From Cohnella thermotolerans DSM 17683 (GTDB lineage Bacteria; Bacillota; Bacilli; Paenibacillales; Paenibacillaceae): DNA of 64,000 nucleotides. The notes below the pieces were generated by a model, which was not told where the DNA came from, did no database searches, and worked only from the letters and a program-made list of their open reading frames with translations. The DNA is taken from NCBI RefSeq assembly GCF_000429825.1, contig NZ_KE386956.1, forward strand, positions 71,899-135,898, read 5' to 3'. The translations under genes and the position numbers were made by a program. Positions 1 through 64,000 of the stretch are shown one piece after another (the stretch's first letter is position 1; each line of letters begins with the position of its first letter).

Positions 1-20
1 GTGGAGTTGGAGGAGTCTGG

Positions 21-1007
21 ATGAAGCGAGCATTGATTACGGGGATTACCGGCCAAGACGGTTCATATCTGGCAGAGTTTCTGCTGAGCAAGGGGTATAA
101 GGTATTCGGCTTAAGAAGACGAACGAGCACGCCGAATTACGAGAACGTACAGCAGGTTAAGGATAAGATTACTTGGATCTCGGGGGATTTGACCGATCTC
201 GCATCGCTGATAGAAGCCGTCCGGATTTCCGACCCTGACGAGGTCTACAATTTGGCCGCTCAATCCTTCGTGGCGGCATCCTGGCCGCAGCCGCTGGCCA
301 CCGGCCATCTGACAGCCATCTCTGTCACCAACATGCTGGAAGCCGTTCGGATCGTCAAGCCGAGCGCTAGGTTCTACCAGGCTTCCAGCAGCGAGATGTT
401 CGGCAAGGTCGTGGAAACTCCGCAGCGGGAGACGACCCCCTTTTATCCCCGAAGCCCCTATGGCGTAGCGAAAGTTTACGGCCATTGGATCACGGTAAAT
501 TACCGCGAAAGCTTCAACATGTTCGCATGCTCCGGCATCTTGTTCAACCACGAATCCCCCAGGCGCGGACTGGAGTTTGTAACGCGGAAGGTATCCGACG
601 GAGTGGCGCGAATCAAGTTGGGTTTGAAGCACGAACTGCGCATGGGGAATTTGGAAGCTCTACGGGATTGGGGCTTTGCCGGAGATTACGTGAAGGCCAT
701 GTGGCTGATGCTCCAGCAGGAGGAGCCCGACGACTATGTCATCTCTACCGGGGAGACGCATTCCGTGCGGGAGCTTCTCGAAGTCGCCTTCTCGTATGTG
801 GGCCTGGATTATCAGCAATATGTCGTCATCGATCCCGAATTCGTTCGTCCTGCCGAAGTCGACCTGCTTCTGGGCGACTGCAGCAAGGCCAAGGAGAAGT
901 TAGGCTGGAAGCTTGACGTAGGCTTCAAGCAATTGATCGAGATGATGGTCGATGAAGATCTGAAGCGGGTGCGGGCTGAAAACAACGCTTTTTTACTTGT
1001 CAATTGA
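21..1007 (+). CDS. gmd: GDP-mannose 4,6-dehydratase
   Basis: Converts GDP-mannose to GDP-4-keto-6-deoxymannose, the branch point to GDP-fucose and GDP-rhamnose. The N-terminus shows the short-chain dehydrogenase Rossmann motif G8-x2-G11-x2-G14. The NLAAQS segment (77-82), the SSSEMFG segment (122-128) and the catalytic Y147-x3-K151 pair follow, then NHESPRRG. At 328 residues it is full length for the family. The ATG is preceded by GGAGGAG. Substrate would come from the mannose-1-phosphate guanylyltransferase encoded at 10345. The enzyme that finishes the sugar (fucose synthase or reductase) is not in the window and may lie upstream. The base composition is clearly higher in GC than the genes that follow. 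Confidence 0.95.
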
Positions 1008-1072
1008 TAGCAGTTTAGACGGTAGCAGAGAAATTCCGGCCATGTGCGTAAACGGGAAGTGTAGGTGTCACC

Positions 1073-2425
1073 ATGAAGATTGATTTTCTAAGAAAGATAT
1101 CCTCATTAAAAAAAAGCCGGGATTTTAAAAACGTCTCGTATAGTTTATTGTCGTATTCAATTACACCGTTTGTTATTTTCATAACGACACCATTGTTATT
1201 GAAGTACCTGGGTCCGGAAAATTACGGGATATGGGTATTGATTAATTCAGTTGCTGCTTTTATGACCTTTTCTAATTTTGGGCTAGGAAATGCGCTAATT
1301 AAACTTGGTTCGGAAATTATCTCTGATTCGAAAGACAGTCGAAATGAGTTTAACCGACTCTTTAGTGTAACGCTTACTCTCACAATTTTGATCTCATGTC
1401 TTTTTGTGATTGTTATTTTTTTATTCGGTCCCTCAATTTTATCATTATTTATAAAAGGGCACACTGACAACGCAACTTTAAATCTGTCTTATTTATTGGG
1501 ATTCATCACCGTATTAAAGCTGCTTAACAACGTTATTGCCGCATCCTTTATGGCCAAACAACGATACGACTTAAACAGCAAAATCAATATCGCTGTGAAC
1601 CAACTCTCTGTTCTTGTTTATACGGTAATAGCCGTTTTAACAGGGAGTCTCTTTTGGCTCGTTATTGCCCTTTTGATCTCCTCGCTAGTGTTAATGCTCA
1701 TCAGCATTCTCGTTGCCAAGAAGGTTGTACAAGGAATTAGATACTCTCCTTCGCTTGACAAGAAGACAGCCAAGAAGATCATCGATTATGGTTTCTATTC
1801 TTGGTCGCAATCATTTATCACATCTATACAAGGCTCGGCTGACAAATTCATTATAGGTGGGTTATTGGGACCAGCGACTATGGGGTACTATACGGTATGC
1901 ATGACTTTGGTTACGAAAATACAAGAGATCCCCTACGCATCCGGGGGGTTCTTGTTAGCAAAGTTCAGTGCCCTGCATGAAACAAACAACTATAAAAAAA
2001 TAAGCCGCGTCTACCACACTACCTTAATCTTAAAAAGTATATTTATTGTTTGCGCTACGTCTTTTGTTATTGTGTTCGCGAAAGAAATATTGGCAATTTG
2101 GATTAGCGAATCGTTCGCTAATCAGCACTATGAGCTTCTGCGCATTCTTGCAATTGGTGTTGCCATTAGCGCTTTTAGCGTTTTTCCAAGTTATTGCATG
2201 AATGCGATGGGATTTGTAAAGATCAACAGCATCATTTCGTTTATTATGTCGGCAATATCACTTGGGTTCTTGTACTTTTTTATTCCTGAATTCGGCGTAT
2301 ATGGAACGGGATATGGTCGATTGGCAGGACTTCCGGTTTTACTATTTTTACTCTACTTTGTGGAGAGAAATGTTCTGAACAAAAAATCGTATTCCGGAAA
2401 AAAAGCAGAAGCGTTTAATTCATGA
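1073..2425 (+). CDS. Wzx-type oligosaccharide flippase
   Basis: A 450-residue integral membrane protein of the MATE/MVF polysaccharide transporter type. It begins with a short charged N-terminus, then hydrophobic segments spread over the full length. The stretch TTPLLLKYLGPENYGIWVLI near residues 38-57 is typical of Wzx/RfbX flippases. It would move undecaprenyl-linked repeat units across the membrane for polymerisation outside. It lies between gmd and a Wzy-type polymerase, the usual context. This is the first gene of an AT-rich block whose composition differs visibly from gmd. Substrate specificity cannot be read from sequence. Confidence 0.85.
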   Translation: MKIDFLRKISSLKKSRDFKNVSYSLLSYSITPFVIFITTPLLLKYLGPENYGIWVLINSVAAFMTFSNFGLGNALIKLGSEIISDSKDSRNEFNRLFSVTLTLTILISCLFVIVIFLFGPSILSLFIKGHTDNATLNLSYLLGFITVLKLLNNVIAASFMAKQRYDLNSKINIAVNQLSVLVYTVIAVLTGSLFWLVIALLISSLVLMLISILVAKKVVQGIRYSPSLDKKTAKKIIDYGFYSWSQSFITSIQGSADKFIIGGLLGPATMGYYTVCMTLVTKIQEIPYASGGFLLAKFSALHETNNYKKISRVYHTTLILKSIFIVCATSFVIVFAKEILAIWISESFANQHYELLRILAIGVAISAFSVFPSYCMNAMGFVKINSIISFIMSAISLGFLYFFIPEFGVYGTGYGRLAGLPVLLFLLYFVERNVLNKKSYSGKKAEAFNS

Positions 2426-2441
2426 AGCAGGTGATGGTTCT

Positions 2442-3758
2442 ATGCTGGTAACATTCATCCTTTGCGCTGCTGTTCTTATTGTTACCGTATGGAAACGGGA
2501 GGTAGGCCTAGCCGTATCGATTCAAGCTTATTTAATTAAATGTTCTCTGAATCCCCCGGATTATTCATACGGACCAAAGGCGCCAATTGAAACGAATGAT
2601 CTTCTTAGCATTCTGATTCCCATTATCGTATTTGGAGTGATTTTACTAAAAACAGTAAAGAAAGACGACAAGTTTTTCCTCAGGCCGTTGGACGTCCTTT
2701 TTGTCACTCTCGGAGGTGTCTTGTTGGGGGGATCGATGTATTCGCCACTTCAAAATAACGGATTATTCATTACGTTTAAATACTTTGCACTCGGAATAAG
2801 CTTTTATTTTGTAACCAGATTATTCTTTTCAAAAACATCCCATTTTCAAACCGCTTTAAAAAACATGATGAATACAACGTGGCTTCTTGCTCTCTTCCTT
2901 GGACTATTTGCATTCATACGCTCTTGGGGAATGAGTTACAATCGATTAACGCTAGGTTCCGCGCATCCAATACCTTTTAGTCTTTTATTGGCGATCGGTA
3001 TTGTCATCAATTATGGCTGGTTATTGCGAAATGGGGTTCCATTATGGAAAAAATCACTGCAGGCTGTTAGCTTTATTATTCTGCTTTATATCTTTATTGA
3101 TTCCAATACAAGAGGAACGATAATCTCTGCATTTGTCGCGATTCTTTTTATAACTGCCGTCTTTGTTATTCGATATAAAGCCTTTACACGTTTACTGCTT
3201 TATGTCCCCTTAATCTTAGTTGGAATCGGCGCCGTTAATTGGATCAATCCGAACCTGGTTAATAGAGTAAGCGACAATCTCAGTCTCATTACAAGTGAGG
3301 AGCATGGACAATCTATTAATGGCCGGCAAACAGCTTACATGGATGCTTGGGAGATGTTCAATAACAGCCCTTTCTTTGGCGTTGGAACCGGTGCATTCCA
3401 ACAGCATTCTTTGCTTAGTTACCCGCATAATACATTTCTTGAGCTATTGTCCGAAAACGGGATCATAGGTTTTTTGGTATTGCTTGCTGTATATATGTTA
3501 ACCATCTATTACATTATTAATATCTGCAGGAAAGGGGGAGTTGATTCCTTCATCTTAGCTTCCGTGGTTCTTTTAAATTTAATTGAAACGCAATTCAGCT
3601 TTACTTTATGGATGCATAAAAGCTTTTATTTATATTGTGGAGTGCTGGTTGCCCATTATTACAAAGATAAAATGAAATCGAATACTGCTGTGCATAATCA
3701 GGAGATGAAGGAAAATAACCGGCGGGTTGTGTTCAAAATTGATTACTCGTGGAGATAA
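2442..3758 (+). CDS. O-antigen ligase/polymerase (Wzy/WaaL) family protein
   Basis: A 438-residue polytopic membrane protein with about ten or more hydrophobic segments. The large extracytoplasmic loop late in the protein carries the motif region NGRQTAYMDAWEMFNNSPFFG, followed by GVGTGAFQ and YPHNTFLELLSENG, the signature of the O-antigen ligase (Wzy_C) family. It probably polymerises flipped repeat units. It starts 16 bp after the flippase with AGGTGATGG as ribosome site. Its 3' end overlaps the next gene by about 32 bp. A second protein of this family is encoded at 4855, so one may be the polymerase and the other a ligase. Confidence 0.8.
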   Translation: MLVTFILCAAVLIVTVWKREVGLAVSIQAYLIKCSLNPPDYSYGPKAPIETNDLLSILIPIIVFGVILLKTVKKDDKFFLRPLDVLFVTLGGVLLGGSMYSPLQNNGLFITFKYFALGISFYFVTRLFFSKTSHFQTALKNMMNTTWLLALFLGLFAFIRSWGMSYNRLTLGSAHPIPFSLLLAIGIVINYGWLLRNGVPLWKKSLQAVSFIILLYIFIDSNTRGTIISAFVAILFITAVFVIRYKAFTRLLLYVPLILVGIGAVNWINPNLVNRVSDNLSLITSEEHGQSINGRQTAYMDAWEMFNNSPFFGVGTGAFQQHSLLSYPHNTFLELLSENGIIGFLVLLAVYMLTIYYIINICRKGGVDSFILASVVLLNLIETQFSFTLWMHKSFYLYCGVLVAHYYKDKMKSNTAVHNQEMKENNRRVVFKIDYSWR

Positions 3759-4800
3759 TAATTTCATTCATATTATGGACAATGCATTTAAGGGTCATCA
3801 CCTACTTTATATAAATGCTTTAAAGAGACTTCCCTTTGTGAGAGATATTTCCAGAGAATATACAGTAAGCTCCAATAAGACGCGACTTATCTCTTATATT
3901 CGCGATCGTAAAAGGATTCTAAACTATGCATTAAGCCAAACACAATCGAACGAAATTTTACACTTGTTGTTTCTAGATAATCTCTATACAGCAAGTATTT
4001 TTATGCACATTCCTGAGAAAGTAAAAATGATAGGTACCTTACACCATTATCCGAACTGTAAAAAGAAAGAATGGTTATTAAAGTACTTAAGCAAACGTCT
4101 CAAATTTATTATTGTTCATTCTGAGTATATAGGAAAACAATTAGAGGCTATACAAATTCGAAATTATATCGTGATCGATTACCCGGCATTCCACTCTTCA
4201 AACTCCGGCCTAAATGATCCAGCCAAGTTGCGAGAGAAAGCAGGAATTCCGGGCGATAAAATCGTTTTATCTGCTCTTGGGGGAACTAGATATGATAAGG
4301 GACTAGATATCCTCCTCGATTCGCTAAAGTATATCGATGAGGATTGCAAAAGAAAATTATTAATTAATATTGCCGGTAAAGAAGAAACATTTAGCGACCA
4401 ATTTATTATCCGAAAGACGGAAAATTGCGGTGTGGATATAAGAATAAATTTACGATTTATGTCGGATGAAGAATTTGATCAAAATATACAGCTATCCGAT
4501 GCAATCATATTGCCATATAGAAACGTTTTTACCGGAAATAGCGGTCCCATGGCGGAAGGGGTTTTTCGGAACAAACCTATTATTGCAACGGACTTTGGCA
4601 ACTTGGGATTTCTTGTGAACAGTCATCGTCTTGGGTATACGTTTCAAAGTGAGAATTCACGTTCTCTTGCAGGTGTAATTTCCAATTTTATACGCAATGG
4701 TTGGTCCATTAGTAATAAAAGTGAAACTTATCGAGAAAAACTTACACTTCAGAATTTTTTAGAGAATCACTATAACTTATACATGAAGCTGGGAAAATAG
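3727..4800 (+). CDS. Glycosyltransferase, GT-B fold (GT4-like)
   Basis: A 357-residue cytoplasmic glycosyltransferase. The N-terminus carries HIMDNAFKGHHLLYINAL, the first strand and acceptor loop. The C-terminal donor domain has ALGGTRYDKGLDILLDSL and then MAEGVFRNKPIIATDFGNLG, where GT4 enzymes bind the nucleotide sugar. The start used is a TTG inside the end of the previous gene, preceded by AAGGAAA. The ATG at 3775 is in frame but would cut into the conserved first strand and has poor ribosome site spacing. The gene is AT-rich like its neighbours. Donor and acceptor are unknown. Confidence 0.75.
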   Translation: MCSKLITRGDNNFIHIMDNAFKGHHLLYINALKRLPFVRDISREYTVSSNKTRLISYIRDRKRILNYALSQTQSNEILHLLFLDNLYTASIFMHIPEKVKMIGTLHHYPNCKKKEWLLKYLSKRLKFIIVHSEYIGKQLEAIQIRNYIVIDYPAFHSSNSGLNDPAKLREKAGIPGDKIVLSALGGTRYDKGLDILLDSLKYIDEDCKRKLLINIAGKEETFSDQFIIRKTENCGVDIRINLRFMSDEEFDQNIQLSDAIILPYRNVFTGNSGPMAEGVFRNKPIIATDFGNLGFLVNSHRLGYTFQSENSRSLAGVISNFIRNGWSISNKSETYREKLTLQNFLENHYNLYMKLGK

Positions 4801-4854
4801 AGGATGACAGTCTTTAGGGGTTAGACGGCGCTAGCGAAAGGATGCGAATTGTAA

Positions 4855-6102
4855 ATGACGAATAAAGCCAATATACCTAAGCTACTTCTTATAAGCCTCT
4901 TATACTTACTAAGCTTTTCTTACATCCTTTCCTATTTCGAAATCGCTTATAATTACTCCATGCTTTCCTACCTGAAATGGATGATGTTAATACTTAATAC
5001 AGCCTTTCTCCTACTTTTAGTCGGCAAAAAAACTGAACCTCTTGCAAAAATGAACTCCCTCAACTTGAGTGTGGGGGCGTTTATCCTAATGTTTCTGATT
5101 TTAAACATTTTTTTGTCCCTCAATGGGACCACAAGTCTTGCCACTTCAGGAATTATTGTATTGTCTTTTATTTTTTTTAAATTGTTAAGTAAGACTGTGA
5201 GCCAAGGAATCCTTTCTGTAGTTGAAATTAATCAAATTATTTATACCTCCATCTTTTTTATGGTCTTAATATCGGCCTTCTTATCCATTCATGAGTATCT
5301 TACATTTATGGATGTTCTAACGGGCAGCGGGCGTTATAGAATTAAGGGACTCTTTAGACATCCGAATACTTTGGCAATGAATTGTGTTCTGGGAAGTTTT
5401 GCTCTGTTTGATAACATCATTAAGTCGTTGTTCGAGAAGAAGAAGCATTTTTTTCAATATGTCATTCTAGCGTTTTTTATTTTCAACATCGTGGTCTCTG
5501 ATTCGAATACAGCCAAGTATACATTGATTGTATTCGTCATCCTTTATTTTTATATCTATATGCTAGAGTATAAAGTAAACTCCCTTAGGGCCTTCCATTT
5601 GTACTTGATTATTATCTTACTAACGGCGGGGATTTGTTACTTACTTTATTACTTATCGACAACCAACCTTGAGGATAGAGCCAACAGTGTTAGCGTTAGA
5701 TTGAATTCATGGATTACGGTATTTAACTATATTACATCGGAGCCTATACACCTTCTATTCGGGTACGGGTTGAGTGGAACGGGTGGATATAGTACTGGAT
5801 CGTTTCAACAATTAGAACTGGCTGTGGACAATGGGTATGTAACTTTTCTCTACCAGGCAGGGTTATCCGGTCTTGTTGTTATTGCTTTTTATTTCTTCTC
5901 TGTCCTGCTCAAAATCATTTTCAAGCCGGATCTCAAGTCGGAAAGACATTTAAAGGCGATCGTTTTTGCATGCGGATTTAGTTTGCTTCTGTATTCGGTG
6001 TTTGAAAATCTCTTAATCGCTATGGGGAATTTCATAACATTATACGTATGGTTTAGGATTTTCAACTTTAAATATGAAGTCAGGACACACACGAAAATAT
6101 AG
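4855..6102 (+). CDS. Second O-antigen ligase/polymerase family membrane protein
   Basis: A 415-residue protein with about ten to twelve hydrophobic segments. The Wzy-type features are GRYRIKGLFRHPNTLAMNCVL in the middle and, in the large outer loop, VRLNSWITVFNYI followed by LLFGYGLSGTGG and VDNGYVTFLYQAGLSGLV. It is only distantly similar by eye to the protein at 2442, so it is not a recent tandem duplicate. Having two such proteins suggests one polymerises the repeat and the other joins or caps the chain, or that one is inactive. It is AT-rich. The start is an ATG with AAAGGAT upstream at somewhat long spacing. Confidence 0.72.
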   Translation: MTNKANIPKLLLISLLYLLSFSYILSYFEIAYNYSMLSYLKWMMLILNTAFLLLLVGKKTEPLAKMNSLNLSVGAFILMFLILNIFLSLNGTTSLATSGIIVLSFIFFKLLSKTVSQGILSVVEINQIIYTSIFFMVLISAFLSIHEYLTFMDVLTGSGRYRIKGLFRHPNTLAMNCVLGSFALFDNIIKSLFEKKKHFFQYVILAFFIFNIVVSDSNTAKYTLIVFVILYFYIYMLEYKVNSLRAFHLYLIIILLTAGICYLLYYLSTTNLEDRANSVSVRLNSWITVFNYITSEPIHLLFGYGLSGTGGYSTGSFQQLELAVDNGYVTFLYQAGLSGLVVIAFYFFSVLLKIIFKPDLKSERHLKAIVFACGFSLLLYSVFENLLIAMGNFITLYVWFRIFNFKYEVRTHTKI

Positions 6103-6159
6103 CGTTACGGATTAATTCGAAGATCTCTGTATGGTCATTCTTTAGGAGAGTGAAGGAAA

Positions 6160-7281
6160 TTGAGAGCACTTCTATTAACGAATACGATGTCCCCTTATCG
6201 GATCCCTGTATTGAATAAAGTCCATGCCGATAAAGACATCGACCTGACGGTATGGTATCTGCAGGAAAGAGAAAGCAACCGGAAATGGAACATCGATCGT
6301 GATGAAATCAAATACAACTACGAATGTCTAAAAGGATTTCATACGTATATTCAACGACTGGATTTCGGCCTTCACATTAATCCGGGCCTGTTCTGGAAAT
6401 TGGTCAAGCACTCTCCGGACATCATTATGACAACCGGCTATGATGCTCCAGGCTATTGGGTCGCTTTATTGTACAGCAAAGTCTTTCGGAAAAAATTTAC
6501 GGTTTGGTGGGGGAGTACATTAGAGAGCAGCAGAGTTCAGAATACATGGGTAAATCGGCTGCGCTCGTTTTTCTTGAAGCAAGCTGACTCTTTTGTAACC
6601 TACGGTACGGAAGCTTCGAAATGTTTAGTGTATTACGGCGTGGAAGAAAAGAAAATCGTTACGGGGTATAACACGGTCGATGTTCGATATTTTTATAAAC
6701 AATATAAGAAGAAAAGAAAAAGTTCGCAGGATTTGCAAACGACAAATCATGTGAACTTTTTATTTATTGGGCAGCTTATTCCCCGGAAAGGGCTCGAAGA
6801 AGTAATCGATGCGTTTTCGGAAATACCGTATACCAATTGGGGCTTGAAAATTGTAGGCTCCGGTCCCATTGAAGAGCTTCTACGAAATCGAATAGCCGAA
6901 AAGAAATTGGAGCAGAACGTCACTTTTGAAGGGTTCAAGCAGAAGGAAGAGCTTATCAATTACTTAATCGAAGCCGACTGCTTGGTGTTTCCTTCTTTAA
7001 GAGAAGTCTGGGGCTTGGTTGTAAACGAGGCTTTGGCGACCGATACCTTTATTCTGGCATCCAAATATGCGGGAGCTACGAAAGATATCATTATAGATAA
7101 GGAAAATGGTCTCGTTATCGATCCCTTAGATCAACATAATCTCGTTCAATCTTTAAATTGGATCATGTCTAACGTCAGCTATGTTAAATCCGCAAGAAAG
7201 TTAAGCTTCAAATTATGGCGAAAGCTTCACCCGTTTTCCTATGGCCGTTCTGTAATCCAATGCATAAAATCTTTCAATTAA
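6160..7281 (+). CDS. Glycosyltransferase family 4 protein
   Basis: A 373-residue GT-B glycosyltransferase. The N-terminus LLTNTMSPYRIPVLNK is characteristic of GT4 enzymes of polysaccharide loci. The donor half contains FLFIGQLIPRKGLEEVIDAF, then VGSGPIEELLRN, and FPSLREVWGLVVNEALATD, where the E-x7-E type motif of GT4 enzymes lies. The start is TTG at 6160, preceded by AGGAGAG and GAAGGAA. It ends 15 bp before the next glycosyltransferase gene. It would add one sugar to the lipid-linked repeat unit at the inner membrane face. Linkage and sugar are unknown. Confidence 0.85.
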   Translation: MRALLLTNTMSPYRIPVLNKVHADKDIDLTVWYLQERESNRKWNIDRDEIKYNYECLKGFHTYIQRLDFGLHINPGLFWKLVKHSPDIIMTTGYDAPGYWVALLYSKVFRKKFTVWWGSTLESSRVQNTWVNRLRSFFLKQADSFVTYGTEASKCLVYYGVEEKKIVTGYNTVDVRYFYKQYKKKRKSSQDLQTTNHVNFLFIGQLIPRKGLEEVIDAFSEIPYTNWGLKIVGSGPIEELLRNRIAEKKLEQNVTFEGFKQKEELINYLIEADCLVFPSLREVWGLVVNEALATDTFILASKYAGATKDIIIDKENGLVIDPLDQHNLVQSLNWIMSNVSYVKSARKLSFKLWRKLHPFSYGRSVIQCIKSFN

Positions 7282-7296
7282 GATGAGGGGATTCCA

Positions 7297-8436
7297 ATGC
7301 CCATAAATTTATTGGTTAATGCCACCGCGCTAAACAGCAGGGGAGGGTTGACCGTCGTCAAGCAATTTATTACAGAAGTCGAAGATTATTTGAGGAAAAC
7401 AGATGAATTTGCTTTAACGATCATGGTCTCTGTTAAAGATTTTATGCACCACAACCATCGCAATTTAAATATCATTTATAATGATTCGCCAAAGAAAGGG
7501 TTTGTTCAGAAATATTTATTTGAAAAAAAAGAAATTCCGAAAATCATCAAAAACCATAACATAAACTGCTACTTTTCGCTTGCAAACACTTTTTTGTTTA
7601 AAAGCGATCTTCCACAATATGTGTTGATCCACAACCCGCTTCCTTTCGATCGTCTGAAATGGAGTGAAGTCGACATTCCTAGTTATTTAAAATACAAAGT
7701 TATGCTGAATCTAATTTATAAAACTAGGCTTTCCAAAAAAGTAAACGGAATAATCGTACAAACCCAGTGGATGAAGAACGCCATTGTTTCCAAGTACGAT
7801 TATAAGGGACACGTGCAAGTCATAAGACCCTCTGTGTCCTCCAATAGCGCAACTGAACGGTTAGTCCCGCTTAACTTGCATTTGAACGATGACGACAATG
7901 GCTACTTGAAATTCATCTATCCGACGAGCGTCGATAAGTATAAAAATACCCGGAGATTAATCCAAGCGGTAGAACGGTACAATCAGGTTTCGGCCCAAAA
8001 GGTCATCCTGTTTTTGACTTTGGAAGGACAAAGTACGGAGCTTGTGAAATATATCGGGAAAATACCGTACGAATCCATGTATTGGGTGTACCGGCAAATG
8101 GATGCGCTCATCTTTCCCTCGCTGACAGAAACATTAGGACTTCCACTGCAAGAAGCACTGGACAACGATCTCCATGTGCTGGCGGCCGACTTGCCATATG
8201 CAAGAGAAGTATGCGGACTTCACGCTGATTATTTTAATCCTAGAAGCGTTGAAGATATCGCATACGGGATCGGGAAATATGTTCGAAAGAAAAACAAAAT
8301 AAAGCGTCCATCGCGAAAATATGGAGATATGAATCATTCGTATATCGATTTTTTGGACTTCATCAAAGAATGTGAACTTGGAAAGGGAGAAGGTTCTCCC
8401 CATAGACGCTCTGTAGCGTCCCAAGGTACGTTCTAG
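7297..8436 (+). CDS. Glycosyltransferase family 4 protein
   Basis: A 379-residue GT-B enzyme beginning INLLVNATALNSRGGLTVVK, where the glycine-rich loop after the first strand is typical of GT4. The donor domain shows FIYPTSVDKYKNTRRLIQAV and ALIFPSLTETLGLPLQEALD with the expected acidic E-x7-E spacing. It is the last gene of the AT-rich block; the next gene at 8469 is markedly GC-richer. The ATG has GAGGGG upstream. The C-terminal 20 or so residues look unstructured and may be a recombination-worn end. Specificity is unknown. Confidence 0.82.
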   Translation: MPINLLVNATALNSRGGLTVVKQFITEVEDYLRKTDEFALTIMVSVKDFMHHNHRNLNIIYNDSPKKGFVQKYLFEKKEIPKIIKNHNINCYFSLANTFLFKSDLPQYVLIHNPLPFDRLKWSEVDIPSYLKYKVMLNLIYKTRLSKKVNGIIVQTQWMKNAIVSKYDYKGHVQVIRPSVSSNSATERLVPLNLHLNDDDNGYLKFIYPTSVDKYKNTRRLIQAVERYNQVSAQKVILFLTLEGQSTELVKYIGKIPYESMYWVYRQMDALIFPSLTETLGLPLQEALDNDLHVLAADLPYAREVCGLHADYFNPRSVEDIAYGIGKYVRKKNKIKRPSRKYGDMNHSYIDFLDFIKECELGKGEGSPHRRSVASQGTF

Positions 8437-8468
8437 GAGTTTAGATAGACCACGAAGGAGTGGAAAGA

Positions 8469-9074
8469 ATGGAAAATCGAATGCGATTGGATCAATATCG
8501 TCAGCCTGCAGGCTACTCCCGAGGACGAGGTTCAATTTACATTCTTATCTGGTGGTTTGTACAAGCGACGCTTTTCAGACTCTCTCTTCACAATATGTAT
8601 GGATGGCGCAATTGGCTGCTTAGGAGATTCGGAGCGAAAGTTGGGAAAGGCGTCAAAATACGCTCCTCGGCCAAATTCACCTATCCTTGGAAGGTAACGA
8701 TCGGGGATCATACTTGGGTTGGCGACCATGCCTACTTTTACAGCTTGGATGAGATCCGGGTCGGAAGTCACTGCTGCATCTCGCAAAACACGTATTTATG
8801 CACGGGAAGCCACAAAATGGATGATCCGACGTTCGGACTCGTCGTGAAGCCCATTGTTATCAAAGACGGCGCGTGGGTAGCCAGCGACGTCTTCGTCTTC
8901 CCCGGGGTGACCATTCATGAGATGGGCGTAGCCGGAGCGAGAAGTACGGTGACAAAGTCCATTCCCGCCAACGAAGTTCATGCGGGCTATCCGGCTAAAT
9001 ACTTGAAACAGCGTTTTGCAACCGAGGTTGTGACCCCGGATAAAAAGCCTGAAAAAGAGGTCGTGGTCGTATGA
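8469..9074 (+). CDS. Hexapeptide-repeat acetyltransferase (WcaF-like)
   Basis: A left-handed beta-helix acyltransferase of about 201 residues. The run GVKIRSSAKFTYPWKVTIGD followed by TWVGDHAYFYSLDEIRVGSH shows the imperfect hexapeptide repeats, and the C-terminal coil has the expected GVAGARSTVTKSIPANEVHAGYPAK end. It most resembles the colanic-acid WcaF branch and would O-acetylate the repeat unit using acetyl-CoA. An in-frame GTG at 8460 overlaps the ribosome site AAGGAG, so the ATG at 8469 is the better start. It overlaps the next glycosyltransferase gene by 4 bp (ATGA), implying translational coupling. Confidence 0.85.
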   Translation: MENRMRLDQYRQPAGYSRGRGSIYILIWWFVQATLFRLSLHNMYGWRNWLLRRFGAKVGKGVKIRSSAKFTYPWKVTIGDHTWVGDHAYFYSLDEIRVGSHCCISQNTYLCTGSHKMDDPTFGLVVKPIVIKDGAWVASDVFVFPGVTIHEMGVAGARSTVTKSIPANEVHAGYPAKYLKQRFATEVVTPDKKPEKEVVVV

Positions 9075-10324
9075 GTAAGTTTGGTAAACCCCATATTGTG
9101 TTCGTGCCCAATTACTTCTATCCCGACGTAGCGTCGGTCGGGCAGCTGTTCACCGAACTGTGCCTGCACCTGCAGCACGACTTTAATATTACGGTCGTTG
9201 CGGCGCAACCCAATTACGCGGGGGAGGAGCTCGGCAGGACAAAGCGGGTGGAGCACGATCGGCTCGAGAACATCCGGATCATTCGAATCAAGCTTCCGAA
9301 AGTGAATAAGCAAAGCAAGCTAAGTAGGCTGCGGTATATCGCAACCTACTTTTTTTATTCCGTTTGGGTTGTCATCAGGCAGAAAAATGTGGATGTCGTC
9401 TATTCGATCTCCCAGCCCCCCATCTTGGGCGGGTTAATCGGAACGATCGGCAAATGGGCGAAGCGTTCAAAGCATATTTACAACATTCAAGATTTCAATC
9501 CCGAGCAAGCACAGGCAGTCGGTTTTATGACGAATAAACTGATCCTGCGCGCAGCCAAGTGGCTGGATATGTTGAATTGCAAATATGCGGATCACATCGT
9601 GACTGTCGGGTCCGACATGCAGGAAACGCTGCTGAAGCGGTTCGTTGCCGAACGCGCGATTACGGATAATTCCGTCATCCACAATTGGACCGACGAGAAG
9701 GATATCGTGCCTCTCCCTCCCACGCATCCAGGCGTTCGGGCTTTCAAGGAGCGTTATGGATTGGAAGGGAAATTCATCGTTATGTATTCGGGAAACGTAG
9801 GGCTGTTCTACGATCTGGAAAACTTGATACACATAACAGAGGAGTTCAAGGGGGAGGCCGGGCTTGCGTTCGTCTTCATCGGAGAAGGGGCCGTTAAAAA
9901 ACAGATGCAGGAATACGTCACGCTTCGAAATATCCCCAATGTGCATTTTCTCCCCTATCAGGCCAAGGAGCAATTGAAGTACTCCCTCAATGCGGCGGAC
10001 GTTCATTTGGTAGTGAACCAGAAGGGGATCAAGGGCATCTCGGTCCCGAGCAAGATTTATGGCGTCATGGCCGCAGGCAAACCTATCTTAGGCGTTCTGG
10101 AGAGAGGAAGCGAGGCGTGTCGCATGATCGAGGAGAGCCGATGCGGAGTGGTCGTAGAGCCGCAGCGGTATGAAGAGATTGCCGAACAGATCGGCCGATT
10201 GTATCGGGAGAGTCCGGCGGAATTGGCCGCCGCGGGCTTACGCGGGCGCGCTTACCTGGAGCAGCATCTGAGGAAGGACATCTCCTTGGATAAATACCGC
10301 CATCTGTTGCAGTCCATATCCTAA
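9071..10324 (+). CDS. Glycosyltransferase family 4 protein (WbuB/WcaI-like)
   Basis: A 417-residue GT4 enzyme. The N-terminus HIVFVPNYFYPDVASVGQLF and the segment TVVAAQPNYAGEELG match the WbuB/WcaI group of fucosyl- and GlcNAc-transferase-like proteins. IVMYSGNVGLFYDLENLI and KGISVPSKIYGVMAAGKPIL form the donor site. It is coupled to the acetyltransferase by a 4 bp overlap and followed 20 bp later by manC. With gmd in the locus it could transfer a 6-deoxyhexose; that is inference from context only. Confidence 0.85.
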   Translation: MSKFGKPHIVFVPNYFYPDVASVGQLFTELCLHLQHDFNITVVAAQPNYAGEELGRTKRVEHDRLENIRIIRIKLPKVNKQSKLSRLRYIATYFFYSVWVVIRQKNVDVVYSISQPPILGGLIGTIGKWAKRSKHIYNIQDFNPEQAQAVGFMTNKLILRAAKWLDMLNCKYADHIVTVGSDMQETLLKRFVAERAITDNSVIHNWTDEKDIVPLPPTHPGVRAFKERYGLEGKFIVMYSGNVGLFYDLENLIHITEEFKGEAGLAFVFIGEGAVKKQMQEYVTLRNIPNVHFLPYQAKEQLKYSLNAADVHLVVNQKGIKGISVPSKIYGVMAAGKPILGVLERGSEACRMIEESRCGVVVEPQRYEEIAEQIGRLYRESPAELAAAGLRGRAYLEQHLRKDISLDKYRHLLQSIS

Positions 10325-10344
10325 CAATCGAAGGAGGAACGGGG

Positions 10345-11712
10345 ATGAAGCTGGTTCTGTTGTCCGGCGGATCGGGCAAACGCCTGTGGCCGTTATCGAA
10401 CGACGCAAGATCGAAGCAGTTTCTGAAGGTGTTGGAGGGAGAGAATCGGGAGCGCATCTCGATGGTCCAGAGAGTATGGGGACAAATTGAAGCGAACGGT
10501 CTCGGCGAATCCAGCTTTATTGCGACAAGCCGTGCGCAAATCGAGATGATGCGGAGCCAGATCGGGACCGACGTTCCGCTTATTATCGAACCGCAGCGCA
10601 GGGATACGTTCCCGGCGATCGCCCTCGTTTGCGCTTATCTGAACTCCGTTCAAGCCGTTCATCCGGAAGAGGTTGTAGCGATATTGCCCGTCGATCCGTA
10701 TGTGGAAAATCACTTCTTTGACGCGATCAAGGAGCTGGAGGACGTTCTGAACCGCTCCGGGGCGGATCTGGCGCTGATCGGGGTGCAGCCGACGTACCCG
10801 TCCTCCAAATACGGCTACATTATTCCGTCGGATGAAAAAACTTGGCATACGGATTACAAGCGTGTCAGCCACTTCCACGAGAAGCCGTCGGAGAAGAAGG
10901 CCGAAGAGCTGATTCGAAGGCAAGCTTTGTGGAATTGCGGCGTGTTCGCGTTTAAACTCGGCTACTTGCTGTCCCTGCTGGAGAGCCGGGGATACCCGAC
11001 TCGGTACGAGGAACTCGTTGAACGTTACCAGGAGCTGCCGCAAATCAGCTTCGATTACGAGGTGGTCGAGAAGGCAGCCAACATTAGCGTGCTCCCTTAT
11101 GAGGGCTATTGGAAGGACCTGGGCACTTGGAACACGCTGACGGAGGAGATGGCCAACAATCAGATCGGCAAAGGCATCATCAGCGACGATTGCATCAACA
11201 CGCATCTGATTAATGAGCTGGAAATTCCGGTATCCATTCTCGGATTGTCCAACGTCGTCGTTGCCGCAAGCCCGGACGGCATTCTGGTTACCGAGAAGAG
11301 CGCCAGTCCTCGGATCAAAGATTTTATCAACTACGATCAAGGCCCTATGTACGAGGAACGGCAGTGGGGCTGGACGCGCATCCTCGACGATCAGACGTAC
11401 GAGGACGGACGCTGCGTCGTGACCAAGCGCGTAGGCGTAGAAGCGGGCAAGAGCTTCAGCTATCAGATGCATTCGAACCGCGAAGAGGTATGGACCATCG
11501 TTAAAGGTCATGGCGAATTCGTTCACAACGGCAATTACATGAAAGTGCAGCCGGGCAATGTGCTTCATATTCCGGCGAAGACGCTTCATACGATCCGGGC
11601 GTTGACGGAGATGGAAGTCATTATCGTGCAGAGCGGCCTGAAAGCCGAGAAAAATCAGATTGTCGAGCTATACAGCACGTGGGACGAAGTATCCCGGCAT
11701 TGTGTAAAGTAA
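10345..11712 (+). CDS. manC: Mannose-1-phosphate guanylyltransferase / mannose-6-phosphate isomerase
   Basis: A bifunctional type II enzyme of 455 residues that makes GDP-mannose. The N-terminal nucleotidyltransferase domain begins KLVLLSGGSGKRLWPLSN with the G-x-G-x-R-L pyrophosphorylase signature. The C-terminal cupin shows FSYQMHSNREEVWTIVKGHG and the metal-binding region of type II phosphomannose isomerases. It supplies the gmd substrate and possibly a mannosyl donor. The ATG follows GGAGGAACGGGG. The first 34 bp upstream of its stop are shared with a possible upstream extension of the following gene, but the preferred start of that gene lies beyond the stop. Confidence 0.93.
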   Translation: MKLVLLSGGSGKRLWPLSNDARSKQFLKVLEGENRERISMVQRVWGQIEANGLGESSFIATSRAQIEMMRSQIGTDVPLIIEPQRRDTFPAIALVCAYLNSVQAVHPEEVVAILPVDPYVENHFFDAIKELEDVLNRSGADLALIGVQPTYPSSKYGYIIPSDEKTWHTDYKRVSHFHEKPSEKKAEELIRRQALWNCGVFAFKLGYLLSLLESRGYPTRYEELVERYQELPQISFDYEVVEKAANISVLPYEGYWKDLGTWNTLTEEMANNQIGKGIISDDCINTHLINELEIPVSILGLSNVVVAASPDGILVTEKSASPRIKDFINYDQGPMYEERQWGWTRILDDQTYEDGRCVVTKRVGVEAGKSFSYQMHSNREEVWTIVKGHGEFVHNGNYMKVQPGNVLHIPAKTLHTIRALTEMEVIIVQSGLKAEKNQIVELYSTWDEVSRHCVK

Positions 11713-11723
11713 CAGGCTTCCCG

Positions 11724-12818
11724 ATGCGAACCGTCTGTTATTACATTTCCGATTACGGTTACGGGCACGCGACCCGAAGCATCGCCGTCATTCGGCATCT
11801 GTTGCGATCGGCGGGGGACGAGCAGAAGCTGATCGTATGCGCCGGGAAGACGCTCCCCTTCGTGCGCGATTCTCTGGGACCGGATTGGCGTATCCGGTAT
11901 CGGAGGGTCGCATCCGATCTGGGCTATATTCTACGCAGCGATACGTTGGAGCCGGACTTCGAACGATTTCGTGCAGCCTACGAGCGGGAACTGGTCGAGC
12001 TCCCGGAGCGAGTCGAACTGGAAAGCGCCTTTCTGCGAGCCCACAATGTCGGTCTGGTCGTCTCCGATATTTCGCCGGTTCCGTTCGCTGCGGCGCAGCG
12101 TTGCGGCATACCATCCGTCGGAGTCTCGAATTTTACTTGGTATACCGCATACAATCCGTGGCTCGATTGGAACCGGCTCGAACCGCTTCACGAAGCTTAT
12201 GCACAGATGGACTACTTCATCCGGCTTGCCGGCGCAAGCGAGCCCGATTGGGGGCGCCTCGGCCGATTGGATGCGGGGTTTATTTGCCGGCCGCCCAGCT
12301 TGGCGGAATCGGCAAAGCTGCGGAAGACGCTCTGTCCGGACGGGAAGAGACGGATCGTCTTTTTTGCGCTTGGCATGAGCGTCGAGGCGGAAGATTTGGC
12401 GCAGATGCGGCTGTGGCACAGCGACGAATGCCTGTTTTTCGTATCCGGCAACATGCAAGTCGACTTTTCCAATGTGATCCCGATCCCTTCAAGCATTACC
12501 GAGACACAGAACGTGGCGGCGGCTTCGGATCTTGTCGTTACGAAACCGGGATGGGGGACGGTAAGCGAGGCGGTCTGTCTCGGCAAGCCGCTGCTTCTGA
12601 TCAAGCGGCGTTTCTTCGAGGAGGACCGGAACACGATCGGCCGGCTTGACGAGATCGGACATCCTTATCGTCTGATGGAATGGGACCGTCTCCGGCAGTT
12701 TGTTCTGACTCGTCCAATGTTCTCTTCCTCCCGGATCGGGACAGAGAGCGTTCGGGTGGAAGCGTTGAACGAGCGGTTGGATCGAATATGCAGTTTTCTT
12801 AAGGAGATTATGCTCTAA
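11724..12818 (+). CDS. Glycosyltransferase, MurG/GT28-like
   Basis: A 364-residue GT-B protein. The N-terminus VCYYISDYGYGHATRSIAVI is the GHxxR nucleotide-sugar glycosyltransferase loop also seen in MurG-like proteins and in the non-kinase half of plant arabinokinases. The C-terminal half has VVTKPGWGTVSEAVCLGKPL, a good glycosyltransferase family 28 C-terminal motif, then EDRNTIGRLDEIG. A longer in-frame GTG start at 11679 would overlap manC by 34 bp; the ATG at 11724 places the conserved strand at the N-terminus and is preferred. Role in the polysaccharide is inferred from position between manC and the UDP-glucose dehydrogenase gene. Confidence 0.7.
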   Translation: MRTVCYYISDYGYGHATRSIAVIRHLLRSAGDEQKLIVCAGKTLPFVRDSLGPDWRIRYRRVASDLGYILRSDTLEPDFERFRAAYERELVELPERVELESAFLRAHNVGLVVSDISPVPFAAAQRCGIPSVGVSNFTWYTAYNPWLDWNRLEPLHEAYAQMDYFIRLAGASEPDWGRLGRLDAGFICRPPSLAESAKLRKTLCPDGKRRIVFFALGMSVEAEDLAQMRLWHSDECLFFVSGNMQVDFSNVIPIPSSITETQNVAAASDLVVTKPGWGTVSEAVCLGKPLLLIKRRFFEEDRNTIGRLDEIGHPYRLMEWDRLRQFVLTRPMFSSSRIGTESVRVEALNERLDRICSFLKEIML

Positions 12819-12836
12819 CTCGGGAGGGAGAAAGTC

Positions 12837-14183
12837 ATGAAGCTGGCAGTCATGGGAACCGGCTATGTCGGGCTCGTATCCGGCGTATGCTTCTCGGAGC
12901 TGGGAAATGACGTGAGCTGTGTCGACAAAATGGAGGATAAGGTCTTGCGGCTCCAGCGCGGGGAGGTGCCGATTTACGAGCCGGGCTTGCAGGAGTTGAT
13001 GCAGCGCAATGCGGAAGCGGGCCGGCTTCGGTTCACGACGGATGCGGCCTCTGCCGTCAGGGAAGCGGAAGTGATCGTTCTTGCTGTCGGCACGCCGTCG
13101 CTGCCTAATGGAGAAGCGGATTTAACGTACATCATGGAAGCGTCAAGGGAAGTGGCGCTCGCCATGGAAGGCGCGCCCAAAATTATCATGACCAAAAGCA
13201 CGGTGCCGGTCGGCACGAACGAAGCGATCGAGCGGCTGATCGGAAGCCTGACTTCGCATCCGTTCGCGATTGCTTCCGTGCCGGAATTTCTCCGGGAAGG
13301 GACTGCGGTTCGGGATACGATGAACCCCGACCGGATCGTGATCGGAACCGAGAGCGATTGGGCTCGGGAACGGCTGCAGGAGCTTCATCGCCCTCTGACG
13401 GACAACATGCTGCTGACGGACGTGAGGAGCGCAGAGATGATCAAATACGCTTCCAACGCGTTTCTGGCGACCAAAATCTCCTTCATCAATGAGATCGCCA
13501 ATATTTGCGAGAAGGTGGGAGCGGACGTTACCCAGGTGGCCGAAGGAATGGGTTACGACAAGCGGATCGGCCCGTCGTTCCTCCGGGCCGGCATCGGCTA
13601 CGGCGGCTCTTGCTTTCCGAAGGATACCCAGGCGCTGATCCAGATCGCGGGACATGTCGATTACAACTTCAAACTGTTGAAGGCTGTCGTCGAAGTCAAT
13701 CAGGAACAGCGATTCAATATCGTTCGCAAGCTGGAAGAGATGCTGGGCGACGTCAAAGGCCGAACGATCGGCATTTGGGGATTGGCTTTCAAGCCCGAGA
13801 CAGACGATGTGCGGGACGCTCCCGCCTTTGAGATTATCGACACTTTAATCAAGAGAGAGGCTTGCATCCAGGCCTACGATCCGATCGCTGCAGACAATTT
13901 CAGACGCAAATTGGATCATCCGGCCGTCCGCTATTGCGGAAGTGCCAGAGAAGCGGCGCTCGGAGCCGACGTCCTGTGCGTGCTGACGGAATGGCCCGAA
14001 TTTCTGCACATCCCTTTGGCCGACATCCAATCCTGGCTGAAGCAGCCCAACGTCATTGACGGCCGCAATATTTTCAACGAGGAGGAAGTGGCGAATACCG
14101 AGCTTGTGTACTATTCGGTAGGCCGGCCCAATATGAATAAAGGGATCAAAGAGCCTGTCGCGTATCTTCTTGGAGCCCGTTAA
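12837..14183 (+). CDS. ugd: UDP-glucose 6-dehydrogenase
   Basis: Oxidises UDP-glucose to UDP-glucuronate with two NAD. The N-terminal dinucleotide site is MGTGYVGLVSG (G7-x-G9-x2-G12). The catalytic cysteine is C259 in GYGGSCFPKD, and K203 (MIKYASN) and N207 lie in the helix that lines the active site. The C-terminal domain carries GLAFKPETDDVRDAPA. At 448 residues it is full length. The ATG is preceded by GGGAGGGAGAAAGTC. In this locus it would supply glucuronic acid to the exopolysaccharide; a teichuronic-acid role (TuaD-like) is the alternative. Confidence 0.95.
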   Translation: MKLAVMGTGYVGLVSGVCFSELGNDVSCVDKMEDKVLRLQRGEVPIYEPGLQELMQRNAEAGRLRFTTDAASAVREAEVIVLAVGTPSLPNGEADLTYIMEASREVALAMEGAPKIIMTKSTVPVGTNEAIERLIGSLTSHPFAIASVPEFLREGTAVRDTMNPDRIVIGTESDWARERLQELHRPLTDNMLLTDVRSAEMIKYASNAFLATKISFINEIANICEKVGADVTQVAEGMGYDKRIGPSFLRAGIGYGGSCFPKDTQALIQIAGHVDYNFKLLKAVVEVNQEQRFNIVRKLEEMLGDVKGRTIGIWGLAFKPETDDVRDAPAFEIIDTLIKREACIQAYDPIAADNFRRKLDHPAVRYCGSAREAALGADVLCVLTEWPEFLHIPLADIQSWLKQPNVIDGRNIFNEEEVANTELVYYSVGRPNMNKGIKEPVAYLLGAR

Positions 14184-14204
14184 GGGAAGAAAGACAGCCG
14201 CCCT

Positions 14205-14735
14205 ATGAGATATAAATCCTTGTTCCTGCCGGCCGCATTCCTCATCTGGGTCGCCGCCATCTTCACCTTCTCGTCGGAGTCTTATCACACTCAGACGATC
14301 GTCCCCTTCCTCCGGAAACATTGGACGGCCGGCCAGCTCTCCGTCGTGCTTCCGGACGTCCGCTTTACATACAACGGCCACCGCTATTCCGCTCGTCAAG
14401 ACCCTTATTCGTTCATAGAGTTTCTATTTCGCAAAGGCGCGCATCTGTTTATGTATGCCGGCGCGGGAGCTCTTATCCTGCTTTTGCTGGGCAGCGCGGC
14501 CGCTTCCTTATGGAAGCGGGTTCCGTTAACGCTTGCCTTGACGGCGGCTATCGCATCGGCGGACGAATGGAACCAGACCCGGGCCATAGGACGAACGTCG
14601 ACCGTTTACGACGTATGGCTGGATACGACGGGGGCGATGATCGGCGTGATCGCAATCCTGATTTATTGTCGATCCTCGCCTTCCAGGCGGGGACGCAACG
14701 GGTCGCAAGAGCTAGAGAAAGGCCTAAAAAAATAG
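14205..14735 (+). CDS. VanZ family membrane protein
   Basis: A 176-residue protein with about four hydrophobic segments. VanZ-type features are FSSESYHTQ near the first outer loop, FRKGAHLFMYAGAGALILLL in the middle and DEWNQTRAIGRTSTVYDVWLDTTGA near the C-terminus. VanZ-family proteins are often found beside cell-surface polysaccharide genes and have no settled biochemical function; the founding member gives teicoplanin resistance. It ends the polysaccharide block; a promoter begins at its stop codon and drives the lasso operon. Confidence 0.8.
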   Translation: MRYKSLFLPAAFLIWVAAIFTFSSESYHTQTIVPFLRKHWTAGQLSVVLPDVRFTYNGHRYSARQDPYSFIEFLFRKGAHLFMYAGAGALILLLLGSAAASLWKRVPLTLALTAAIASADEWNQTRAIGRTSTVYDVWLDTTGAMIGVIAILIYCRSSPSRRGRNGSQELEKGLKK

Positions 14736-14763
14736 TTACAAAACGTAATTTGTATGCTATTAT
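14736..14763 (+). promoter_or_regulatory. Promoter of the lasso peptide operon
   Basis: A -35 box TTACAA (14736-14741), 16 bp spacer and -10 box TATTAT (14758-14763), the latter preceded by TG at the extended -10 position (14755-14756). It lies just after the VanZ stop codon and about 50 bp before the first lasso gene. The window here is unusually AT-rich against GC-rich neighbours. Confidence 0.65.
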
Positions 14764-14779
14764 AGATACAAAATGTATC
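14737..14779. promoter_or_regulatory. Two palindromic operator candidates over the lasso promoter
   Basis: The first is TACAAA-N6-TTTGTA (14737-14742 and 14749-14754), a perfect inverted repeat across the -35 and spacer. The second is GATACA-N3-TGTATC (14765-14770 and 14774-14779), perfect, around the predicted transcription start. They share the core TACA/TGTA, so one dimeric repressor may bind both. No regulator gene is adjacent. MarR-type and GntR-type sites look similar; the family is not assignable. Confidence 0.5.
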
Positions 14780-14814
14780 ATCAATGAAGGCAAGCTCCGT
14801 ATTGGAGGAGACCG

Positions 14815-16752
14815 ATGAGCGTTATTGCGGGGATCTATCGCAGCGAAGAAGCGCCGTTCGAGTCGGAAGAGCGCGACCCGCTCTTGCAGGCGATGGAGCG
14901 TTATCCGGGAAGCGGCACAGGGGAATGGGAAGCGAATGCCGTCTGGCTGGCTTGCCGTCATCAATGGATTGCGCCGGAATCCCCCGGCGAGCAGTTGCCG
15001 CGCTACGATGCGTCGCGGAGATTGGCCATAACGGCAGATGCCATTCTGGACAACCGGGAGGAGCTGTTCGAGAGGCTGGGCATTTCTCGGGACAGGCGAA
15101 GGACATTGTCCGACAGCGAGTTGATTTTGCTCGCCTACGAACGCTGGGGGGCGGAAGCGCCCTCGCATTTGAACGGCGACTTTGCCTTTGTGATCTGGGA
15201 CGCCGGGAGACGGCGGCTGTTCGGAGCCCGGGACCCGCTGGGCAATCGAACGCTATATTTCACCGCAAGCGGCGGACGCTTCGCTTTCTGCACCGCCATT
15301 CGTCCTCTATTGGCGCTTCCGGGCGTCTCGCCCAAACTGGATGAAGATTGGCTGTCGGAATATATGGCCATTCCGTCGATGCTTGATGCCGCGAGCGCAT
15401 GCTTAACCGTCTACGGAGCGATTCGCCAGCTCCCGCCGGCCCATCGGTTAACCCTTGCACTGCCTGGGCAGGCCGAATTGTCTTCTTACGGGTCGTTGGC
15501 GCCGACGGAAAGGCTGCGATTTCGGACGGATGCCGAATGCGTTGAGGCGTTCCGTGACGTGTTCCGCCGAGCGGTTCGGGCGAAAATCCGCACAGGCCGC
15601 GAGGTCGGCGCTTCGCTGAGCGGCGGCCTGGATTCGGGCGCGGTTGTCAGCTATGCCGCCAAAGCGCTGGAGGAAGAAGGCAAGATTCTCCATACATACA
15701 GTTGCGTACCTCCGAACGATTTTGTCGACTGGACCTCCTCGGGGTGCGTGGCGAACGAACGGCCGTTCATTGAAGCGACCGTTCGCCACATCGGCCATTT
15801 GGATGCTCACATTCTCGATTTGCCGGACTGCAATCCGTTCACGGAGATCGACGAGCTGCTGGATATTCGGGAGATGCCGTACAAGGCGTTCGAGAACGCC
15901 TTCTGGATCAAAGCTCTGTACGCTCAAGCCGAGCGGCAGGGGGTCGGCGTCCTGCTGACCGGTGCGCAAGGCAATCATACGATTTCCTGGGGACCGGCCA
16001 TCGATTACTATGCCCGGCTTCTGAAGCGGCTCCGCTGGCTCAAGCTGTATCGCGAGCTTCGGCTTTACAGCCGAAGGATGCGTGTCGGCCGCTCCCGGCT
16101 GCTTCCCGTGCTCGGGAAGGAAGCGGCAGCTTCGCTGGTTCCCCTCTCGTTTCCCCCGTCCGAACCGGCCTTCCCGTCCATGATTCATCCCGATTTTGCA
16201 GCCAGAACGAAGGTGTACGACCGGATCAAGCATGAGGATGTCGGGCTGGAGCAGGGCAGAGAAAATCCTTGGCGGTTGAGGGAGCGGCATTTCGATAGCG
16301 CTTCGATCGGCAATCTGATCGGGACGAGCGGTGCGAAGTTCTCCATAAATTTCGGACTTTGGGAACGCGATCCGACGGCCGACCACCGGGTCATCCGATT
16401 CTGTCTCGCCCTTCCGACGGAGCAGTACGTTCGCGAAGGGATGGATCGGGCGTTGGTGCGGCGCGCTACCGAAGGAGTGTTGCCGGATCATGTCCGGCTG
16501 AACCAGCGGCTGCGGGGCGTTCAAGGAGTGGATTGGGTGCATCGGATGCGCGGGCATTGGCCTGCCTTCCTCCTTGAGCTTCGGCTCATGTGCAAGGACT
16601 CGCTGGTTGCGGGCATTCTCAACGTCCCGCAAGCGGCCGCTTCGCTCGCCCGGATCGGAGACAGCCCTCGTCCGGAGCTTGCGATGGACGACGACGCGCG
16701 ATTTCTGATGCGTTGCCTGATCGTATACCGGTTTTTAAAGCGAGTGTCCTGA
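14815..16752 (+). CDS. Lasso peptide cyclase (asparagine synthetase B homologue, C protein)
   Basis: A 645-residue asparagine-synthetase-like protein that activates the ring acid side chain as an AMP ester and forms the macrolactam of the lasso peptide. The glutamine-hydrolase-like N-domain begins MSVIAGIYRS, so the nucleophilic Cys2 of true amidotransferases is absent, as in lasso cyclases. The ATP-binding motif SGGLDS is at 269-274. The rest follows the asparagine synthase fold (NHTISWGP near 385 and FSINFGLWERDPTADH near 510). It is the first gene of the operon, upstream of the precursor gene; in many clusters it lies downstream. The ATG is preceded by GGAGGAG. Confidence 0.88.
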   Translation: MSVIAGIYRSEEAPFESEERDPLLQAMERYPGSGTGEWEANAVWLACRHQWIAPESPGEQLPRYDASRRLAITADAILDNREELFERLGISRDRRRTLSDSELILLAYERWGAEAPSHLNGDFAFVIWDAGRRRLFGARDPLGNRTLYFTASGGRFAFCTAIRPLLALPGVSPKLDEDWLSEYMAIPSMLDAASACLTVYGAIRQLPPAHRLTLALPGQAELSSYGSLAPTERLRFRTDAECVEAFRDVFRRAVRAKIRTGREVGASLSGGLDSGAVVSYAAKALEEEGKILHTYSCVPPNDFVDWTSSGCVANERPFIEATVRHIGHLDAHILDLPDCNPFTEIDELLDIREMPYKAFENAFWIKALYAQAERQGVGVLLTGAQGNHTISWGPAIDYYARLLKRLRWLKLYRELRLYSRRMRVGRSRLLPVLGKEAAASLVPLSFPPSEPAFPSMIHPDFAARTKVYDRIKHEDVGLEQGRENPWRLRERHFDSASIGNLIGTSGAKFSINFGLWERDPTADHRVIRFCLALPTEQYVREGMDRALVRRATEGVLPDHVRLNQRLRGVQGVDWVHRMRGHWPAFLLELRLMCKDSLVAGILNVPQAAASLARIGDSPRPELAMDDDARFLMRCLIVYRFLKRVS

Positions 16753-16881
16753 ACCGGAAACTTCGGGAAAGACGCCCTAAGTCAATATGATTGTTGAAAA
16801 TCTTTTGTGGAAAAGACAACACGAAATCAAGGGGTGCAAGAAGTCGGTTTTCACACTCCCTCTTCATTCGGTCCAGATTGT

Positions 16882-17151
16882 ACCGATTTCCATTTGATCC
16901 CGTCAAGGATACAGGTTTTCGGCCCTCGCCGACGCTCGTCCTTGAAGGGATGAAACGGAAATCGGTGCCTGGTCATAAGGATGAAGAGACGTTCAGGTCA
17001 AGCTGCATTTCGCAGCTTAGCCTGAAGGAAGATTGCCGGGTCATAGCAAGTACGCTTTCGCCACATGGCAACCCTTGGTCTTTCCAAGCAATGATGGTTC
17101 ATCTCGCTAGGAGGTGAGGAATCTCCCCGAAAAACATGACTTCCCCTTATG
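16882..17151 (+). other. Strongly structured intergenic RNA region before the lasso precursor gene
   Basis: The 458 bp between cyclase and precursor genes hold no convincing ORF but many inverted repeats. ACCGATTTCC (16882-16891) pairs with GGAAATCGGT (16957-16966). Nested inside, ATCCC-g-TCAAGGA (16897-16909) pairs with TCCTTGA-a-GGGAT (16939-16951). A second hairpin pairs TTCAGG-tc-AAGCTGC with GCAGCTT-ag-CCTGAA (16992-17026). CATAAGG (16974-16980) can pair with CCTTATG (17145-17151), closing the second half into a domain. I recognise no known riboswitch. It may be a leader, an RNA-processing site or an independent small RNA. Confidence 0.5.
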
Positions 17152-17210
17152 GTAGCCGAGGCTTTATGCCTTGTCTATAAACCATATTAATCTACGAGGA
17201 GGTGAACACG

Positions 17211-17375
17211 ATGAAAAAAGCATGGAGAGCTCCCGAACTGGAAACGCTCGACATCAGCATGACGATGGCCGGAACCGGTACGAAATACGTGGACTGGTCT
17301 TATGTCGGCGGCAAGCACTTGGAGACGAACGACGATCCGAAGTGGAGCGATTACCCGGCTCCGCCTGAGTCTTAA
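17211..17375 (+). CDS. Lasso peptide precursor, paeninodin type (A protein)
   Basis: A 54-residue precursor. Residues 1-19 are the leader; W5-x2-P8-E-L fits the YxxP-type motif bound by the RRE protein, and T18 is the conserved threonine at position -2 from the cut. The core is residues 20-54, starting AGTGTKYVD, so an Ala1 to Asp9 nine-residue macrolactam is predicted, exactly the ring plan of paeninodin (AGPGTSTPD). The tail holds a GGKHLE segment and ends PAPPES. The C-terminal serine is the expected target of the kinase gene that follows. A 35-residue core is long for the class. The ribosome site is AGGAGGTG at ideal spacing. Confidence 0.88.
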   Translation: MKKAWRAPELETLDISMTMAGTGTKYVDWSYVGGKHLETNDDPKWSDYPAPPES

Positions 17376-17397
17376 TTTACTTACGGTTAATGATGTT

Positions 17398-17444
17398 CTG
17401 CCGCTTCGGCCGGCGCCCTTATCCGAAGCGGCAGATAAGGGCGC
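17398..17444 (+). repeat. Interleaved double inverted repeat (bistable hairpin) between precursor and kinase genes
   Basis: Four adjacent segments read A-B-A'-B'. A is CTGCCGCTTCGG (17398-17409), B is GCGCCCTTAT (17413-17422), A' is CCGAAGCGGCAG (17423-17434) and B' is ATAAGGGCGC (17435-17444). A pairs perfectly with A' (12 bp) and B perfectly with B' (10 bp). With no spare nucleotides between segments the two hairpins should exclude each other. No T-tract follows, so it is not an ordinary terminator. Position just after the precursor stop suggests control of precursor-to-enzyme ratio. Confidence 0.7.
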
Positions 17445-17488
17445 TCCGGTAAGCGTTCGGAATCCTTTAGGAATGTGAAGGTGAAGAG

Positions 17489-18430
17489 ATGGCAGCGATC
17501 GCGCAACAAACGTCGTACCAAGCGTTCGGCTTGCAGCTGCGGAGCGATCTGCCGCTGCCCGAGTTGCTGCCGTCGGGACGGCGGGAGCTTCAGCCGGATG
17601 TCGTCATTACGGTCGGCGACCTCGTTCAGGAATGGGAGAGCGGCACATCCGATTTTACTTATTTCCGGGTACGCGGCGATCGAATCTGGTTCGCCGTTCC
17701 CCAAATCGCGATCTACCGGATCTCGGAAGGCAGGGAGATCGTCGTCAGCCCGTTGGACGGCGCCGACGAGCGCATGATTCGCCTCTACCTGCTAGGTTCT
17801 TGCATGGGAGCCTTGCTCATGCAGCGCGGCATTCTTCCGCTGCACGGCAGCGCTGTCGTCGTAGACGGCAGAGCCTATGCCTTCGTCGGGGAATCGGGCG
17901 CCGGGAAGTCGACGATTGCCGCCGCCTTTGCGAAGCAAGGCTTTGCCTTGCTCAGCGACGATGTCATCGCGCTCTCGTTCGGGGATCCGGGAGACGGGAC
18001 TCGGTTGCCGACGGTCACGCCGTCTTATCCGCAGCAGAAGCTGTGGCAAGAGAGTCTGGAGCAGTTGGGAATGGAGAGCGGCTTGTTCGCGCCATTAGGC
18101 TGCGAGACGACGAAATTTGCCGTTCCCGTGCCCGCTGCTTATTATCGCGATCAGGTTCCGCTAAGCGGCATCTTCGAGCTTCTTCCCTTCGAAAAGGCTA
18201 GCCAGGTCGAGATTCGAAAGCTGACTCCCTTCGAAGGCCTGCCTCTGATCGGACAGCACACCTACCGGCAATTCCTCATTCCCCAGCTAGGTCTTCAGGA
18301 TTGGCATTTCAAACAATCGGCCATCTTGGCGGGCCGGACGGACCTTTTCCGCGTCCGCAGACCTTTGACCCCTTTCTCAGCCCACCATATGGTCGACCGC
18401 ATCATTCAAACCATTCGCGAAGGAGCCTAA
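17489..18430 (+). CDS. HPr-kinase-like lasso peptide kinase (K protein)
   Basis: A 313-residue protein related to the C-terminal domain of HPr kinase/phosphorylase. The P-loop is GESGAGKST at 134-142, preceded by LHGSAVVVDGRAYAFV and followed by the acidic LLSDDVIAL. In the paeninodin cluster a kinase of this type phosphorylates the C-terminal serine of the precursor, and the precursor here also ends in serine. The N-terminal 110 residues are the variable region seen in lasso kinases. The ATG follows GAAGGTGAAGAG. It lies 114 bp after the precursor gene, beyond the bistable hairpin, and 7 bp before the RRE gene. Confidence 0.87.
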   Translation: MAAIAQQTSYQAFGLQLRSDLPLPELLPSGRRELQPDVVITVGDLVQEWESGTSDFTYFRVRGDRIWFAVPQIAIYRISEGREIVVSPLDGADERMIRLYLLGSCMGALLMQRGILPLHGSAVVVDGRAYAFVGESGAGKSTIAAAFAKQGFALLSDDVIALSFGDPGDGTRLPTVTPSYPQQKLWQESLEQLGMESGLFAPLGCETTKFAVPVPAAYYRDQVPLSGIFELLPFEKASQVEIRKLTPFEGLPLIGQHTYRQFLIPQLGLQDWHFKQSAILAGRTDLFRVRRPLTPFSAHHMVDRIIQTIREGA

Positions 18431-18437
18431 TCGTCCG

Positions 18438-18740
18438 ATGAGTCATTCCCTCGAATTTCCGAATCGGTTGTTCACGCAGGCCGACGGCAATCTCGTCAGC
18501 GACATGAACGGCGAGAAAGTCATGCTGAGCATTCAGAGCGGCAAGTATTACAATCTCGGCGAAATTGGCGGCCGAATCTGGGAATTAATCGCTTCGCCGC
18601 TGTCCGTCGGGCAGATTACCGACATTCTCGTGAACGAATATGAAGTCGATCCGGCCGAATGCAGCCAAGAGGTAGAGCGGTTTATCCAAGCGTTGTCGAA
18701 GGAACAGCTCGTTCGGTCCATGGATGCGCTTCCCGAGTAA
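18438..18740 (+). CDS. PqqD-like RRE protein of lasso biosynthesis (B1 protein)
   Basis: A 100-residue PqqD-fold protein, the RiPP recognition element that binds the leader peptide and hands the precursor to the peptidase and cyclase. Typical features are the start-proximal hydrophobic strand, VMLSIQSGKYYNLGEIGGRI near 30-49 and IWELIASPLSVGQITDIL. The C-terminal helix contains ECSQEVERFIQAL. It starts 7 bp after the kinase gene and is followed by the separate leader-peptidase gene, so B1 and B2 are split as usual in Gram-positive clusters. Confidence 0.9.
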   Translation: MSHSLEFPNRLFTQADGNLVSDMNGEKVMLSIQSGKYYNLGEIGGRIWELIASPLSVGQITDILVNEYEVDPAECSQEVERFIQALSKEQLVRSMDALPE

Positions 18741-18757
18741 GGAAGGAGCGAAAGGCG

Positions 18758-19237
18758 TTGCGAAGGAAATGGCGTTCATTCGTTAAGATGCCGTTCGCTA
18801 TGAAGCTGATGCTTGCGGAGGCTTACGTCTTTCTCGGGTGGTCGCGTATTTTGAAGCTGTTCCCGTTCTCGAAGGTGGCGCCGAACCTGGGCGTGCAGAT
18901 GGCGGAGACGTCCTGGTCGCATCCCGGAGAGGATGAGCGAATGATCCGGCGAGTGGCGAGGGCGGTCCGGACGATGAGCCGCTATACGTGGTGGGAGAGC
19001 AAATGTCTGGTGAGGGCGATCGCCGCGATGAAGATGCTCCGCCGCCGCGGCATCGACAGCACGCTCTATCTCGGAACGGCGAAGGATAAGTCCGGGCAGT
19101 TGGTCGCGCACGCTTGGCTTCGCAGCGGACCTTATTATTTGACGGGCGCGGAAGAGATGGAGCAGTTCACGGTCGTAGGAAAGTTCGGTTACTTCGCCCC
19201 TGACCGGCGAGGCCAAAGGAGACATCGGCATGGATGA
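18758..19237 (+). CDS. Lasso leader peptidase, transglutaminase-like (B2 protein)
   Basis: A 159-residue cysteine protease of the lasso B2 (transglutaminase-core) family that removes the leader before ring closure. The catalytic cysteine is C83 in WWESKCLVRAIAAMKMLRRR and the histidine is H118 in VAHAWLRSG. The start is TTG at 18758 with AAGGAG ten bases upstream; no ATG lies in a better position. The 3' end overlaps the nucleotidyltransferase gene by 8 bp. The fold, size and neighbours all agree. Confidence 0.88.
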   Translation: MRRKWRSFVKMPFAMKLMLAEAYVFLGWSRILKLFPFSKVAPNLGVQMAETSWSHPGEDERMIRRVARAVRTMSRYTWWESKCLVRAIAAMKMLRRRGIDSTLYLGTAKDKSGQLVAHAWLRSGPYYLTGAEEMEQFTVVGKFGYFAPDRRGQRRHRHG

Positions 19238-20423
19238 CGCGCTGGAACGAACCGTTCGATCATTGCCGCGGGAGTTGAAGGCATTGCTGCCTTGCCTGCG
19301 AATGCAGCAGGGGAAGCCGGCTTGGCGGGAACTTCCCGATTGGGAAGCGATCGATCGCGAACAACTGCTTCGGCTGGTTAAGCATCACCGCGTCTATCCG
19401 CTCGTGATGGAAAGTTGGCGCTCCGAAGGGGACTCGAGTGCCGTCCTGCAGGAACTGCGCGCCTTGCGCAACCGGAACTCGTTGCATATGCTTCAACTCG
19501 CGGCCGAGATGACCGAGGTCGTCCGACTTCTGGCGGAACGGGGCGTTCCTGCGTTGGTATTGAAAGGCCCGGTTCTCGCTAAGAAGCTGTACGGCGACCT
19601 GTCGCTTCGGACGTCCAAGGATTTGGATTTGCTCGTCCCTCCCGGCCGAATCGGGGAAGCGGAGTCCGTCTTGCAAAGCCGCGGCTACCGGGAAGATGGC
19701 GCCATCCCTCGGGTGTTGAACGACTGGATGCGGAAAACGCATCATGCTTCCTACAAGCTTCCCGCAACCGGCATTCAGATCGAATTGCACTGGCGGATGA
19801 ATCCCGACACGGCGAACGAGCCGGATTTCGAAGCGCTGTGGGCGCGGCGGCAGGAAGCGGACTTTTCCGGCCGGACGGTTGCCATGCTGGGCCCGGAGGA
19901 TCTGTTCGTCTATCTCGTCTCGCATGGCGCAAGACATGGGTGGTTTCGTCTTCGCTGGCTTGCGGATATCGACAGGATGCTGCGGAGCCCGCTGCGATGG
20001 ACGCTGCTGCGGACGCTTCTGGAGCAGAACGAGTGCCGGCACTTGGCGGGTCAAGCGGCGATCCTGTGCGAAGCGCTGCTCCAAACTCCCGTGCCCGAAG
20101 CAATGCGTCCGTATATGGCCAAACGAAGGGCGCTCCGTCTGGCCAAGGGAGCCGTAAAGATCATACGCGATCTTGTTCAAATGACGCCGAAGCCGAACAG
20201 CAAAGATGTGAACAAATATTATCGGCGCTACGTGTTCTCCATCCGATCGCTGCGTCAGAAGCGGGCCTATCTGATAAGCAAGCTGTACCCCAGCTCCTGG
20301 GATGCCCGGCTCCTCCCGCTGCCCGCGCCATTGCGATTTCTTTATTTTCCCCTGAGACCCTTCCTGTGGTTCTGGAGACGGATGCGGAACGAGGCGTCCT
20401 GGAAGACGGAGGACTTAAGATGA
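19230..20423 (+). CDS. Nucleotidyltransferase-family lasso cluster protein (N protein)
   Basis: A 397-residue protein of the NTP_transf_5 type. ALVLKGPVLAKKLYGDLSLR followed by SKDLDLLV (near 110-137) gives the family's acidic D-x-D metal-binding pair. Such a gene also occurs in paeninodin-type clusters; its reaction has not been settled to my knowledge, but it could add a nucleotide or further modify the phosphate placed by the kinase. It overlaps the B2 gene by 8 bp and the exporter gene by 4 bp, so it is translated as part of the same unit. Confidence 0.75.
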   Translation: MDDALERTVRSLPRELKALLPCLRMQQGKPAWRELPDWEAIDREQLLRLVKHHRVYPLVMESWRSEGDSSAVLQELRALRNRNSLHMLQLAAEMTEVVRLLAERGVPALVLKGPVLAKKLYGDLSLRTSKDLDLLVPPGRIGEAESVLQSRGYREDGAIPRVLNDWMRKTHHASYKLPATGIQIELHWRMNPDTANEPDFEALWARRQEADFSGRTVAMLGPEDLFVYLVSHGARHGWFRLRWLADIDRMLRSPLRWTLLRTLLEQNECRHLAGQAAILCEALLQTPVPEAMRPYMAKRRALRLAKGAVKIIRDLVQMTPKPNSKDVNKYYRRYVFSIRSLRQKRAYLISKLYPSSWDARLLPLPAPLRFLYFPLRPFLWFWRRMRNEASWKTEDLR

Positions 20424-22222
20424 AGGAACTTTTGCATTACTTTCGCAAATTTCATGCCTTCGCGGGTCGAAGGCTCTATATCAATCTGATCGGCATGGTG
20501 CTGATCAGCTTCATCGAGGGCGTCGGGATCTATTTGCTCGTTCCGATGCTTAGCCTTATGGGCTCCTTCCATCTTAATCTCGGAAGCATCCCCTATATCG
20601 ACCGTTTAATGGGACCGATTGAGAGCATCCCCGAACAGGCGCGCCTGCCTCTGATTTTGCTCGTCTATGTCGTCCTGATTATTGGCCAGGCGTTGCTGCA
20701 GCGCATGCTGCAATTGCAGAACAGCCGAATGAACCAGGGGTTCATTCAGCTCCTGAGATTGGATATTTATCAGCGTCTGCTTGCTTCCGGATGGCACTTC
20801 TTCGTGAGAAAGCGGAAATCTGATTTCTATCATATGCTGACGACCGAATTGGGAAGAGTTGCGAGCGGCACCGTGCAAGCGATGACGTTCCTGACTTCCG
20901 CCGTGTTCACGGCCATCCAGATCGGTCTCGCCTTCCTGCTCTCCGCCAAGCTCACCCTGCTGGTCATCGCCTGCGGCGTCGGCTTCGTCCTGTTCTCCCG
21001 GCGCTTCGTTCGCAGCGCCAAACGGTTGGGCGGACGGATGAGCGAGCTGTCTCAAGGCTACTTCGCCGCAGTCAACGACAGCTTCAGCGGCATTAAGGAT
21101 ATTAAGAGCAACCGGCTGGAGTCGACGCAATTGCAATGGTTCCAGGATTTGAACCGGCAAATGGAAGAGAATGCGAACCAGTTCGTGCGCAATCAGTCGA
21201 TGAGCCAATTCGTCTACAAGACGGCGTCGGCGCTTCTGATCGTGCTGTTCGTCTTTGTCTCGTTCGAGCTGCTGCATGTCCAGACCGAGCAGCTCGTCAT
21301 GATTGTGCTGATTTTTACCCGTTTGTGGCCGCGATTTACTTCCCTGCAAAGCAGCGCGGAGCAGATGGTGTCCGCCGTTCCGGCTTATCGGGGCTTGCTC
21401 GAGCTGACGCGGGAGTGCACGGAAGCTCGCGAGGCCGAAGTGGAGCTCGCCCTGCGGGAGCCGAATCGGGAACCGCTGACCATTCGTCAATCCATCGTTT
21501 GCAGGGGGGTTGCCTTCCGCTACGATCCTCACTCTCCCACTTACGCGTTAAAGAATATTCACCTCGCCATTCCGGCCAATCGGACGACGGCGATCGTCGG
21601 CCGGTCCGGCGCGGGGAAGAGCACGTTGATCGATGTGCTGATCGGACTGTTCCAGCCGGAGGAAGGGGAGGTGTTGATCGACGGCGTTCCGTTGACAGGC
21701 GACAAGCTGTCCGCTTACCGGCGTTCGATCAGCTACGTCTCGCAAGACCCGTTTCTGTTCCATGCGAGCATTCGCAACAACCTGAAGATGGTGGCGCCGG
21801 ACGCGACGGAAGAGGAAATTTGGCAAGCGCTTACGTTCGCAGCGGCCAAGGACTTCGTAAGCAGACTCCCTCAAGGGATCGACACGGTGCTGGGCGACCG
21901 GGGCGTACGGCTCTCGGGCGGCGAGCGCCAGCGGATTGTGCTCGCTCGGGCGATTCTCCGCAAGCCGTCGATTCTCGTGCTGGACGAAGCGACCAGCGCG
22001 CTGGACAACGAGAACGAGGCGAAAATTCAAGAGGCGTTGGATCAGCTTAAGGGCAATCTCACCATCGTCATCATTGCCCATCGTTTATCCACCATTCGCA
22101 ACGCGGATCAGGTTGTCGTCATCGATCAAGGAACGGTCATCCAGCAAGGCGAATACCTCCAGCTGTCCAAAGAAGCGAAAGGGGTTTTCAGCCAACTGCT
22201 GGCTTATCAAGCGAAAGCGTAG
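20420..22222 (+). CDS. ABC transporter, lasso peptide exporter (D protein)
   Basis: A 600-residue half-transporter with permease and ATPase fused. About six membrane segments fill residues 20-310. The ATPase has Walker A GRSGAGKST at 394-402, LSGGERQRIVLARAILRK at about 498-515, the Walker B ILVLDEATSALD and the H-loop IIAHRLST. It would pump the mature lasso peptide out and may give self-protection. The ATG overlaps the previous stop (ATGA). No peptidase C39 domain is present, consistent with leader removal by the B2 protein. Confidence 0.85.
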   Translation: MKELLHYFRKFHAFAGRRLYINLIGMVLISFIEGVGIYLLVPMLSLMGSFHLNLGSIPYIDRLMGPIESIPEQARLPLILLVYVVLIIGQALLQRMLQLQNSRMNQGFIQLLRLDIYQRLLASGWHFFVRKRKSDFYHMLTTELGRVASGTVQAMTFLTSAVFTAIQIGLAFLLSAKLTLLVIACGVGFVLFSRRFVRSAKRLGGRMSELSQGYFAAVNDSFSGIKDIKSNRLESTQLQWFQDLNRQMEENANQFVRNQSMSQFVYKTASALLIVLFVFVSFELLHVQTEQLVMIVLIFTRLWPRFTSLQSSAEQMVSAVPAYRGLLELTRECTEAREAEVELALREPNREPLTIRQSIVCRGVAFRYDPHSPTYALKNIHLAIPANRTTAIVGRSGAGKSTLIDVLIGLFQPEEGEVLIDGVPLTGDKLSAYRRSISYVSQDPFLFHASIRNNLKMVAPDATEEEIWQALTFAAAKDFVSRLPQGIDTVLGDRGVRLSGGERQRIVLARAILRKPSILVLDEATSALDNENEAKIQEALDQLKGNLTIVIIAHRLSTIRNADQVVVIDQGTVIQQGEYLQLSKEAKGVFSQLLAYQAKA

Positions 22223-22235
22223 GTGCGATCGAAGC

Positions 22236-23174
22236 ATGAAAAAGTGGATCTGGATCGGGATTTCCATCACCGTAGCGCTTTTTGTCATCGCCGGCGGCAT
22301 GCTGTTTTACGCGTACCATTCGCTTAAGCATACAGCCAAGCAGGTTTATGAGCCTTTGCCTTCCGATACGCCCCGATATGTCAGCCGGGATACCGAGGTC
22401 AAGCCGCTGAACAAGGTGGAGACGGGCAAGCTCGCGCCCTTCACGGCCTTGATCCTCGGCGTGGACGAACGGGAGCACGACCGTGGGCGGTCGGACACCA
22501 TTCTCATTCTGACCGTCAACCCGCAGACGCATAAGGTGCTCATGTTCAGCATCCCGCGGGACACGCGAACGGAAATTGCCGGCAAGGGCGTTCAGGACAA
22601 GATCAACCACGCATACGCGTTCGAAGAAGTAGCCGGATCGATTCGGACGGTGGAAAATTTCCTCGATATGCCGATCGACTACTATGTGGAAGTGAACATG
22701 GAAGGGTTCGAGGCGGTTGTGAATATTTTGGGCGGGGTCGATGTCCATAATCCGTTCGCCTTCGATTATTTGGGATCGTCCTTCCGGAAGGGGCCGCTGC
22801 ATTTGAACGGGGAGTTGGCGCTCAAGTATTCGCGCATGCGATTCGACGACCCGAGAGGGGACTTCGGCCGCACCGAACGCCAGCGTCAGATTGTCAGCGA
22901 CGTGATCCGTCGTGCCGCCCAGTGGAATAACGCGCTTGAACTGCCCAAGGTGCTCAAATCCGTCGAGAAATATGTGCGAACGAATATGACCTTCGGAGAG
23001 ATGCAGGATCTGGCGCTCAAGTATCGGCAGAAGATCGGCACGATTGAGACGACGGAGATCGAAGGAAAGGGCGCAATGATCGGCGGAATCTACTACTTCA
23101 TCGTCGATCAGACGGAGAGGGACCGGATTCACGATGCCATGAAGCAAGCGCTTAAGACGAACGCGGCGGGCTGA
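22236..23174 (+). CDS. LytR-CpsA-Psr (LCP) family protein
   Basis: A 312-residue type II membrane protein. Residues 4-27 form the anchor. The LCP domain follows: [40 protein letters not shown] with the conserved arginines that bind the lipid pyrophosphate, then [13 protein letters not shown] and [23 protein letters not shown] enzymes attach polysaccharide or teichoic acid from undecaprenyl carriers to peptidoglycan, so this gene belongs functionally with the exopolysaccharide locus. It starts 13 bp after the lasso exporter and may be cotranscribed with the lasso operon. Longer upstream reading frames overlap the exporter and are not real. Confidence 0.92.
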
Positions 23175-23186
23175 ACGGCGCCTGCC

Positions 23187-23580
23187 CGGTCAATACTCGC
23201 CAGCCCGAATGGAGCATCGCTTTGCTGCGGTATTTTAATCCGGCGGGAGCCCACAAGAGCGGCCGGATCGGCGAGGATCCGCGAGGCGCGCCGAGCAACC
23301 TTCTCCCGTTCATCTCGCAGGTGGCGGTCGGGAGGCGGCCCGAGCTGACGATCTTCGGCAACGACTACCCGCCCCCGGACGGAACGGGCGTCAGGGATTA
23401 TTTGCACGTGGAGGATTTGGCCGCCGGCCACTTGCGGGCGCTGGAGAAGGTCGGCGCGTCGCGGGGCGTGGAAGCTTATAATTTTGGGACGGGCAACGGC
23501 TTCAGCGTCCTGGAGATGTGCGAAGACGCATGGAGATGGCAAGTCGGCAATCCGAACGGTTATGCGAAGACCCGCGGCGG
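23187..23580 (+). pseudogene. galE: Decayed UDP-glucose 4-epimerase (galE) remnant
   Basis: In frame from about 23200 the translation reads [20 protein letters not shown], then [20 protein letters not shown] and [20 protein letters not shown], a clear match to the C-terminal half of GalE. The N-terminal Rossmann domain with GxxGxxG and the catalytic YxxxK is missing. After [12 protein letters not shown] the frame jumps to [15 protein letters not shown], the very C-terminus, so an internal segment of roughly 50 residues has also been lost. No ribosome site is visible. It is a remnant of a sugar-nucleotide gene from the polysaccharide locus. Confidence 0.8.
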
Positions 23581-23698
23581 CGGACGGCGCCTCGGCAACA
23601 CCTTCTGATCGCCTCCGGCCGAGACGGTTTCCCTTCCTCTTTCCTCCCCTTCGAGTTTAAATTTCGTTAAATTCCAGGATATAGGCTTGCAAAGCCGC

Positions 23699-23704
23699 TA
23701 TAAT
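23699..23704 (+). promoter_or_regulatory. -10 box before the ABC transporter operon
   Basis: A perfect TATAAT lies 40 bp before the ATG at 23744, in an AT-rich stretch that follows the galE remnant. No good -35 hexamer is seen at 16-18 bp upstream, so the promoter may need an activator or be used by a different sigma factor. Confidence 0.4.
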
Positions 23705-23743
23705 GAATTCAGTGTCCAAATATAGATAGCCGGAGGGAAGATC

Positions 23744-24667
23744 ATGTCTCAAGTTCCAGTCGCGCGATTGCAGGATGTAACCAAGCGCATCGGCAGCCGC
23801 ACGATTATCGACCGCGTCTCCCTGGAGATTTATCCGGGAGAAGTGTTCGGATTCCTCGGGCCGAACGGTTCGGGGAAAACAACGACGATCCGCATGATGG
23901 TCGGATTGATGGCGATGACGTCGGGGGATATTTCGATCGGGGGGCACAGCGTCCGCACGCATTACCCCCAGGCGGCGGCCCAGGTCGGCGCCATCGTAGA
24001 AAATCCGGAGATGTACAAATATCTCACCGGGTACCAGAATTTGCTGCATTACGCCCGAATGAACGCCTCCATCACGCGGGAGCGCATCGACGAAGTGGTG
24101 AAGCTGGTCGGCTTGTCCGGCCGCATTCACGACAAGGTGAAGAAATATTCGCTCGGCATGCGTCAGCGGCTTGGCGTCGCGCAAGCCGTCATGCACCGGC
24201 CGAAGCTGCTCATTCTGGACGAGCCGACGAACGGACTCGATCCGGCCGGCATTCGCGAGCTCCGGGATTATCTCCGGCAGCTTGCGCAAGAGGAAGGGAC
24301 CGCGGTGTTCGTCTCCAGCCATCTGCTGTCGGAGATGGAGCTGATGTGCGATCGGGTGGCGATATTGCAGAAAGGGCAAATCATCGACATCCGGTCCATT
24401 CGCGGACAAGCGGCATCGGCGCAACAGCAAGCGGAAGAGGCGCTGTTCGACGTCGACCGTCCCGAAGCCGCGCTCGGCGTCCTGCAAGGGCAGGGCGGCG
24501 GCCGCATTGTGGACGGGCTGCTTGAGCTGACGGCGGATCGCAACGAGATCGCGGAAGTGAACCGGCGGCTGGTCGAAGCCGGCATCCGCGTCTACGGCAT
24601 CCGGACGAAGACCAAATCGCTGGAAGACCAATTCCTCGAAGTGACGGGGAGTGAGACCATTGGCTAA
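23744..24667 (+). CDS. ABC transporter ATP-binding protein (BcrA/CcmA type)
   Basis: A 307-residue ATPase. Walker A is LGPNGSGKTTTIRMM, the signature is YSLGMRQRLGVAQAVM and Walker B LLILDEPTNGLDPAG. After the ATPase domain a C-terminal region of about 90 residues resembles that of bacitracin- and lantibiotic-exporter ATPases. It pairs with the permease that overlaps it by 8 bp. The substrate is unknown; drug or peptide efflux is usual for the group. Confidence 0.88.
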   Translation: MSQVPVARLQDVTKRIGSRTIIDRVSLEIYPGEVFGFLGPNGSGKTTTIRMMVGLMAMTSGDISIGGHSVRTHYPQAAAQVGAIVENPEMYKYLTGYQNLLHYARMNASITRERIDEVVKLVGLSGRIHDKVKKYSLGMRQRLGVAQAVMHRPKLLILDEPTNGLDPAGIRELRDYLRQLAQEEGTAVFVSSHLLSEMELMCDRVAILQKGQIIDIRSIRGQAASAQQQAEEALFDVDRPEAALGVLQGQGGGRIVDGLLELTADRNEIAEVNRRLVEAGIRVYGIRTKTKSLEDQFLEVTGSETIG

Positions 24668-25466
24668 CTTTTGGAAGCTCGTGCAGAACGAAAATATGAA
24701 AATTTACCGCCGCATGCGCACTTGGGTCATGCTCGGAATCGTCGTGCTGATTCCGATCGTCGTCACCGTCGCCTTCTTGCTGCTCTCGGACAGCAAGGAT
24801 GCGAACAACTGGGAGATGATGCAGCTGGAGACGACCATTCTGTTCTCCCTCATCACGATCTTTACGGTCGTCGTCGCCGCCGATTCGGTGGCTGGGGAAT
24901 TCTCGACCGGCACGATCAAGCTGCTGCTCATTCGTCCCTGGAGCCGGTCGTCGATTCTATTGTCCAAGTTTATCGCCTTGGTGCTGTTTTCCGTGCTGCT
25001 GTCGGTCGTTTGCTTTGTCTTAACGTGGGGAGTGAACACGCTCGTTTTCGGCTTCAGCTCCGACACGAGCGGGCTTATTCCGGCCAACTCCCCGCTTGCG
25101 GGACAGTCCCCTTGGACCTATATGGGGCTGGATTACCTGTATGAATGGATCGAATTGATCGTCATCGTCGCCTTCGCGTTCATGCTGTCGTCGGCGTTCC
25201 GGAGCAGCGGCCTGGCCATCGGCCTGTCGATTTTCCTGCTGTTCGCCGGCAGCATGATCACCGGGCTTCTCTCCGTCACGAACAAGCCCTGGGTCAAGTA
25301 CGTCCTGTTCTCGAATCTGGACCTGACCGCTTATTTGAACGGGGGCAACCCGGTGCCGAACTTCAAAACGACGGTCGGCTTCTCGCTGTCCGTGCTGGCC
25401 GTCTACTTTATCGTCTTCAATATCGTCTCCTGGACCATCTTCAGGAGACGGGACGTGGCCGCTTAA
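24660..25466 (+). CDS. ABC-2 type transporter permease
   Basis: A 268-residue permease with six hydrophobic segments. The first is MRTWVMLGIVVLIPIVVTVA, and the pair SVAGEFSTGTIKLLLIRPWS is the typical ABC-2/BcrB cytoplasmic loop before the second segment. The start is TTG at 24660, ten bases after GGGGAG, overlapping the ATPase gene by 8 bp; a GTG at 24651 sits too close to the ribosome site. It forms the exporter with the protein encoded at 23744 and ends just before an intrinsic terminator. Confidence 0.85.
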   Translation: MANFWKLVQNENMKIYRRMRTWVMLGIVVLIPIVVTVAFLLLSDSKDANNWEMMQLETTILFSLITIFTVVVAADSVAGEFSTGTIKLLLIRPWSRSSILLSKFIALVLFSVLLSVVCFVLTWGVNTLVFGFSSDTSGLIPANSPLAGQSPWTYMGLDYLYEWIELIVIVAFAFMLSSAFRSSGLAIGLSIFLLFAGSMITGLLSVTNKPWVKYVLFSNLDLTAYLNGGNPVPNFKTTVGFSLSVLAVYFIVFNIVSWTIFRRRDVAA

Positions 25467-25495
25467 GGCAAGGCCTTCCGCGGGGCCGCCATCCG

Positions 25496-25533
25496 ACGCC
25501 CTTCCGGCTTCATGGCCGGTAGGGCGTTTTTTT
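25496..25533 (+). terminator. Intrinsic terminator of the ABC-2 transporter operon
   Basis: ACGCCCT (25496-25502) pairs with AGGGCGT (25521-25527) and an inner CCGG/CCGG stem extends the hairpin. Seven T follow on the plus strand. Confidence 0.85.
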
Positions 25534-25576
25534 GGATCATTCAGCATCTATAAGATGACGCAGAAGGGGCTTTTGT

Positions 25577-26464
25577 TTACAAGGACCGGATCTGCTGAAG
25601 CACCGGCCGAAGCTGCTGGCGGGGCAACAGGCGAATCAAATCCCCGGTGCGGCGCAACCTCTCCTCGATATTCAGCAAATGGAAGTCGGTCGGCTTCGGA
25701 TCGCGGCGAACCTCCTCCCAGGTTAGCGGGGTAGAGACCGGTGCGCCGGGACGGGCGCGGGGAGTATACGGCGCGGCCAGCGTCCTGCCGGGATAGAACT
25801 GCAAATAGTCGAGGTAGATCAGCGTGCCGCGGTTTTTCTTGAGCCTCTCGACGGTGAACAGCTGCGGATGCTTGGCCGCCAAATATTCGCAGACGAATTT
25901 GCCGAAGCCGCGGAGATCGTCGTAGGTCGGTCCGGGCTCAATCGGCATGACGATCTGCACGCCTGTCGCCCCCGACGTCTTCGGCACCGCGGACAGGCCG
26001 AGCGAAGCGAGCAGTTCGCCGACGATCGCGGTCGCTTCCATAATTCGCGGCTCCACCTCCAACATCGGATCGATGTCCAGAATCCATCGGTCCGGCAGCG
26101 CATCGTCCGTGCTCTCGCACGAGACGTGAAACTCCAGGCTGTACAGGCTGCCCAGCCAGACAAGCGTAGGCATGGAATCGAGCACGACGTAGTTGATCGT
26201 ACCGTTTACGGCGGTGTTCACGTACGGAGGGATGGGCTGAGGGCAGTTTTTCTGGTAAAAGGAGATGCCTCCGATTCCTTCCGGATAACGGATCGTCGTT
26301 AAATAACGACGTTCGCTGTGCGGAAGCAAATATGGCGCCAGAGCGGCGAGCTTCTGTACGTACACGAGCTTCGTAATGCCCATCTCCGGCCAGATCGGCT
26401 TGTCGGGGTGGGAGAGCTTCAGCTCGGTGTCGCCGAGCTTGATCAAGGTTTTCGTCGCGGCCAT
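25577..26464 (-). CDS. ligD: LigD-type DNA polymerase/primase (NHEJ polymerase domain)
   Basis: A 295-residue stand-alone polymerase domain of the bacterial NHEJ LigD family (archaeo-eukaryotic primase fold). DKPIWPEMGITKLVYVQKLA at the N-terminus, then EFHVSCESTDDALPDRWILD with the catalytic D-x-D of the primase fold, and GVQIVMPIEPGPTYDDLRGF. It fills gaps and adds ribonucleotides at breaks before ligation. The ATG has AAAGGAG eight bases upstream; longer readings are not supported. It lies 89 bp downstream of the separate ligase gene on the same strand. Confidence 0.9.
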   Translation of the reverse strand: MAATKTLIKLGDTELKLSHPDKPIWPEMGITKLVYVQKLAALAPYLLPHSERRYLTTIRYPEGIGGISFYQKNCPQPIPPYVNTAVNGTINYVVLDSMPTLVWLGSLYSLEFHVSCESTDDALPDRWILDIDPMLEVEPRIMEATAIVGELLASLGLSAVPKTSGATGVQIVMPIEPGPTYDDLRGFGKFVCEYLAAKHPQLFTVERLKKNRGTLIYLDYLQFYPGRTLAAPYTPRARPGAPVSTPLTWEEVRRDPKPTDFHLLNIEERLRRTGDLIRLLPRQQLRPVLQQIRSL

Positions 26465-26553
26465 CGGCAGGACTCCTTTCCAAGCGCCACGTTCTTTTGC
26501 CTTTAGGCTTCCCCGCCGCGCGGGACTTTCTCCTCCCGCTCCGGAAGCCGATC

Positions 26554-27489
26554 TTATTCGAACACGCATTCCTCCGGCGGCTTGTCCACGAACGCCTGAA
26601 TGCTGGGCTGGCGCATCGTCCGCCCCTCGTGCAGACGCCATTCGGAATATCGGATCTTGGCGGTCAGCAGCGGCTTGACCCACCGTGCGCCGCGGAACTC
26701 CTCATGGCGGCCGGCGAACGGGCATACCGGCGTCTCGATGGCCGTCAGCCGCTCCGTCAGCTCCCGCCAATCGGCCGCGCTCAATTTGCCGGTCCCCACT
26801 TTGCCGATAAACAGCAATCGCCCTTCGCGGTATAGCCCGGCCAGCACGGCCCGAACGACGCCCTCTTCCATCCGGAACCCGCCGATGACCGCCACGACGT
26901 CGCCGTAATTTTTAACCTTGACCCACCGGGTGTCCTTGCCGCCCGTCGCGTAGGCGCTGTCCGTTTTTTTCGAGACGATGCCTTCCATGCCGTGGCTGCG
27001 AATGACGTCGAACAGAGCGGCGCCGTCCGGATGGGAAGCGACCGGCTGAACCGCCCGGCTCGGAACGAGCCGTTCCTCCAGCAACCGCTGGCGCTCCGAG
27101 AGCGGCCGGTCGATCGTCCATTCCCCGTCGCAATAGAGGATGTCGAACACCATGTACGCAATCGGGACGCTTTGAACGGCTTGCGGCACGCGGGACAGCG
27201 TCCGAATGCCGTCCCGCCGCATGACCTCGTGGAACGAAGGCTTGCCGTCGGCGGCCAGCGCGATCACTTCGCCGTCGAGAATGAACGAGCTCGCCTTGCA
27301 GTAAGAGGGCGAGGTCAGCTCGGGATATTGGGCGGTTCGTTCGCGCTTTTTGCGGTTGAACAGCCGGAGGGGCCCGCCGTCGTAATAGGCGAGAATCCGC
27401 ACCCCGTCCCATTTGATCTGATGAATCCAGTCCGGACCGGCCGGAATGTCCGCCGCCCGAACGGGCTCGAAGGGGACGATCGGTTCCAT
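26554..27489 (-). CDS. ligD: ATP-dependent DNA ligase (LigD ligase domain)
   Basis: A 311-residue ligase. The adenylation lysine is in WIHQIKWDGVRILAYYDGG (motif I KWDGVR). FILDGEVIAL is motif III, EGIVSKKTDSAY motif IV and WVKVKN motif V. The C-terminal OB domain is present. It seals double-strand breaks with Ku and the LigD polymerase. In Bacillus subtilis ligase and polymerase are one protein in this same order; here they are two genes cut at the domain junction. The ATG at 27489 has AGGTGA upstream; GTG and ATG codons 3-4 residues earlier are alternatives. Confidence 0.9.
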   Translation of the reverse strand: MEPIVPFEPVRAADIPAGPDWIHQIKWDGVRILAYYDGGPLRLFNRKKRERTAQYPELTSPSYCKASSFILDGEVIALAADGKPSFHEVMRRDGIRTLSRVPQAVQSVPIAYMVFDILYCDGEWTIDRPLSERQRLLEERLVPSRAVQPVASHPDGAALFDVIRSHGMEGIVSKKTDSAYATGGKDTRWVKVKNYGDVVAVIGGFRMEEGVVRAVLAGLYREGRLLFIGKVGTGKLSAADWRELTERLTAIETPVCPFAGRHEEFRGARWVKPLLTAKIRYSEWRLHEGRTMRQPSIQAFVDKPPEECVFE

Positions 27490-27647
27490 TCGTCGCATCA
27501 CCTGCTTCCAGTATGCCCATCCCGGCGTCGCGCAATTTGCCGTTTGACTCGCTTCGGCTCGTTTGAACGCAACAAATCCCGTATGCCCGCCGGTCCAAGA
27601 TATGGTACGATATAAGCGACAAGAGCCTATCCCGGGGGTGGGAATCG

Positions 27648-28805
27648 ATGAGCGGGCAACGTCCGGAAGACGCCGTCAATCGGATCGAGCTTCTCAGTTG
27701 GCTGAAGACGATCGAGCGGGATTTCGACCCGGTGCTGCTCGAAGCGAGGAAGCAGTATCCCGCCTCCGGCTGGGTCGGGGTTTGGCTGGCCCGGTCGCTG
27801 CTCGGCATCAAATACAAGAGAATGCCGGAGGACAGCATCCAGAAGACCGTCGCCTTCTTCTCCAGCCGGGCCACGTTGTGGTCGGCGTGGCTCGTCGCGA
27901 TCGCGGGCAACGCGGCGCTTGCCTGGATTCGGGGCTTCGACGACTGGCAATGGCTCGCCGGCATCGTTCTCCTCGCCGCCGCCGTCGCCGGCTCGCTCAA
28001 GAGCAACCTGACCCGCATGCTGACGCCCGGCGATCCTTATTTCAATTCGAGCGCGTATAAGCTGTTCCGCCCGAAGGAATATTTCATGTTCCTCAATTAT
28101 TTGAAGGAGAACAAGCATACGTTCGGCACGGTCGCCAAGTGGGTCGAGCTTCTGTACAACGAGCATTCGCTTGATCATTTGATCCGCGAGCATCAGGCGA
28201 TCAACGAACAGCTTCGCCGGGAATCGCGGGAATTCAAAGCCTCGCTGGAGAGAAGCGAACGGAATTTGCGAACCGCCGATATGCAAATCGATCTGCTGAA
28301 CCGCAAAATCGAGCTTCTCATCCAGCAAGTGAGCGCGAACGAGAACGGCTTTAACGCCGCCATCGACGTCATTTACCGGCTCCGGCGGGCCGATCCGAAG
28401 CTTTTTACCCCGAACGATCTGCGCGTTCTGACGGCTTTTTCGCTCTTCGAGCTGGAAGGCGACGTTTTATACCGGATCTGCGAGCAGGGCACAACGGAGA
28501 CGCCGCCCGCCATTCACCTCGACGATCCGAACTATGCCCGCTATTCGTCGGTCAAGCTCGTTCATAGCGACAATACGATCGAATACGCGACGAGCGACCG
28601 GGAAGGCAGAACCGTAGCCAGCTATTGGATCGAGCTTCCGTCGGAGCGGGTCGTCATCTATAACTTTCACTTTGAATCTACAAACCGGTCGATCCATGCT
28701 ATAATAGAATCGAAAGAAATGTACCGGTTCATCCGGGGGATCTGCATCCATCTGGAAGAGCGCGGTTTGCTGGAGAAGGAGGGGATTCGGCATGCCGAAG
28801 CGTAA
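27648..28805 (+). CDS. Hypothetical membrane protein with coiled coil and GAF-like C-terminal region
   Basis: A 385-residue protein I do not recognise. An N-terminal cytoplasmic-looking segment with Trp and Leu repeats is followed by two hydrophobic segments (about 77-93 and 100-117). A long charged helix (about 180-230: LNYLKENKHTFGTVAKWVEL then EHQAINEQLRRESREFK) predicts a coiled coil. The C-terminal 140 residues alternate strands and helices (FSLFELEGDVLYRICEQGTT, YWIELPSERVVIYNFHFES) like a GAF or PAS-type sensor, which is a guess. It overlaps the next small gene by 14 bp, so the two proteins probably act together. Confidence 0.65.
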   Translation: MSGQRPEDAVNRIELLSWLKTIERDFDPVLLEARKQYPASGWVGVWLARSLLGIKYKRMPEDSIQKTVAFFSSRATLWSAWLVAIAGNAALAWIRGFDDWQWLAGIVLLAAAVAGSLKSNLTRMLTPGDPYFNSSAYKLFRPKEYFMFLNYLKENKHTFGTVAKWVELLYNEHSLDHLIREHQAINEQLRRESREFKASLERSERNLRTADMQIDLLNRKIELLIQQVSANENGFNAAIDVIYRLRRADPKLFTPNDLRVLTAFSLFELEGDVLYRICEQGTTETPPAIHLDDPNYARYSSVKLVHSDNTIEYATSDREGRTVASYWIELPSERVVIYNFHFESTNRSIHAIIESKEMYRFIRGICIHLEERGLLEKEGIRHAEA

Positions 28806-29019
28806 CGTTCGTTCCGCGGACCGGCTCAAGACGAACAGTCAGCGGCTGCAGGAAATTATGGTCGACATCGACCGGATCCGGGCGCAGCGCGCGCAGAACC
28901 GCGTGGCCATCCTGGCCGGGCACCAGCGGATGGAGGAGCTCGTCTCCAGCATGACCGAGACGATAGCCAAGCAGGAGCGCAATTTGGACAAGCTTATGAA
29001 GCTGGCGGGGGCCAGATAA
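28792..29019 (+). CDS. Small coiled-coil protein, unknown function
   Basis: A 75-residue, almost fully helical and highly charged protein (LKTNSQRLQEIMVDIDRIRA, then MTETIAKQERNLDKLMKLAG). The ATG follows AGGAGGGGATTCGGC and overlaps the end of the larger membrane protein gene by 14 bp. A terminator begins 12 bp after the stop, so this ends the two-gene unit. A structural partner of the coiled coil of the upstream protein is likely from the coupling but is not shown. Confidence 0.65.
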   Translation: MPKRNVRSADRLKTNSQRLQEIMVDIDRIRAQRAQNRVAILAGHQRMEELVSSMTETIAKQERNLDKLMKLAGAR

Positions 29020-29030
29020 TGTACGCGCGA

Positions 29031-29055
29031 AGAGGAGCTGCGGGCTCCTCTTTTT
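29031..29055 (+). terminator. Intrinsic terminator after the 27648-29019 gene pair
   Basis: AGAGGAGC (29031-29038) pairs with GCTCCTCT (29044-29051) around a five-base loop, followed by a T-tract on the plus strand. Confidence 0.85.
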
Positions 29056-29123
29056 ATTTGCGTTTTAAAGCCGCTATTTACGTTCATACTAGTTCTACTA
29101 GAGCAATCAAAGGGGCCGTAGCG

Positions 29124-29270
29124 GTGAATCGGGACAAAGTAGTGCGAGGCAAGTTCAGATTGGGTGAAAACCAGTTTCCATCTTCGCGGGAGAAAACGAT
29201 GAAGATCGTTCAGGATATCGCGAGAATCAATCGGAAAATGGCGGAGAAACGCAGCCGGAAGAAAAACTAG
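29124..29270 (+). CDS. Short basic hypothetical protein
   Basis: A 48-residue reading frame from a GTG at 29124, with AAAGGGG about eight bases upstream. It begins MNRDKVVRGKFRLGE and ends with a strongly basic tail (MAEKRSRKKN). A longer reading frame runs upstream into the terminator and is unlikely. The pattern of charged helix plus Lys/Arg tail is common in small Paenibacillus proteins of unknown role. Coding is plausible, not certain. The following 250 bp (29271-29520) hold nothing I can support. Confidence 0.4.
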   Translation: MNRDKVVRGKFRLGENQFPSSREKTMKIVQDIARINRKMAEKRSRKKN

Positions 29271-29520
29271 CGGCACGCCCGCCGGTTATTTGAGCCGGCC
29301 GATCGAAGAGCTGCAGCGATAGTTGCCGAAGCGCAGCAGATCGTTGAGAAAATCGTTGAACGACGAAGATTCCCGGCCGGGAACCGTCTGTCTTTATCAT
29401 TTTAGCAGTCGCCGTGAAGGAAGCATAGGCAAGGCGCATTTTCATGAACCAAACCGGAGACGTTCCGAATAGCTTAATTCTAACGAAGCTTTCTCACCAT
29501 CCGAATGGAGGTACGTCTTC

Positions 29521-29751
29521 ATGGGCCTTCCTCTGTCCTCCGCCTCTTCTCTCGTCTCGCTGTTTCTCGTTTTTTGGACCGGCTCGGCCTGGTTCGCCGC
29601 CCTGCATCCGCAGGCGTTCCGGCAATGGCTGAAGGCGTTCGGCCTGTTCGGCAAGACGGCGGACGATCCCCGCTTCCCTTACCGGATCGTCGGCTTGGTC
29701 TACGGCGCGGCCGGCTTGCTGCTGTTAGCGTTTCCTTCTTTTTTGAAGTAG
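29521..29751 (+). CDS. Small two-segment membrane protein (DUF6199-like)
   Basis: A 76-residue protein with two hydrophobic segments (5-28 and 55-74) separated by a short amphipathic loop, HPQAFRQWLKAFGLFGKTAD. The ATG has GGAGG eleven bases upstream. The layout fits the small DUF6199-type family by eye. Function unknown. Confidence 0.55.
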   Translation: MGLPLSSASSLVSLFLVFWTGSAWFAALHPQAFRQWLKAFGLFGKTADDPRFPYRIVGLVYGAAGLLLLAFPSFLK

Positions 29752-29780
29752 GGGTGTTCAAAAGATAGCCTATTTGCCAG

Positions 29781-29989
29781 GAGATTCGCCGCCGCCTATA
29801 TACCGAATATTTGCCGGGCACGCTGCTGTCGGAGAACGATCCGGCCGAGCAGCTGCAGATGAGCCGCACGCACTGGCTGAAGCCTGTCGGTGCCTCTTGT
29901 TTAAGGAAGATGCGACAAGGAGGATCTTAAGAAGAATGGTTCAGAAGGGGATTCTTCGTTCTGTCGGGAAAGGAACCCTGATCAGTTAA
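29781..29989 (+). pseudogene. Decayed GntR-family regulator fragment
   Basis: In one frame from 29781 the translation EIRRRLYTEYLPGTLLSEND then PAEQLQMSRT is the start of a GntR winged helix. The frame then loses homology (HWLKPVGASC) where family members read PVREAL. The wing, RMVQKGILRSVGKGTLIS, appears in a different frame ending at 29989. At least one frameshift plus a deletion or insertion separates them, and no effector domain follows. The 353 bp between 29751 and the next gene otherwise hold only a minus-strand terminator. Confidence 0.6.
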
Positions 29990-30064
29990 CGAATAAAGCG
30001 GATTTGTACTTGCGTTAGCTGTAAGCCGCTAATGTCGGGTTACAACAAGCAACGGCTGGCGCAG

Positions 30065-30096
30065 AAAAAAAACGGGCTGAGCTAAGCTCAACCCGG
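30065..30096 (-). terminator. Intrinsic terminator of the CAP-domain gene
   Basis: On the minus strand CGGGTTGAGC pairs with GCTCAGCCCG around a three-base loop, followed by eight T (plus-strand A-run 30065-30072). It lies just beyond the stop of the CAP protein. Confidence 0.88.
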
Positions 30097-30105
30097 TAAA
30101 TAAGG

Positions 30106-30924
30106 TCAACCTATGAATTCTTGTACCCATTCGCCGTTATAGTAGGCGACGCCGATAGACGTGTAGTGTCCGTTCAAAATATTGGCGCGATGGCCGGAGC
30201 TGTTCATCCAGTCGTTCATGACGGCTTGCGGATTTGGCTGGCCTTTGGCGATGTTCTCGCCCGCGTAGTTGTAAGTCACGCCGAATTGCCTCATCATGTC
30301 GAACGGCGAGCCGTACGTCGGCGAGTTATGGTCGAAATAGTTGTTCGTGTACATGTCCTTCGCTTTGGCCAGAGCAACCGAAGTCAGCTTCGAATCGGTC
30401 TTCAAAGCTTTCAGGCCGGCTTTGGCGCGTTCCTGGTTAACCAGATTGACGACTTGCGCGGCAAAATCGGACTGCGTGGCGTTGGAACCGGAGCCCTTCG
30501 ACGATCCGGCGCCTGCCGAAGAACCGGAACCCGACGTGGAACCGCTATTGCCCGTCGATCCCGATCCCGAACCGGAGCCGTTCGTCTTACCGGAACCGGC
30601 CTTAGAGCCCGTATTCGAGCCGCAATAGCCGGAGCCGGCGTTCGATCCCGAACCGGAACCGTTCGAGGAGCCATAGCCGTTCGTCCAGCCCGAATCGCTG
30701 CCCGCGAAGCCTTGCTGGATTTGCTGCAGCAGCGAATTCCAATCGATGCCGTATTGGCTGGCCAACTGCGACCAATTAATGGAATAGGTCTTGGCATGGT
30801 TATTGGCCGACGTCGAGGTCGTGGCCGCCGATGCGGCGCCTGCCGCAGGAATGGACAGTGCCAATACGAGAGAGCCGGACAGAACCAACTTGCCGATACC
30901 GCTGCGATTGTTGCGTTTAAACAA
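30106..30924 (-). CDS. Secreted CAP/SCP-domain protein (YkwD-like)
   Basis: A 272-residue exported protein. The signal peptide ends near AAGAASAA at about residue 34. A short helical region (SINWSQLASQYGIDWNSLLQ) is followed by a Ser-Gly rich linker with many SGS repeats. The C-terminal 120 residues are a CAP domain (VVNLVNQERAKAGLKALKTD, FDHNSPTYGSPFDMMRQFGV, AGENIAKGQ, WMNSSGHRANILNGHYTSIG) with the conserved His and Glu residues. The start is TTG at 30924, eight bases after AGGGAGG; upstream readings run into the riboswitch and are not coding. Such proteins are thought to act at the cell wall or spore, role unclear. Confidence 0.88.
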   Translation of the reverse strand: MFKRNNRSGIGKLVLSGSLVLALSIPAAGAASAATTSTSANNHAKTYSINWSQLASQYGIDWNSLLQQIQQGFAGSDSGWTNGYGSSNGSGSGSNAGSGYCGSNTGSKAGSGKTNGSGSGSGSTGNSGSTSGSGSSAGAGSSKGSGSNATQSDFAAQVVNLVNQERAKAGLKALKTDSKLTSVALAKAKDMYTNNYFDHNSPTYGSPFDMMRQFGVTYNYAGENIAKGQPNPQAVMNDWMNSSGHRANILNGHYTSIGVAYYNGEWVQEFIG

Positions 30925-30944
30925 TGAAGATTCCTCCCTTTGTC

Positions 30945-31058
30945 TGGCCTGCGAGGTTAGCTGACGGGTTCGGGTCAAAGAGTACCCCTGGCGCTTGCAG
31001 AGCGCCTTCACCCCACGAACTTGGTTCCCCCGCGCCCATATTCGGGCTTCGGCCTTGG
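30945..31058 (-). ncRNA. ydaO/yuaA-type c-di-AMP riboswitch
   Basis: The minus strand carries the conserved blocks of the family in order: GGGGGAACCAA (near 31021-31031), GGGGTGAA (31007-31014), GGTACTC (near 30980-30986), then GACCCGAACCCGTCAGCTAA and CCTCGCAGGC (30976-30947). The element ends a few bases before the ribosome site AGGGAGG of the CAP gene and no terminator lies between, so control of translation start is more likely than of termination. High c-di-AMP normally turns this class off, linking the secreted protein to osmotic and wall status. Confidence 0.93.
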
Positions 31059-31068
31059 AATACTTCAC

Positions 31069-31077
31069 ATTTTAGCA
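31069..31077 (-). promoter_or_regulatory. Extended -10 promoter of the riboswitch transcript
   Basis: On the minus strand TGC-TAAAAT (TAAAAT at 31069-31074) gives an extended -10, with transcription predicted to begin about 31061, just before the riboswitch. The -35 region is weak. Confidence 0.45.
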
Positions 31078-31132
31078 GCTATCGCAGGGCCATTCATTGA
31101 TTAAATATTGGAAGACCTCTGGGAAAAACCGA

Positions 31133-32098
31133 TCAAGTCCCCGAATCCTTCGGACCTGCAGCGCGCGAAGTCCGCCGCTTCTTGGTCGTGCCGCCGTCGC
31201 TTCCCGCCTTGCCGCCGCCTCCGGCCGGCTCGGCTCCCACGGCCGCTTTCGCCTTCGCGGGCGCGCGTACGACCGGCTTGCGCTTGCCCGCCTCCTCCGC
31301 CGCCCCGCCGGCAGCCCCGGCCGCAGGCTTGACAGCCTCAAGGCTGGCCTGCAGCGCGGCCATCAGATCGATGACGTTCGTCCGTTCCGCAGCCGGAGCG
31401 GTGACGACATCCGCGCCTTCGCCCGCAATTTTCCGCTGGATAGCGTCCAGCAGAGCGATCCGATAATCGTCGGTGTACTTCTCCGGATCGAAAGGAGCGG
31501 ACAATTGATCGATAAGCAGTTTCGCCATTGCCAGCTCCCGGTCGTTGACCGTAATGTTCTGCGGCAGATTGGGAACGCCCTGCAGTCCCCGAATTTCGTC
31601 CGGATAGAACATCGTCTCCATACAGATGCAGTTGTCCAGCACGCGGATGGCGGCGAGGCTGCTTTTGCTGCGAATCGCGACTTTGGCGATGCCGATCCGC
31701 CCGGATTGGCGCATGGCCTCGAGAAGCAGATTGTACGCCCCGCCTCCCGCCTGATCGGGGGACAAGTAGTACGTCTTCTGATAATAAATCGGGTCGATCT
31801 CCTCCAGGTCGACGAAGTCCAAAATCTGAATCGTTCGCGTCGTCTCGGGCTTGACCGCCTCGAGCTCCTGCTCGTCGAACAGCACGAAGCGCCCTTTCTC
31901 ATATTCGTAGCCCTTCGTAATTTCTTCCCACTCCACGGCCTTCTCGCAATGCGGACAGCTGCGCGTATAGGCGATGGGGGTGCCGCACGGCTTATGGATG
32001 TACCGCAGGTGAACGTCTTTGTCTTCGGTGGCGGTGAACATTTTGACGGGAACGTGGACGAGACCGAAACTGATAGCGCCTTTCCAGACCGTATGCAT
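31133..32098 (-). CDS. ku: NHEJ DNA end-binding protein Ku
   Basis: A 321-residue bacterial Ku. It begins MHTVWKGAISFGLVHVPVKM, the family hallmark, and continues CGTPIAYTRSCPHCEKAVEW with YEYEKGRFVLFDEQELEAV. The bridge-forming core is full. The C-terminal 60 residues are Ala/Pro/Lys-rich (basic tail as in Bacillus and mycobacterial Ku). It binds broken ends as a homodimer and recruits LigD, whose two halves are encoded at 25577-27489 about 3.6 kb away on the same strand. The ATG has AAAGGAG eight bases upstream. Confidence 0.95.
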   Translation of the reverse strand: MHTVWKGAISFGLVHVPVKMFTATEDKDVHLRYIHKPCGTPIAYTRSCPHCEKAVEWEEITKGYEYEKGRFVLFDEQELEAVKPETTRTIQILDFVDLEEIDPIYYQKTYYLSPDQAGGGAYNLLLEAMRQSGRIGIAKVAIRSKSSLAAIRVLDNCICMETMFYPDEIRGLQGVPNLPQNITVNDRELAMAKLLIDQLSAPFDPEKYTDDYRIALLDAIQRKIAGEGADVVTAPAAERTNVIDLMAALQASLEAVKPAAGAAGGAAEEAGKRKPVVRAPAKAKAAVGAEPAGGGGKAGSDGGTTKKRRTSRAAGPKDSGT

Positions 32099-32267
32099 GG
32101 GCCGAAGCTCCTTTCCGTTGTATCGTTGTCTCCGGATGCCCGCGAGCCGCCGGAGCGTATGAGCGCAGTCGCTTTGCGGCTTAGGGTTCCCCGAATGCAT
32201 GGTTCCAATCTGCCGGGGGCATATTGACGATGAAAACCCACTTCACCGGGCGGAGGCGACAGAACGA

Positions 32268-32435
32268 ATGGACAATCCGAACGAAACCGACTCCCTCTTC
32301 GAGGGGAAAGACGTGTACGACATGGATATCGACCGGATGATCAACGAAGGGCTCGGCGGCGGCCAGGTGACGATTCATAACGGGCGGATCGAAGAGACGA
32401 CGACGGACACGATGGAGGAGAATTGGGAAAAATGA
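32268..32435 (+). CDS. Small acidic protein cotranscribed with sspH
   Basis: A 55-residue acidic protein (DSLFEGKDVYDMDIDRMINE, then GGGQVTIHNGRIEETTTD). The ATG at 32268 has GGAGG eleven bases upstream. Its stop overlaps the start of the spore protein gene (ATGA), which argues for coupled translation and for a sporulation role. I do not recognise the family. Confidence 0.6.
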   Translation: MDNPNETDSLFEGKDVYDMDIDRMINEGLGGGQVTIHNGRIEETTTDTMEENWEK

Positions 32436-32617
32436 ACGTGCAGCGAGCCAAACAAATTTACGAGTCGAAAGATACGATCGAGGTGGAGATGGAAGGCCGC
32501 CCGGTCTGGATCGAGAACGTCGACACCGCGAACGGAATGGCGACCGTACAGATCGGATCCGATCCGCTCAACACGCAGACGGTATCGGTGGAACGCCTGG
32601 AAGAGAAGCGGCATTGA
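32432..32617 (+). CDS. sspH: H-type small acid-soluble spore protein
   Basis: A 61-residue protein beginning MNVQRAKQIYESKDTIEVEM with PVWIENVD, matching SspH of spore-forming Bacillales. SspH is made in the forespore under sigma-G or sigma-F control and stays in the spore core. It shows that the organism makes endospores. It overlaps the preceding small gene by 4 bp and is followed by a terminator. Confidence 0.9.
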   Translation: MNVQRAKQIYESKDTIEVEMEGRPVWIENVDTANGMATVQIGSDPLNTQTVSVERLEEKRH

Positions 32618-32626
32618 CGCAACGGC

Positions 32627-32655
32627 AAGACGGGGCCATTTCGGCCTCGTCTTTC
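32627..32655 (+). terminator. Intrinsic terminator after sspH
   Basis: AAGACG-g-GGC pairs with GCC-t-CGTCTT around a short loop, and T-rich sequence follows (TTTCTTGCCTTTTT). Confidence 0.8.
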
Positions 32656-32663
32656 TTGCCTTT

Positions 32664-32692
32664 TTGATAGCGCTTAAAGGAAGTGGTACAAT
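32664..32692 (+). promoter_or_regulatory. Sigma-A promoter of the flavoprotein gene
   Basis: TTGATA (32664-32669), 17 bp spacer, TACAAT (32687-32692). It lies in the tail of the sspH terminator and 40 bp before the ATG at 32732. Confidence 0.8.
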
Positions 32693-32731
32693 TAGGAAGA
32701 GATAGACAAACCGACGAAGGGAGACGGGAGC

Positions 32732-33298
32732 ATGTACGATGTAGCGATTATCGGCGGAGGTCCGGCGGGCGCGAGCGCGGCGATTTTCACCGCCAAAGCG
32801 GGGAAAAAAACGATTGTGATCGACAGCGATCAAAGCGTCACGAGGAGGGCGTGGTTGGACAACCATTACGGGGCTCCGGCCATCTCGGGACCCGATCTGG
32901 TAGAGACCGGCAAGAAGCAGGCGGAGAAGTTCGGCGCCGAATTCGTTCGGGCCAAGGCGGGCAAACTAACGGCCGGCGACGGCTTTCTGACGGTCGAGAC
33001 GGATGCGGGCACGTACGAGGCGACCCACGTCATTATCGCGACCGGCATGTTCGTCGACTTCGCGGAAGCGAGCGGCATCCGGACGAAGCCGGGCACCGAG
33101 CCGAGAATCAAAACGATCATCGACGCCACTCCCGAAGGCAAAACGAGCCTGGACAACGTCTGGGCGGCCGGCACGGTAGCGGGCGTAAGCATGCATACGA
33201 TCGTCACCGCCGGCGACGGCGCGAAAGTGGCGATCAACGTCATCAGCGAGCTGAACGGCGAGCGGTACGTCGATCACGACGTTCTCAAGAACGGCTGA
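32732..33298 (+). CDS. Short thioredoxin-reductase-like FAD/NAD(P) oxidoreductase
   Basis: A 188-residue flavoprotein. The FAD site is IIGGGPAGASAAIFTAKAGK (G-x-G-x2-G at about 8-13). ATHVIIATGMFVDF is the ATG motif, and VWAAGTVAGVSMHTIVTAGD is the second FAD motif near the C-terminus. At 188 residues it lacks the inserted NADPH domain and the redox C-x2-C of thioredoxin reductases (about 310 residues), so it is a half-size member. Activity is probably disulfide-independent. It has its own promoter and terminator. Confidence 0.75.
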   Translation: MYDVAIIGGGPAGASAAIFTAKAGKKTIVIDSDQSVTRRAWLDNHYGAPAISGPDLVETGKKQAEKFGAEFVRAKAGKLTAGDGFLTVETDAGTYEATHVIIATGMFVDFAEASGIRTKPGTEPRIKTIIDATPEGKTSLDNVWAAGTVAGVSMHTIVTAGDGAKVAINVISELNGERYVDHDVLKNG

Positions 33299-33329
33299 CT
33301 TATCCTAACAGGATACAACGGCGCTTTAC

Positions 33330-33375
33330 AGGCTGCCTCGGAGCGAACAGGCTTCGGGCAGCCTTTGTCTTTTTA
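33330..33375 (+). terminator. Intrinsic terminator after the flavoprotein gene
   Basis: AGGCTGCC (33330-33337) pairs with GGCAGCCT (33357-33364) and is followed by TTGTCTTTTT on the plus strand. Confidence 0.8.
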
Positions 33376-33561
33376 TCGGGCCGCGTTGTTGTCCGCTGGC
33401 GAGACGCTGTCGGACAAGGAAGCGCTGTAGCCGGGTTGAGAGCGTACAATCGTTTCGCCAACAGCGATTGCAGGGAATTCGGAATGGGCCGACGAAAACC
33501 TATAGAGGGCTCCATCCGAACGGAGTTCCCTTATCCAAAAAGCGGAAGAAGGAATGACGCA

Positions 33562-34107
33562 GTGAACGTTTACGAAGCCCGGACGGAATCGGTGTTGACG
33601 ACGCCCGACCCCGATTCGTTCGTTACTCATGCGCAAGAGCGCATTACGGTCGATCTGGGAGGCATTCCCGGCGACCGGCATTACGGCTTGCTGCGGCCCG
33701 CGGATTCGAGGCAGAAGCTGTATCCGAGGGGAACGATGATCGCCAATCGCAGGCAGATCAGCATTGTGTCCGTCGAAGACAACGCGGAGGTGGCCGAGCG
33801 GCTTGGCGTGGAGAACATTTTGCCGGAATGGCTGGGGGCCAACGTCTTGCTCGCGGGATTCGAACGCCTGACGTTGCTTCCTCCGGGGGCCAGATTGCTG
33901 TTCGAGTCCGGCGCGTCGCTCATTTGCGAGGGCGAGAACGAGCCTTGCATCGCCCCGGGGAAGGAGATCGCGGCGCAGTACGGCCGTCCGGAACTGGCCG
34001 CCCGGTTCGTCAAGGCGGCGAAGCAGCGGAGGGGCATCGTCTGCTCGGTCGAGCTGCCGGGCGTCATCGCCGCGGGCGACAAGGTGCGGATTGCGTTGCC
34101 CCGTTAG
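33562..34107 (+). CDS. MOSC domain protein
   Basis: A 181-residue protein of the MOSC (molybdenum cofactor sulfurase C-terminal) family. The motif GIPGDRHYGLLRPADSRQKL is followed by IANRRQISIVSVEDNAEVAE and LGANVLLAGFERLTLLPPGA. The conserved cysteine lies in ENEPCIAPG. MOSC proteins handle sulfur or molybdenum cofactor, and several reduce N-hydroxylated compounds. The start is a GTG at 33562 after AAGAAGGAA. Molybdenum cofactor genes are 11 kb downstream, a weak link. Confidence 0.85.
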   Translation: MNVYEARTESVLTTPDPDSFVTHAQERITVDLGGIPGDRHYGLLRPADSRQKLYPRGTMIANRRQISIVSVEDNAEVAERLGVENILPEWLGANVLLAGFERLTLLPPGARLLFESGASLICEGENEPCIAPGKEIAAQYGRPELAARFVKAAKQRRGIVCSVELPGVIAAGDKVRIALPR

Positions 34108-34181
34108 CGCGGTCCCGGCCCGCCGGTTATGCAGCCGAGCGAGCGGGGGCCTCGGCCGCCGGCGCTGCGCGTCTTGCGTTT

Positions 34182-34210
34182 TTGCAAGTTCGGGCTTGTG
34201 CCGATATAAT
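34182..34210 (+). promoter_or_regulatory. Sigma-A promoter of the tsaE-tsaB-rimI-tsaD operon
   Basis: TTGCAA (34182-34187), 17 bp spacer and perfect TATAAT (34205-34210). The leader to tsaE is about 180 nt and holds only a weak short reading frame. Confidence 0.85.
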
Positions 34211-34400
34211 GGAGATTAAATTGAAAGCAAGTGCGATGAAGACGGCGATCGGCCTGCCGCCGACGATCCCGCAACCCGCTCGCAATGCGCACATCCGCGC
34301 TTGGACGCATGCCTGTCCGCACGCGGATTTTCTCTATTTTAGCGGACGGCAGGCGGATAAGCCCTTGCCGCGCTAAGAACCGCAAAGGATGGGACCGTAT

Positions 34401-34919
34401 ATGAGCATCGGAAACGGCGATTCCGCCGGGAGAACGTTCGTCTTCCGGGCGGACACGGAGGCCGACACGGCCGGATTCGCGGCGCGTCTTGCCGCCCTTG
34501 CCGAGCCCGGCGCCGTGCTGGCGCTCGACGGCGATCTGGGCGCCGGCAAAACCCGCTTCGCGCAAGCGTTCGCCGGCGGACTCGGCGTACCGGGCGTCGT
34601 CAATAGCCCGACATTTACGATTATTAAAGAATACGAGGGCGGAAGACTTCCCTTTTACCATATGGACGTGTACCGGCTCGGGCCGGATGAAGCGGACGAG
34701 CTCGGCCTCGAGGAATATTTCGAAGGCGACGGCGTGTCCCTCGTGGAGTGGGCATCCCTGATCGAGCCGCTGCTTCCGGAAGAGCGGCTTCACATCCGGC
34801 TGACGACGACGGGACCGACGTCCCGAACGGTGGAATGCCGTCCGCTTGGCGGAAGGTATGAGGCATGGTGCATCCAACTGGGGATCACCGAAATTGCAAA
34901 GGAGGAGACGGCGGAGTGA
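34401..34919 (+). CDS. tsaE: tRNA threonylcarbamoyladenosine biosynthesis ATPase TsaE
   Basis: A 172-residue P-loop ATPase that helps TsaB-TsaD make t6A at position 37 of ANN-decoding tRNAs. Walker A is [20 protein letters not shown], followed by [15 protein letters not shown] and [10 protein letters not shown], the family hallmarks; VEWA lies near residue 115. ATG 34401 is preferred because AAAGGATGG lies at proper spacing, whereas the in-frame ATG at 34389 overlaps it. The stop overlaps the GTG start of tsaB. Confidence 0.93.
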
Positions 34920-35722
34920 ACGGCACCAACAGTGGGAAAATGGAAGGCGGCTGCACGGCGCTCGCGCTGGACACGTCCTCGGCCGTGCTCGCGACGGCGA
35001 TTACCCGCAACGGCAGCGTATGGGACAGCTCGCAATCGTTCACAGAACGGAACCATTCCGTCCGGGTCGTCTCCGATTTGCGCGAGCTGATGGCGAGAGC
35101 CGGATTGCGCCGGGAACAAATCGACTTCATCGCGGTGGGCCGGGGGCCCGGCTCGTATACAGGCGTGCGCATCGCGGTGACCGCCGCCAAAACGCTGGCC
35201 TGGGCTTGGCAGAAGCCGCTTGTCGGCGTCTCCAGCCTCGAAGCGATGGCGTTCGGGGCGTGGCATCAATGGACCGGACGCCCCGATACGGAACGTTCCG
35301 CGTGGATCGTTCCGGTTATGGATGCACGGCGCGGCCAAGTGTACACGTCCCTGTTCGCGGCGAACCGGGACGGGAAGTGGGCGAGAGCGGAGGCGGACGG
35401 CATCCGTCCGCTCGCGGCCTGGTGCGATTCTTTGCGGGAGCTCGCCGCCAATGCGGACGATAGCGAACGGCCGCAGGCCGTTTATTTCGTCGGCGAGTCT
35501 TCCTTTCTGGAAGGCAAACGGGAGGCGATTGCCGCCGGGGCGGGGACGATTCCGTTCCGCACGGAGGCTTTCGCAATCGAGGCGGGGGCCGTCGGCTTGC
35601 TCGCGGAACGGAAATTTCGGCGCGGAGAGCGGGACGACATCCACGGCTTCGTCCCCAACTATACCCAACTGACCGAGGCGGAGGTCAATCTTATGAAGGC
35701 CAGAACGGAGATCGCCAAATGA
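34916..35722 (+). CDS. tsaB: tRNA threonylcarbamoyladenosine biosynthesis protein TsaB
   Basis: A 268-residue ASKHA-fold partner of TsaD. ALALDTSSAVLATAITRNG at the N-terminus, then ERNHSVRVVSDLRELMARAG and GRGPGSYTGVRIAVTAAKTL match the family. The start is GTG at 34916 with AAAGGAGG ten bases upstream, overlapping the tsaE stop; upstream in-frame codons lie within tsaE and are not starts. It is followed by rimI with a 4 bp overlap. Confidence 0.93.
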   Translation: MNGTNSGKMEGGCTALALDTSSAVLATAITRNGSVWDSSQSFTERNHSVRVVSDLRELMARAGLRREQIDFIAVGRGPGSYTGVRIAVTAAKTLAWAWQKPLVGVSSLEAMAFGAWHQWTGRPDTERSAWIVPVMDARRGQVYTSLFAANRDGKWARAEADGIRPLAAWCDSLRELAANADDSERPQAVYFVGESSFLEGKREAIAAGAGTIPFRTEAFAIEAGAVGLLAERKFRRGERDDIHGFVPNYTQLTEAEVNLMKARTEIAK

Positions 35723-36246
35723 TGCCCAATCGGAAGCCGGACGTCGGCCGCCTGGAATTCAGAAGCATGACGCCGGACGACATCGGAACGATCGTCGAGA
35801 TCGAGCGGGAAGTGTTCGCCGCGCCTTGGACGGAGGAAGCTTTCCACAATGAACTGAAGCAAAATATGTTCGCCAAATATTTGGTCATGGAAATGGACGG
35901 CGCCATTCTCGGCTACGGAGGCATGTGGCTCATCGTCGACGAAGCGCACGTGACCAATATCGCGATCCGGGAGCGCTATCAGGGTTGCGGTTACGGCAAA
36001 AGGCTGCTCGCCGAAATGATGAGAACCGCGCATTGGCTCGGCGCGCGCCGCATGACGCTGGAGGTCCGGGTCAGCAACGATCGGGCCCAGCGGCTGTACC
36101 GGAAGTTCGGCTTCGTTCCGTCCGGTCTTCGCCCGGGCTATTACTCCGACAATCAGGAGGACGCGGTCATCATGTGGGCGGATTTAGAGCCGGAAGTGTG
36201 GACCCGCGAGAACAGCGCCGCAACGTCGGAAGGAGAACAACGATGA
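35719..36246 (+). CDS. rimI: Ribosomal protein S18-alanine N-acetyltransferase RimI
   Basis: A 175-residue GNAT enzyme. [20 protein letters not shown] and W-T-E-E-A-F at the N-terminus are typical of RimI. The acetyl-CoA loop is [16 protein letters not shown], and [20 protein letters not shown] is the C-terminal signature. It overlaps tsaB and tsaD by 4 bp each. The C-terminal 20 residues beyond the fold ([15 protein letters not shown]) are variable. Confidence 0.92.
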
Positions 36247-37271
36247 CTCGTCCTTATCATCTTCTTGCCATCGAGACCAGCTGCGACGAGACTTCCGTGG
36301 CCGTCGTCCGCAACGGCGGCGAAGTATTGTCCAACGTCGTCTCCAGCCAGATCGACACACACCGCCGGTTCGGCGGCGTCGTGCCGGAGATCGCTTCCCG
36401 CAAGCACGTCGAGAGCGTAACGGTCATTCTCGAGGAAGCGGTCGCGAAGGCGGGCGTATCTCTCGGAGACATCGACGCCGTCGCGGTTACGCAGGGCCCG
36501 GGCTTGGTCGGCGCGCTGCTGGTCGGCGTCGTCGCCGCCAAAAGCCTGTCGCTCGCGCTGGACGTGCCGCTCATCGGCACGCATCATATCGCGGGGCACA
36601 TTTACGCCAACCGGCTGGTCGGCGAGATCGAATACCCCGCGCTTGCGCTCGTCGTGTCCGGCGGACATACCGAGCTGGTGCTGCTTGCGAGCGAGGGCCG
36701 CTTCCAAATTATTGGCCGAACGCGGGACGACGCCGTCGGCGAAGCGTACGACAAAGTCGCGCGGGCGCTGTCCTTGCCCTATCCCGGCGGTCCTCATATC
36801 GACCGTCTTGCCCAGGAAGCGCGAGAGGAGATCGAGCTTCCCCGCGCCTGGCTGGAGCCGGATTGTTACGACTTCAGCTTCAGCGGTTTGAAGTCGGCCG
36901 TGCTCGCCGAGATCAACCGCGCGAACATGAAGGGCGAGCCGATCCGGGCCGCGGCGCTGGCCCGGGGGTTCCAGGAATCGGTCATCGACGTCGTGACCGC
37001 CAAAGCGATGAAGGCCGCGGCCGAATACGGCGTCCGCCAGCTGCTTCTTTGCGGCGGCGTCGCGGCCAACCGCGGGCTGCGGGAGCGCCTGTCGGCGCTC
37101 TGCGCGGAAGCGGCCTTGCCGCTGCTCGTTCCGCCATTGTCGCTGTGCACCGACAACGCGGCCATGATCGCCGCCGCCGCAGATTTGAAGTGGCGGCGCG
37201 GCGAGTTCGGGACGCTCGACTTGAAGGCGGAGCCCCAGCTGTCGCTGGAGGACTGGTCCGTCTCGCATTGA
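36243..37271 (+). CDS. tsaD: tRNA N6-adenosine threonylcarbamoyltransferase TsaD
   Basis: The catalytic subunit (342 residues) of t6A synthesis. [20 protein letters not shown] at the start, H115-x3-H119 in [11 protein letters not shown] for metal binding, and [12 protein letters not shown]. The C-terminal half has [17 protein letters not shown]. The start is ATG 36243, overlapping rimI by 4 bp. A terminator follows directly. In Bacillus subtilis the next gene after tsaD is the ABC-F ATPase gene; here 4.7 kb of other genes intervene. Confidence 0.95.
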
Positions 37272-37280
37272 ACGTCTGTC

Positions 37281-37313
37281 AACCGAAGGCTTCTCGCCTT
37301 CGGTTTTATTTTG
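37281..37313 (+). terminator. Intrinsic terminator of the tsaEB-rimI-tsaD operon
   Basis: AACCGAAGGC (37281-37290) pairs perfectly with GCCTTCGGTT (37296-37305) around a five-base loop, followed by TTTATTTT. Confidence 0.9.
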
Positions 37314-37526
37314 TGCCGTGCGACAGCTCCCCCTCCCAATCCCTCTATATCTCTTTTTTCTCCATTTATATCCTTATCCCCGCTCCTCAGTCGGCTTTGG
37401 ATACGCCAATTCCGCACTTGCTAGTCAATAGAAACGCGGTCCGGTGCAGGTTATCGTTGATTCAGAATTTTCCAAAAGCCGGAAGCCTGCATTTGAGTGT
37501 TTTCGTGAACATGCGCTTTTTAAGGA

Positions 37527-37560
37527 TTGACGAAACTTGTGTATTACGGTCATAATACAC
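37527..37560 (+). promoter_or_regulatory. Promoter with perfect 8-bp palindrome for the GntR/ABC operon
   Basis: A -35 box TTGACG (37527-37532), 18 bp spacer and -10 box CATAAT (37551-37556). A perfect inverted repeat GTGTATTA-N6-TAATACAC (37539-37546 and 37553-37560) covers the spacer and the -10 box. The first gene of the operon encodes a YtrA-type GntR repressor, which most likely binds here and controls itself. A nearly identical repeat with seven central bases lies at 52250-52272. The remainder of the 346 bp gap (37272-37617) holds only the tsaD terminator and this promoter. Confidence 0.75.
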
Positions 37561-37617
37561 TTGAAGTGTATGAACCACTTAGTACACACACTCGTAAAAA
37601 CGGCGAGGTCATGACAC

Positions 37618-38046
37618 ATGAGAAAAGGCGAGCTCTGGGCCGAGGTTGCGTTCAACAGCCGGGATCCCGTTTACTTGCAGGTCGTTCGGCTGTTCAAGGA
37701 AAGGATCGCCACGGGGGATCTGCAGCCTGGACAGGTCATTCCGTCCAGACGGGAGATCGCGGCCGCGCTGAAGATCAATCCCAACACGGCCCAGAAGGCT
37801 TATAAGGAAATGGAGGAGCAGCGCTTAATCGTGACGGAAGGAAATTCCCCAAGCCGCATTACCCGGGATTCGGAGATTTTCCGATCGATTCGCTCGGAGT
37901 TGATCGGAGGAGCCGTCGAAGCGTTTCTCGAATCCGTGCGCAGCATTGACGTGCCGCTCGACGAACTGTTGGAGCTCGTGCGGCGTAAATACGCGGAAGT
38001 CAAAGCGAATAAGCAGAGCGGACAAGGAGGGGAAGGTCATGATTGA
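37618..38046 (+). CDS. GntR-family transcriptional regulator, YtrA type
   Basis: A 142-residue repressor with an N-terminal winged helix (PVYLQVVRLFKERIATGDLQ, then GQVIPSRREIAAALKINPNT and AQKAYKEMEEQRLIVTEGN) and a short C-terminal dimer helix instead of an effector domain, the YtrA subgroup. These regulators sit at the head of ABC-transporter operons and respond to cell-wall or drug stress. The ATG has GAGGT upstream. The gene overlaps the ATPase gene by 8 bp, and a perfect palindrome in its promoter suggests self-control. Confidence 0.88.
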   Translation: MRKGELWAEVAFNSRDPVYLQVVRLFKERIATGDLQPGQVIPSRREIAAALKINPNTAQKAYKEMEEQRLIVTEGNSPSRITRDSEIFRSIRSELIGGAVEAFLESVRSIDVPLDELLELVRRKYAEVKANKQSGQGGEGHD

Positions 38047-38728
38047 GGTTGCGAATCTGCGCAAGCGGTACAGACGACGGAATGTATTGAACGGGGTGAG
38101 CTTTGCCGTGGAGAAAGGGCAAATCGCATGCTTAATCGGCTTGAACGGCGCGGGCAAGTCGACGGTGCTCAAGGCGATTATGGGACTCACGCCGGTTCAG
38201 GAGGGAACGATACGCATTGACGGTCGTCCGGTCGGCAAGGAAACGTACGAGAAGGTATCCTATATTCCCGACCGGCTGACGGTTCCGCCCTACATGAAGT
38301 TGTGGGAGGGGCTTCGGTTTATGCAGGATTTCTATCGAAGCTGGAACCCCGAGCGAGCTCGTGAACTCATGGCGTTCTTCGGTCTGGATGCGCAGGAGAG
38401 GGTCGGCAATTTGTCCAAAGGAACGGCTGCCAAATTCAATCTCGTGCTGGGGCTCGCGCCCGATTCGGATTATGTGCTGATGGACGAGCCGTTCTCGGGG
38501 ATCGACCTGTTCAGCAGGGAGAACCTTGCCGGCATTTTCTCCAGCGGCCTTATCGGCAGCCGCGGGGTTCTGCTGACGACGCATGAGGTCGATGAGATCG
38601 AGCGTCTCATCGACAAGGCGATTCTGCTTCGGGGCGGAACGGTCGTACGGTCGTTCGATTGCGAACGGGTGCGCGACGAGGAAGGCAAGTCCGTTGTCGA
38701 CGTTATGAGGGAGGTGCTTCTCGCTTGA
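38039..38728 (+). CDS. ABC transporter ATP-binding protein
   Basis: A 229-residue ATPase. Walker A is LIGLNGAGKSTVLKAIMGLT, and the helical region has VSYIPDRLTVPPYMKLWEGL. The signature is degenerate (NLSKGTAAKFNLVLGLA in place of LSGGQ), as in YtrB-like ATPases of GntR-linked operons. Walker B is YVLMDEPFSGIDLFSRENL. The ATG follows GGAGGGGAAGGTC and overlaps the regulator gene. Its stop overlaps the TTG start of the permease gene. Confidence 0.88.
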   Translation: MIEVANLRKRYRRRNVLNGVSFAVEKGQIACLIGLNGAGKSTVLKAIMGLTPVQEGTIRIDGRPVGKETYEKVSYIPDRLTVPPYMKLWEGLRFMQDFYRSWNPERARELMAFFGLDAQERVGNLSKGTAAKFNLVLGLAPDSDYVLMDEPFSGIDLFSRENLAGIFSSGLIGSRGVLLTTHEVDEIERLIDKAILLRGGTVVRSFDCERVRDEEGKSVVDVMREVLLA

Positions 38729-39561
38729 ACCGTTACTTCAAGCTCGTTCATCTGGAAGTTTACCGGTTTCGCTACATATTGTTCGGCCTCATGGCGGTTA
38801 CGGCAATCGTACAAATCGCCGCGTTGCTCTGGGTATCCAGGAACGAGGTCGCCCAAATTCAGGCGGAAGGCGTTGCGGCGAACGTGAATCGTGTTCTTTT
38901 CCCGGATGAGAAGCTGTCGTTTGCCTGGGCGATTTTCAGCACGCAGCGTTGGTTTGCCTTGCCGATTTTGCTGAGCATCGCCACCCTGGGGCTTTATGTG
39001 TTTCTGATCTGGTACAGAGATTGGTTGGGGAGAGATACGTTCATCTATCGATTACTCACGTTGCCGACGGCGCGAAGAAATATTTTCTTGTCGAAGTTAA
39101 CGGCGATTCTCCTGTTCGTCTTCGGTCTTATCTCGTTCCAATTGGCGTTGCTGCCGATCGAGCGTATCCTTTTTAACATGGCGGTTGCGCCCGATCTAAG
39201 AGAGCCGTCGCCTTTCACCGATGCGATCCTCGCCAGCCAGGTATTCAAACGGTTGCTTCCGTTGGACCGGACGCAATTTCTGGTCAGTTACGGGTTTGGA
39301 ATCATCGCCGTTCTCGCCGTCTTCGCCGCGATTCTGCTGGAGAGAAGCTATCGGCGAACGGGCATTCTGTACGGGTTTGTTTACCTCGCGGCCTGCGCCG
39401 TCGCCGTGTTGTACCCGTTGTATGCCTTGGGATTGAACCAAGCTGACGCTTATTTGTATCCGGAGGAAGTGATCGCGATCGAGCTGGCCGTCTGCCTGGT
39501 CGTCGCCGCCGCGTCGATCTGGTTGAGTTGGCGCCTTCTCGCCAAGAAGATTACAGTATAG
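38725..39561 (+). CDS. ABC transporter permease-like membrane protein
   Basis: A 278-residue protein with about six hydrophobic segments, the first being YILFGLMAVTAIVQIAALLW. A segment after the second membrane helix reads RDWLGRDTFIYRLLTLPTAR, a common loop of ABC-2-like permeases in such operons. The start is TTG at 38725 (TTGA overlap with the ATPase stop) with GGGAGGTG upstream. It forms the transporter with the ATPase before it. Confidence 0.78.
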   Translation: MNRYFKLVHLEVYRFRYILFGLMAVTAIVQIAALLWVSRNEVAQIQAEGVAANVNRVLFPDEKLSFAWAIFSTQRWFALPILLSIATLGLYVFLIWYRDWLGRDTFIYRLLTLPTARRNIFLSKLTAILLFVFGLISFQLALLPIERILFNMAVAPDLREPSPFTDAILASQVFKRLLPLDRTQFLVSYGFGIIAVLAVFAAILLERSYRRTGILYGFVYLAACAVAVLYPLYALGLNQADAYLYPEEVIAIELAVCLVVAAASIWLSWRLLAKKITV

Positions 39562-39576
39562 GAGAGACGGTAAATC

Positions 39577-40803
39577 ATGATGAAGCGCTATTCGATTACG
39601 CTCGTTCTCGTTCTGCTGGTCGTAGTTGCGCTTGGCAGCTATTACGCTTTCGGAGCGGACGAGCGTCTTCCCCAATATAAATTGACCGCGCTTGAAGGAG
39701 ATCCGCAAGAAGCGGAGGGGCTCGAACTGAGCGGTTCCTTCGGCGGCAGAATGTGGTCAAAGTTCTTAAGCGTGAGCGTGAACGGAAGCCGTTATTCCAG
39801 CGACCAATTGCTCGTCGGACAGTGGTGGAATTCTCTTTGGAGGCGATCCGGCCATTCGGAAATCGACAATCTTCAGCGGGAATATCCGAATTTCATGAGG
39901 ACCAAGCGGAATCCGGACGGGTTTTATAAAGACGGCGATTGGCTCGTTTACGTTCAAGCCTCCATAACGAAGCCGGAACGGGGCGCCCGTTGGGCGTGCG
40001 ATATGCTGGAGCTGTCGACGGGCAAGAGAACCCGCTTCTCCGCTTCGGCACCTGGAGAGGATGCCTATCATTCTGTCAACGTGCTTGACGTTCAAAAGAT
40101 TGGCAATGACATTCATGTATTGACAAGGATGCTTTCGATGGGGGATGGAGGAGGATACGGGGTCGACGGTTTCCACGATATCGTCATCGATGCCGCAAGC
40201 GGTCAAGTCGTCCGGGACCGTCCGTTGCCGCTCGAGGAATATGCCGGTCTCCATCGATCGCTGCTCCTTGAAGACTTCTCCGATCGCATCCCGTCCAAGC
40301 CTAATGATTATGCCGTTCTGGTTATAAGCGGCGAACCGGGCGATGGGCCCTCCGATCCGAGCGCGGCTCCGAAGGAACAGTCCGTCACCAAACTCTATGC
40401 CTACACCTATCGCTCGGGAGAACTGACGGAACTGCCGCAATTCGCAGGGAACGGGGATTCGCATGCGTACATGTACAACTTGCAGGGAGACCGGCTCATC
40501 TTTTTGCGGAACGATACCAACCAAGTCATTCTATCGCAGTACGATCTAAGGGCGGGGCGCAAAGAAGCCACTGTCGAGGTGGCAGCCGAGAAGCTGGGCC
40601 GGGGCATCATTCAAGACGCGCAAGTTTACGACGATCGGATTTACATTCTTTTGAAGAGCGACGATATGCCCATAGCGGCAGTAGCCGATGCGTCAGACGG
40701 ACGGATTCTTTACAAAGGTCAGGTCGTCTGCACGGATCCGAAGTTCGAATCGGAAGAGCAGGTTAAACGACTGAGTCTGCTCAATTTATCGGTGCAAACG
40801 TAG
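39577..40803 (+). CDS. Membrane-anchored extracytoplasmic protein of the GntR/ABC operon
   Basis: A 408-residue protein with an N-terminal membrane anchor or signal (residues 6-26, YSITLVLVLLVVVALGSYYA) and a long exported region rich in strands, such as DGDWLVYVQASITKPERGAR, NDIHVLTRMLSMGDGGG and RLIFLRNDTNQVILSQYDLR. The repeating pattern of four-strand units suggests a beta-propeller. No lipobox cysteine follows the signal. It is the fourth gene of the operon, 16 bp after the permease gene, and may gate or sense for the transporter. Family not recognised. Confidence 0.65.
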   Translation: MMKRYSITLVLVLLVVVALGSYYAFGADERLPQYKLTALEGDPQEAEGLELSGSFGGRMWSKFLSVSVNGSRYSSDQLLVGQWWNSLWRRSGHSEIDNLQREYPNFMRTKRNPDGFYKDGDWLVYVQASITKPERGARWACDMLELSTGKRTRFSASAPGEDAYHSVNVLDVQKIGNDIHVLTRMLSMGDGGGYGVDGFHDIVIDAASGQVVRDRPLPLEEYAGLHRSLLLEDFSDRIPSKPNDYAVLVISGEPGDGPSDPSAAPKEQSVTKLYAYTYRSGELTELPQFAGNGDSHAYMYNLQGDRLIFLRNDTNQVILSQYDLRAGRKEATVEVAAEKLGRGIIQDAQVYDDRIYILLKSDDMPIAAVADASDGRILYKGQVVCTDPKFESEEQVKRLSLLNLSVQT

Positions 40804-40959
40804 CCGGCCCTGCGCGTCGTCCCCCTAGACCTTCTTGATACGCATAACAACGATTCGCCGCGAGAGGCTCTTTATGCAGGCGTCCTGATCAGGCGTTCGT
40901 CCGTTTACCCGTACGTATCCGACCGCTGGCCTTTGGCAGCGTATCGATCTAGGAAACGG

Positions 40960-40988
40960 TTGACTGAATTTACCTGAAAAGGGATGAT
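40960..40988 (+). promoter_or_regulatory. Promoter of the DUF2500 gene
   Basis: TTGACT (40960-40965), 17 bp spacer, GATGAT (40983-40988). It lies 33 bp before the GTG start at 41021 in an otherwise feature-free 217 bp gap. Confidence 0.55.
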
Positions 40989-41020
40989 AGAAAGGAAGTG
41001 GGAAGAGGAGGGGAAGCAAC

Positions 41021-41422
41021 GTGAACGGGTTCGGGGAAGAGCCGGGATTCGCGGGATTATTTCGAGATATGCCGATCGTTTTCAAGTTGTTTTTCTTCGG
41101 CATTGCAGGGATTATTGCCGCGACCCTCGTTTACGCCATCGTCAGCGGCATTGTCCGGTGGTCCCGGAACAACGCTTCGCCGCTGCTGACGGAGACGTCC
41201 AAAGTCGTGGCCAAACGAACGGAGATGAGCGGCGGATCGGAAGATTCCAGCGCCAGAACGTATTATTATTATTACGTTACCTTCGAATTCGCCGAAGGCG
41301 ACCGAGTTGAGCTGCAAGTCGCCGGCCATCAGTTCGGCCTGATCGCAGAGGGGGACGTAGGCCGCTTAACGTATCAAGGAACGAGATTCAAAGGCTTCGA
41401 CCGTTTGAAGGGAGAGGCGTGA
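41021..41422 (+). CDS. DUF2500 family membrane protein
   Basis: A 133-residue protein with one membrane segment (about 20-45, KLFFFGIAGIIAATLVYAIV) and a small outer domain. VVAKRTEMSGGSEDSSARTY, YYVTFEFAEGDRVELQVAG and GDVGRLTYQGTRFKGFDR are the features of DUF2500. The start is GTG at 41021, eight bases after AGGAGGGG. Function unknown. Beyond it a 46-codon frame (41443-41584) has no ribosome site and is not called. Confidence 0.8.
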   Translation: MNGFGEEPGFAGLFRDMPIVFKLFFFGIAGIIAATLVYAIVSGIVRWSRNNASPLLTETSKVVAKRTEMSGGSEDSSARTYYYYYVTFEFAEGDRVELQVAGHQFGLIAEGDVGRLTYQGTRFKGFDRLKGEA

Positions 41423-41603
41423 AGCGCGGCAATCCAGCCCGTCATGCGATCCGCGGAACGGCGTCTTGGCGGCCAACTGCCGGGCCTGATGTGCATCGGC
41501 TTCCGCAACCCGAACTCGGGCAACCGGAATCTGTCCGCCGCCGGCCGGATCGTCGATTCTATTAGGGACATCGTCTTCGATTAGGAAGGATCGCTTCCTA
41601 ATA

Positions 41604-41639
41604 ACAACGGGTGTGGACAAACTTGTTCACACCCGTTGT
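41604..41639. repeat. Long near-perfect inverted repeat within the DnaA-box cluster
   Basis: ACAACGGGTGTGGACAA (41604-41620) and TTGTTCACACCCGTTGT (41623-41639) are 17-base arms with one mismatch and a two-base centre. Each arm ends in a DnaA-box-like 9-mer (TGTGGACAA; TTGTTCACA in the opposite orientation). No T-tract follows on either strand, so it is unlikely to be a terminator. Confidence 0.75.
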
Positions 41640-41869
41640 GCATAATGTGGACAAAACGCGGAAACCGTTGGGGGAGTGGGGCTGGCTGTAAAATGAAAAG
41701 GGGATGAGTTTTTCAGGGTGATCTTGTGGAAAATGTGGACATTGTGGATAAAACGGAGAAAAAGTCAGATCGTTTACATTCCGAAAATAAAAAAGCTTGC
41801 GTAGAGCGACTTTCCTCCGAAGAAGAGCTCTCTTCTCCGGCAGATTCGCTATGCGCAAGCTGTGGATAA
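41612..41869 (+). promoter_or_regulatory. DnaA-box cluster outside oriC
   Basis: Seven 9-mers close to the DnaA box lie in the same orientation: TGTGGACAA (41612), TGTGCATAA (41637), TGTGGACAA (41646), TGTGGAAAA (41725), TGTGGACAT (41734), TGTGGATAA (41743) and TGTGGATAA (41861). Written on the other strand the consensus is TTATNCACA; three are perfect and the three at 41725-41751 are exactly contiguous. The 524 bp gap (41423-41946) holds this cluster, the inverted repeat at 41604 and a minus-strand terminator. It lies beside the ABC-F gene and downstream of tsaD. Confidence 0.7.
41790..41865 (-). terminator. Intrinsic terminator of the ABC-F gene
   Basis: On the minus strand AGCTTGCGCATAGCGA pairs with TCGCTCTACGCAAGCT, with an inner GGAGAAGAG/CTCTTCTTC-type stem, followed by a T-run (plus-strand A-run 41790-41795). 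The last DnaA box overlaps its base. Confidence 0.8.
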
Positions 41870-41946
41870 ACTAAGAATGAACCGGATCGCCCGCAGCGCC
41901 CGATGAAACCGAAGCCTGTATGCCACCGAGAACGCCGTCACCTCGT

Positions 41947-43857
41947 TCACTCGACCAGCGATTCCCACAGCGCGTAAGCTTCGTCCAGCGCCGCTTTGCG
42001 CTTGTCGACTTCGGCCTGCTTTTCGCGCAGCAGCACATAATTGGTATACACTTCCTCCGCCGCCATCTCCATCTCCAGCGCGGCAATCTCCTCCTCGAGG
42101 CGCGCGATGTCGGCCTCGGCCTGCTCCTTCTTGCGCTGGCGGGCCCGTTCCTCCCGCTTGGCTTGCTTCTCCGCCTCGTAGTCCTGCGCCGGCGGCGTCT
42201 CCTTCTGCGAGACAGTCGCGCGATCCGACGCCCACGCGGCCATTTCTTCTTTTTTCTCCAACATATCGTCATAATTGCCCAGGAAATGTCGCGCGCCGTC
42301 GGGATGGATCTCGACGATCCGGTCGGCGAGCCGGTTCAGAAAGTAGCGGTCGTGGGAGACGAAGATGAGCGTGCCTTCGTATTCCTCCAGCGCCGCCTCG
42401 AGCACTTCCCGGCTCCACAGATCCAAATGGTTTGTCGGTTCGTCCAGCACGAGCACGTTCGCCTTCCGGAGCATCAGCTTGGACAGCGCGACGCGCGCCT
42501 TCTCGCCGCCGCTCAAGCTGCCGACCGTCTTCTTCACGTCGTCCCCGCTGAACAGGAAATTGCCGAGCACCGTGCGGATCTCCGCTTCCGGCAGCATCGG
42601 GAATTCGCTCCATACTTCCTCGAGCACCGTGTTCGCCTTGTTCAACCCGCGCTGCTCCTGGTCGTAATACCCGAGCATGACGCCGGTTCCCCAACGGATC
42701 GTGCCGTCCCGCAGCTCCAGCGATCCGACCAGCGCCCGCAGCAGCGTCGTCTTGCCGACGCCGTTCGGGCCGAGAATGGCGATGCGCTCGCCCCGTTTGA
42801 CCTCGAACGACACGCCGCGGAACAGCGGTGCCAGCTCCGCCGAAGGCGCGGCCGAAGCGTCGGCCACCTGCAGCACATCCTTGCCCGTCTTGCGCTCGGT
42901 CGTGAACGAGAAGCTGGCCTGCTTCTGCGTGCTTGGCTTCTCCAGCCGCTCGATGCGCTCCAGCGCGTTGCGCCGGCTTTGGGCCCGCCGAGTCGTCGTG
43001 GCCCGAGCCAGGTTGCGCTGGATGAAGTCTTCCATGCGCATAATTTCTTTGCGCTGCTGTTCGTACAGCTTCACGCGCTGGGCGAAGTCCGCCGCTTTCA
43101 AATCCATGAAGCGGGAGTAGTTGCCCGTGTACCGCGTGGCGGCATGACGCTCGATCTCGACGATTGAGGTGACCGTGGCGTCGAGGAAATAGCGGTCGTG
43201 GGAGACGATGACCATGGCTCCGGCATACGTCTTCAAATATTGCTCCAGCCAGGTCAAGGTGGCGATGTCCAGATGGTTGGTCGGCTCGTCGAGCAGCAGC
43301 AGCTCGGGCTGGACGACGAGAAGACGGGCGAGCGCCAGCCTCGTCCGCTGCCCGCCGCTCAGGCTGGAGACGGCCGTGTCCGGCGGAAAATCGCCGAAGC
43401 CCATGCCGTGCAGCACGCTGCGGATGCGGTTGTTCATCTCGAAGCCGCCCGCCTCGCGGAACCGGTCGTTCAAATCCGCATACTGACTGAGCAGCGTCTC
43501 GTAACGCGAAGCGTCGCGCTGCTCGTTCGGATCGGCCATTCTCTCTTCCAGCCGCCGGAGGTCTTTTTCCATCTCCAGCAAAGGTCCGAAAGCGTTCATC
43601 ATAACCTCGCGCAGCGTCAGATCGCCGTCGAAACCGCTATTCTGAGCCAAATAGCCTATTCTAAGCTCGCGCGGCTTCGAGACGGAGCCTTGGTCCGCTT
43701 CCAGCTCGCCGGCCAATATGCGCAGAAAGGTCGACTTGCCCGCCCCGTTCACGCCGACGAGCCCGATGCGGTCGCGCTCGTTAATTTGAATCGAGACGCC
43801 TTCGAGCACGGGCGTCGCGCCGTAATGTTTCGTTATGCCTGATGCCTGCAAAAGCAA
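41947..43857 (-). CDS. ydiF: ABC-F family ATPase (YdiF-like)
   Basis: A 636-residue soluble protein with two ATPase domains and no membrane segment. Domain 1 has GLVGVNGAGKSTFLRILAGE and VSSLSGGQRTRLALARLLV. The linker (about 235-320) is basic, ending LEKPSTQKQASFSF. Domain 2 has ILGPNGVGKTTLLRALVGSL and VGSLSGGEKARVALSKLMLR. A C-terminal coiled coil (ARQRKKEQAEADIARLEEEI) completes the YdiF/Uup-type plan. ABC-F proteins act on the ribosome. The start is TTG at 43857 with GGAGGGA eight bases upstream. Position next to the DnaA boxes and moaC matches Bacillus gene order. Confidence 0.9.
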   Translation of the reverse strand: MLLQASGITKHYGATPVLEGVSIQINERDRIGLVGVNGAGKSTFLRILAGELEADQGSVSKPRELRIGYLAQNSGFDGDLTLREVMMNAFGPLLEMEKDLRRLEERMADPNEQRDASRYETLLSQYADLNDRFREAGGFEMNNRIRSVLHGMGFGDFPPDTAVSSLSGGQRTRLALARLLVVQPELLLLDEPTNHLDIATLTWLEQYLKTYAGAMVIVSHDRYFLDATVTSIVEIERHAATRYTGNYSRFMDLKAADFAQRVKLYEQQRKEIMRMEDFIQRNLARATTTRRAQSRRNALERIERLEKPSTQKQASFSFTTERKTGKDVLQVADASAAPSAELAPLFRGVSFEVKRGERIAILGPNGVGKTTLLRALVGSLELRDGTIRWGTGVMLGYYDQEQRGLNKANTVLEEVWSEFPMLPEAEIRTVLGNFLFSGDDVKKTVGSLSGGEKARVALSKLMLRKANVLVLDEPTNHLDLWSREVLEAALEEYEGTLIFVSHDRYFLNRLADRIVEIHPDGARHFLGNYDDMLEKKEEMAAWASDRATVSQKETPPAQDYEAEKQAKREERARQRKKEQAEADIARLEEEIAALEMEMAAEEVYTNYVLLREKQAEVDKRKAALDEAYALWESLVE

Positions 43858-43893
43858 GAGGAATCCCTCCGACTTCGTCTAATTTCTTCATTG

Positions 43894-43923
43894 TATATAG
43901 AGTCTTTTTCAAGTGTATCGCAA
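43894..43923 (-). promoter_or_regulatory. Promoter candidate of the ABC-F gene
   Basis: On the minus strand TTGCGA (43918-43923), 18 bp spacer, TATATA (43894-43899), about 40 bp before the TTG start. Confidence 0.5.
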
Positions 43924-43971
43924 AACGACGTACTCGTCCAAACCTCGGCGGGAAGCGGCGTGTCGGCATTC

Positions 43972-44001
43972 TTGGCGAATATGGGGAAAAAATGATACAC
44001 T
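43972..44001 (+). promoter_or_regulatory. Promoter candidate of the folate/molybdenum-cofactor genes
   Basis: TTGGCG (43972-43977), 18 bp spacer, TACACT (43996-44001), about 40 bp before the ATG at 44039. Confidence 0.55.
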
Positions 44002-44038
44002 GGAACTAACTTTAACGCATAGGACGGGGGAACTGCGG

Positions 44039-44662
44039 ATGAATCGGCCGAACGTCGAGAGCCTGAAGCGGGAGCTTCGCCGCAGCTTCGCGGCCCTTCG
44101 GGACGGGCTGACGCCGGCCGAGCGCGCGAAGAAGTCCGCGCTTCTGTGCGAAGCCGTCGCGAGGGAGGCGCTTCTCCCGCTGGAGAGCAAGGCCGGAAGG
44201 CCGCTCGTCGTCTGCGCGTACGGCGCTTTCCGGTCGGAGGCCGATCCGTCCGGCGTCCGTGAATGGTGCCGCGGGCGCGGACACCTGGTGATCGCTCCGC
44301 GCGTCCGCGAGGACGGAGAAGGCATGGAACTGCGGACCGTCGCGTCGCCGGCGGATTGGGCGCCCGGCCGATGGGGCGTGCCGGAGCCGAATCCCGGGCG
44401 AACGGCTCCGTATCCGATGGACGGGCCGATCGACGTCGTGCTGGTCCCGGGCCTCGCGTTCGATTCCCGGGGCGGAAGGCTCGGCTACGGCGGCGGCTAT
44501 TACGACCGTCTCTATGCCGAGCGAGAGGAGGCCGGAGCGAACGCCGCGCTGTGGCTCGGCTTCGCGTTCGGCTTGCAGAAGGTCGGGAAGCTTCTGCCGA
44601 AGGAGCCGCACGACTTGCCGCTCGGCGGCTTGGCAACGGAAGATGGCATCTTGTGGTTCTGA
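44039..44662 (+). CDS. 5-formyltetrahydrofolate cyclo-ligase
   Basis: A 207-residue enzyme that turns 5-formyl-THF into 5,10-methenyl-THF with [23 protein letters not shown] at the N-terminus; the substrate pocket motif is [20 protein letters not shown] followed by GGYYDR, the family signature, and EPHDLPL lies near the C-terminus. ATG 44039 fits the conserved start. It precedes moaC by 14 bp and is probably in the same transcript, as in several Paenibacillus relatives. Confidence 0.92.
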
Positions 44663-44676
44663 CAGGAGGGGATCGG

Positions 44677-45186
44677 ATGGAAGCGGAAGCTCATCCGGAG
44701 CGGTTGACGCATTTTAACGAGCAGGGGCGAGCCCGCATGGTGGACGTCTCGGACAAGGCGGTGACGGCGCGCACGGCGCTCGCGGAGACCCGCGTGAAGA
44801 TGCGTCCGGATACGTTGCGGCGCATTCTCGACCGGTCCGTCGCGAAGGGCGACGTGCTGGCGGTGGCGCAGGTGGCGGGCATTCAGGCGGCCAAGCGGAC
44901 GTCGGACTGGATCCCGATGTGCCATCCGCTGCCGTTGACGGGCGTGAACATCGAGTTCGCCGACAACGGCGAAGATACGCTGTTCATTACGGCGGAAGTG
45001 AAGACGACCGGCAAGACGGGCGTCGAGATGGAAGCTCTGACCGCCGCATCCGCGGTCGCCTTGACCGTTTACGATATGTGCAAGGCGTTGCAGAAGGACA
45101 TGGAGATCGGCCCGACCCGGCTGCTCGTCAAGACCGGAGGGAAGAGCGGAGACTACGTCGCCGAAGCCGGCGCCGAAGGCCGCTGA
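44677..45186 (+). CDS. moaC: Cyclic pyranopterin monophosphate synthase MoaC
   Basis: A 169-residue second enzyme of molybdenum cofactor synthesis. [20 protein letters not shown] at the N-terminus, [20 protein letters not shown] around the active-site histidine, and [20 protein letters not shown] with [12 protein letters not shown] are the family hallmarks. The ATG has GGAGGGG at good spacing. It keeps the moaC position seen downstream of ydiF in Bacillus subtilis, but the redox regulator gene rex that follows there is replaced here by two further cofactor genes. Confidence 0.95.
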
Positions 45187-45322
45187 CGTTCGTCTCCCGG
45201 CGCCCGGGGAGAGACCGGGAAGCCAGGCGAATCCGGGTTCGGGTGCCGCCGCGCGAACGGACCGACGCTAACGCAGCGAATCCGCTGCATTCGGCAAATA
45301 AGGGGAGCGGAGGGGAACGGGC

Positions 45323-45817
45323 ATGCATTGGAAAGTAGCCTTGTTGTCGGCAAGCGACAAAGGATCGCGGGGGGAACGAGAAGATACGAGCGCCCAGGTC
45401 ATCCGGGAGCTCGTCGAGGAAGAGCTAGGCGGAGAGATCGTCGATTACCGAGTCATTCCGGACGAGCAGGACGAGATCCGGGCCGCGCTGATCGAGATGG
45501 CGGACTATTTCCAGGCGGACCTGATTCTGACCACCGGGGGCGCGGGGCTCGGACTGCGCGACGTGACGCCGGAGGCGACGTTGAAGGTGGCCGAGCGGAT
45601 CGTTCCCGGCATGGCCGAGGCAATGCGGGCGGCGGCTATGGTTCGGACGAGACGGGCGATGCTGTTCCGCGGCGTCTGCGCCATTCGCGGAAGAACGCTG
45701 ATCGTCAATCTGCCGGGAGATCCGAAGGGCGTGCACGAGCTGTTGATGGCGATTATAGACGTGCTGCCCGCAGCGCTGCTTCAAGTGAAAGGACTGGGGA
45801 GGGAGATTGACGAATGA
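45323..45817 (+). CDS. mogA: Molybdopterin adenylyltransferase MogA/MoaB family
   Basis: A 164-residue protein that adenylates molybdopterin before metal insertion. VALLSASDKGSRGEREDTSA at the N-terminus, DLILTTGGAGLGLRDVTPEA with the GGTG-like motif (here TTGGAGLGLRD) and RGRTLIVNLPGDPKGVHELL. Full length for the MogA-like group. It ends with a 4 bp overlap (ATGA) into the molybdopterin-binding protein gene. Confidence 0.9.
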   Translation: MHWKVALLSASDKGSRGEREDTSAQVIRELVEEELGGEIVDYRVIPDEQDEIRAALIEMADYFQADLILTTGGAGLGLRDVTPEATLKVAERIVPGMAEAMRAAAMVRTRRAMLFRGVCAIRGRTLIVNLPGDPKGVHELLMAIIDVLPAALLQVKGLGREIDE

Positions 45818-46866
45818 ATCGTTCCAATCCGAAGCCATCCGGCTCGGCCGTGAAGCGGATCGGCGAGTCGGTGCTGCGCGAGGTCAAGGTTGAAGATGCG
45901 GTAGGCATGGCGCTCGCGCACGATCTGACGCAAATTTTGCCCGGGTCGTTCAAGGGCCGGCTGTTTCGCAAAGGGCACCGGGTGACGGAGGAAGACATCC
46001 CCAAGCTGAAGGATATCGGCAAGGAGCATTTGTTCGTCCTGGAGCTCGCGGCCGGCGACCTGCATGAAGACGACGCCGCGCTGCGGATGGCGGTCGCGCT
46101 GGGCGGCGACCATACGAGCCGAACGGAGCCGCACGAAGGCAAAGTGACGCTCAAATCGACGATCACAGGGCTCGCTTCGATCTCCAAGGAGATTGTCGAC
46201 CGGATCAACGGGCTGGGCGAGATCGCGCTCGCGACGGTAACCGGCGGCCGGGTCGTACATCCGGGAGAAGCGGTCGCCGCCACGCGGGCCATTCCGCTTA
46301 TCGTGCCGGAAGCGAAGGTGGCCGAAGTCGAGCGGATCGCCGCGGATTATCGCGAGCGGGAAGGCGCCTGGCCGATCGCGGTCAAGCCGTTCCGCAAGAT
46401 GCGGGCGGGGCTGCTGACGACCGGCAGCGAAGTGTATTCGGGGCGGATCGTCGACCGCTTCGGGCCGGCGGTGGCGAAGAAGCTGGAGGAGCTCGGATCC
46501 GAGGTCGCGGAGCAGCGCTTCGCCCCGGACGACCGACAAACAATTGTCAACGAAATTTTATACCTTCTAAATGAAGGGTATGATATGATACTTGTGACCG
46601 GCGGGATGTCCGTCGATCCGGACGACCGAACGCCGGGCGCCATAGCCGACGCGGGGACCGAGATCGTCAGCTACGGCACGCCGATGCTGCCGGGCTCGAT
46701 GCTGCTTTTCGGTTACTTGCGAGGGGTTCCGATCTTCGGATTGCCGGGCTGCGTCATGCACGATCCTTATACGTCCTTCGACGTGCTGCTTCCCCGGGTG
46801 CTTGCAGGAGAGACGATTGTGCGAGAGGATATTGTCCGTATGGGGTACGGCGGTTTGCACCGCTGA
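45814..46866 (+). CDS. Molybdopterin-binding protein (MoeA-like)
   Basis: A 350-residue protein with an N-terminal region of unknown fold (REVKVEDAVGMALAHDLTQI, similar to the entry to MoeA domain) and a C-terminal MoCF/molybdopterin-binding domain: MRAGLLTTGSEVYSGRIVDR, MILVTGGMSVDPDDRTPGAI and VPIFGLPGCVMHDPYTSFDV. It lacks part of MoeA and is closer to the stand-alone molybdopterin-binding proteins of Bacillales. It probably binds or delivers molybdopterin. Coupled to mogA by a 4 bp overlap. Confidence 0.82.
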   Translation: MNRSNPKPSGSAVKRIGESVLREVKVEDAVGMALAHDLTQILPGSFKGRLFRKGHRVTEEDIPKLKDIGKEHLFVLELAAGDLHEDDAALRMAVALGGDHTSRTEPHEGKVTLKSTITGLASISKEIVDRINGLGEIALATVTGGRVVHPGEAVAATRAIPLIVPEAKVAEVERIAADYREREGAWPIAVKPFRKMRAGLLTTGSEVYSGRIVDRFGPAVAKKLEELGSEVAEQRFAPDDRQTIVNEILYLLNEGYDMILVTGGMSVDPDDRTPGAIADAGTEIVSYGTPMLPGSMLLFGYLRGVPIFGLPGCVMHDPYTSFDVLLPRVLAGETIVREDIVRMGYGGLHR

Positions 46867-46907
46867 TTCATTTTCAGCTACCACACATTTGAACAGGAGG
46901 CGTTACG

Positions 46908-47138
46908 ATGTCTGGCATCGGCGCTACAGGTTTTATTTTGCTCGTGATTGTCGCCCTTCTTCTGTTCGGACCGAACAAGCTTCCCGAGTTGGGCAGAGCG
47001 TTCGGCCGCACGTTGCGCGAATTCAAGAAAGGCGCGAACGGCATCTTGGAAGAGCCGCAAGAGGCGGCTCCCCGCCGAGTGGACGTGTCTTCGCAGGAGA
47101 CGGAGCAACCCAAAGCGGAACGTCGCCTTCCGGAATAG
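46908..47138 (+). CDS. tatA: Twin-arginine translocase subunit TatA
   Basis: A 76-residue TatA/E protein. One N-terminal membrane helix (GATGFILLVIVALLLFG), the FGPNKLPELGRAFGRTLREF hinge and amphipathic helix, then an acidic-basic tail. AGGAGGCG precedes the ATG. It forms the Tat pore with the TatC encoded 9 bp downstream; the tatAy-tatCy pair lies in the same place in Bacillus subtilis. Export of folded molybdoproteins fits the molybdenum-cofactor genes next to it. Confidence 0.93.
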   Translation: MSGIGATGFILLVIVALLLFGPNKLPELGRAFGRTLREFKKGANGILEEPQEAAPRRVDVSSQETEQPKAERRLPE

Positions 47139-47147
47139 AGGTCGGGC

Positions 47148-47957
47148 ATGGCTGATCGTTCGCGTTCCGCAGGGTCCCGTGCTCCGGAAGGATGGATGCC
47201 CCTGCTGGATCATATCGGCGAGCTGCGGAAGAGACTGATCTACGTGCTGATCGTCTTCGTTCTCGGCGTCGTCGGCGGCTTGTTCGGAGCCGGCCCGCTG
47301 TTCGATTATCTGGTGGAGAAGACGCCGGCCGGACGAATTGAGCTAAGCGCTTTCTCGCCGTGGGACGCTATCGGGCTCTATATGAAGTTCGCCTTCGTGA
47401 TCTCTTTCGTCGTCGCCATTCCGTTCGCCTTGTACCAGCTGTGGGCGTTTGTCCGTCCCGCGCTCGGCGTCAAGGAACAGAGGGCGACGCTGAAGTATGT
47501 GCCGGGGGCCTTCGTCATGTTTATCGCCGGTTTGGCCTTCGCATACTACATCGTGTTCCCGATGGCCTATCAGTTTACGGAGAACGTGACCAGCAACATG
47601 GGGCTCAAGCAGCTTTACGGAGCGGGACAATACTTCTCGTTCATGTTCAATATTGTGGTACCGCTTGCGCTTCTGTTCGAGCTGCCGGTCGTCATGATGT
47701 TCCTCACCCGGGTCGGCATTCTCAATCCGATCGTGCTCCGGAAGCTGCGGCGGATCGCCTGGTTCGTCATGGTTGTGGTGGGGACGGTCATTACGCCCCC
47801 GGACGTCGTGTCGGACCTGCTCGTCGCCGTCCCGCTCGTCGCGCTGTACGAGCTGAGCGTGCTTCTCTCCACTTTCGCGTTCAAGAAACGGCAGGCCAAG
47901 CTGCGGGCGCTGGAGATGGAGGACGAGGAAGATACATACGGCGCTTTAACGGAATAA
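47148..47957 (+). CDS. tatC: Twin-arginine translocase subunit TatC
   Basis: A 269-residue protein with six membrane segments. LLDHIGELRKRLIYVLIVFV at the N-terminus carries the family's conserved LRxR region that binds twin-arginine signals. Later segments include FALYQLWAFVRPALGVKEQR and the FVMFIAGLAFAYYIVFP helix with a conserved proline, then RRIAWFVMVVVGTVITPPDV. The C-terminal tail (KKRQAKLRALEMEDEEDTYG) is charged. It is followed by a terminator. Confidence 0.95.
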   Translation: MADRSRSAGSRAPEGWMPLLDHIGELRKRLIYVLIVFVLGVVGGLFGAGPLFDYLVEKTPAGRIELSAFSPWDAIGLYMKFAFVISFVVAIPFALYQLWAFVRPALGVKEQRATLKYVPGAFVMFIAGLAFAYYIVFPMAYQFTENVTSNMGLKQLYGAGQYFSFMFNIVVPLALLFELPVVMMFLTRVGILNPIVLRKLRRIAWFVMVVVGTVITPPDVVSDLLVAVPLVALYELSVLLSTFAFKKRQAKLRALEMEDEEDTYGALTE

Positions 47958-47966
47958 GTTCGGCGC

Positions 47967-48009
47967 AAAGCCGGTTTCGTCTTTTAGAGAGGCGGAGCCG
48001 GCTTTTTTA
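47967..48009 (+). terminator. Intrinsic terminator of the tatA-tatC operon
   Basis: AAAGCCGG pairs with CCGGCTTT around a long AG-rich loop and runs directly into TTTTTTAT. Confidence 0.75.
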
Positions 48010-48159
48010 TATGGCGAACCGGCCTGAATCGCATCGTTCAATACGCTTTAGCCGTTTTTCGATGTAGGCCGTTGACGAATTTTGTGGTAAACTAGGAAAC
48101 ATAGCCCAAGGCAAACGCTTACATAATAGAGGCGACTTTATCGGGAGGGGACTTAGGCA

Positions 48160-49437
48160 ATGCGCAATTCGGGAATCGGATTGGGACAAAAGATATGGAT
48201 CGGCTACATCCTATTATGCTTCTTGCAGCTGCTCGGATTGACACTGACGTTGATCGGCATCGATCTGCCGTCGCATCCGGCGCTGATGGCCGAGTTGATC
48301 GCGGTCGCCGCCGTCATCGTCATCGTCGGAGGGATCGGAGCGGCGTATTTCAACCGGTCCGTCATCGGCTCGATCGGCAGCGTGACGGGGGCGCTGAAGA
48401 ACATCGCTTCCTCCGGGGGCGATCTGACCCGCCGGATCGCCGTTTCGTCCAAGGACGAGATCGGCGATTTGGCGAACGCGGCGAACGGAATGCTGGACGG
48501 CCTGCAGAAAATGATGAAGGAGCTTCGCGACAGCACGGCCGAATTGGCGGCTGCTGCTGTTCATTTGAAGCAAGGCGCCGACGAGAACGCCCGCATGAGC
48601 GGCGAAGTGTCCAAGGCGGTGGAGCGGGTCGCCGCGGGCGCCGTCACTCAGGTGGCCAAGTCGCAGCAAATCTCGGCCGTCATGCAGGAGACGCTCGAAG
48701 GCTTGAATCAGGTGGCGGCTACGACGACGGGCGCATCCGACGCGGCGCTCTCGACCCGCAGCCGGGCGGAAGACGGCTCGTCGGTGCTCCGTGCGGCGAC
48801 CGGGGACATCGTTCAGGTCGAGCAGTCGTTCCGTTCGCTGCAGGAGACGGTTCGAGGGCTGAACCATAAATCGGAACAGGTGCTGGAGATTATCGGCTAC
48901 ATTTCGGAGGTGTCGAACCAGACGCACCTGCTGGCGCTTAACGCGGCGATCGAGGCGGCGCGGGCGGGCGAGCACGGCAGAGGCTTCGCCGTCGTCGCGG
49001 GGGAGATTCGCAAGCTGGCCGACCAGACGCAGCAATCCGCCGTGCAGATCGGCGACACGCTGCAGGCGATGTCGAAGGATATCGGAAGCGCCGCCGTCAT
49101 GTTCGAGCAGAGCGCGGAGCAGGTGTTCGGAGCGGTGGCGGGCATGCGCCGGGCGGAGGAGTCGTTTAGCGGCATCGCCAGCGACGTCGGCAAGCTGAGC
49201 GGCAACATCGTCGAAGCGGCGGCCGCGATCGAGCAGATGACGGCGGGAAGCGAGTCCGTCAACCAATCGATTCAGGAGATAGCGAGAGTGACGGAAGAGA
49301 CCGCCTCGTTTACGGAACAGGTGTCCTCGATGACGCAGCAGCAATTTTCGTCCACCGGAGAGATGGCGTTGACCGCGGACCGGTTGAGCGAGATGGCTTC
49401 CCGCCTGAAGGCGATGGCCGGTCATTTCCGGACATGA
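48160..49437 (+). CDS. Methyl-accepting chemotaxis protein without outer sensor domain
   Basis: A 425-residue receptor. Two close membrane segments (about 10-35 and 42-65) leave almost no outer domain. A HAMP domain (about 65-120, [20 protein letters not shown], then [16 protein letters not shown]) is followed by the long signalling helix with the hairpin tip [20 protein letters not shown] and [20 protein letters not shown]. It resembles HemAT- or McpA-type receptors that sense internal or membrane states. The ATG has GGGAGGGG upstream. It stands alone between two terminators. Confidence 0.9.
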
Positions 49438-49486
49438 ATGAAGAGCGGTGCGGCAGGACAGAATGAAATAGGCATTCCGGTACGAA

Positions 49487-49518
49487 GCAGACCCGAGCGA
49501 TGCGAGGGTCTGCCTTTT
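49487..49518 (+). terminator. Intrinsic terminator after the chemotaxis receptor gene
   Basis: GCAGACCC (49487-49494) pairs with GGGTCTGC (49506-49513) and is followed by CTTTTT. Confidence 0.85.
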
Positions 49519-49532
49519 TAACGGAAAAGGGC

Positions 49533-49561
49533 TTGAAAACCAATCGCAAAATCAGTATCAT
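49533..49561 (+). promoter_or_regulatory. Sigma-A promoter of groES-groEL
   Basis: TTGAAA (49533-49538), 17 bp spacer, TATCAT (49556-49561), 12 bp upstream of the CIRCE operator. Confidence 0.75.
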
Positions 49562-49573
49562 AAGAGATGGTTA

Positions 49574-49600
49574 TTAGCACTGATCACTATCGAGTGCTAA
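49574..49600. promoter_or_regulatory. CIRCE operator (HrcA binding site)
   Basis: TTAGCACTG-N9-GAGTGCTAA. It differs from the consensus TTAGCACTC-N9-GAGTGCTAA by one base in the left arm (G in place of C). It lies just downstream of the groES promoter, so HrcA represses groES-groEL until heat shock. Confidence 0.92.
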
Positions 49601-49650
49601 TAAACTACATCCACTACTTAATCAACCTATTTACAAAGGAGGCTATTTTC

Positions 49651-49935
49651 ATGATCAAACCTTTGGGTGATCGCGTACTTGTAGAAGCGAGTGCCAAGGA
49701 AGAAAAAACCGCAAGCGGAATCGTCCTTCCGGATACGGCCAAGGAAAAGCCGCAAGAGGGAACGATCGTGGCGGTGGGCAGCGGCTCGCTGAACAAAGAC
49801 GGCACGCGCGTGGCGCTTGAAGTTAAAGTTGGCGACCGCGTACTGTTCTCCAAATACGCCGGAACCGAGATCAAGTACGAAGGCAAAGAATACTTGATCA
49901 TGAAGGAAAGCGACATCCACGCGATCGTAGGCTGA
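49651..49935 (+). CDS. groES: Co-chaperonin GroES
   Basis: A 94-residue co-chaperonin. It begins [20 protein letters not shown], and the mobile loop [17 protein letters not shown] binds GroEL. It ends with the usual strand [15 protein letters not shown]. The ATG at 49651 has AAAGGAGG at ideal spacing; the longer in-frame reading upstream covers the CIRCE operator and is not coding. It precedes groEL by 86 bp in one transcript. Confidence 0.97.
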
Positions 49936-50006
49936 TTCGGCGGCTGCGATTCTGCGAACGACATAAGAAGCAAACGATTTATACGTAGGTTCGAACGAAA
50001 TTTTGA

Positions 50007-51650
<1,644 letters not shown>

Positions 51651-51671
51651 TCGCCGCCCGCCGCATAAAAT

Positions 51672-51702
51672 GCAAAAAAGCTCCCCTCGGGGAGCTTTTT
51701 TG
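51672..51702. terminator. Bidirectional terminator between groEL and ccdC
   Basis: GCAAAAAAGCTCCCC pairs perfectly with GGGGAGCTTTTTTGC around a two-base loop. Runs of A and T flank the stem on both sides, so it can stop groEL and the converging ccdC transcript. Confidence 0.92.
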
Positions 51703-51714
51703 CATGCCGATCGT

Positions 51715-52212
51715 TTATTGCGCGCGAACCCGGCGGAATTTGACGAAGCTGCCGATGCGCCAGATGCAAATGTAAACGTAGGCCATCACCATCGCGAGGA
51801 ACGTGAACTCGACGTAATCGAGGGTTTTCAAATATTGGGTCAGTCCGATGCGGATGACGATGATGGTGAGAAGAACGTATTGGAAATTTTTGTTCGGTTT
51901 GGAATAGACGCGGCCGTCCGCACGTTTTTCATACTCCGTATAATAAAGCATGACGCTCCCTAAAATCGTGCCGATCGCGCAGGCGCATAAAATTTCCCAT
52001 ACGGCGGGAAGATGGAACGGATGATCGGGAATGTGGGTGAGCGAAGCTAAGCTGAAGCCGAACACGATCAGCAAGACGACGACGGGAATGAGCATGCCGA
52101 AGCCGTTGCGGCGAATCGGACGCGGTTTGGCGCTTCTGCGGCTCCGGAGCCAGAACATAAGCAGAACGATAACCAGGATGATTCCATAACTGTACAGGGA
52201 AGAATTGTTCAT
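51715..52212 (-). CDS. ccdC: CcdC-like membrane protein
   Basis: A 165-residue protein with about five membrane segments. It resembles Bacillus CcdC (YneJ): YSYGIILVIVLLMFWLRSRR at the start, then the basic PRPIRRNGFGMLIPVVVLLI. CcdC accompanies cytochrome c maturation in Bacillus but its role is unclear. The ATG has GGAAG upstream at 52225. Its promoter carries the same palindrome as the GntR/ABC operon 15 kb away. Confidence 0.75.
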   Translation of the reverse strand: MNNSSLYSYGIILVIVLLMFWLRSRRSAKPRPIRRNGFGMLIPVVVLLIVFGFSLASLTHIPDHPFHLPAVWEILCACAIGTILGSVMLYYTEYEKRADGRVYSKPNKNFQYVLLTIIVIRIGLTQYLKTLDYVEFTFLAMVMAYVYICIWRIGSFVKFRRVRAQ

Positions 52213-52249
52213 CGGGATCGAACTTCCTTTCTATTCTCTTCAGTTCCAA

Positions 52250-52281
52250 GTGTATTATATCACTTAATACACGTAATACAA
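52250..52281 (-). promoter_or_regulatory. Promoter of ccdC with GTGTATTA/TAATACAC palindrome
   Basis: On the minus strand TTGTAT (52276-52281), 16 bp spacer and perfect TATAAT (52254-52259). A perfect inverted repeat GTGTATTA-N7-TAATACAC (52250-52257 and 52265-52272) covers it. The same half-sites, with a six-base centre, cover the promoter of the GntR/ABC operon at 37539-37560. Confidence 0.7.
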
Positions 52282-52286
52282 TAGGC

Positions 52287-52330
52287 AAAAAAACGGCAGA
52301 TCGGGTTGCGCCCGAATCTGCCGTTCTTTA
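52287..52330 (-). terminator. Intrinsic terminator downstream of citA
   Basis: On the minus strand AACGGCAGATTCGGG pairs with CCCGATCTGCCGTT (one bulge) and is followed by seven T (plus-strand A-run 52287-52293). It separates the citrate synthase transcript from ccdC. Confidence 0.9.
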
Positions 52331-52361
52331 TAGGGATGCGATTGTAAAGCTTCTGCAACGT

Positions 52362-52532
52362 TTAGAGCCAGAATGGGCTTACGGAATCCTTCAGATTGCG
52401 CACGAAGTCCCGAAGCTGCTCCTCGCCGGACGGGCCGGACCAGCAGCCGGCCGCCGCGGCAGCTCGATAGCCGAACACGAACGGACAGCCGGCCGGTAGG
52501 CGCGCTTCAATTCGTTCCGGCCGCGTTCCCAT
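52362..52532 (-). CDS. Short ORF after citA, doubtful
   Basis: A 56-codon frame from an ATG inside the end of citA to 52362 (GTRPERIEARLPAGCPFVFG ... DSVSPFWL). The overlap with citA and the weak ribosome site (GGAAG) argue against it; the clear stop just before a terminator and the hydrophobic-aromatic end argue for it. No family recognised. Confidence 0.25.
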   Translation of the reverse strand: MGTRPERIEARLPAGCPFVFGYRAAAAAGCWSGPSGEEQLRDFVRNLKDSVSPFWL

Positions 52533-53622
52533 CTTCCGGCCAAGGGCCGGAGTAGACCGATTGCGGCCGGTAGATTCGGTTGTTCGCCGACTGCTCCAGC
52601 GCATGGGCGGTCCAGCCGACGATCCGCGCCGCCGAGAAGGTGGGCGTGAACAGCTCCGGCGGCATTCGCACGGCCCGCAGCACGGCGGCCGCGTAAAATT
52701 CCACGTTCGTGTAAAGCTTCCGGCCCGGCTTATATTGCTCCAGCAGCCGAATCGCCGTCCGCTCCGCGTGCTGCGCCAGATCGAGCCAGGGATCGTCTCC
52801 GGCCAGCCCGGCTGTCACCTCGCGGAGCGCGTCGGCTCTCGGGTCGCGCGTTTTGTATACGCGGTGGCCGAAGCCCATCAGCCGCTCGCCGCGTTCCAGC
52901 AAACCCCGCATAACCTCTTCCGCCCGTTCCTTGCTTCCGATGTCCTCCAGCAGCCGGATGACGCCGGACGGCGCCCCGCCGTGCAGCGGCCCTTTCATCG
53001 CGCCGATGGCGGCGGCCACGGCCGAACACAAGTCCGATTCGGTCGAAGCGACGACGCGGGCGGCGAACGTCGACGCGTTCAGCCCGTGCTCCATCGTCAG
53101 AATCATGTACGCGCTCATCGCCCGGACGTGGGCCGGTTCCGGAGGACGGCCGAACAAAAGATGAAGGTAATGGGCGACGTGGTCCCGTTCGTCCGCTTCC
53201 TCCGGCCAAGGCAGGCCGTTCGCCCGGCGGTGCCGATAGGCGATGACGACCGGCAGCAGGCCGGTCAGCCGGATCGCCTGATCGATTGTCGGCGGCCAGG
53301 CCGGATCGTCCTTCGCAATGGCCGCCACCGCGGCCGCCATTGCGTTCATCGGCGGCGTCCCCGCCGGAATCGCATCGAGCAGCCGCCGCAATTCCGGCGT
53401 CAACGTGCGCGCGGCCGCAAGCTTGCGGCTGAACGTCTCCAGCTGCCGAGCGTCCGGAAGCGATCCGTGCCACAGCAGATAGGCCGCTTCCTCGAACGAC
53501 CGGCTCACGGCCAAGTCCCTCGCCCAATGTCCTCGATAAACGAGCTTGCCCTTTTCTCCGTCCACATGCCCGATGGCCGTCTCGGCCGCCACAATGCCTT
53601 CCAATCCGGTTGCTTTTGCCAT
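52507..53622 (-). CDS. citA: Citrate synthase, secondary (CitA type)
   Basis: A 371-residue type I short-form citrate synthase. LEGIVAAETAIGHVDGEKGK at the start; MEHGLNASTFAARVVASTES contains the first catalytic histidine, and RLMGFGHRVYKTRDPRADAL the second; FTPTFSAARIVGWTAHALEQ near the C-terminus. The catalytic aspartate region (YTNVEFYAAAVLRAV) is present. It makes citrate from acetyl-CoA and oxaloacetate; a 2-methylcitrate synthase role cannot be excluded. Length and early region resemble Bacillus CitA more than CitZ. Confidence 0.85.
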   Translation of the reverse strand: MAKATGLEGIVAAETAIGHVDGEKGKLVYRGHWARDLAVSRSFEEAAYLLWHGSLPDARQLETFSRKLAAARTLTPELRRLLDAIPAGTPPMNAMAAAVAAIAKDDPAWPPTIDQAIRLTGLLPVVIAYRHRRANGLPWPEEADERDHVAHYLHLLFGRPPEPAHVRAMSAYMILTMEHGLNASTFAARVVASTESDLCSAVAAAIGAMKGPLHGGAPSGVIRLLEDIGSKERAEEVMRGLLERGERLMGFGHRVYKTRDPRADALREVTAGLAGDDPWLDLAQHAERTAIRLLEQYKPGRKLYTNVEFYAAAVLRAVRMPPELFTPTFSAARIVGWTAHALEQSANNRIYRPQSVYSGPWPEDGNAAGTN

Positions 53623-53925
53623 TTTCCCTCGCCTGCCTCGCTTTATGGAAATGTTCCCCTCTCAGGTAAGGTTAGAATAGCAGATTACGACGATAATAAA
53701 AATCTTTATATTTCTATCAATGCGATTAATATAATTTATCCAACACTTCCTTATCGCATCCCGTTCCGCCGGGAAGAGCCTTCGCGACCCGGTTCGGCAA
53801 AGAGAAAACGTCTTCATCAATGTCGCAATATTATAGATGGATTGGCATCATTTTTTATTCATTCCGGCGTTTGATTTGTGCTATGTTTTGGTTGTGTCGT
53901 TATTTTGAAGTCGGGAGCGGATCCA
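53623..53925. other. AT-rich divergent intergenic region
   Basis: The 303 bp between divergent citA and the oxidoreductase gene is much more AT-rich than its flanks at 53690-53745. It has an imperfect palindrome (GATTAATATAATTTATC at 53724-53740) and a TTGATA on the citA strand with weak -10 sequences. This looks like regulatory DNA but I cannot fix a promoter. No citR-type regulator gene lies here, unlike Bacillus subtilis. Confidence 0.4.
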
Positions 53926-54915
53926 ATGATACGAATAGGGATGATAAGCTATTGGCATGTGCACGCGGAAGATTATACCCGTCAGGTGCTCAACAATCCG
54001 GATACGGAGATTGCGGCAATCTGGGACGAGGAGCCGGAGCGGGGGCGGGAAAAGGCGGCGAAATACGGCGTGCCGTTCGTCGACTCGCTGGATGAGCTGC
54101 TGTCGCGGTCCGACATCGACGCGGTCGTCGTGGACGCGCCGACCGATACGCACCGGGACGTGATGGTCAAGGCGGCGCGGGCGGGCAAGCACATTTTCAC
54201 GGAGAAAGTGTTGGCCCCTACGTTGAAAGAAGCGAACGAGATCACGTCGGAGGTTCGCCGGGCGGGCGTCAAGCTGGCCGTCTCGCTTCCCCGTCTTTAC
54301 GATTCGTATACGCAAGCCATTCTGAAGGTGATCGAAGAGGGAACGCTCGGCAAGCTGACACTCGTGCGCGTCCGGCTGTCGCATAACGGAGCGACTGCAG
54401 GCTGGCTGCCCAGCCATTTCTATTCGCTGAAGCAATGCGGGGGCGGCGCGTTGATCGATCTGGGCTGCCATCCCGTCTATCTGGTGCGGCTGTTCCTCGG
54501 GCTTCCCGAAGACGTCAGCGCCCGGTTCGGCTACGTAACCGGACGCGAAGTCGAGGACAACGCCGCCGCGGTGTTCGCTTACCCGAACGGCGCGCTCGGC
54601 ATCGCGGAAGCGGGATTCGTCAACAGCCATTCCCCGTTCTCCATCGAGCTGCACGGCACCGACGGCACGTTGCTGTACGGCTTCCCGAAGGAGCAAATTC
54701 TCGTTCGCAGCCAGCGGCTCGGCGACGATTGGCAAGAAGTGCCGATCGGCGATCGGCTGCCTTACGCCTTCGACCAGTGGGTGGAGCATATCAAGAACGG
54801 CACGGAAGCGAGCGACAATGTGGAGCTGGCCGTCGATCTGACGAAGCTGATGGAGGCGGCGAACCGTTCGGTGGCCGAGAGCAGGCCCGTCCGGATCGCG
54901 GAGCTCGAAGGGTAA
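53926..54915 (+). CDS. Gfo/Idh/MocA family oxidoreductase
   Basis: A 329-residue NAD(P)-dependent oxidoreductase. The N-terminal Rossmann domain starts IRIGMISYWHVHAEDYTRQV, where the usual GxGxxG is altered to GMISYWH, so the nucleotide site is atypical. DAVVVDAPTDTHRDVMVKAA and GKHIFTEKVLAPTLKEANEI follow; the C-terminal domain carries GGGALIDLGCHPVYLVRLFL with the catalytic aspartate/histidine pair. The ATG has GGGAGCGG upstream. It is followed by an AraC regulator gene and a second member of the family, probably one sugar-use operon. Confidence 0.85.
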   Translation: MIRIGMISYWHVHAEDYTRQVLNNPDTEIAAIWDEEPERGREKAAKYGVPFVDSLDELLSRSDIDAVVVDAPTDTHRDVMVKAARAGKHIFTEKVLAPTLKEANEITSEVRRAGVKLAVSLPRLYDSYTQAILKVIEEGTLGKLTLVRVRLSHNGATAGWLPSHFYSLKQCGGGALIDLGCHPVYLVRLFLGLPEDVSARFGYVTGREVEDNAAAVFAYPNGALGIAEAGFVNSHSPFSIELHGTDGTLLYGFPKEQILVRSQRLGDDWQEVPIGDRLPYAFDQWVEHIKNGTEASDNVELAVDLTKLMEAANRSVAESRPVRIAELEG

Positions 54916-54977
54916 CGCGGGAGCAGACGCTAGACGTGATGACCGCGGGATGAACGATAAGCGAAGGAGGAATCGGC

Positions 54978-55973
54978 ATGCATTCGGCGAACGGCCGGGA
55001 AGGACCGGCGGACAAAAAGACGGGAGCGGCTCCGGCCGCCCCGTTCCCCTTCGCGAGAATGGAGCGGAAGCGGGACGCGCTGGATAGGCTCGAGTTGAAG
55101 TTCCGATGGGGCCGCTACGGCATTCGGGTGCTCCGCTGCCACCTGGCCTCCTTCGCTCCGGGGCAGACGATCGCGCCGCACAAGCATTCGGAATTCGAGT
55201 TCCACTTCATCCCGAAGGGCAAAGGAACCGTCGCGATCGGAGGCACGGAATACGGCCTGCAGGAAGGCCTGTTCTACCTGACCGGCCCGGACGTCGTGCA
55301 CGAACAGCGGTCCGATCCGTCCGATCCGATGTACGAGCTGTGCCTTCATTGCGAGATCGTGCCGCTCCGGACGGAAGCGGAGGCGGAGGCGGATGCCGGA
55401 TGGGGCGATTCGCTGGAAAATAGCGATGCGGAAGCGTGCGTCCGCCTGCTTCGGGCGATGCCCGCGGTTCCGGCGTTCGACCGCTACCATGCGATGGGGT
55501 GCTTCCTGGAAGCCTATCGCGCGTGGGAGGAACAGCCCGCAGGCTTCTATACGACGATGAAGCAGACGATCGTGCAGATTTTGCTGCGCTCGGCCCGCGT
55601 CTACGCTTCCCGGGAGACGATCGGCCATATCCCGGAGCGGGACATGAAGGACCACCGGTTCCGGCTGGCGACGCAATTTATCGAAGACAACGAAGCGCGG
55701 CCCATCTCGCTCGAGGAAGTGGCCGAACGGGTGCAGGTGAGTCCCCGGCAGCTGCAGCGCATTTTCCAAAGCGAGGGCAAGACGACGTTCAGCGAATGGG
55801 TCGAGCATGTGCGGCTGCAAAAAATCGGCATGGAGCTGCTGCAGACGGAGCGGACGATCGAAGAGATCGCGCTGGATCACGGATACGTCAATCCGAACTA
55901 CTTGTACCCGGTGTTCAAGCAGAAATTCGGCATGACGCCCTCGGCCTATCGGCGGCTTCATGCAGCGCGTTAG
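54978..55973 (+). CDS. AraC-family regulator with cupin sensor domain
   Basis: A 331-residue regulator. The N-terminal half is a cupin (QTIAPHKHSEFEFHFIPKGK, GLFYLTGPDVVHEQR) that should bind a sugar. The C-terminal AraC domain has two helix-turn-helix units: EEVAERVQVSPRQLQRIFQS, then LQTERTIEEIALDHGYVNPN and the PVFKQKFGMTPSAYRRLH end. The ATG has GAAGGAGG upstream. It lies between two sugar-type oxidoreductase genes, which it most likely controls. Confidence 0.9.
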   Translation: MHSANGREGPADKKTGAAPAAPFPFARMERKRDALDRLELKFRWGRYGIRVLRCHLASFAPGQTIAPHKHSEFEFHFIPKGKGTVAIGGTEYGLQEGLFYLTGPDVVHEQRSDPSDPMYELCLHCEIVPLRTEAEAEADAGWGDSLENSDAEACVRLLRAMPAVPAFDRYHAMGCFLEAYRAWEEQPAGFYTTMKQTIVQILLRSARVYASRETIGHIPERDMKDHRFRLATQFIEDNEARPISLEEVAERVQVSPRQLQRIFQSEGKTTFSEWVEHVRLQKIGMELLQTERTIEEIALDHGYVNPNYLYPVFKQKFGMTPSAYRRLHAAR

Positions 55974-56069
55974 GCGGCGGACGAGCGCGAGCGGCTCGGC
56001 CGGGAGTGTTCCGAAGCTTAAGGCGAAAATCAAGCGATAGCCTTACTGATCAATAGGAGGACAACAACG

Positions 56070-57152
56070 ATGCGTTCAACGGTTAAAATCGGAATTATCG
56101 GAACGGGCGGCATCGCCCGCGCCCACGTGTCGGCATACCGCAAGCTGCCGTTCGTGGAGATCGTCGCGGTGGCCGACGTCATTCCCGGCAAAGCGCGCCA
56201 ATTTGCCGAGCAGCAAGGGCTGACGGAAGCCGCGGCTTACGACAGTCATACGGAGCTGCTCGCGTCGAATGTCGACGCCGTGAGCATCTGCACGCCGAAC
56301 GTCTCGCATCACCGGACGGCGGTCGATTCGCTTCGCGCGGGCAAGCAAGTGCTGCTCGAGAAGCCGATGTCGGTCACGCTGGCGGAAGCGCTCGACATGG
56401 TGCAGGCCGCGCGGGAGTCGGGAAGCATGCTGTCCATCGGCTTCCAGCCCCGCTACGATCCGAACATGAAGAAGCTTCAGGACATCGTCCAATCGGGACG
56501 TCTGGGCAAGGTATACTACGTCGAGACGGGAGGCGGCCGCCGCCGCGGCATGCCCGGCGGCACGTTCATCAGCAAGCGGCTGGCCGGCGCGGGGGCGATG
56601 GCGGACATCGGCTGCTACTCGCTCGACATGGCGCTCAACACGCTCGGCTACCCGCGTCCGGTGTCCGTATCGGCTTTCACGTCCAACCACTTCGGCACGA
56701 ACCCGCTCTATCATCCGGAAGCGGACAAATTCGAAGTCGAAGATTTCGGCGTCGCCATGGTTCGCTTCGAGAACGAGCTGGTGCTGCAGTTCAAAATCTC
56801 CTGGGCGATGCATATGGACACGCTCGGAGCGACGATGTTCCTCGGCACGGACGCCGGCCTCAAGGTGACGCCGGCCGGTTCGGGCCCCTGGTCGGGCGTC
56901 TGGGACGGATCGATCGGTTCGATGACGATGTTCCATGACGATTTCGGCGGCCATACGTCGACTCCCGTGCCGCTCATCGGCCATTCGCTCAACCTGTTCG
57001 ACGAGAAGGTGCGCGATTTCGCGGAAGCGGTCCGGGACGGACGTCCCGCGCCGATCCCCGGCGAGCAAATTCTGATCCAGCAGGCGATCATCGACGGCGT
57101 TCTCCGCTCCGCCGACTTAAAGCGGGAAGTCTCGGTAGAGCTGCCGGAATAA
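56070..57152 (+). CDS. Gfo/Idh/MocA family oxidoreductase
   Basis: A 360-residue NAD(P)-dependent oxidoreductase. The nucleotide site is IGIIGTGGIARAHVSAYRKL (GxGxxA). VSICTPNVSHHRTAVDSLRA, GKQVLLEKPMSVTLAEALDM with the EKP motif, and GAMADIGCYSLDMALNTLGY with the catalytic DxGxY-type motif follow. The ATG has AGGAGG upstream. It resembles inositol or sugar-acid dehydrogenases; substrate unknown. It ends 30 bp before a hairpin shared with the converging metNIQ-like operon. Confidence 0.9.
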   Translation: MRSTVKIGIIGTGGIARAHVSAYRKLPFVEIVAVADVIPGKARQFAEQQGLTEAAAYDSHTELLASNVDAVSICTPNVSHHRTAVDSLRAGKQVLLEKPMSVTLAEALDMVQAARESGSMLSIGFQPRYDPNMKKLQDIVQSGRLGKVYYVETGGGRRRGMPGGTFISKRLAGAGAMADIGCYSLDMALNTLGYPRPVSVSAFTSNHFGTNPLYHPEADKFEVEDFGVAMVRFENELVLQFKISWAMHMDTLGATMFLGTDAGLKVTPAGSGPWSGVWDGSIGSMTMFHDDFGGHTSTPVPLIGHSLNLFDEKVRDFAEAVRDGRPAPIPGEQILIQQAIIDGVLRSADLKREVSVELPE

Positions 57153-57182
57153 AAGGCAACAACCGGAACGTTGCGTACGCAG

Positions 57183-57219
57183 AAAAAGGCGCCCCGCGCA
57201 CAAGCGCGGGGCGCCTTTC
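57183..57219. terminator. Bidirectional terminator between the oxidoreductase and metQ genes
   Basis: AAAGGCGCCCCGCGC pairs with GCGCGGGGCGCCTTT around a four-base loop. On the minus strand five T follow, so it stops the metQ-side transcript; on the plus strand the T-run is shorter. Confidence 0.85.
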
Positions 57220-57277
57220 GAATGGGCGGCTGATCGTACGGATCGATTCGCTGAGCGCCAGCGAGCGCTGCAGCCTC

Positions 57278-58249
57278 CTACTTTTTCTCCGCTTTAATCT
57301 GCTCGATCAACTTATCCAGCGTTGCTTGCAGCTGATCGACCGGAATATCGATAACGAAGCTGGCGCCGTTCGAATCCTTCTTGACCGTCTCGATGACATC
57401 GGGTTCTTGATAAAGCTTGGCGATCGTCCGGTACGTCTCGTTGTCCTTGTCCTCGGCCCGAACCGCAAAGACGTTAATGTAGGGCCGGGTCGATTCCGCC
57501 TTGGGATCGTCGTGGAAAATGGCGTCTTCCAGCTTTAAGCCCGCTTGTCCGGCGATACCGCCGTTGATGATCGAGGCGGCGACGTCCGGAAGCACGCGCG
57601 GCGTCTGTTGGGCGACGACCGGAACGATGTTCAATTTGTGCGGATTGTCCACGATGTCGTCGGGCGTTCCGTATAGACCTACGTCGTCTTTCAGCTTCAG
57701 CAGACCCGCTTGCTGAAGCACGAGCAAGCCGCGGCCTTGGTTGGCCGGATCATTCGGGATGGCGATTTTGGACCCGTCCGGAATTTCGTCGACGGACTTG
57801 TACTTCTTCGAGTACAGTCCGAGCGGAGCGACGACCGTGGAACCGATCGGCACGATATTCAGATTGTGTTCCACGTTGAATTGGCTAAGGAAAGCAAGAT
57901 GCTGGAAGGCGTTGATGTCCACTTCCTTGTTCGCGAGCGCCAGGTTGGGAAGCGTGTAATCGGAGAATTCGACCAGTTCGATATCGATGTTTTTCTCCTT
58001 GGCTTTTTTCTTCAACAGAGGCCACGTTTCTCCATCGGAGCCGGTAACGCCGATTTTCACCTTCACGGGCTCTTTAGGTTCTTCCGAAGGCGAAGGGCTT
58101 GGCGAATCCGACGAAGCCGTCGACGCGGAAGCGGACGAAGCCGGGCCGGCAGCCGCCGGTTCGCTCGAATTTCCGTTTTTGGAGCCGCAGGCCGCGAGAA
58201 CCCCCATTACGACGATCATGGTCAACCCCATCAACAGTTTCTTCTTCAT
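57278..58249 (-). CDS. metQ: MetQ-type methionine/organosulfur-binding lipoprotein
   Basis: A 323-residue lipoprotein. The signal ends with the lipobox LAAC (Cys at about 21), followed by a Ser/Pro/Ala-rich linker to about 60. The domain is NlpA/MetQ type: IGVTGSDGETWPLLKKKAKE, DIELVEFSDYTLPNLALANK, VDINAFQHLAFLSQFN and GSKIAIPNDPANQGRGLLVL. It feeds methionine or a related sulfur compound to the metI-metN proteins encoded upstream on this strand. The ATG has GGAGAG upstream. Given the desulfurisation-type genes opposite, the ligand may be an organosulfur compound rather than methionine. Confidence 0.88.
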   Translation of the reverse strand: MKKKLLMGLTMIVVMGVLAACGSKNGNSSEPAAAGPASSASASTASSDSPSPSPSEEPKEPVKVKIGVTGSDGETWPLLKKKAKEKNIDIELVEFSDYTLPNLALANKEVDINAFQHLAFLSQFNVEHNLNIVPIGSTVVAPLGLYSKKYKSVDEIPDGSKIAIPNDPANQGRGLLVLQQAGLLKLKDDVGLYGTPDDIVDNPHKLNIVPVVAQQTPRVLPDVAASIINGGIAGQAGLKLEDAIFHDDPKAESTRPYINVFAVRAEDKDNETYRTIAKLYQEPDVIETVKKDSNGASFVIDIPVDQLQATLDKLIEQIKAEKK

Positions 58250-58284
58250 TTTTACAACTCTCCTTTATCCTGAAATTGGTTTGC

Positions 58285-58947
58285 CTAGCGGCGCAGAAAC
58301 AGGCGCGACAAGCGATTGCCGATGTATTGGGCGATCTGCACAAGGACGATCAGAATGACGATGGTGACCAGCATGACCGAGCCGTCGAAGCGCTGGTAGC
58401 CGTAAGTCATCGACAGGTCCCCGAGACCTCCGCCGCCGACCGTGCCGGCCATGGCCGAGAAGTCGATCAGGCCGACCGTCATGAACGTTAGCCCGAGAAT
58501 GAGCGGGCCGAGCGCTTCGGGAATCAACACGCCGAAAATAATTTGCAGCGGATTGGCGCCCATCGCCTTGGCCGCTTCGATGATGCCGGGATCGATCGAG
58601 ACGAGATTGTTCTCCACGACACGCGCAATGACGAACGAGGCGACGATGGTCATCGGGAAGATGGCGGCCGCCGTTCCGATCGTCGTCCCGATGACAAGCC
58701 GGGTGAAGGGACTTATGGTGACCAGGAAAATGATGAACGGAATCGGCCGAATGATGTTGATGGCCAGATTCAGCACGATGAAGACGAAGCGGTTCTCGAG
58801 AATGTTCCCCTTTCGGGTTACGAAGAGGAGCAATCCGATGAGAAGGCCCAGAATGCTGGAGAAAATCAAGGTGAAAAACACCATCGTGAGTGTCTGGCCC
58901 GTCGCTTCGACGATCCGAACCCAGAACGTGCTCCAATCAACTTTCAT
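58285..58947 (-). CDS. metI: MetI-type ABC transporter permease
   Basis: A 220-residue permease with five membrane segments: QTLTMVFFTLIFSSILGLLI, FVFIVLNLAINIIRPIPFII (EAA loop follows: VSIDPGIIEAAKAMGANPLQ), LGLTFMTVGLIDFSAMAGTV and MLVTIVILIVLVQIAQYIG. The EAA-x3-G motif that contacts MetN is clear. The ATG at 58947 has GGAGGT upstream and overlaps metN by 11 bp. Confidence 0.92.
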   Translation of the reverse strand: MKVDWSTFWVRIVEATGQTLTMVFFTLIFSSILGLLIGLLLFVTRKGNILENRFVFIVLNLAINIIRPIPFIIFLVTISPFTRLVIGTTIGTAAAIFPMTIVASFVIARVVENNLVSIDPGIIEAAKAMGANPLQIIFGVLIPEALGPLILGLTFMTVGLIDFSAMAGTVGGGGLGDLSMTYGYQRFDGSVMLVTIVILIVLVQIAQYIGNRLSRLFLRR

Positions 58948-59962
58948 GATCGACGACCTCCCAAAGCTCGACCGTTCGCTCCAACTCCCGGACGACATTT
59001 GCGATTTCGGCATCGCTGCCGGTAAATTCCACGATCAGGCTGCCGAACAATTGGCCCTGCAGTTCGTTGATGCTGCCGTATACGACGTTGAAGTCGATGT
59101 CGTATTTTTTGGCCGCTTGCGACAGCACCGGCTCGCCGGTCGTTCCGCCTTTGAAGATGATGCGATAGAGCCGCCCGGAATGGTGCTGCTTGAGAATGTC
59201 CAACAATTTGGGCGACAGCTTGTCGTTCTGAACCGAGCTGATGAAGTTTTTGGTCGCCTGTTGCTTCGGATGGGCGAAAATATCGAATACGGTACCTTCC
59301 TCGATAACAGCCCCGTTTTCCATGACCGCAACCCGATCGCAAATGCTCCGAATCACGTGCATCTCGTGGGTGATGAGGAGGATCGTAATGTTGTACTCCT
59401 CGTTGACCTTCTTCAGCAGCTTCAGAATCTCTCCCGTCGTCTCGGGGTCGAGCGCCGAAGTCGCTTCGTCGCAGATCAGGATGTCCGGGGAGGTGGCCAG
59501 CGCTCTGGCGATGCCCACCCGCTGCTTCTGGCCACCGGACAGCTGTTCGGGATATTGCTCGGCTTTGTCCTCCAGGCCGACAAACCGCAGCAGTTCCGTT
59601 ACCCGCTCTCGGATCTGCGCTCTCGGAACTCTGGCGAGCTTCAATGGGTACGCTACATTGCCGTAAACCGTACGAGAGTTAAACAGGTTAAAGGTTTGGA
59701 AAATCATCCCGATCCGCCTTCGCAGCTTGCGAAGATCTCTGGCCGAAATGGAGGTAACATCCTGATCGTTGACAATCACCTTGCCGCCGGTCGGCCTTTC
59801 GAGCAAGTTTACGAGCCGGAGGAGGGTGCTCTTGCCCGCGCCGCTGAACCCGATAACCCCGTAGATTTCGCCTCTGCCGACGTTCAACGTGACATTTTCG
59901 ACCGCGCGTATTTCTTTGTTTTTGGAGTTGAAAATTTTGCTGACTCCTTGAAACTGGATCAA
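58937..59962 (-). CDS. metN: MetN-type ABC transporter ATP-binding protein with NIL domain
   Basis: A 341-residue ATPase. Walker A is VIGFSGAGKSTLLRLVNLLE, the signature EQLSGGQKQRVGIARALATS, Walker B ILICDEATSALDPET and the H-loop LLITHEMHVIRS. The C-terminal 80 residues form the NIL (ACT-like) domain, which in MetN binds methionine and inhibits transport. So substrate-level feedback is expected. The start is TTG at 59962 with AAGGAG eight bases upstream. The gene lies about 130 nt downstream of a candidate attenuator. Confidence 0.92.
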   Translation of the reverse strand: MIQFQGVSKIFNSKNKEIRAVENVTLNVGRGEIYGVIGFSGAGKSTLLRLVNLLERPTGGKVIVNDQDVTSISARDLRKLRRRIGMIFQTFNLFNSRTVYGNVAYPLKLARVPRAQIRERVTELLRFVGLEDKAEQYPEQLSGGQKQRVGIARALATSPDILICDEATSALDPETTGEILKLLKKVNEEYNITILLITHEMHVIRSICDRVAVMENGAVIEEGTVFDIFAHPKQQATKNFISSVQNDKLSPKLLDILKQHHSGRLYRIIFKGGTTGEPVLSQAAKKYDIDFNVVYGSINELQGQLFGSLIVEFTGSDAEIANVVRELERTVELWEVVDHES

Positions 59963-60077
59963 CCTTGTTCACTCCTTCGGCATTTCTGGCAGCTAGAAAT
60001 GAAATAAAGTTTATATAAATACTTGGTTTTAGATCGGCATGTCCCCTTTGTCTGCATACGTTTGGCCCAATCAAAAA

Positions 60078-60133
60078 GCCTCTTCCGCCGGTCACGGAAG
60101 AGGCTTGGCGAACCGGTCGGAACGGCCTCTTCC
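60078..60133 (-). promoter_or_regulatory. Candidate transcription attenuator in the metN leader
   Basis: On the minus strand three segments occur in order: GGAAGAGGC (60125-60133), GCCTCTTCC (60096-60104) and GGAAGAGGC (60078-60086), the last followed by TTTTT. The middle segment can pair with the first (antiterminator) or with the last (terminator). The leader upstream (about 60134-60216) contains further inverted repeats such as GCGGT/ACCGC. I find no S-box (SAM) or T-box core, so the sensing part is unassigned. The 419 bp gap between metN and the plus-strand genes holds this and two divergent promoters. Confidence 0.6.
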
Positions 60134-60222
60134 CTCCCCGCGCGGGCGGCAAGCTCGCGTGAGGACGGCGGTATGGGGCACAGCTCTGATGGTTCAGTCA
60201 CCGCTATTTAGGATCGGCTCTT

Positions 60223-60252
60223 ACTTTAAACCGTCGTTGTTGGAAATGTCAA
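60223..60252 (-). promoter_or_regulatory. Promoter of the metN-metI-metQ operon
   Basis: On the minus strand TTGACA (60247-60252), 18 bp spacer, TAAAGT (60223-60228). Transcription would start about 60216, giving a leader of about 250 nt with the attenuator in it. Confidence 0.6.
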
Positions 60253-60289
60253 TAGGCTTCTTCAAAAATATTTCGTTTCCATCCCCGGC

Positions 60290-60319
60290 TTGACACTCGG
60301 AATCTTGCGGTGATAGCAT
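60290..60319 (+). promoter_or_regulatory. Promoter of the DszA-like operon
   Basis: TTGACA (60290-60295), 18 bp spacer, TAGCAT (60314-60319). It faces the opposite way to the metN promoter, with about 40 bp between the two -35 boxes, so one regulator could control both operons. Confidence 0.65.
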
Positions 60320-60390
60320 AGCCTCAACTCAAGATACTTAGTTTGTCAATGGGAATTGTGTGAAATAAAAACGAATGGAAGGTGCTAGAT

Positions 60391-61767
60391 TTGGCCAAAC
60401 AGATTCGATTGAACGCCTTCGAGATGACCAGCGCCATGCTGAATTCCCACGGTCTATGGAAGCATCCGGACAACGTCAGGACGCGGCGCTACAAGGACCT
60501 GGACTATTATACGGAACTGGCTCGGCTTCTTGAGAGAGGGAAGTTCGACGCGATCTTCTTCGCGGACGTTATCGGGGTCTACGATGTCTACAAGGGGAGC
60601 CGGGATCCGGCCATCCGGGAAGGGGTGCAGGTCCCCTTGAACGATCCCGCGTTCGCGATTCCGATCATGGCTCAGGCGACGAAGCATCTGTCCTTCGCCC
60701 TGACGGTCAGCACGACTTATGAACACCCGTACGCCCATGCGAGACGGATGTCGACGCTGGACCATCTGACCAAGGGCAGACTGGCTTGGAACGTCGTTAC
60801 GTCCTACCTGCCGAGCGCCGCGCGCAACTTCGGTCTGGAAGAGATGATCAAGCACGACGACCGTTACGAGTTGGCCGACGAATTTATGGAAGTGGCCTAC
60901 AAGCTCTGGGAAGCCAGCTGGGAGAAGGACGCGATCGTGAACGACGTGTCTAGGAATATGTTCGCCGATCCTTCCAAAGTTCACGAAATCAACCATGAAG
61001 GCAAGTTTTTCAAAGTCCCCGGCCCCCACTTGAGCGAGCCTTCTCCGCAGCGGACTCCGGTCATTTATCAGGCGGGCTCTTCGCCGAGAGGGCGCGATTT
61101 TGCGGCCAAGCACGCGGAATGTCTGTTCGTGGGGGGACCGACCCCGGAGGCGACGAAGGCTTCGATCGAGGATATCAAAAACCGCGCCGAACGCTTCGGC
61201 CGCGACCCGGCGGAGATCAAGGCGTTCACGTTCCTGAACGTGGTCGTGGCGGAAACGACGGAAGAAGCGGAGCGCAAATTTGCCGAATATTCGCGCTTGT
61301 GGAGCGGCGAAGCCGCCAAAGCCCAATACGGCGGCTCCAGCGGCTACGATCTGTCCCAGTATAAAGACCTCGACGCGATTTTCGAGTATAAACATACGGA
61401 ACACGGGCAATCAAGGGCCGCTTCGCTGACCAAGGACGCTCCCACCAAGCTGACGGTCCGCGAAGTGCTAAGCAAATTCGACAACTTGAGCCGCAAATTC
61501 GCGATCGTCGGCAACCCGCAAGAGGTGGCGGACGGGATTCAAAGCTATTTCGAAGCCACCGGCGTGGACGGATTTAACCTTGCCCACTTTGTCACGCCGG
61601 GAAGCCTGGTCGACTTCGTCGATCTGGTCGTGCCGGAGCTTCAAAGACGGGGAGTTTACAAAACCGAGTATGCGGAGGGAACGTACCGGGAGAAGCTGTT
61701 CGGCCCGGGCAAGCGTCTTCTCCCCGATCACCATCCCGGCGCCAAGGTCCGTACGTTTCCGGTTTGA
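60391..61767 (+). CDS. FMN-dependent monooxygenase, NtaA/SnaA/DszA family
   Basis: A 458-residue bacterial luciferase-fold monooxygenase that uses reduced FMN from a partner reductase. KQIRLNAFEMTSAMLNSHGL, ARLLERGKFDAIFFADVIGV, GRLAWNVVTSYLPSAARNFG and VIYQAGSSPRGRDFAAKHAE are typical of the NtaA/SnaA/DszA subgroup rather than of SsuD alkanesulfonate monooxygenases. DszA opens the sulfone ring in dibenzothiophene desulfurisation; other members split nitrilotriacetate. The TTG at 60391 has GGAAGG eight bases upstream. Downstream genes suggest release of sulfur from an organosulfur compound. Confidence 0.88.
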   Translation: MAKQIRLNAFEMTSAMLNSHGLWKHPDNVRTRRYKDLDYYTELARLLERGKFDAIFFADVIGVYDVYKGSRDPAIREGVQVPLNDPAFAIPIMAQATKHLSFALTVSTTYEHPYAHARRMSTLDHLTKGRLAWNVVTSYLPSAARNFGLEEMIKHDDRYELADEFMEVAYKLWEASWEKDAIVNDVSRNMFADPSKVHEINHEGKFFKVPGPHLSEPSPQRTPVIYQAGSSPRGRDFAAKHAECLFVGGPTPEATKASIEDIKNRAERFGRDPAEIKAFTFLNVVVAETTEEAERKFAEYSRLWSGEAAKAQYGGSSGYDLSQYKDLDAIFEYKHTEHGQSRAASLTKDAPTKLTVREVLSKFDNLSRKFAIVGNPQEVADGIQSYFEATGVDGFNLAHFVTPGSLVDFVDLVVPELQRRGVYKTEYAEGTYREKLFGPGKRLLPDHHPGAKVRTFPV

Positions 61768-61814
61768 TCCGGACGCCGGAAGAGAGCCCTTTATTCGATG
61801 GGAGGAATGGACAA

Positions 61815-62786
61815 GTGGTAACTTATCGCACGGTCGGCAGAACGGGAATTCAAGTATCGAACTTATGCTTCGGCACGATGTCGTTCGGAGGAATCGCGGA
61901 CAAGGAAGCTTCCAGAGCCCTATACCTTCGCAGCCGGGAGAAGGGAATCAACTTTTTCGATACGGCGGACATCTACAACGAGGGGCGCGCCGAGGAAATT
62001 CTCGGCGAGTTGATTCAAGGGGAGCGGAACGAGCTGGTGCTGACGTCCAAAGCCGGGTTTCCGACCGGACGGGATCCGAACGCGCGAGGCGCTTCGCGCC
62101 GGCATCTGCTGTCGTCGGTAGAGGGCAGCTTGCGGAGGCTGAGAACGGACCGGCTTGAATTTTATTTCATTCATCGCTTCGATCCGCTGACGCCGATCGA
62201 GGAGACGCTGCGGACGTTGGACGACCTTCAGCGGCAAGGCAAAATTTTGTATCCTGCGGTCAGCAACTGGGCGGCGTGGCAAATTGCGAAGGCGCTCGGC
62301 ATCTCGGCGAGAGAAGGCTTGGCCCGGTTCGAACTGGTCCAACCGATGTACAATTTGGTCAAGCGTCAAGCGGAAGTCGAGATTTTGCCGCTTGTCCAGT
62401 CGGAGCAGCTCGGCGCGATCAGTTACAGTCCGCTGGGCGGCGGTTTGCTAACCGGCAAGTACGGAGTCGGAAAGCGACCGCCGAGCGGAAGGCTCGTCGA
62501 ACAGCCGAACTATACGAAGCGTTACGCGGACGAGACGAATTACATCGTCGCCGACCGGTTTGCCGCGTACGCCGAGGAGCGCGGCTATCATCCCGCCACC
62601 TTGGCGGTCGCCTGGGTGCTCGGCCATCCGGGCATTACCGCGCCGATTGTCGGGGCACGGAACGTGGAGCAGTTGGAGCCGTCGTTGGCCGCTCTGGACG
62701 TCGAGCTGACGGACGAATGGCGCCGCGAAATTACGGCGTTGTCGATCGATCCGCCGCCGGCGACGGATCGCAGCGAGGAAGTCTAG
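61815..62786 (+). CDS. Aldo/keto reductase
   Basis: A 323-residue TIM-barrel reductase. VGRTGIQVSNLCFGTMSFGG at the N-terminus, FFDTADIYNEGRAEEILGEL with the catalytic Asp and Tyr, LVLTSKAGFPTGRDPNARGA with the catalytic lysine, and FYFIHRFDPLTPIEETLRTL with the catalytic histidine. The fold ends VLGHPGITAPIVGARNVEQL. The start is GTG at 61815, nine bases after GGAGG. It sits between the monooxygenase and the DszB-like fusion and may reduce a carbonyl product or recycle a cofactor; the link is by position. Confidence 0.92.
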   Translation: MVTYRTVGRTGIQVSNLCFGTMSFGGIADKEASRALYLRSREKGINFFDTADIYNEGRAEEILGELIQGERNELVLTSKAGFPTGRDPNARGASRRHLLSSVEGSLRRLRTDRLEFYFIHRFDPLTPIEETLRTLDDLQRQGKILYPAVSNWAAWQIAKALGISAREGLARFELVQPMYNLVKRQAEVEILPLVQSEQLGAISYSPLGGGLLTGKYGVGKRPPSGRLVEQPNYTKRYADETNYIVADRFAAYAEERGYHPATLAVAWVLGHPGITAPIVGARNVEQLEPSLAALDVELTDEWRREITALSIDPPPATDRSEEV

Positions 62787-62791
62787 GGGGA

Positions 62792-64000
62792 ATGGGCGTG
62801 TCCGTTCGTCATCAAACCGTTACCGCATTCTGCGCTCCGATTCCGACAGCCGTCGGTTTGGCATTCCGGCTGGGAGAGCTGCCGGTCGACTTCCGAAGAA
62901 GGGGCCACTCGGCGTCCATCGCGCCGGAGCTTAACGCATTGACGCTCCGCATCGGCGGGGAGACGTATTCGATCCAATGGGGCGGCCCGCATTCGGCGCT
63001 GCCGTTGCTCTCTCAGGGACGCATCGCGATCGGCCTGTCCTTGCAGCACCTGAAGGAGTTCATCCTCGTTCCCCCGGATTCGAGGCTGCGCTCGGCAGAA
63101 GATTTGGCCGGAGCGAGAATCGGCATCCCTGCCGAAGACGAGTCCGCAAGGGCGGAAGCGGCGAACGGCTTCGCAGAGGCGCTGCGATCCGCCGGCTCGG
63201 ACCTGTCCCGCGCGACTCCGGCCGACTTGCCGATCGAACCGTCCTCCGCCGATGCGGGCAGCGCGCTGGCCCGAAAGCTTGCGCAAGCTCTCCTGCTTGG
63301 CGAGGCGGATGCCGTTTACGCGAACGGATCTCTTGCTCTAGGCTTGCAAGAGATCGTCGGAGCGAGACCGATCTGGTCGCGGCAAGCATCGTATCCTCTC
63401 GTCTTCTGGGCGGACGAGAAGCTCGTGCGGCTGCATCCCGAATCGGTCGATCGCGTCTTGGCGCATGTTCTGGCGGCGTCTTCGTGGGCGAAGACGCATC
63501 GGGAGGCGGCTCATCGCCTGCTCGCCAAGGAGATCGGCCTGTCCGAGCCGGCGCTCGAAGTGGTTTACGGCGAGAGCTTGCATGCCGAACTCGATTTGGG
63601 AACTTCCGCGGATCGCATCGAAGCGTTCAATCGGCATGCGAACGAACGGATGCCCGGCGGCTTCCTGCGCGGAACGTTCGATATCGCCGGCCGTCTCGAC
63701 CCGACAAGGCTCCGCTGCGCGCTTGAACTCGTCACTCAAGGACTTGTCGAGCCGCCTTCCGGGGAAGGGGTATCGCCTTACGCGTTGGCTCCGGTTCCCG
63801 ACAGCTTCTTCCTGGAGCGGAAGGCGGCTCATGTGATCGGCTCGGACGAAGAAGCGATCGCCGTGGCGCGGCAAATCGCGGCGCAAATTAAAGAAGGAGC
63901 GTCCGAACGTGATCGCGATCGAAGGCTCCCGTTCGACGAGCTGAAGCTGCTGGGCGAGAGCGGATTGCTCGGTCTTATGGTGCCGAAGGCGTACGGAGGG
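62792..64000 (+). CDS. DszB-like domain fused to acyl-CoA-dehydrogenase (DszC-like) domain, partial
   Basis: An open frame of 403 codons running off the window. Residues 1 to about 345 resemble DszB desulfinase, a substrate-binding-protein fold: FCAPIPTAVGLAFRLGEL aligns C14 with the DszB nucleophile, and SAEDLAGARIGIPAED, GEADAVYANGSLALGLQEIV and DEKLVRLHPESVDRVLAHVL follow in order. The arginine of the DszB active site seems absent. From about residue 350 FLERKAAHVIGSDEEAIAVA then FDELKLLGESGLLGLMVPKA is the N-terminus of an acyl-CoA-dehydrogenase-type flavoprotein, the fold of DszC. GTG 62798 is an alternative start with better ribosome-site spacing. It is downstream of a DszA-like gene. 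Confidence 0.7.
   Translation, partial: MGVSVRHQTVTAFCAPIPTAVGLAFRLGELPVDFRRRGHSASIAPELNALTLRIGGETYSIQWGGPHSALPLLSQGRIAIGLSLQHLKEFILVPPDSRLRSAEDLAGARIGIPAEDESARAEAANGFAEALRSAGSDLSRATPADLPIEPSSADAGSALARKLAQALLLGEADAVYANGSLALGLQEIVGARPIWSRQASYPLVFWADEKLVRLHPESVDRVLAHVLAASSWAKTHREAAHRLLAKEIGLSEPALEVVYGESLHAELDLGTSADRIEAFNRHANERMPGGFLRGTFDIAGRLDPTRLRCALELVTQGLVEPPSGEGVSPYALAPVPDSFFLERKAAHVIGSDEEAIAVARQIAAQIKEGASERDRDRRLPFDELKLLGESGLLGLMVPKAYGG

Follow-up and report, generated by a model that had tools for sequence, protein, structure and literature searches.

A paeninodin-type lasso peptide gene cluster of Cohnella thermotolerans with a long predicted core and an insert ahead of the precursor gene

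Paeninodin has a core of 23 residues, with a ring formed between Ala1 and Asp9. As described in the excerpted text of PMC13381572, paeninodin leaders carry a WxxP motif, paeninodin RREs typically have a Gly where those of linear polyphosphorylated peptide (LPP) systems have an Asn, and paeninodin clusters lie in a polysaccharide-type neighbourhood; the same text reports that no paeninodin-type product of P. alginolyticus was detected in the native host. In pseudomycoidin, the kinase phosphorylates the terminal Ser, and the nucleotidyltransferase PsmN is reported to place one or two hexoses onto this phosphorylated C-terminal Ser (PMC9266682, PMC8498205). In a related system, deletion of LppN was without effect (PMC13381572). 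Phosphorylation and hexosylation by enzymes of these two kinds are already published for paeninodin and pseudomycoidin. Pandonodin is named as the longest-tailed characterised lasso peptide (PMC13352647). Literature searches returned few papers either on long lasso tails or on the combination of a kinase with a nucleotidyltransferase.

The window analysed here is a stretch of 64,000 nucleotides of Cohnella thermotolerans DSM 17683, and all positions refer to it. Seven open reading frames, all on the + strand between 14815 and 22222, make up what motifs and profiles indicate is a complete-looking lasso operon (Table 1) with the order C-A-K-B1-B2-N-D (i.e., cyclase, precursor, kinase, RRE, peptidase, nucleotidyltransferase, and ABC exporter). 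These are real genes and not chance reading frames, and the claim of the first-pass annotation that they form a complete one-strand paeninodin operon is confirmed, with A, B1, B2, and N all passing their profile cut-offs. When we compared 20 loci of 19 kb each by tblastn, the same order was present in 11 (L095, L096, L098, L099, L101, L105, L106, L107, L109, L111, and L112), and in the other nine parts were absent or the order was different. The cluster is flanked by sugar-nucleotide, glycosyltransferase, UDPG-dehydrogenase, VanZ, and LytR-CpsA-Psr genes, a setting similar to the polysaccharide-type neighbourhood of the paeninodins in the excerpted text of PMC13381572. A scan of viral contigs with the precursor found no relatives, and a scan of genome contigs with the cyclase gave no match.

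Table 1. Features of the Cohnella thermotolerans locus (positions in the window)
Feature	Position	Strand	Evidence or remark
Lasso macrolactam cyclase (C), asparagine-synthetase-like, 645 aa	14815..16752	+	PF00733, PF13537, SGGLDS
Insert, extra ~430 nt	16771..17200	+	second copy in same genome
126-nt segment, mostly one long predicted hairpin	16885..17010	+	missing from C5 copy
Leader motif	17149..17203	+	hairpin TAGYCGAGGc-loop-gCCTTGTCTATA, then AGGAGG, right before precursor ATG
Precursor (A), 54 aa	17211-17375	+	NF033524, 56.1 bits
Precursor leader, 19 residues	17211..17267	+	WxxP, Thr at -2
Precursor core (35 residues) and stop codon	17268..17375	+	Asp at core 9, terminal Ser
HPrK-like kinase (K), 313 aa	17489..18430	+	His-Lys-Asp-Asp set, sub-cut-off profile matches
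B1, RRE / PqqD-like, 100 aa	18438..18740	+	NF033536, 125.7 bits
B2 leader peptidase, transglutaminase-like, 159 aa, TTG start	18758..19237	+	Cys83, His118
Nucleotidyltransferase (N), PF14907, 397 aa	19230..20423	+	204.1 bits
ABC exporter (D), 600 aa	20420..22222	+	PF00005, PF00664

The precursor matches the paeninodin family NF033524 over residues 2–30, with a score well above the cut-off of 27 bits. Its leader has the Trp of WxxP at -15, the Pro at -12, and Thr18 at -2, so that the core comprises residues 20–54, and the anatomy that had been read from this gene (54 residues, Thr at -2, a 35-residue core, Asp9, and a C-terminal Ser) is arithmetically correct. The predicted ring, AGTGTKYVD, is followed by 26 residues of loop and tail. 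An amine at residue 1 and an acidic side chain (Asp or Glu) at core positions 7–9 are both present, as Ala1 and Asp9, which supports the ring proposed in the first-pass annotation.

The cyclase scores 91.7 bits with PF00733 and 81.5 bits with PF13537 and has its SGGLDS motif at residue 269. Its best NCBIfam match is to the lasso cyclase family NF033535, at 368 bits under a cut-off of 525, a cut-off also missed by all seven other cyclases scored (326–382 bits). B1 passes the NF033536 cut-off of 80 bits and matches chain B of PDB 9x90 with an E value of 6.2e-26; when aligned to 9x90, it has a Gly in KYYNLGEIGG at the paeninodin-type position, as judged from residue numbers matched here. B2 scores 88.3 bits with PF13471 and 115.2 bits with NF033537 (cut-off 33). 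The canonical third catalytic residue of such a peptidase is Asp; in B2, Cys83 and His118 were found, and the third residue of the triad was sought and not located.

The kinase is weakly matched by profiles, with 25.1 bits for Hpr_kinase_C (residues 118–162; cut-off 33.3) and an NCBIfam HprK_rel_A match that is also under its cut-off. Despite these scores, it contains LHG at 118–120 (His119), the P-loop GESGAGKST from 134 (Lys140), and SDD at 156–158 (Asp157-Asp158), residues that we equated by position with the published His-Lys-Asp-Asp kinase set, and the HPrK-like kinase called earlier is supported. Its predicted target is the Ser at the C-terminus of the precursor. The nucleotidyltransferase far exceeds the PF14907 cut-off of 31.2 bits and has a DLD motif at 131; its likeness to pseudomycoidin PsmN is one of position and annotation. 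The earlier suggestion that this enzyme decorates the phosphoserine may hold, but it is not a new idea, having been published for PsmN (PMC9266682, PMC8498205). The exporter has Walker A, LSGG, and DEATS motifs.

The first-pass annotation had called the core unusually long and had proposed comparing it with known lasso precursors. That comparison gave two Cohnella genomes as the nearest relatives, with cores of 34 and 36 residues and identities of 75–77% and 70%. Including these, the long-core homologues are those of Cohnella faecalis (77%), Cohnella sp. REN36 (70%), Paenibacillus sambharensis (63%), and P. tarimensis (55%), and all five long-core precursors compared have identical residues at core positions 1, 2, 4, 9, 10, 13–15, 18, 22–24, 30, and 32 and share the final Ser. 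The precursor is supported as a new one, and its tail exceeds that of paeninodin, with its 23-residue core, by about 12 residues. Its length is uncommon and not unique: cores in our sample run from 20 to 41 residues, with at least 31 residues in 21 of 98 and more than 35 in 11 of 98. Since 34–41-residue cores also occur in several genera, many with the identical gene order, core length is only partly special. The C-terminal Ser, also highlighted earlier, is nothing special, being shared by 97 of the 98 lasso-competent cores. The gene set is ordinary for a known lasso family, and the tail is longer than most.

From the gene content and order, the family memberships, the catalytic motifs, the precursor anatomy, and the conservation of long cores elsewhere, all of which are observed, we conclude with a probability of roughly 0.87 that the cluster is a paeninodin-type lasso peptide system of Cohnella that follows the pathway proposed here, in which every chemical step is carried over by inference from published relatives. 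B1 would bind the WxxP leader, and the kinase would phosphorylate the C-terminal Ser while the precursor is still linear. B2 would then cleave after Met19, and the cyclase would close a ring around the tail by joining the side chain of Asp9 to the amine of Ala1. The phosphate may be decorated by the nucleotidyltransferase with at least one hexose (or with a nucleotide), and the ABC protein would export a 35-residue lasso with a 9-membered ring and a long acidic, Pro-rich tail. Counting against this reading are the cyclase and kinase scores under their cut-offs, the third B2 residue that was not located, the nine loci that deviate in order or content, and the failure to detect the P. alginolyticus product in its native host.

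Two other products could be imagined from the same genes. The K, RRE, N, and MsbA-like genes are common to LPP and paeninodin clusters (PMC13381572), so the product might instead be a linear phosphorylated, LPP-like RiPP. This is highly improbable, as the Cohnella cluster has a cyclase and a B2 peptidase, none of its seven genes is signal-peptidase-like, its leader has WxxP and not YxxP, and its RRE has the paeninodin Gly. It might also be that the long tail is cut back after export to give a mature lasso of about paeninodin size, given that the largest named lasso peptides in the excerpted text of PMC13352647 are pandonodin (33 aa) and achromonodin-1 (30 aa) and that 35 residues falls outside this range. 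We consider such trimming unlikely: the C-terminal Ser, the presumed kinase target, and residues of the extended part are conserved among the long-core relatives, which suggests that the far end of the core is kept and used.

What the first-pass annotation overlooked is the 458-nt gap between cyclase and precursor, which spans 2–52 nt in 21 of 22 other such pairs. The insert in this gap has a second copy in the genome, at C5:38891-39241, and a 38-nt fragment of it lies on C1. The whole gap is predicted to fold with a z of -7.3, its proximal 152 nt with a z of -1.3. The C5 copy, which does not have the 126-nt segment, has a z of only -1.4; the stability thus seems to come mostly from that hairpin, which weakens the idea of a single conserved structured RNA spanning all 458 nt. 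For an 801-nt region surrounding the gap, an Rfam search at lax scores returned nothing credible, the two matches being eukaryotic families that scored far under their cut-offs. At gathering scores, the whole window contains only a c-di-AMP riboswitch, located elsewhere.

An insert of this size, duplicated in the genome in the manner of a mobile element, could mean that the cluster is silent or decaying. Against this quite unlikely reading, none of the seven reading frames is disrupted, the precursor retains a strong AGGAGG site, and the insert closes on its 3′ side with a motif found directly upstream of other small-peptide genes, so that the insert may promote rather than block expression. 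This hairpin motif, the last ~55 nt of the insert, has no credible Rfam match. We read 14 instances, with three before lasso precursors (this one and two others), three before circular-bacteriocin-like genes, and five before other small open reading frames. Model R1, run over 206 genomes, gave 42 rows, nine of them at 30 bits or more; in six weaker matches (L272-L277) the motif is unconvincing, and some of these are upstream of ordinary genes. Among 123 distinct precursor upstreams, just three reach a score of at least 16 of 20, and the remainder score at most 14 against shuffled means of about 11–12, so that a general tie between the motif and lasso precursors is rejected. None of the phage records matched, and no credible motif match was found there either. 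Among the papers listed by a literature text search with the motif letters, all were unrelated by title, and searching for reports of conserved RNAs or hairpins ahead of lasso precursor genes likewise yielded none.

Our tentative proposal, which we hold at somewhat under even odds, is that the insert carries a transferable and undescribed leader-RNA module (hairpin, spacer, and AGGAGG) that sets the expression of unrelated classes of secreted peptide in Paenibacillaceae and related families. A serious competitor, also short of an even chance, is that the 55 nt are a DNA operator or an alternative-sigma promoter. The almost constant spacing of the motif would suit such a site, and in an alignment of nine sequences seven of the nine pairs are invariant, with pair counts that do not stand out from shuffles (62 of 500 reach them). 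With 13 sequences, both sides change in two of the nine pairs, a result in favour of an RNA that 7 of 500 shuffles reach, but shifting by one or two columns gives two versions that likewise have two pairs changed on both sides. The same 13 sequences nevertheless have 99.1% of pair cells paired, compared with 36–54% when slid. Where a start codon follows the motif, it lies about 27–34 nt past CTAT, and the SD falls within the conserved block, an arrangement that suits an mRNA leader. By a weaker inference, the 458-nt stretch may give the precursor gene a leader element of its own, apart from the enzyme genes. If the motif does regulate, it would place lasso peptides and circular bacteriocins, along with further secreted peptides, under one control signal, and it could be used to detect peptide genes that are invisible to homology searches.

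Among the closest described systems is that of paeninodin from Paenibacillus dendritiformis C454, with which the Cohnella cluster shares the NF033524 precursor family, the split B1/B2, the HPrK-like kinase, and the C-terminal Ser; it differs in its 35-residue core (23 in paeninodin) and in the 458-nt stretch that precedes its precursor gene. The homologues of C. faecalis, Cohnella sp. REN36, P. sambharensis, and P. tarimensis share the core pattern AGxGxxxxDWxxVGG...DDP...P.P...S over 34–40 residues, but their cyclase-precursor gaps are 26–45 nt (L096-L099) and contain no insert. The comparison shows that cores of 31–41 residues recur in the paeninodin family. Pseudomycoidin of Bacillus pseudomycoides DSM 12442 likewise has both a kinase and a nucleotidyltransferase gene. 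LPP clusters share K, N, the RRE, the exporter, and the capsule-locus neighbourhood, but differ in their YxxP leaders, their signal-peptidase-like protease, and a core set without a cyclase (excerpted text of PMC13381572). Pandonodin shares a very long tail with the Cohnella precursor but is a class IV lasso with a disulfide, an 18-aa tail, and 33 aa in total, a length that the predicted 35-residue core would surpass (excerpted text of PMC13352647). The cluster is a test case for whether a lasso with 26 residues of loop and tail can present its Ser to both the kinase and the nucleotidyltransferase.

All seven genes of the lasso operon lie where the first-pass annotation had placed them, and profile searches assigned their families: the cyclase to Asn_synthase/GATase_7 (Pfam), the precursor to paeninodin family NF033524, B1 to the lasso PqqD chaperone NF033536 and B2 to the lasso peptidase model NF033537 (NCBIfam), N to the nucleotidyltransferases (PF14907) and the seventh gene to the ABC exporters. 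The kinase is HPrK-like, with a profile match under the cut-off (Pfam, NCBIfam). The NCBIfam cut-off was reached neither by the window cyclase nor by any of seven other cyclases scored (326–382 bits; one is from the second lasso locus of the same genome), and because all seven also fall below it, we take the low score to be typical of this branch, as far as it was sampled. On motif reading, the operon is not visibly decayed and its catalytic motifs are present: SGGLDS in the cyclase, His119, GESGAGKST and SDD in the kinase, Cys83 and His118 in B2, DLD in N, and Walker A, LSGG and DEATS in the exporter. A strong ribosome site, GAGGAGGTGAACACGATG, precedes the precursor, whose leader is MKKAWRAPELETLDISMTM and whose core is AGTGTKYVDWSYVGGKHLETNDDPKWSDYPAPPES.

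Within the family, 241 of 394 genomes match the paeninodin precursor model (E ≤ 0.01), and within the genus 20 of 37, the present genome included. To compare cores, we used a pattern that fixed Pro at −12 and Thr at −2 and asked for an aromatic residue at −15; Thr −2 conservation is no result here because the pattern demands it. The 174 loci, a biased sample because they are best model or BLAST matches plus 20 stretches, each 19 kb long, and 60 selected places, gave 118 distinct cores, or 109 once nine chance frames were removed and the G306 core (Met at −10) was kept as genuine. Asp or Glu stands at core positions 7–9 in 98 of the 109, at position 9 in 96 of them, and is absent in 11. Given that 97 of these 98 cores end in serine, the C-terminal serine highlighted by the first-pass annotation is the rule. 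The long core is a minority form: 77 of the 98 have at most 28 residues and 21 at least 31, and 11 are longer than the window's 35. The closest long-core relatives (five sequences) have a common ring and an extended GG...DDP...P.P...S tail. We conclude that the lasso cluster is a newly found member, with a long tail, of a known kind of cluster.

Some precursor-like genes (L126–L130, L131–L134 and L034) have the WxxP and Thr −2 leader and the C-terminal Ser without Asp or Glu at core 7–9, as in KFFPPVHPPGG...DLDS; for L131, L133 and L134 the match to the precursor model is only weak. In five of six neighbourhoods (L295–L299), a tblastn search with the window proteins over about 7 kb on each side turned up none of cyclase, kinase, B1, B2, N and exporter; in the sixth, L300, which holds the core of L169, it found everything except N. 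These genes would be orphans, possibly encoding linear substrates.

The window's gene order, C-A-K-B1-B2-N-D, recurs in 11 of 20 loci of 19 kb (tblastn), counting L105, whose cyclase is cut at the stretch end, and L111, whose exporter matched as two pieces; the other nine have a different order or parts not found inside the stretch. Within 19 kb, the long-core loci L100 and L103 yielded only cyclase, precursor and exporter, and L097 these plus a kinase; the remaining genes may be located beyond the stretch or work in trans. The second locus of the same genome has two each of precursors, cyclases and kinases, with cores YGKGMTNIDFVTTEDMDIYSPS and GGPNGIYPDKNGKGHNNGHPHAS; over its 19 kb, B1, B2, N and D were each found once. 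The window operon is flanked by glycosyltransferase, GDP-mannose pyrophosphorylase-like, UDP-glucose dehydrogenase and VanZ genes, with a LytR-CpsA-Psr gene on the other side; capsular polysaccharide loci often house paeninodin clusters, according to PMC13381572.

Missed by the first-pass annotation was a stretch of 458 nt between the cyclase stop and the precursor ATG. In 21 of 22 other pairs this gap is 2–52 nt; the remaining one, 881 nt in L114, is probably an artefact, the cyclase there being matched as three pieces. The gap found no match among the 36 other genus genomes searched. Its 3′ end is more widespread, with BLAST matches in 7 of 392 order genomes (own included) and in one of 72,556 plasmid records, from Paenibacillus larvae. 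In the contig 5 copy of the insert the 126-nt hairpin is missing, and 39 nt are particular to that copy. Near the contig 1 fragment lies, as judged by eye, a transposase-like frame, which hints at a mobile origin of the insert.

Coordinates of the features discussed
Feature	Location	Length	Remark
Insert	window 16771-17203	~430 nt	before precursor; last 55 nt form the putative hairpin motif, also found with other secreted-peptide genes
Insert, second copy	contig 5, L185:5893-6240		ends just ahead of ATG of a 95-aa ORF
Insert fragment	contig 1, L186:4580-4640	38 nt	from 5′ end of insert
Second lasso locus	contig 41, L095:3032-13759
c-di-AMP riboswitch RF00379	window 30931-31064 (-)		103.6 bits

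Strong matches to the leader motif have in common the block TAG[CT]CGAGGc-loop-gCCTTGTCTATA, followed after about 14–19 nt by the SD, with the start codon usually about 27–34 nt past the CTAT of the motif. Among 14 instances read, three precede lasso precursors (window, G306, G165), three circular-bacteriocin-like genes (the P. larvae plasmid, two in G445), five other ORFs of 18–95 aa (contig 5, G074, G289, G310, G472) and one a longer ORF (G297), while two others (G459, G045) lack an evident ORF at their SD. Two of the circular-bacteriocin-like peptides score 14.1 and 18.9 bits against TIGR03651, below its 30.7 cut-off; the third, which starts with TTG, closely resembles them on inspection by eye. 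Near the P. larvae gene lie an ABC gene and a member of the SpoIIM family.

A model built from nine of these sequences matches 37 of 206 genomes at E ≤ 1, only seven of them (own included) at 30 bits or more. It recovered five sequences from outside its build, of which the contig 5 copy, G165 and G045 were already known before the search and G297 and G310 were not. A strict form of the pattern was found in 4 of 296 genomes, the present one among them, and its reversed control in none among the matches listed. In a viral control of 31 loci with a short core-pattern match, 30 score at most 17.8 bits or are unlisted; the exception, L219 (82.1 bits), has the same sequence as the P. larvae plasmid across the part shown.

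Is the motif an RNA hairpin? With nine sequences, pair counts are no higher than in shuffles (62 of 500 reach them). With 13, in an alignment where G165 is off by one base, 99.1% of pair cells are paired versus 36–54% when slid, and two of nine pairs change on both sides, a count that 7 of 500 shuffles reach and that two slid versions also give. Rfam holds no credible match to the motif region. A DNA operator or promoter occupying this position would be a serious competitor, to which we give somewhat under even odds; the putative RNA hairpin has modest support from the aligned sequences. The leader motif, of putative function, is more novel than the lasso cluster.

For the chemistry, PMC9266682 and PMC8498205 describe PadeK as phosphorylating the linear precursor on its terminal Ser, and kinase homologues as adding up to four phosphates. 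In pseudomycoidin they link the nucleotidyltransferase PsmN to the attachment of one or two hexoses to the phosphoserine, with a possible part for a host glycosyltransferase acting after nucleotidylation. Deleting LppN brought no change in the related LPP system (PMC13381572), a caution for the role of N. According to PMC13352647, the longest lasso tail is that of pandonodin, 33 aa in total; the predicted peptide of the window would exceed this length if it is produced intact.
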